From an uncultured Pseudomonas sp. (lineage in GTDB: Bacteria > Pseudomonadota > Gammaproteobacteria > Pseudomonadales > Pseudomonadaceae), in the NCBI RefSeq assembly GCF_946885885.1, contig NZ_CAMPHN010000177.1:1-8775 (forward strand): 8,775 bases of DNA. The letters run 5' to 3'. Below the pieces are notes generated by a model. That model did no database searches, was not told the DNA's origin, and saw only the letters and a program-made list of their open reading frames with translations. Position 1 is the stretch's first letter. Each line of letters opens with the position of its first letter. The position numbers and the translations under genes were made by a program. This document shows, one piece after another, positions 1-8,775 of the stretch.

Positions 1-52
1 CCTCACGGATACGCGCACCGACCTTTGCAATATTCTCTGCTATCGTGGACAT
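1..52 (-). CDS. yggS: YggS-family PLP-binding protein, N-terminal fragment (partial)
   Basis: Reading leftward from an ATG at 52-50 gives MSTIAENIAKVGARIRE, after which the gene runs off the window. This matches, as I know it, the start of the Pseudomonas YggS/PLPBP protein, a small pyridoxal-phosphate-binding homeostasis protein of the cytosol that is divergent from pilT in P. aeruginosa. Only 17 codons are visible, so no PLP-binding residue can be checked. A weak AGG lies about 3 bases upstream of the ATG on the minus strand. The call rests on the short N-terminal match plus its position next to pilT. Confidence 0.72.
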   Translation of the reverse strand, partial: MSTIAENIAKVGARIRE

Positions 53-108
53 TACCTGTGCCAGCCGCCTTAGATATCTGCGGCATTCTAACGTCATTAG
101 GGAGTCCC
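53..108. promoter_or_regulatory. Divergent yggS/pilT intergenic region, presumed promoters
   Basis: This 56-bp gap separates the yggS start from the pilT start and must hold or overlap the promoters of both. On the plus strand TAGATA at 71-76 could be a -10 with TGGACA at 46-51 as a -35, but the 19-bp spacing is long. On the minus strand TAGAAT (plus-strand 85-90) resembles a -10 but has no convincing -35. The pilT ribosome-binding site AGGGAG is at 99-104. The exact promoter positions are inferences. Confidence 0.3.
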
Positions 109-1143
109 ATGGATATCACTGAGCTGCTTGCCTTCAGCGCCAAGCAAGGCGCGTCGGACCTGCATCTCTCTGCTGGTCTGCCGCCGATGATTCGGGTCGA
201 CGGCGACGTGCGCCGGATCAACTTGCCGGCCATGGATCACAAGCAGGTGCATGCCCTGATTTACGACATCATGAACGACAAGCAGCGCAAGGATTTCGAA
301 GAATTCCTCGAGACTGACTTCTCCTTCGAAGTACCGGGCGTGGCGCGTTTCCGGGTCAACGCATTCAACCAGAACCGCGGCGCCGGTGCGGTATTCCGTA
401 CCATTCCGTCCAAGGTGCTGACCATGGAAGACCTCGGTATGGGTGAGGTGTTCCGCAAGATCACCGACGTACCGCGCGGTCTGGTGCTGGTCACGGGGCC
501 CACGGGTTCGGGTAAGTCGACCACCCTGGCGGCTATGCTCGACTACCTCAACAGCACCAAGTATCACCACATCCTGACCATCGAAGACCCGATCGAATTC
601 GTCCACGAATCGAAGAAATGCCTGGTCAACCAGCGCGAAGTGCACCGCGACACCCACGGCTTCGCCGAGGCCTTGCGCTCGGCACTGCGGGAAGACCCGG
701 ACATCATCCTGGTGGGCGAGATGCGCGACCTGGAAACCATCCGCCTGGCGCTGACCGCCGCGGAAACCGGGCACTTGGTATTCGGCACCCTGCACACCAC
801 CTCGGCGGCGAAAACCATCGACCGGGTGGTGGACGTGTTCCCCGCCGAAGAAAAATCCATGGTCCGCTCGATGCTCTCCGAATCCCTGCAGTCGGTGATC
901 TCGCAAACTCTGCTGAAAAAGACCGGGGGCGGCCGGGTGGCGGCCCACGAGATAATGATCGGCACCCCGGCGATCCGTAACCTGATCCGCGAGGACAAGG
1001 TGGCGCAGATGTACTCGGCGATCCAGACCGGTGGTTCGCTGGGCATGCAGACCCTCGACTCCTGCCTGAAAGGCCTGGTCGCCAAAGGTATCGTCAGCCG
1101 CGAAAACGCGCGCGAGAAATCCAAGAATCCGGAAAACTTCTAA
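109..1143 (+). CDS. pilT: Type IV pilus retraction ATPase PilT
   Basis: The 344-residue product is a hexameric cytoplasmic ATPase that docks at the base of the type IV pilus and drives pilin depolymerisation, giving twitching motility, surface sensing and DNA uptake. An N-terminal PAS-like region is followed by the RecA-like domain: Walker A GPTGSGKS at residues 130-137 (K136), an Asp box around ILTIEDPIEF (155-164), Walker B IILVGE ending at E204, and a His box with H222 and H229. The C-terminal motif AIRNLIRE at 288-295, diagnostic of PilT, is intact. The start at 109 is chosen because AGGGAG lies 4-9 bases upstream and MDITELLAFSAKQGASDLHL is the usual PilT N-terminus; an in-frame ATG at 25 would overlap the divergent yggS gene. 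Length and all motifs are normal. pilU follows 110 bp downstream. Confidence 0.98.
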   Translation: MDITELLAFSAKQGASDLHLSAGLPPMIRVDGDVRRINLPAMDHKQVHALIYDIMNDKQRKDFEEFLETDFSFEVPGVARFRVNAFNQNRGAGAVFRTIPSKVLTMEDLGMGEVFRKITDVPRGLVLVTGPTGSGKSTTLAAMLDYLNSTKYHHILTIEDPIEFVHESKKCLVNQREVHRDTHGFAEALRSALREDPDIILVGEMRDLETIRLALTAAETGHLVFGTLHTTSAAKTIDRVVDVFPAEEKSMVRSMLSESLQSVISQTLLKKTGGGRVAAHEIMIGTPAIRNLIREDKVAQMYSAIQTGGSLGMQTLDSCLKGLVAKGIVSRENAREKSKNPENF

Positions 1144-1148
1144 TCCGT

Positions 1149-1176
1149 TGCCGGCCGGCCGTAGGGCTGGCCGGCA
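1149..1176 (+). promoter_or_regulatory. GC-rich hairpin in the pilT-pilU gap
   Basis: A 12-bp stem (1149-1160 paired with 1165-1176, one G-U pair, all other pairs Watson-Crick) closes a GTAG tetraloop and begins 5 bases after the pilT stop codon. No T-run follows, so it is not a classical rho-independent terminator. A second, weaker stem pairs GTTGTTGG (1183-1190) with CCAGCAAC (1203-1210). Likely roles are protection of the pilT 3' end, partial attenuation before pilU, or a bounded pilT transcript with pilU served by its own promoter. Confidence 0.6.
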
Positions 1177-1253
1177 GCGCAGGTTGTTGGCGAGACACGC
1201 GCCCAGCAACTGGTCGTTGGCCAAGCGCGTGATGCTGATGGGCGAGACAACGC

Positions 1254-2399
1254 ATGGAATTCGAAAAACTGCTGCGCCTGATGGTCGAGAAGGGCGGCTC
1301 CGACCTGTTCATTACCGCCGGCGTACCGCCGTCGATGAAGGTCAACGGCAAGATCATGCCGGTCACCAAAAACCCCATGTCGCCCGAGCAAACCCGCGAG
1401 ACGGTGCACTCGGTGATGAACGAGCAGCAGCGCCGCGATTTCGCGGAAAACCACGAATGCAACTTCGCCATCAGCGCCCGCGGCGTCGGCCGTTTCCGCG
1501 TCAGCGCGTTCTACCAGCGCAACCTGGCGGGCATGGTGTTGCGGCGCATCGAGACCAATATCCCGACGCTCGACGACCTCAAGCTGCCGGAGATTCTCAA
1601 AAAACTGGCACTGACCAAGCGGGGCCTGGTGCTGTTCGTCGGTGCCACCGGTACCGGTAAATCCACCTCGTTGGCGGCGATGATCGGCTACCGCAACAAG
1701 AACAGCAGCGGCCACATCATCTCCATCGAAGACCCGATCGAATACATCCACCAGCACCAGAGCTGCATCGTTACCCAGCGCGAAGTGGGTATCGACACCG
1801 AGTCCTTCGAGGTCGCCCTGAAGAACACCCTGCGTCAGGCGCCGGACGTGATTCTGATCGGCGAGGTGCGTACCCGCGAGACCATGGACCACGCCGTGGC
1901 CTTCGCCGAAACCGGCCACCTGTGTCTGGCCACCTTGCACGCCAACAACGCCAACCAGGCGCTGGACCGGATCATCAACTTCTTCCCGGCCGACCGGCAG
2001 AACCAAGTGTGGATGGACCTGTCGCTCAACCTCAAAGCCATTGTCGCGCAGCAGTTGGTGCCGACCCCGGACGGCAAGGGGCGTCGCGCGGTGATCGAGG
2101 TATTGATCAACACCCCTTTGGCCGCCGACCTGATCCGCAAAGGCGAAGTGCACGAGCTCAAGGCGCTGATGAAACGCTCCACCGAGCAGGGCATGCAAAC
2201 CTTCGACCAGGCGCTGTACAACCTCTACAGCCAGGGCGAGATCACCTACGAGGATGCATTGCTCTACGCCGACTCGGCGAACGACCTGCGTCTGTTGATC
2301 AAGCTCGGCTCGGAAACCGACGGCGACCACTTGACCAGCATGTCCCAAGGCCTGTCGCTGGAAGTCAGCGAGGAAGATCCGGGCCGACGTTTCCGTTGA
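1254..2399 (+). CDS. pilU: Type IV pilus retraction ATPase PilU
   Basis: The 381-residue product is the PilT paralogue that cooperates with PilT in pilus retraction; in P. aeruginosa, loss of PilU abolishes twitching but leaves phage sensitivity, unlike loss of PilT. Visible motifs are Walker A GATGTGKS at 130-137, Asp box IISIEDPIEYIH at 155-166, Walker B VILIGE ending at E204, and His box with H222 and H229. Where PilT has AIRNLIRE, this protein has PLAADLIRKGE (288-298), and it carries an extra C-terminal tail of about 35 residues rich in acidic residues, both typical of PilU. The ATG at 1254 is the usual N-terminus (MEFEKLLRLMVEKGGSDLFI) but its ribosome-binding site is poor (GGGCGAG at 1240-1246). 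The sequence is intact, and a terminator follows 17 bp after the stop. Confidence 0.97.
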   Translation: MEFEKLLRLMVEKGGSDLFITAGVPPSMKVNGKIMPVTKNPMSPEQTRETVHSVMNEQQRRDFAENHECNFAISARGVGRFRVSAFYQRNLAGMVLRRIETNIPTLDDLKLPEILKKLALTKRGLVLFVGATGTGKSTSLAAMIGYRNKNSSGHIISIEDPIEYIHQHQSCIVTQREVGIDTESFEVALKNTLRQAPDVILIGEVRTRETMDHAVAFAETGHLCLATLHANNANQALDRIINFFPADRQNQVWMDLSLNLKAIVAQQLVPTPDGKGRRAVIEVLINTPLAADLIRKGEVHELKALMKRSTEQGMQTFDQALYNLYSQGEITYEDALLYADSANDLRLLIKLGSETDGDHLTSMSQGLSLEVSEEDPGRRFR

Positions 2400-2416
2400 G
2401 GTGCACGCTTTACCCG

Positions 2417-2438
2417 GCCCGCGATAGCGGGCTTTTTT
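2417..2438 (+). terminator. Rho-independent terminator after pilU
   Basis: GCCCGC at 2417-2422 pairs with GCGGGC at 2427-2432 around a GATA tetraloop, followed directly by six T residues (2433-2438). The stem, tight loop and T-run are textbook, and the position 17 bp after the pilU stop ends the pil transcript and separates it from the TM2 gene. Confidence 0.92.
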
Positions 2439-2444
2439 ATCGAA

Positions 2445-2475
2445 CGGCAAATCGTTCCGCATGTCCGATTTGCCG
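2445..2475. repeat. Perfect 10-bp inverted repeat upstream of the TM2 gene
   Basis: CGGCAAATCG at 2445-2454 is matched exactly by CGATTTGCCG at 2466-2475, separated by 11 bp. The arm centres are 21 bp apart, about two helical turns, so a dimeric or tetrameric regulator could bind both on one face of the DNA. As RNA the same bases would form a 10-bp hairpin in the TM2-gene leader. There is no T-run, and the pilU terminator just upstream is already complete, so this is a separate element. Its function is not known. Confidence 0.6.
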
Positions 2476-2526
2476 CAGCCGTGCTTAGCCGCCGCACTGA
2501 CAGTCGCACTTAACAGGAGCAAAAAC

Positions 2527-2928
2527 ATGCAGGCAAGACAGGACACCCACAGCAAAGTCATCGGTTATCTCTTGTGGATATTCGGCTTTCTCGGTGCGCA
2601 CCGCTTCTATTACGGCAAGCCGGTGACCGGCACCATCTGGTTCTTCACCTTGGGCCTGCTGTTCATCGGTTGGATCGTCGACCTGTTCCTGATCCCGGCG
2701 ATGGACCGCGAGGCCGATCTGCGTTTTACCGCGGGAGACACCGACTACAACGTCGCCTGGATACTGCTGACCTTTCTCGGCGTGTTCGGCGTGCACCGCA
2801 TGTACCAGGGCAAGTGGATCACCGGCATCCTCTACCTGCTCACCGGCGGCTTATTCCTGGTCGGCGTGCTCTACGACTTCTGGACCTTGAACGACCAGAT
2901 ATCGGTGCGCAACGCCCGCGAGTCCTAA
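2527..2928 (+). CDS. Tandem TM2-domain inner-membrane protein
   Basis: The 133-residue protein contains two copies of the TM2 module, each a pair of transmembrane helices joined by a short turn. Copy 1 has GFLGAHRFYYGKPVTG at 20-35 and copy 2 has GVFGVHRMYQGKWITG at 85-100, 65 residues apart, sharing the pattern G-x-x-G-x-H-R-x-Y-x-G-K-x-x-T-G. Four membrane segments are expected near 11-23, 36-57, 77-89 and 99-119. The linker (58-75) is hydrophilic. The start at 2527 is chosen because AGGAG at 2515-2519 sits 7 bases upstream; the in-frame ATG at 2461 lies in the loop of the inverted repeat, has no ribosome-binding site, and would add a non-conserved segment. Family function is unknown; TM2 proteins are usually small membrane proteins of unassigned role. 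The gene appears monocistronic, and I see no clear terminator after it. Confidence 0.85.
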   Translation: MQARQDTHSKVIGYLLWIFGFLGAHRFYYGKPVTGTIWFFTLGLLFIGWIVDLFLIPAMDREADLRFTAGDTDYNVAWILLTFLGVFGVHRMYQGKWITGILYLLTGGLFLVGVLYDFWTLNDQISVRNARES

Positions 2929-3077
2929 GCGCGGCCTCATTGCCTTTGCCGGGCGTTGGGGGGGCGGATGGCATGCTAAGGTTAGGACAGGTCGCTGGAC
3001 GGCTAGGCTTTTAGCACGCGCCCGCTTCCAACCGGCGAGCGGAGCGACCTTTCAGGGCCAGGCTGTTCGAGGGCTGT
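2929..3077. promoter_or_regulatory. Intergenic region upstream of the solute-binding protein gene
   Basis: These 149 bp contain no gene and no clear terminator for the TM2 gene. A weak sigma-70-like pair is TTAGGA at 2982-2987 and TAGGCT at 3004-3009 with a 16-bp spacer. GAGGG at 3069-3073 is the ribosome-binding site of the next gene. A promoter is expected here, but its location is uncertain. Confidence 0.25.
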
Positions 3078-3875
3078 ATGCGTCTATCCATGAGTATCCG
3101 CGTATCGCTGTGCTGTTTGTCGTTGTGCTTCGGGCTGGCTGTCGCCCAGGCCAGAGAGTTGGTGGTCGGCGGTATCCCGGAGACCCCGGTGCGCTATGTC
3201 GACCCGGCCGATGGTGTGATCAAGGGGCTCGACGTCGATGTGCTCGAACATATTCTGGGTCGTCTCGAGGTGCCCTACCGGATTCGTCTGGAGTCGTCTT
3301 CTGCCCGGCTGGAGAGCAACTGGCGCCAGGGTAAGCTGTACGACATGGTGTTCACCTATTCCTTCAAGGAAGAACGTACGGCCTATCTGTTGTATGCCCG
3401 TGAGGCGCATATCTACAACAACTGGCATTTTTTCGTGCTCAGGGAGAATTTGCCGCGTTTTCGCTATGACAGCCTGGACGATCTGAAAGGCTTGCGGGTC
3501 GGTGCGACCCAGGGGTTTTCCTATACCAAGGAGTTCTGGGCGGCGGTCGAGGCGGGCATCTGGCACACCGACCTGGTCACCCAGAACGAGCTGCAGATGC
3601 AGAAGCTTCTGTATGGGCGCATCGATATCGTGCCGCTGCCGGCTATGGTCACGCTCTATGGGGCTCGTCAGGGCGGTTACATCCAGCGCATCGCCTACCT
3701 GCCCAAGCCGTTGAAGAGCGATGCCTATTACAACACCTTCGTCAAAGCCTCGAACTATCCGGGCTTGCAGACCTTGGCGCAGCGCTATGACGAGGAGCTG
3801 CGGCGGATGAAGGAGGACGGCAGCTTGCGCGCCATCTACCGGAAAAACGGTCTGGAGGAGCACTACCCCTTCTAA
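3078..3875 (+). CDS. Periplasmic solute-binding protein, family 3 (amino-acid type), orphan
   Basis: The 265-residue protein has a Sec signal peptide: basic start, hydrophobic core LCCLSLCFGLAV, and a likely signal-peptidase I site after AVAQA (A25/R26). The mature part is a two-lobed solute-binding fold of the bacterial family 3 type: ELVVGGIPETPVRY opens lobe 1, KEERTAYLL (97-105) holds the arginine (R100) that in this family usually binds the ligand carboxylate, LKGLRVGATQGFSYTK (136-151) is the typical start of lobe 2, and GRIDIVPLPA (180-189) follows. At about 240 mature residues it is of ordinary size. GAGGG lies 4 bases before the ATG at 3078; a second ATG at 3090 is possible. No permease or ATPase gene is adjacent, so it may serve a distant transporter or act as a sensory ligand-binding protein. 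The ligand cannot be predicted from sequence alone. Confidence 0.85.
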   Translation: MRLSMSIRVSLCCLSLCFGLAVAQARELVVGGIPETPVRYVDPADGVIKGLDVDVLEHILGRLEVPYRIRLESSSARLESNWRQGKLYDMVFTYSFKEERTAYLLYAREAHIYNNWHFFVLRENLPRFRYDSLDDLKGLRVGATQGFSYTKEFWAAVEAGIWHTDLVTQNELQMQKLLYGRIDIVPLPAMVTLYGARQGGYIQRIAYLPKPLKSDAYYNTFVKASNYPGLQTLAQRYDEELRRMKEDGSLRAIYRKNGLEEHYPF

Positions 3876-3880
3876 ATGAG

Positions 3881-3978
3881 CGGCAAGCCATAAGCTGCAA
3901 GCGAGCGTTTGTATTGCCTGAGCCAGCCCCCGGTCTCTTACAACTTGCAGGGGGCGGCCATCCGCCTTGCAGCTTATG
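3881..3978. repeat. Heptamer foldback element 1 (solute-binding protein gene / ompR gap)
   Basis: Forward heptamers AAGCCAT, AAGCTGC and AAGCGAG at 3885-3905 are answered by reverse-complement heptamers on the right. CATAAGCTGCAAG at 3889-3901 is perfectly complementary to CTTGCAGCTTATG at 3966-3978 (13 bp), with another CTTGCAG at 3944-3950. The element starts 5 bp after the solute-binding protein stop codon and can form a long hairpin that may end or stabilise that transcript. It is the most degraded of the three related elements in the window. Confidence 0.75.
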
Positions 3979-4095
3979 ACGACAAATCTGCTAACAATGG
4001 GCTGCACGCCTGTGCTGACGGCTGAGCCATAATGCCGGCGTTGGGAAACCGCGGGCGTTCGTTGAGCGCTGCGGATCCTCGGTCAAGGAGCCCTT
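3979..4095 (+). promoter_or_regulatory. Leader and presumed promoter of ompR-envZ
   Basis: The 117 bp between heptamer element 1 and the ompR start should hold the operon promoter. CATAAT at 4028-4033 matches the sigma-70 -10 at five of six positions but lacks a good -35 at the right distance. An alternative is TTGCAG at 3967-3972, inside the heptamer element, with TAACAA at 3992-3997, but its 19-bp spacing is long. AAGGAG at 4085-4090, 5 bases before the ATG, is a strong ribosome-binding site for ompR. Confidence 0.35.
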
Positions 4096-4830
4096 ATGAA
4101 CAGCACTGCCCCCGCGCTTGAAGGCGAAAAAATTCTGGTGGTCGACGACGACGCCCGCCTGCGGCGCCTGCTCGAACGTTTCTTCGATGAACAGGGCTAC
4201 CGCGTGCGCGCCGTGGAGAACGTCGAGCAGATGGATCGCCTGCTGTCCCGCGAGCTGTTCCACCTGGTGGTGCTGGACCTGATGTTGCCGGGCGAGGACG
4301 GTTTATCCGCCTGCCGCCGCCTGCGTGCGGCGAACAATCAGGTGCCGATCATCATGCTCACCGCCAAGGGCGACGAGGCCAGCCGTATTCAGGGGCTGGA
4401 GTTGGGCGCCGACGATTACCTGGCCAAACCCTTCAACCCGCGCGAGTTGCTGGCGCGGATCAAAGCCGTATTGCGTCGGCAGGCCCCGTTGGTACCCGGC
4501 GCGCCGGGCAGCGAGGACGAAAGCGTGAGCTTCGGCGAGTACGAACTGTCGCTGGCCACCCGCGAGCTGAAGAAGGGCGACGAAGTCCATATGCTCACCA
4601 CCGGCGAATTCGCCGTGCTCAAGGCCCTGGTGCAGCATGCCCGCGAACCGCTGACCCGCGACAAGCTGATGAACCTGGCCCGCGGCCGCGAATGGGATGC
4701 GCTGGAGCGCTCCATCGACGTGCAGATTTCCCGCCTGCGCCGGCTGATCGAGCCCGACCCGTCCAAGCCGCGCTATATCCAGACGGTCTGGGGCGTGGGT
4801 TATGTGTTCGTGCCGGATGGCAATAAGTGA
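4096..4830 (+). CDS. ompR: Two-component response regulator OmpR
   Basis: The 244-residue cytoplasmic DNA-binding regulator is phosphorylated by EnvZ and controls envelope and osmotic-stress genes; in P. aeruginosa the orthologous pair is also called AmgRS and supports aminoglycoside tolerance. The receiver domain (about 11-125) has the acidic cluster D17-D19, the phospho-acceptor D61 in VVLDLMLPGEDG, T89 in IIMLTAKGDE and K111 in YLAKPFNP. A winged-helix effector domain of the OmpR/PhoB type follows (about 145-240), ending in the typical RYIQTVWGVGYVFVP. The ATG at 4096 has AAGGAG 5 bases upstream. Length and motifs are complete. envZ follows after 74 bp, an unusually large gap for a pair whose genes often overlap or nearly touch; the gap is filled by a repeat element. 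Confidence 0.97.
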   Translation: MNSTAPALEGEKILVVDDDARLRRLLERFFDEQGYRVRAVENVEQMDRLLSRELFHLVVLDLMLPGEDGLSACRRLRAANNQVPIIMLTAKGDEASRIQGLELGADDYLAKPFNPRELLARIKAVLRRQAPLVPGAPGSEDESVSFGEYELSLATRELKKGDEVHMLTTGEFAVLKALVQHAREPLTRDKLMNLARGREWDALERSIDVQISRLRRLIEPDPSKPRYIQTVWGVGYVFVPDGNK

Positions 4831-4834
4831 AGCG

Positions 4835-4905
4835 CAAGCTACAAGCCTCAAGCTACAAGTGGTTGCGCCGCCCGCTGTTTCTTGCCGCTTGAGGCTTGCC
4901 GCTTG
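4835..4905 (+). repeat. Heptamer foldback element 2 (ompR-envZ gap, spans envZ start site)
   Basis: The left arm at 4835-4859 consists of AAGCTAC, AAGCCTC, AAGCTAC plus AAG. The right arm at 4881-4905 is the reverse complement of AAGCGGC, AAGCCTC, AAGCGGC plus AAG. The arms match at 21 of 25 positions, and the central 12 bp (4842-4853 with 4887-4898) pair perfectly; the only mismatches are two 2x2 internal loops (TA opposite CC). The loop is 4860-4880. The right arm contains the envZ Shine-Dalgarno and ends on the first base of the envZ start codon. Confidence 0.88.
4891..4894 (+). promoter_or_regulatory. envZ ribosome-binding site (GAGG) sequestered in the hairpin
   Basis: GAGG at 4891-4894 lies 10 bases before the GTG at 4905 and is the only purine-rich Shine-Dalgarno match near that start. 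It comes from the central heptamer (reverse complement of AAGCCTC) and is complementary to CCTC at 4846-4849 in the left arm. Folding would therefore mask it. Ribosomes finishing ompR at 4830 would cover or nearly reach the left arm and could open the stem, which would couple envZ translation to ompR translation. The pairing is visible in the sequence; the regulation is inferred. Confidence 0.55.
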
Positions 4906-6218
4906 TGAAAACGCCTGTCTGGTTCCCGCAAAGCTTCTTCGCCCGCACCCTGTGGCTGGTGTTGATCGTGGTGCTGTTCTCCAAGGCGCTGACCCTGGTT
5001 TATCTAATGATGAACGAGGATGTGCTGGTCGATCGCCAATACAGCCACGGTGCGGCGCTGACCCTGCGCGCCTATTGGGCGGCGGATCCGGAGGACCGCG
5101 CGACCATCGCCGAGGCGGCGGGCTTGGCGCGTGTTCCACATAACGAGGTGCCGACCAGCGAACAGCATTGGCCCTACAGCGAGATATTCGAACGGCAGAT
5201 GCAAGCCGAACTCGGCCCCGGGACCGAAGTGCGGGTGCGCGCGAAGAGCCCGCCCGCGCTCTGGGTGCATGCCCCGGCTCTGGGCGACGAGTGGCTGCGA
5301 GTGCCGCTGTATCCGCACCCGCTGCGCGGCCAGCGGATCTGGAGCGTGTTGGGCTGGTTCCTGGCCATCGGCCTGCTCTCCACCGCGGCTGCCTGGATTT
5401 TCGTCAGCCAGCTCAGCGCGCCGCTCAAGCGCCTGGTGTTCGCCGCCCGGCAGATCGGCCAGGGCCGTAGCGTGCACTTGCCGGTCAGCGATACGCCGAG
5501 CGAAATGACCGAGGTTTACCGCGCGTTCAACCAGATGGCCGACGACGTCGAACAGGCCGGGCGCGAACGCGAGTTGATGCTCGCCGGGGTGTCCCACGAC
5601 CTGCGCACGCCGCTGACCCGCCTGCGCTTGTCCCTGGAGTTGCTCGGCAGCGACTCCGAGCTGACCGAGGACATGGTGCGCGATATCGAGGACATGGATG
5701 CGATTCTCGACCAGTTTCTCGCCTTTATCCGCGACGGCCGCGACGAGCCGTTGGAAACCCTCGACCTGCTCGATGTGATCCGTGAGGTGGTGGCGCCCTA
5801 CAACCAGCAGCAGACACTGGTGCGTCTGTGCCTGGAGCCGGTCCCGGCGTTTCCGTTACGCCGGGTATCGATCAAGCGGTTGTTGGTCAACCTGATCGAA
5901 AACGCCCTGCGCTATGGCGGCAACGGGGTGGAAGTGGCGGTTTCGGTATCCGGCGATTGCAGTGCGCCTTATGTGGTGCTCAGTGTGCTGGACCGTGGCA
6001 CCGGCATCGACCCGAACGAGCTGGGCAGTATCGTCAATCCGTTTATCCGCGGCGACCGCGCCCGTGGCGGCCAGGGCGCGGGGCTGGGCCTGGCCATCGT
6101 CAAGCGCATCGCCGCGCTGCACGGCGGCAGCATCGAGCTGCGCAACCGCTCCGGCGGCGGCCTGGAGGCGCGGGTGTGTCTGCCGTTGGGATTGTTGCTG
6201 CCGCGCGATGCGGTCTAG
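4905..6218 (+). CDS. envZ: Two-component sensor histidine kinase EnvZ
   Basis: The 437-residue inner-membrane kinase phosphorylates OmpR. Segments in order: TM1 at about 15-35, a periplasmic sensor region at about 36-145, TM2 at about 146-167, HAMP linker at about 168-220, dimerisation/phospho-acceptor domain with H231 in GVSHDLRTPLTR, then the ATPase domain with N box NLIENALRYG (329-338), G1 DRGTGI (363-368) and G2 GAGLGLAIVK (391-400). All catalytic motifs are intact. I chose GTG at 4905 because MKTPVWFPQSFFARTLWLVL is the usual Pseudomonas N-terminus; the in-frame TTG at 4896 leaves no room for a ribosome-binding site after GAGG. The start codon itself sits at the end of a heptamer foldback element, unlike a normal operon junction. 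The gene converges on rimK. Confidence 0.95.
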   Translation: MKTPVWFPQSFFARTLWLVLIVVLFSKALTLVYLMMNEDVLVDRQYSHGAALTLRAYWAADPEDRATIAEAAGLARVPHNEVPTSEQHWPYSEIFERQMQAELGPGTEVRVRAKSPPALWVHAPALGDEWLRVPLYPHPLRGQRIWSVLGWFLAIGLLSTAAAWIFVSQLSAPLKRLVFAARQIGQGRSVHLPVSDTPSEMTEVYRAFNQMADDVEQAGRERELMLAGVSHDLRTPLTRLRLSLELLGSDSELTEDMVRDIEDMDAILDQFLAFIRDGRDEPLETLDLLDVIREVVAPYNQQQTLVRLCLEPVPAFPLRRVSIKRLLVNLIENALRYGGNGVEVAVSVSGDCSAPYVVLSVLDRGTGIDPNELGSIVNPFIRGDRARGGQGAGLGLAIVKRIAALHGGSIELRNRSGGGLEARVCLPLGLLLPRDAV

Positions 6219-6229
6219 CAATGAGCCCT

Positions 6230-6341
6230 AAGCCTCAAGCTACAAGCTGCAAGTAAGAGCAACAGCGAAAAGGCCTCGACGCTGACGGGTCGGCCATACG
6301 CTGATTAGCTTGCAGCTTGCAGCTTGCAGCTTGCAGCTTGC
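6230..6341. repeat. Heptamer foldback element 3 (envZ/rimK convergent gap)
   Basis: The left arm has AAGCCTC, AAGCTAC, AAGCTGC plus AAG at 6230-6253. The right arm is five exact tandem copies of AGCTTGC at 6307-6341 (35 bp), the reverse complement of AAGCTGC repeats. CAAGCTGCAAG (6243-6253) can pair perfectly with several registers of CTTGCAGCTTG on the right. The last base of the array is the last base of the rimK stop codon read on the minus strand, so the array abuts the gene with no spacer. Being palindromic and lying between convergent genes, it may act as a bidirectional transcript end. No T-run is present. Confidence 0.88.
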
Positions 6342-7246
6342 TAGCCCTTACCCTTGGTGCGGGTCAGGTGCGGGCCGCCGTTTTTCTCCAGGTACTGGAT
6401 GACCAGACTGGCGACGTCCTTGCCGGTGGTGGTTTCGATGCCTTCCAGGCCGGGCGAGGAGTTGACTTCCATCACCAGCGGGCCGTGGTTCGAACGCAGG
6501 ATATCCACGCCCGCCACCGACAGGCCCATGACCTTGGCGGCGCGGATCGCGGTCATACGTTCTTCCGGGGTGATTTTGATCAAGCTGGCGCTGCCGCCGC
6601 GATGCAGGTTGGAGCGGAACTCGCCGGGTTTGGCCTGGCGTTTCATCGAGGCGATCACCTTGTCGCCGACCACGAAGCAGCGGATGTCGGCGCCGCCGGC
6701 TTCCTTGATGTATTCCTGCACCATGATGTCCTGCTTGAGGCCCATAAAGGCCTCGATCACCGACTCGGCGGCCTGTTGCGTTTCGCAGAGCACCACGCCG
6801 ATGCCCTGGGTGCCTTCCAGCACCTTGATCACCAGGGGCGCGCCGTTGACCATCTGGATCAGGTCGGGAATATCGTCCGGCGAGTGGGCGAAGCCGGTCA
6901 CCGGCAGGCCGACGCCGCGTCGCGACAACAGTTGCAGCGAACGCAGCTTGTCGCGGGAGCGGGCGATGGCCACCGATTCGTTGAGCGGGAACACCCCCAT
7001 CATCTCGAACTGGCGCAGCACCGCGCAGCCGTAGAAGGTCACCGAGGCGCCGATCCGCGGAATCACCGCGTCGAAACCTTCCAGCGGTCGCCCGCGGTAG
7101 TGGATCTGCGGCTTGTGGCTGGCGATGTTCATATAGGCGCGCAGGGTATCGATGACCACCACCTCATGGCCCCGCTGCTGCCCGGCTTCGACCAGACGGC
7201 GAGTGGAATACAGGCGCGGGTTGCGCGACAGCACGGCGATTTTCAT
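6341..7246 (-). CDS. rimK: Ribosomal protein S6--L-glutamate ligase RimK
   Basis: The 301-residue ATP-grasp enzyme adds glutamate residues to the C-terminus of ribosomal protein S6 (RpsF); in Pseudomonas this changes ribosome function and affects motility and virulence traits. An N-terminal pre-ATP-grasp domain ([20 protein letters not shown]) is followed by the ATP-grasp core: [14 protein letters not shown] (138-151) with K141, VQEYI (176-180) with E178, metal-binding acidic residues at D248 and in [13 protein letters not shown] (259-271, E260 and N262). The length is normal. The ATG overlaps the rimB stop as ATGA (7246-7243), so the two genes are probably co-transcribed and translationally coupled; its own Shine-Dalgarno is poor. 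The stop codon abuts a heptamer repeat array. Confidence 0.97.
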
Positions 7247-7710
7247 TGGGCACCAGAAAGGTCAGCGAGGATGGGTTTCTTCTGTACGTAATTGAGCGCC
7301 GGATTGACCAGCAATTGCCCGTCGATCAGCGCTTTGGAGCCGAGCAGGATGCGGTAGCGCATGGTTTTGCGGCAGGTCAGGGTGAATTCCACTGGCCACT
7401 CGCGTTCGCCCAGAGTCAGGCGCGTGCGGATCACATAGCGCGATTGCGCATGGCCATTGGAGCTTTTGACGGTCTTCACCGAGACCACCGGCGCCTCACA
7501 GCGATGGCGGCGCTGTACCAGGGTGCCCAGGTGCGCGACGAAACGCACCCAGCGCTCGCCGTCGCGCTCGAACGGCTGGATATCGCTGGCGTGCAGGCAG
7601 GAGGTTCTGGCGCCGGTATCGATCTTCGCGCGCAGGCCGCCCATGCCCAGGTCGGGCAGATTGATCCACTCGCGCAGGCCGGTGACATTGAGTTGGTCGA
7701 AAGTTTTCAC
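7243..7710 (-). CDS. rimB: RimB-like retropepsin-type peptidase (COG4067 family)
   Basis: The 155-residue product belongs to the family often labelled 'ATP-dependent zinc protease' (pfam05618/COG4067), whose Pseudomonas member is RimB of the rim operon. The sequence shows DTGA at residues 31-34 in [15 protein letters not shown] and ILLG at 121-124 in [11 protein letters not shown], the DTG and hydrophobic-Gly motifs of retropepsin-like aspartic peptidases; no HExxH zinc motif is present. It is linked to rimK by an ATGA overlap, which supports a role in processing or tuning S6 modification. I prefer the GTG at 7710 ([15 protein letters not shown], family-like, AGG 5 bases upstream). An ATG at 7740 preceded by AAGGG at 9 bases is a credible alternative that adds MPRKYCGQVF. 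Confidence 0.85.
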
Positions 7711-7810
7711 AAACACCTGTCCGCAGTATTTGCGGGGCATTCTAGTTGGCCCTTATGACAACTGCATCAGGCAATATGTCGGGCAATCCGCCGGCACTAT
7801 TGGGGAACTA
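7711..7810. promoter_or_regulatory. Divergent rimB/hslR promoter region with short dyad
   Basis: This region must serve rimB-rimK leftward and hslR rightward. A dyad CCGCA-N5-TGCGG lies at 7721-7735. For hslR, TTGCGG at 7730-7735 and TATGAC at 7754-7759 form a modest sigma-70-like pair with an 18-bp spacer; alternatively CCCTTAT at 7750-7756, 14 bp after TTGCGG, loosely resembles a sigma-32 -10, which would fit a heat-shock gene. If rimB starts at 7740 the dyad is inside its coding region. These assignments are tentative. Confidence 0.35.
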
Positions 7811-8206
7811 ATGAACGACAAAGACGATGACAAGGTGCGCCTGGACAAGTGGCTCTGGGCCGCGCGCTTTTACAAGACCCGCGCCCTGGCCAAAGCGGCG
7901 ATAGAGGGCGGCAAGGTGCATTGCCGTGGCGAGCGCTGCAAACCGGGCAAGGAGCCGCGGGTGGGCGACCAACTGCTGATCCGCAATGGTTTCGACGAGC
8001 GCACGGTGGTGATTCGCGCGCTATCGGCGGTGCGCCGCGGCGCGCCCGAGGCCCAGGCGCTGTATGCGGAAACCGCCGAGAGTATCGAGCGCCGGGAGAA
8101 AGCCGCGGCGCAGCGTAAGGCGGGCGCCCTGGGCGTGCAGACCGACGGCCGGCCGAGCAAGAAGCAGCGCCGACAGTTCCAGCAATTCCATGGCGCTCAG
8201 GAATGA
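7811..8206 (+). CDS. hslR: Heat-shock protein 15 (Hsp15), S4-domain ribosome-rescue factor
   Basis: The 131-residue protein matches Hsp15, which binds stalled 50S subunits carrying peptidyl-tRNA and helps recycle them after heat stress. The S4 RNA-binding domain begins at VRLDKWLWAARFYKTRALAK (9-28) and continues through VGDQLLIRN (51-59). The C-terminal part is highly basic and helical (ERREKAAAQRKAG), ending in GRPSKKQRRQFQQF (113-126), as in E. coli Hsp15. Length is normal. The ATG at 7811 has only a weak GGGGA 4 bases upstream; the in-frame upstream region lacks homology. It is divergent from rimB and converges on the fabY-like gene with a 30-bp gap. Confidence 0.95.
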   Translation: MNDKDDDKVRLDKWLWAARFYKTRALAKAAIEGGKVHCRGERCKPGKEPRVGDQLLIRNGFDERTVVIRALSAVRRGAPEAQALYAETAESIERREKAAAQRKAGALGVQTDGRPSKKQRRQFQQFHGAQE

Positions 8207-8212
8207 CCGCCA

Positions 8213-8233
8213 GGAGCCTGCCGTAGAGGCTTC
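8213..8233. terminator. Small hairpin between convergent hslR and fabY-like genes
   Basis: GGAGCCT at 8213-8219 pairs with AGGCTTC at 8227-8233 (7 bp including one G-U) around a 7-base loop, filling most of the 30-bp gap between the two convergent stop codons. There is no T-run on either strand, so it would be at best a weak or rho-assisted bidirectional transcript end. Confidence 0.35.
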
Positions 8234-8236
8234 AGA

Positions 8237-8775
8237 TCAGTCGCGCATATCCGCGTAGCGATCGTCGGTTTTGAACACCAGCGGCTGGGCGAAGCCCGGC
8301 ACCTTGATGCGCTCCTGGCTGATTTCGATCTGGCGGTCGTCGATCAGGTCGTTGCCGAAGTTGTAGATGATCTGCAACTGGCCCTGGGTCGCCTGCTCGT
8401 CGTATTGCCGGGCGGCGGCGCGGGTCTGCTCGCGGCGTGCGCAATAAGCGGCGAAGGCCTCTTCGCCGTGGCGTTTGCGCAGCATACGCTCGACCACGTG
8501 GGGGGCCAGCACCACGGCGCTGGCATTATTGCCGCCGAAGCCCTTGGAGTTGATAAAGCAAACGTCCAGCGCCTGCTCGCCGACCTGACGGTCCACGGTG
8601 GCGATGCTCAGGTGCTGCTGGTGCACGTCCTCGGCGACCGCGTCGATGGTCTTGATCCCCGGGATCACCCCGTACTTGAAACTGCCCAGGGCGGAGATCA
8701 CCTGGTCGCCGCTGGCGGTGGCCAGGGAGTGGCCGACGAAGGCCTTGGCCGCGGTCACCGGCCATTGCTCGATGG
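8237..8775 (-). CDS. fabY: Beta-ketoacyl-ACP synthase, FabY-like, C-terminal part (partial)
   Basis: About 178 C-terminal residues are visible; the rest lies beyond the window. WPVTAAKAFVGHSLATASGD holds the lysine (TAAK) and second catalytic histidine (VGH) of a KAS-type condensing enzyme, and INSKGFGGNNASAVVLAP matches the conserved GFGGxN loop near the end of the thiolase fold. A C-terminal extension of about 95 residues follows it (from HVVERMLRKRH to the end, YADMRD), longer than in FabB or FabF. This fits FabY, the Pseudomonas enzyme that condenses acetyl-CoA with malonyl-ACP to start fatty-acid synthesis. The active-site cysteine and first histidine are outside the window. A paralogous ketoacyl synthase cannot be excluded, so the symbol is less certain than the enzyme class. 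Confidence 0.8.
   Translation of the reverse strand, partial: IEQWPVTAAKAFVGHSLATASGDQVISALGSFKYGVIPGIKTIDAVAEDVHQQHLSIATVDRQVGEQALDVCFINSKGFGGNNASAVVLAPHVVERMLRKRHGEEAFAAYCARREQTRAAARQYDEQATQGQLQIIYNFGNDLIDDRQIEISQERIKVPGFAQPLVFKTDDRYADMRD

What the first reader, a model, noticed from the sequence alone, without database searches (positions are those of the whole stretch)
4835..4905. A heptamer foldback element supplies and masks the envZ ribosome-binding site
Seen: the whole ompR-envZ gap is a foldback of AAGCNNC heptamers. The only good Shine-Dalgarno for envZ, GAGG at 4891-4894, lies in the perfectly paired 12-bp core opposite CCTC at 4846-4849, and the stem closes on the G of the GTG start. 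Established: ompR and envZ are usually tightly spaced and co-translated. Inference: a repeat insertion separated the two genes and became the translation-initiation region of the kinase, making EnvZ output depend on upstream ribosomes, temperature or a helicase. That would be a cis-acting control on the kinase:regulator ratio, which affects phosphatase/kinase balance.
Basis: partly seen in the sequence, partly recalled or inferred. Interest (0 to 1): 0.7.

Follow-up and report, generated by a model that had tools for sequence, protein, structure and literature searches.

The report
Hairpin repeat between ompR and envZ
A scattered bacterial DNA repeat that folds back on itself fills the gap between two genes of a signalling pair, supplies the start signal of the second gene and buries it in a hairpin, and relatives often fill the same gap with unlike hairpins.

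Summary
The 74-nt ompR-envZ gap is a heptamer foldback (z -4.15, 0 of 200 shuffles as stable). GAGG 4891-4894 pairs with CCTC 4846-4849 in a 12-bp core, and the outer stem covers the whole GTG start. The heptamer pattern occurs in 254 of 298 Pseudomonas genomes; this window holds three foldbacks. Comparison changes the picture: relatives carry five unlike repeat motifs, terminator-like hairpins, short gaps or overlaps in the same place. Of 71 gaps of 30-300 nt in the nearest-relative set, 58 fold with z<-2; for phoB-phoR it is 4 of 25 or 4 of 17, by start rule. Eight distinct heptamer gaps all have a purine tetramer ending 10 nt before the start, and the window's start region is the costliest to open of 221. 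Best reading: an intercistronic hairpin, recruited repeatedly, that holds EnvZ below OmpR; the heptamer version also became the masked ribosome-binding site. Opening by temperature, or by a ribosome at the ompR stop, is not supported in silico. Function is untested, and neutral settlement of repeats remains a serious rival.

The parts
4096..4830 (+). ompR-type response regulator gene (amgR in P. aeruginosa, name recalled), stop TGA 4828-4830
   Evidence: Pfam Response_reg and Trans_reg_C
4833..4907 (+). heptamer foldback filling the gap and reaching into the envZ start codon
4835..4859 (+). left arm, CAAGCNN heptamers (nn TA, CT, TA)
4860..4880 (+). spacer/loop with a small 3-bp hairpin
4881..4905 (+). 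right arm, CTTGNNG heptamers
4842..4853 (+). 5' side of the 12-bp core stem; holds CCTC 4846-4849, which pairs with the SD
4887..4898 (+). 3' side of the 12-bp core stem
4891..4894 (+). GAGG, Shine-Dalgarno-like, ends 10 nt before GTG; unpaired probability 0.00
4890..4892 (+). in-frame TGA overlapping the SD; it leaves only TTG 4896 as a possible earlier envZ start
4905..4907 (+). GTG start of envZ, aligned with the start codon of relatives, inside the outer stem
4905..6218 (+). envZ-type sensor kinase gene, 437 aa (amgS in P. aeruginosa, name recalled)
   Evidence: HAMP, HisKA, HATPase_c; up to 93% identity to relatives
3879..3976 (.). second heptamer foldback, between the solute-binding protein gene and ompR
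   Evidence: z -2.16, 7 of 200 shuffles as stable
6230..6341 (.). third heptamer foldback, between convergent envZ and rimK
   Evidence: z -4.69 and -4.27 on the two strands

Best explanation
The element is a copy of a genus-wide dispersed heptamer foldback family (CAAGCNN units facing CTTGNNG units) that came to lie between ompR and envZ. In the mRNA it should form a strong intercistronic hairpin (shown in silico). It acts at two steps (inferred). As a 3' structure behind ompR it marks the end of the well expressed part of the message. As the envZ start region it gives a strong Shine-Dalgarno while holding it in the stem, so EnvZ is made rarely. The net effect is more regulator than kinase. 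Many relatives may get the first effect from unlike hairpins (GTAGGAGC/REPIN-type, GGGTGGAT, GTAGGTTGGG, CCCTCTCCC, terminator-like), mostly with a weaker and more open envZ start; the heptamer lineages combine a strong SD with strong masking. Shown: the hairpin, its recurrence, structure conservation in one group, and the SD pattern. Inferred: the effect on protein amounts.
For: Fold z -4.15. Heptamer pattern in 254 of 298 genomes. ompR-envZ gaps of 30-300 nt in the 80 nearest loci plus the window: 58 of 71 with z<-2, against argX-argA 4 of 30, hslR-hslO 3 of 22, hslO-pckA 2 of 31, envZ-ldc 9 of 32 and phoB-phoR 4 of 25 or 4 of 17. Fewest class changes on a tree of 221 rows: 58. Inserts of one clade: 34 distinct, each predicted to fold as a hairpin; on 8 of them 96.2% of pair cells are paired, with 7 two-sided changes against 2.5 in shuffles, 0 of 500. 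Heptamer gaps: SD energy median -5.6 against -2.4 kcal/mol in other long gaps; opening cost median 21.3, against 8.8 and 8.9 in the two largest other classes; the window is highest of 221 at 26.9.
Against: No expression data. Another co-directional gap, thioesterase-gshA, is also hairpin-rich (37 of 56), so repeats may settle wherever a gap is tolerated. Of the 80 loci, 9 have a gap of 17 nt or less or an overlap, so a hairpin is not required. Overlap-type starts are also costly to open (median 12.8) and some non-heptamer gaps reach 23.7. Paired changes can come from conversion between repeat copies; only 15 of 34 inserts individually beat their shuffles at p<=0.05. Part of the 58 class changes are flips of a crude motif rule inside clades. 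The SD pattern was noticed before it was counted, the lineages are not independent, and rank tests ignore kinship. A 10-nt SD-to-start distance is longer than usual (recalled).
Confidence: 0.5

Rival explanations
1. Neutral settlement: repeats accumulate in this gap because low or variable EnvZ is tolerated; the hairpin and the masked SD are by-products, and the SD was selected only to keep some translation.
For: The heptamers are high-copy elsewhere; L203 has another palindrome between heptamer arms and L207 a heptamer remnant beside a GTAGGTTGGG element; thioesterase-gshA is also rich in hairpins, 37 of 56; heptamer foldbacks also lie in the phoB-phoR gap of L288 and L289. PMC3116915 (passages) holds that the known functional roles of such repeats look incidental.
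Against: 142 of 188 gaps of 30-300 nt fold with z<-2 and only 4 have z>0; neutral decay should leave more hairpin-free spacers. Paired changes keep a hairpin in one clade. phoB-phoR in 29 of the same genomes is shorter and less structured.
Confidence: 0.3
2. Transcript boundary: the hairpin mainly ends or attenuates transcription after ompR, and envZ gets read-through.
For: 11 of 234 gaps were called hairpin plus T-run, for example L122, L126, L131; the gap's hairpin frequency resembles convergent gene ends (envZ-rimK 25 of 30, argA-gshA 7 of 7). Internal terminators set operon ratios in Clostridia (PMC9045158, abstract and outline).
Against: By simple consensus scans there is no terminator-like site in window 3800-6450, and no sigma-70-like promoter for a separate envZ transcript.
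Confidence: 0.15
3. Regulated switch: the masked start opens on temperature, on coupling to ompR translation, or by a helicase.
For: Highest opening cost of 221 loci; the hairpin starts 2 nt after the ompR stop.
Against: SD unpaired probability stays 0.000 from 20 to 42 C, and 0.00-0.03 with a ribosome at the ompR stop. Helicases were not testable.
Confidence: 0.05

Closest known systems
REP/REPIN elements (GTAG-tagged palindromes linked to RAYT transposases)
   Same: High-copy, dispersed, foldback; REPIN-like sequences occupy this same gap in relatives, and REP PF4 (GTAGGAGCCGGCTTGCTGGCGAT, PMC3686654 Table 1, passages) differs by one base, by eye, from the gaps of L007, L011, L012 and L016.
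   Different: The window element is built of tandem heptamers with a variable dinucleotide, not one GTAG-tagged palindrome; a transposase link was not tested.
malE-malF type intercistronic protective hairpin
   Same: A strong hairpin between co-directional genes whose products are needed in unequal amounts (PMC5927463, passages).
   Different: Here the hairpin also contains the downstream SD and start codon; mRNA decay was not measured.
Internal intrinsic terminators setting operon stoichiometry (PMC9045158, abstract and outline)
   Same: A stem-loop between genes of one operon; 11 of 234 relatives' gaps show a hairpin with a T-run.
   Different: The window hairpin has no T-run.
E. coli ompR-envZ
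   Same: Same gene pair; OmpR about 3500 and EnvZ about 100 molecules per cell (PMC543474, passages).
   Different: Recalled, not checked here: the E. coli genes overlap and have no intergenic hairpin.

Membership tests
REP/REPIN | high copy number and foldback form outside genes | tested here: met
   up to 425 pattern matches in a genome, 254 of 298 genomes; the three foldbacks in the window lie between genes. Extragenic placement was not checked genome-wide.
REP/REPIN | GTAG/GTGG tetranucleotide at the foot of a single palindrome | tested here: not met
   arms are heptamer tandems; GTAG on the minus strand occurs only inside CTTGTAG heptamers (read)
REP/REPIN | cognate RAYT (TnpA-REP) transposase | not tested
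   no search was made
malE-type protective intercistronic hairpin | stable hairpin between co-directional genes | tested here: met
   (in silico)
malE-type protective intercistronic hairpin | upstream gene mRNA outlives downstream mRNA | not testable with these tools
   needs RNA decay data
intrinsic terminator | GC-rich stem followed by a T-run | tested here: not met
   0 terminator-like sites in window 3800-6450 by consensus scan
RNA thermometer | RBS opens within the growth temperature range | tested here: not met
   SD unpaired 0.000 at 20-42 C in silico
overlap-coupled operon | stop and start overlap (ATGA/GTGA) | tested here: not met
   74-nt gap in the window; 30 of 234 gaps are 0 nt or less

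The most novel reading that the evidence does not exclude
The ompR-envZ junction of Pseudomonas is under selection for a hairpin of any sequence: an overlap-coupled junction (inferred ancestor) was opened and then repeatedly refilled by unlike repeat families, so mobile palindromes serve as interchangeable parts that set the regulator:kinase ratio. In heptamer lineages the repeat's variable dinucleotide evolved into the kinase's Shine-Dalgarno inside the stem.
Probability: 0.4. Interest if true: 0.75.

Novelty: new variant of a known kind. Interest (0 to 1): 0.52.

Why it matters
Repeats of the REP kind are often treated as selfish with incidental effects. One orthologous gap inside an operon, filled again and again by unlike families and, in one clade, conserved as structure, would be a clear natural test of whether such repeats are recruited as expression controls. 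It would also tie a mobile repeat to the stoichiometry of a two-component system, which matters because sensor kinases are usually needed in small amounts.

Tried and rejected
Rfam: no family at gathering score. Plasmid records: 43 matched 4700-5000; the five listed rows cover 39-45% of the query and stop at query position 121-136, so nothing like the whole gap. Thermosensor and ribosome-footprint opening: rejected in silico. Intrinsic terminator or promoter in 3800-6450: none by consensus scan. First occupancy count misplaced some ompR-envZ starts (10th percentile -1); replace it. RNAalifold on the whole gap of 19 loci of one clade gave a covariation term of only -0.31 and 3 of 29 pairs with two-sided change, because the outer arms hardly vary. 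Alignment A3 was not counted because its members pair in different registers. The phoB-phoR control depends on the start rule: one search takes the first possible start and cuts through the foldbacks of L288 and L289, made in checking, places 17 of 29, three of them wrongly by eye (L280, L286, L302), and gives 4 of 17 with z<-2 (3 of 14 without those). The solute-binding protein upstream of ompR gave no match at E<=1e-60 in 8 relatives; the tool warns that an empty answer without a positive control shows nothing.

Literature: searches. I saw titles and the starts of abstracts of the listed papers only (for example 12 of 6,206, 12 of 579); none of those described this heptamer family or repeats in the ompR-envZ gap. 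The library lacks most subscription journals.

Sampling: L001-L080 are the best 80 of 581 EnvZ relatives. 56 genomes were chosen because they are heptamer-rich, which inflates the heptamer share. Of 119 family genomes 117 matched and 110 of those places were used. 234 of 246 sequences (245 loci and the window) gave a gap; 12 were dropped because ompR or envZ was not found in the stretch. One search used 8 of the 9 inserts of 34 nt; L076 was left out because it folds in another register.

Names: argX, argA, gshA, thioesterase, tex, ldc, rimB, hslR, hslO, pckA, pilT, pilU and 'fluorescens group' are my labels from recall or from the look of the sequence; Pfam was run only on ten window proteins.

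Full report
What is there. The window carries ompR (4096-4830) and envZ (4905-6218); Pfam finds Response_reg and Trans_reg_C in the first, HAMP, HisKA and HATPase_c in the second. Their 74-nt gap is one foldback of heptamers. RNA folding gives -43.7 kcal/mol, z -4.15, 0 of 200 shuffles as stable. The outer 7-bp stem pairs 4833-4839 with 4901-4907, so all of GTG is inside. An in-frame TGA at 4890-4892 leaves only TTG 4896 as an earlier start, and GTG 4905 aligns with the start codon of relatives.

What the element is. The pattern CAAGCNNCAAGCNNCAAG occurs in 11 of 14 chosen genomes and 254 of 298 genus genomes, with up to 425 matches in one. The pattern read backwards gives 0 in most genomes and more than the pattern itself in a few (for example G012, 29 against 2). 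Two further foldbacks of the family lie at about 3879-3976 and 6230-6341. It is a dispersed repeat, not specific to this operon. In L288 and L289 a heptamer foldback lies in the phoB-phoR gap, but there a TAAGGAC motif, which looks like the SD, lies downstream of it.

What relatives have. Of 246 sequences 234 gave an ompR-envZ gap. Thirty are 0 nt or less, mostly -4, and 13 more are 20 nt or less. By motif the others are GTAGGAGC-like 78, other 75, hairpin plus T-run 11, heptamer 10, GGGTGGAT 9, GTAGGTTGGG 4, CCCTCTCCC 4. Many of the most distant relatives overlap by 4 nt (L262, L263, L266, L267, L269, L270), but not all: L256, L257 and L260 have 46-50 nt and L258 and L261 3-5 nt. An overlapping ancestor is therefore an inference. 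On a tree of 221 distinct rows the class changes at least 58 times, heptamer against the rest 5 times; some of the 58 are flips of the motif rule inside clades such as L156-L164. The window sits among GTAGGAGC-like and GGGTGGAT gaps (L001, L002, L007, L012, L016, L021-L023; L021 falls under 'other'). L203 shows heptamer arms with another palindrome between them, and L207 a heptamer remnant next to a GTAGGTTGGG element, which suggests nesting as one way of replacement.

Is the hairpin more than chance. Of 188 gaps of 30-300 nt, 142 have z<-2, 169 z<-1 and 4 z>0. In the nearest 80 loci plus the window, 58 of 71 have z<-2. Controls from the same loci, 30-300 nt: argX-argA 4 of 30, hslR-hslO 3 of 22, hslO-pckA 2 of 31, envZ-ldc 9 of 32; divergent rimB-hslR 0 of 54 and tex-ompR 8 of 76. 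Against a simple contrast: co-directional thioesterase-gshA 37 of 56, tex-thioesterase 1 of 2; convergent ldc-rimK 11 of 20, envZ-rimK 25 of 30, argA-gshA 7 of 7. phoB-phoR, another regulator-kinase pair, was read in 29 of 30 genomes: with the first possible start, 4 of 25 gaps of 30 nt or more have z<-2, median gap 38 nt; with a start placed by a motif, 4 of 17. So ompR-envZ resembles gene ends more than it resembles most of these co-directional gaps.

Structure conservation. In one clade (records of P. syringae, P. brassicacearum, P. frederiksbergensis and others) 36 loci gave 34 distinct inserts between the same anchors, each predicted to fold as a hairpin, though not all in the same form. 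The mean longest stem is 7.44 against 5.54 in shuffles; 15 of 34 reach p<=0.05 singly. For eight inserts of 34 nt, 96.2% of pair cells are paired against 31-43% in slid controls, with 7 two-sided changes against 2.5 in shuffles, 0 of 500. The number of pairs with two-sided change (3) was reached by 65 of 500 shuffles, and further pair types (8) by 499 of 500. Conversion between repeat copies could also give this.

The envZ start. In all eight distinct heptamer gaps (window, L015, L017, L044, L182, L115, L117, L203) a purine tetramer ends exactly 10 nt before the start. Five lie in strict CTTGnnGCTTG units; in L017, L115 and L117 the unit is degenerate. Outside this gap, in the loci then held, 13 of 132 strict units are SD-like. 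SD energy is -4.7 or stronger in 8 of 8 heptamer gaps, 13 of 170 other long gaps and 20 of 30 overlaps. Opening the start region costs a median 21.3 kcal/mol in heptamer gaps, 8.8 and 8.9 in the two largest other classes and 12.8 in overlaps; the window is highest of 221 at 26.9. By start-codon closure alone the window is only 44th of 221, by closure of -15 to -1 it is 5th. The SD's unpaired probability is 0.00 in the window, 0.01 in L015, 0.04 in L117 and 0.16-0.50 in the other five, so full masking is not general to heptamer gaps.

How it probably works. A hairpin behind ompR protects or ends the ompR message, and envZ is translated rarely. Known parallels are the malE-malF hairpin (PMC5927463, passages) and internal terminators of ABC operons (PMC9045158, abstract and outline). 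In E. coli OmpR and EnvZ stand at about 3500 and 100 molecules (PMC543474, passages). The effect in Pseudomonas is inferred. No promoter or terminator consensus was found around the window gap; the SD does not open in silico between 20 and 42 C or with a ribosome at the ompR stop.

Known or new. REPINs and GTAG repeats are known (PMC3116915, PMC3733652, PMC3686654, passages). I saw no description of this heptamer family or of the repeated filling of this gap in the papers listed by searches. The kind, an intercistronic repeat hairpin, is known; the variant, unlike families at one site plus an SD evolved inside a repeat, appears new.

Noticed in passing
window 1-4095: Two T2SSE ATPase genes (pilT/pilU-like), a TM2 gene and a solute-binding protein gene stand upstream of ompR; none of the four was found in the 80 related loci, which have other genes there. 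The heptamer foldback 3879-3976 lies between the last of them and ompR.
   Followed up: partly
window 6230-6341: Long heptamer foldback with four tandem CTTGCAG units between convergent envZ and rimK.
   Followed up: partly
L288 and L289: Heptamer foldback in the phoB-phoR gap, with a TAAGGAC motif left downstream of it.
   Followed up: partly
L203, L207: Different repeat motifs combined in one ompR-envZ gap: heptamer arms around another palindrome, and a heptamer remnant beside a GTAGGTTGGG element.
   Followed up: no
L229, L230, L233, L237: ompR-envZ gaps of 200-257 nt with CCCTCTCCC/GGGAGAGGG palindromes.
   Followed up: no
L004, L181: Gaps of about 430 nt that may encode a small protein between ompR and envZ; not checked.
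   Followed up: no
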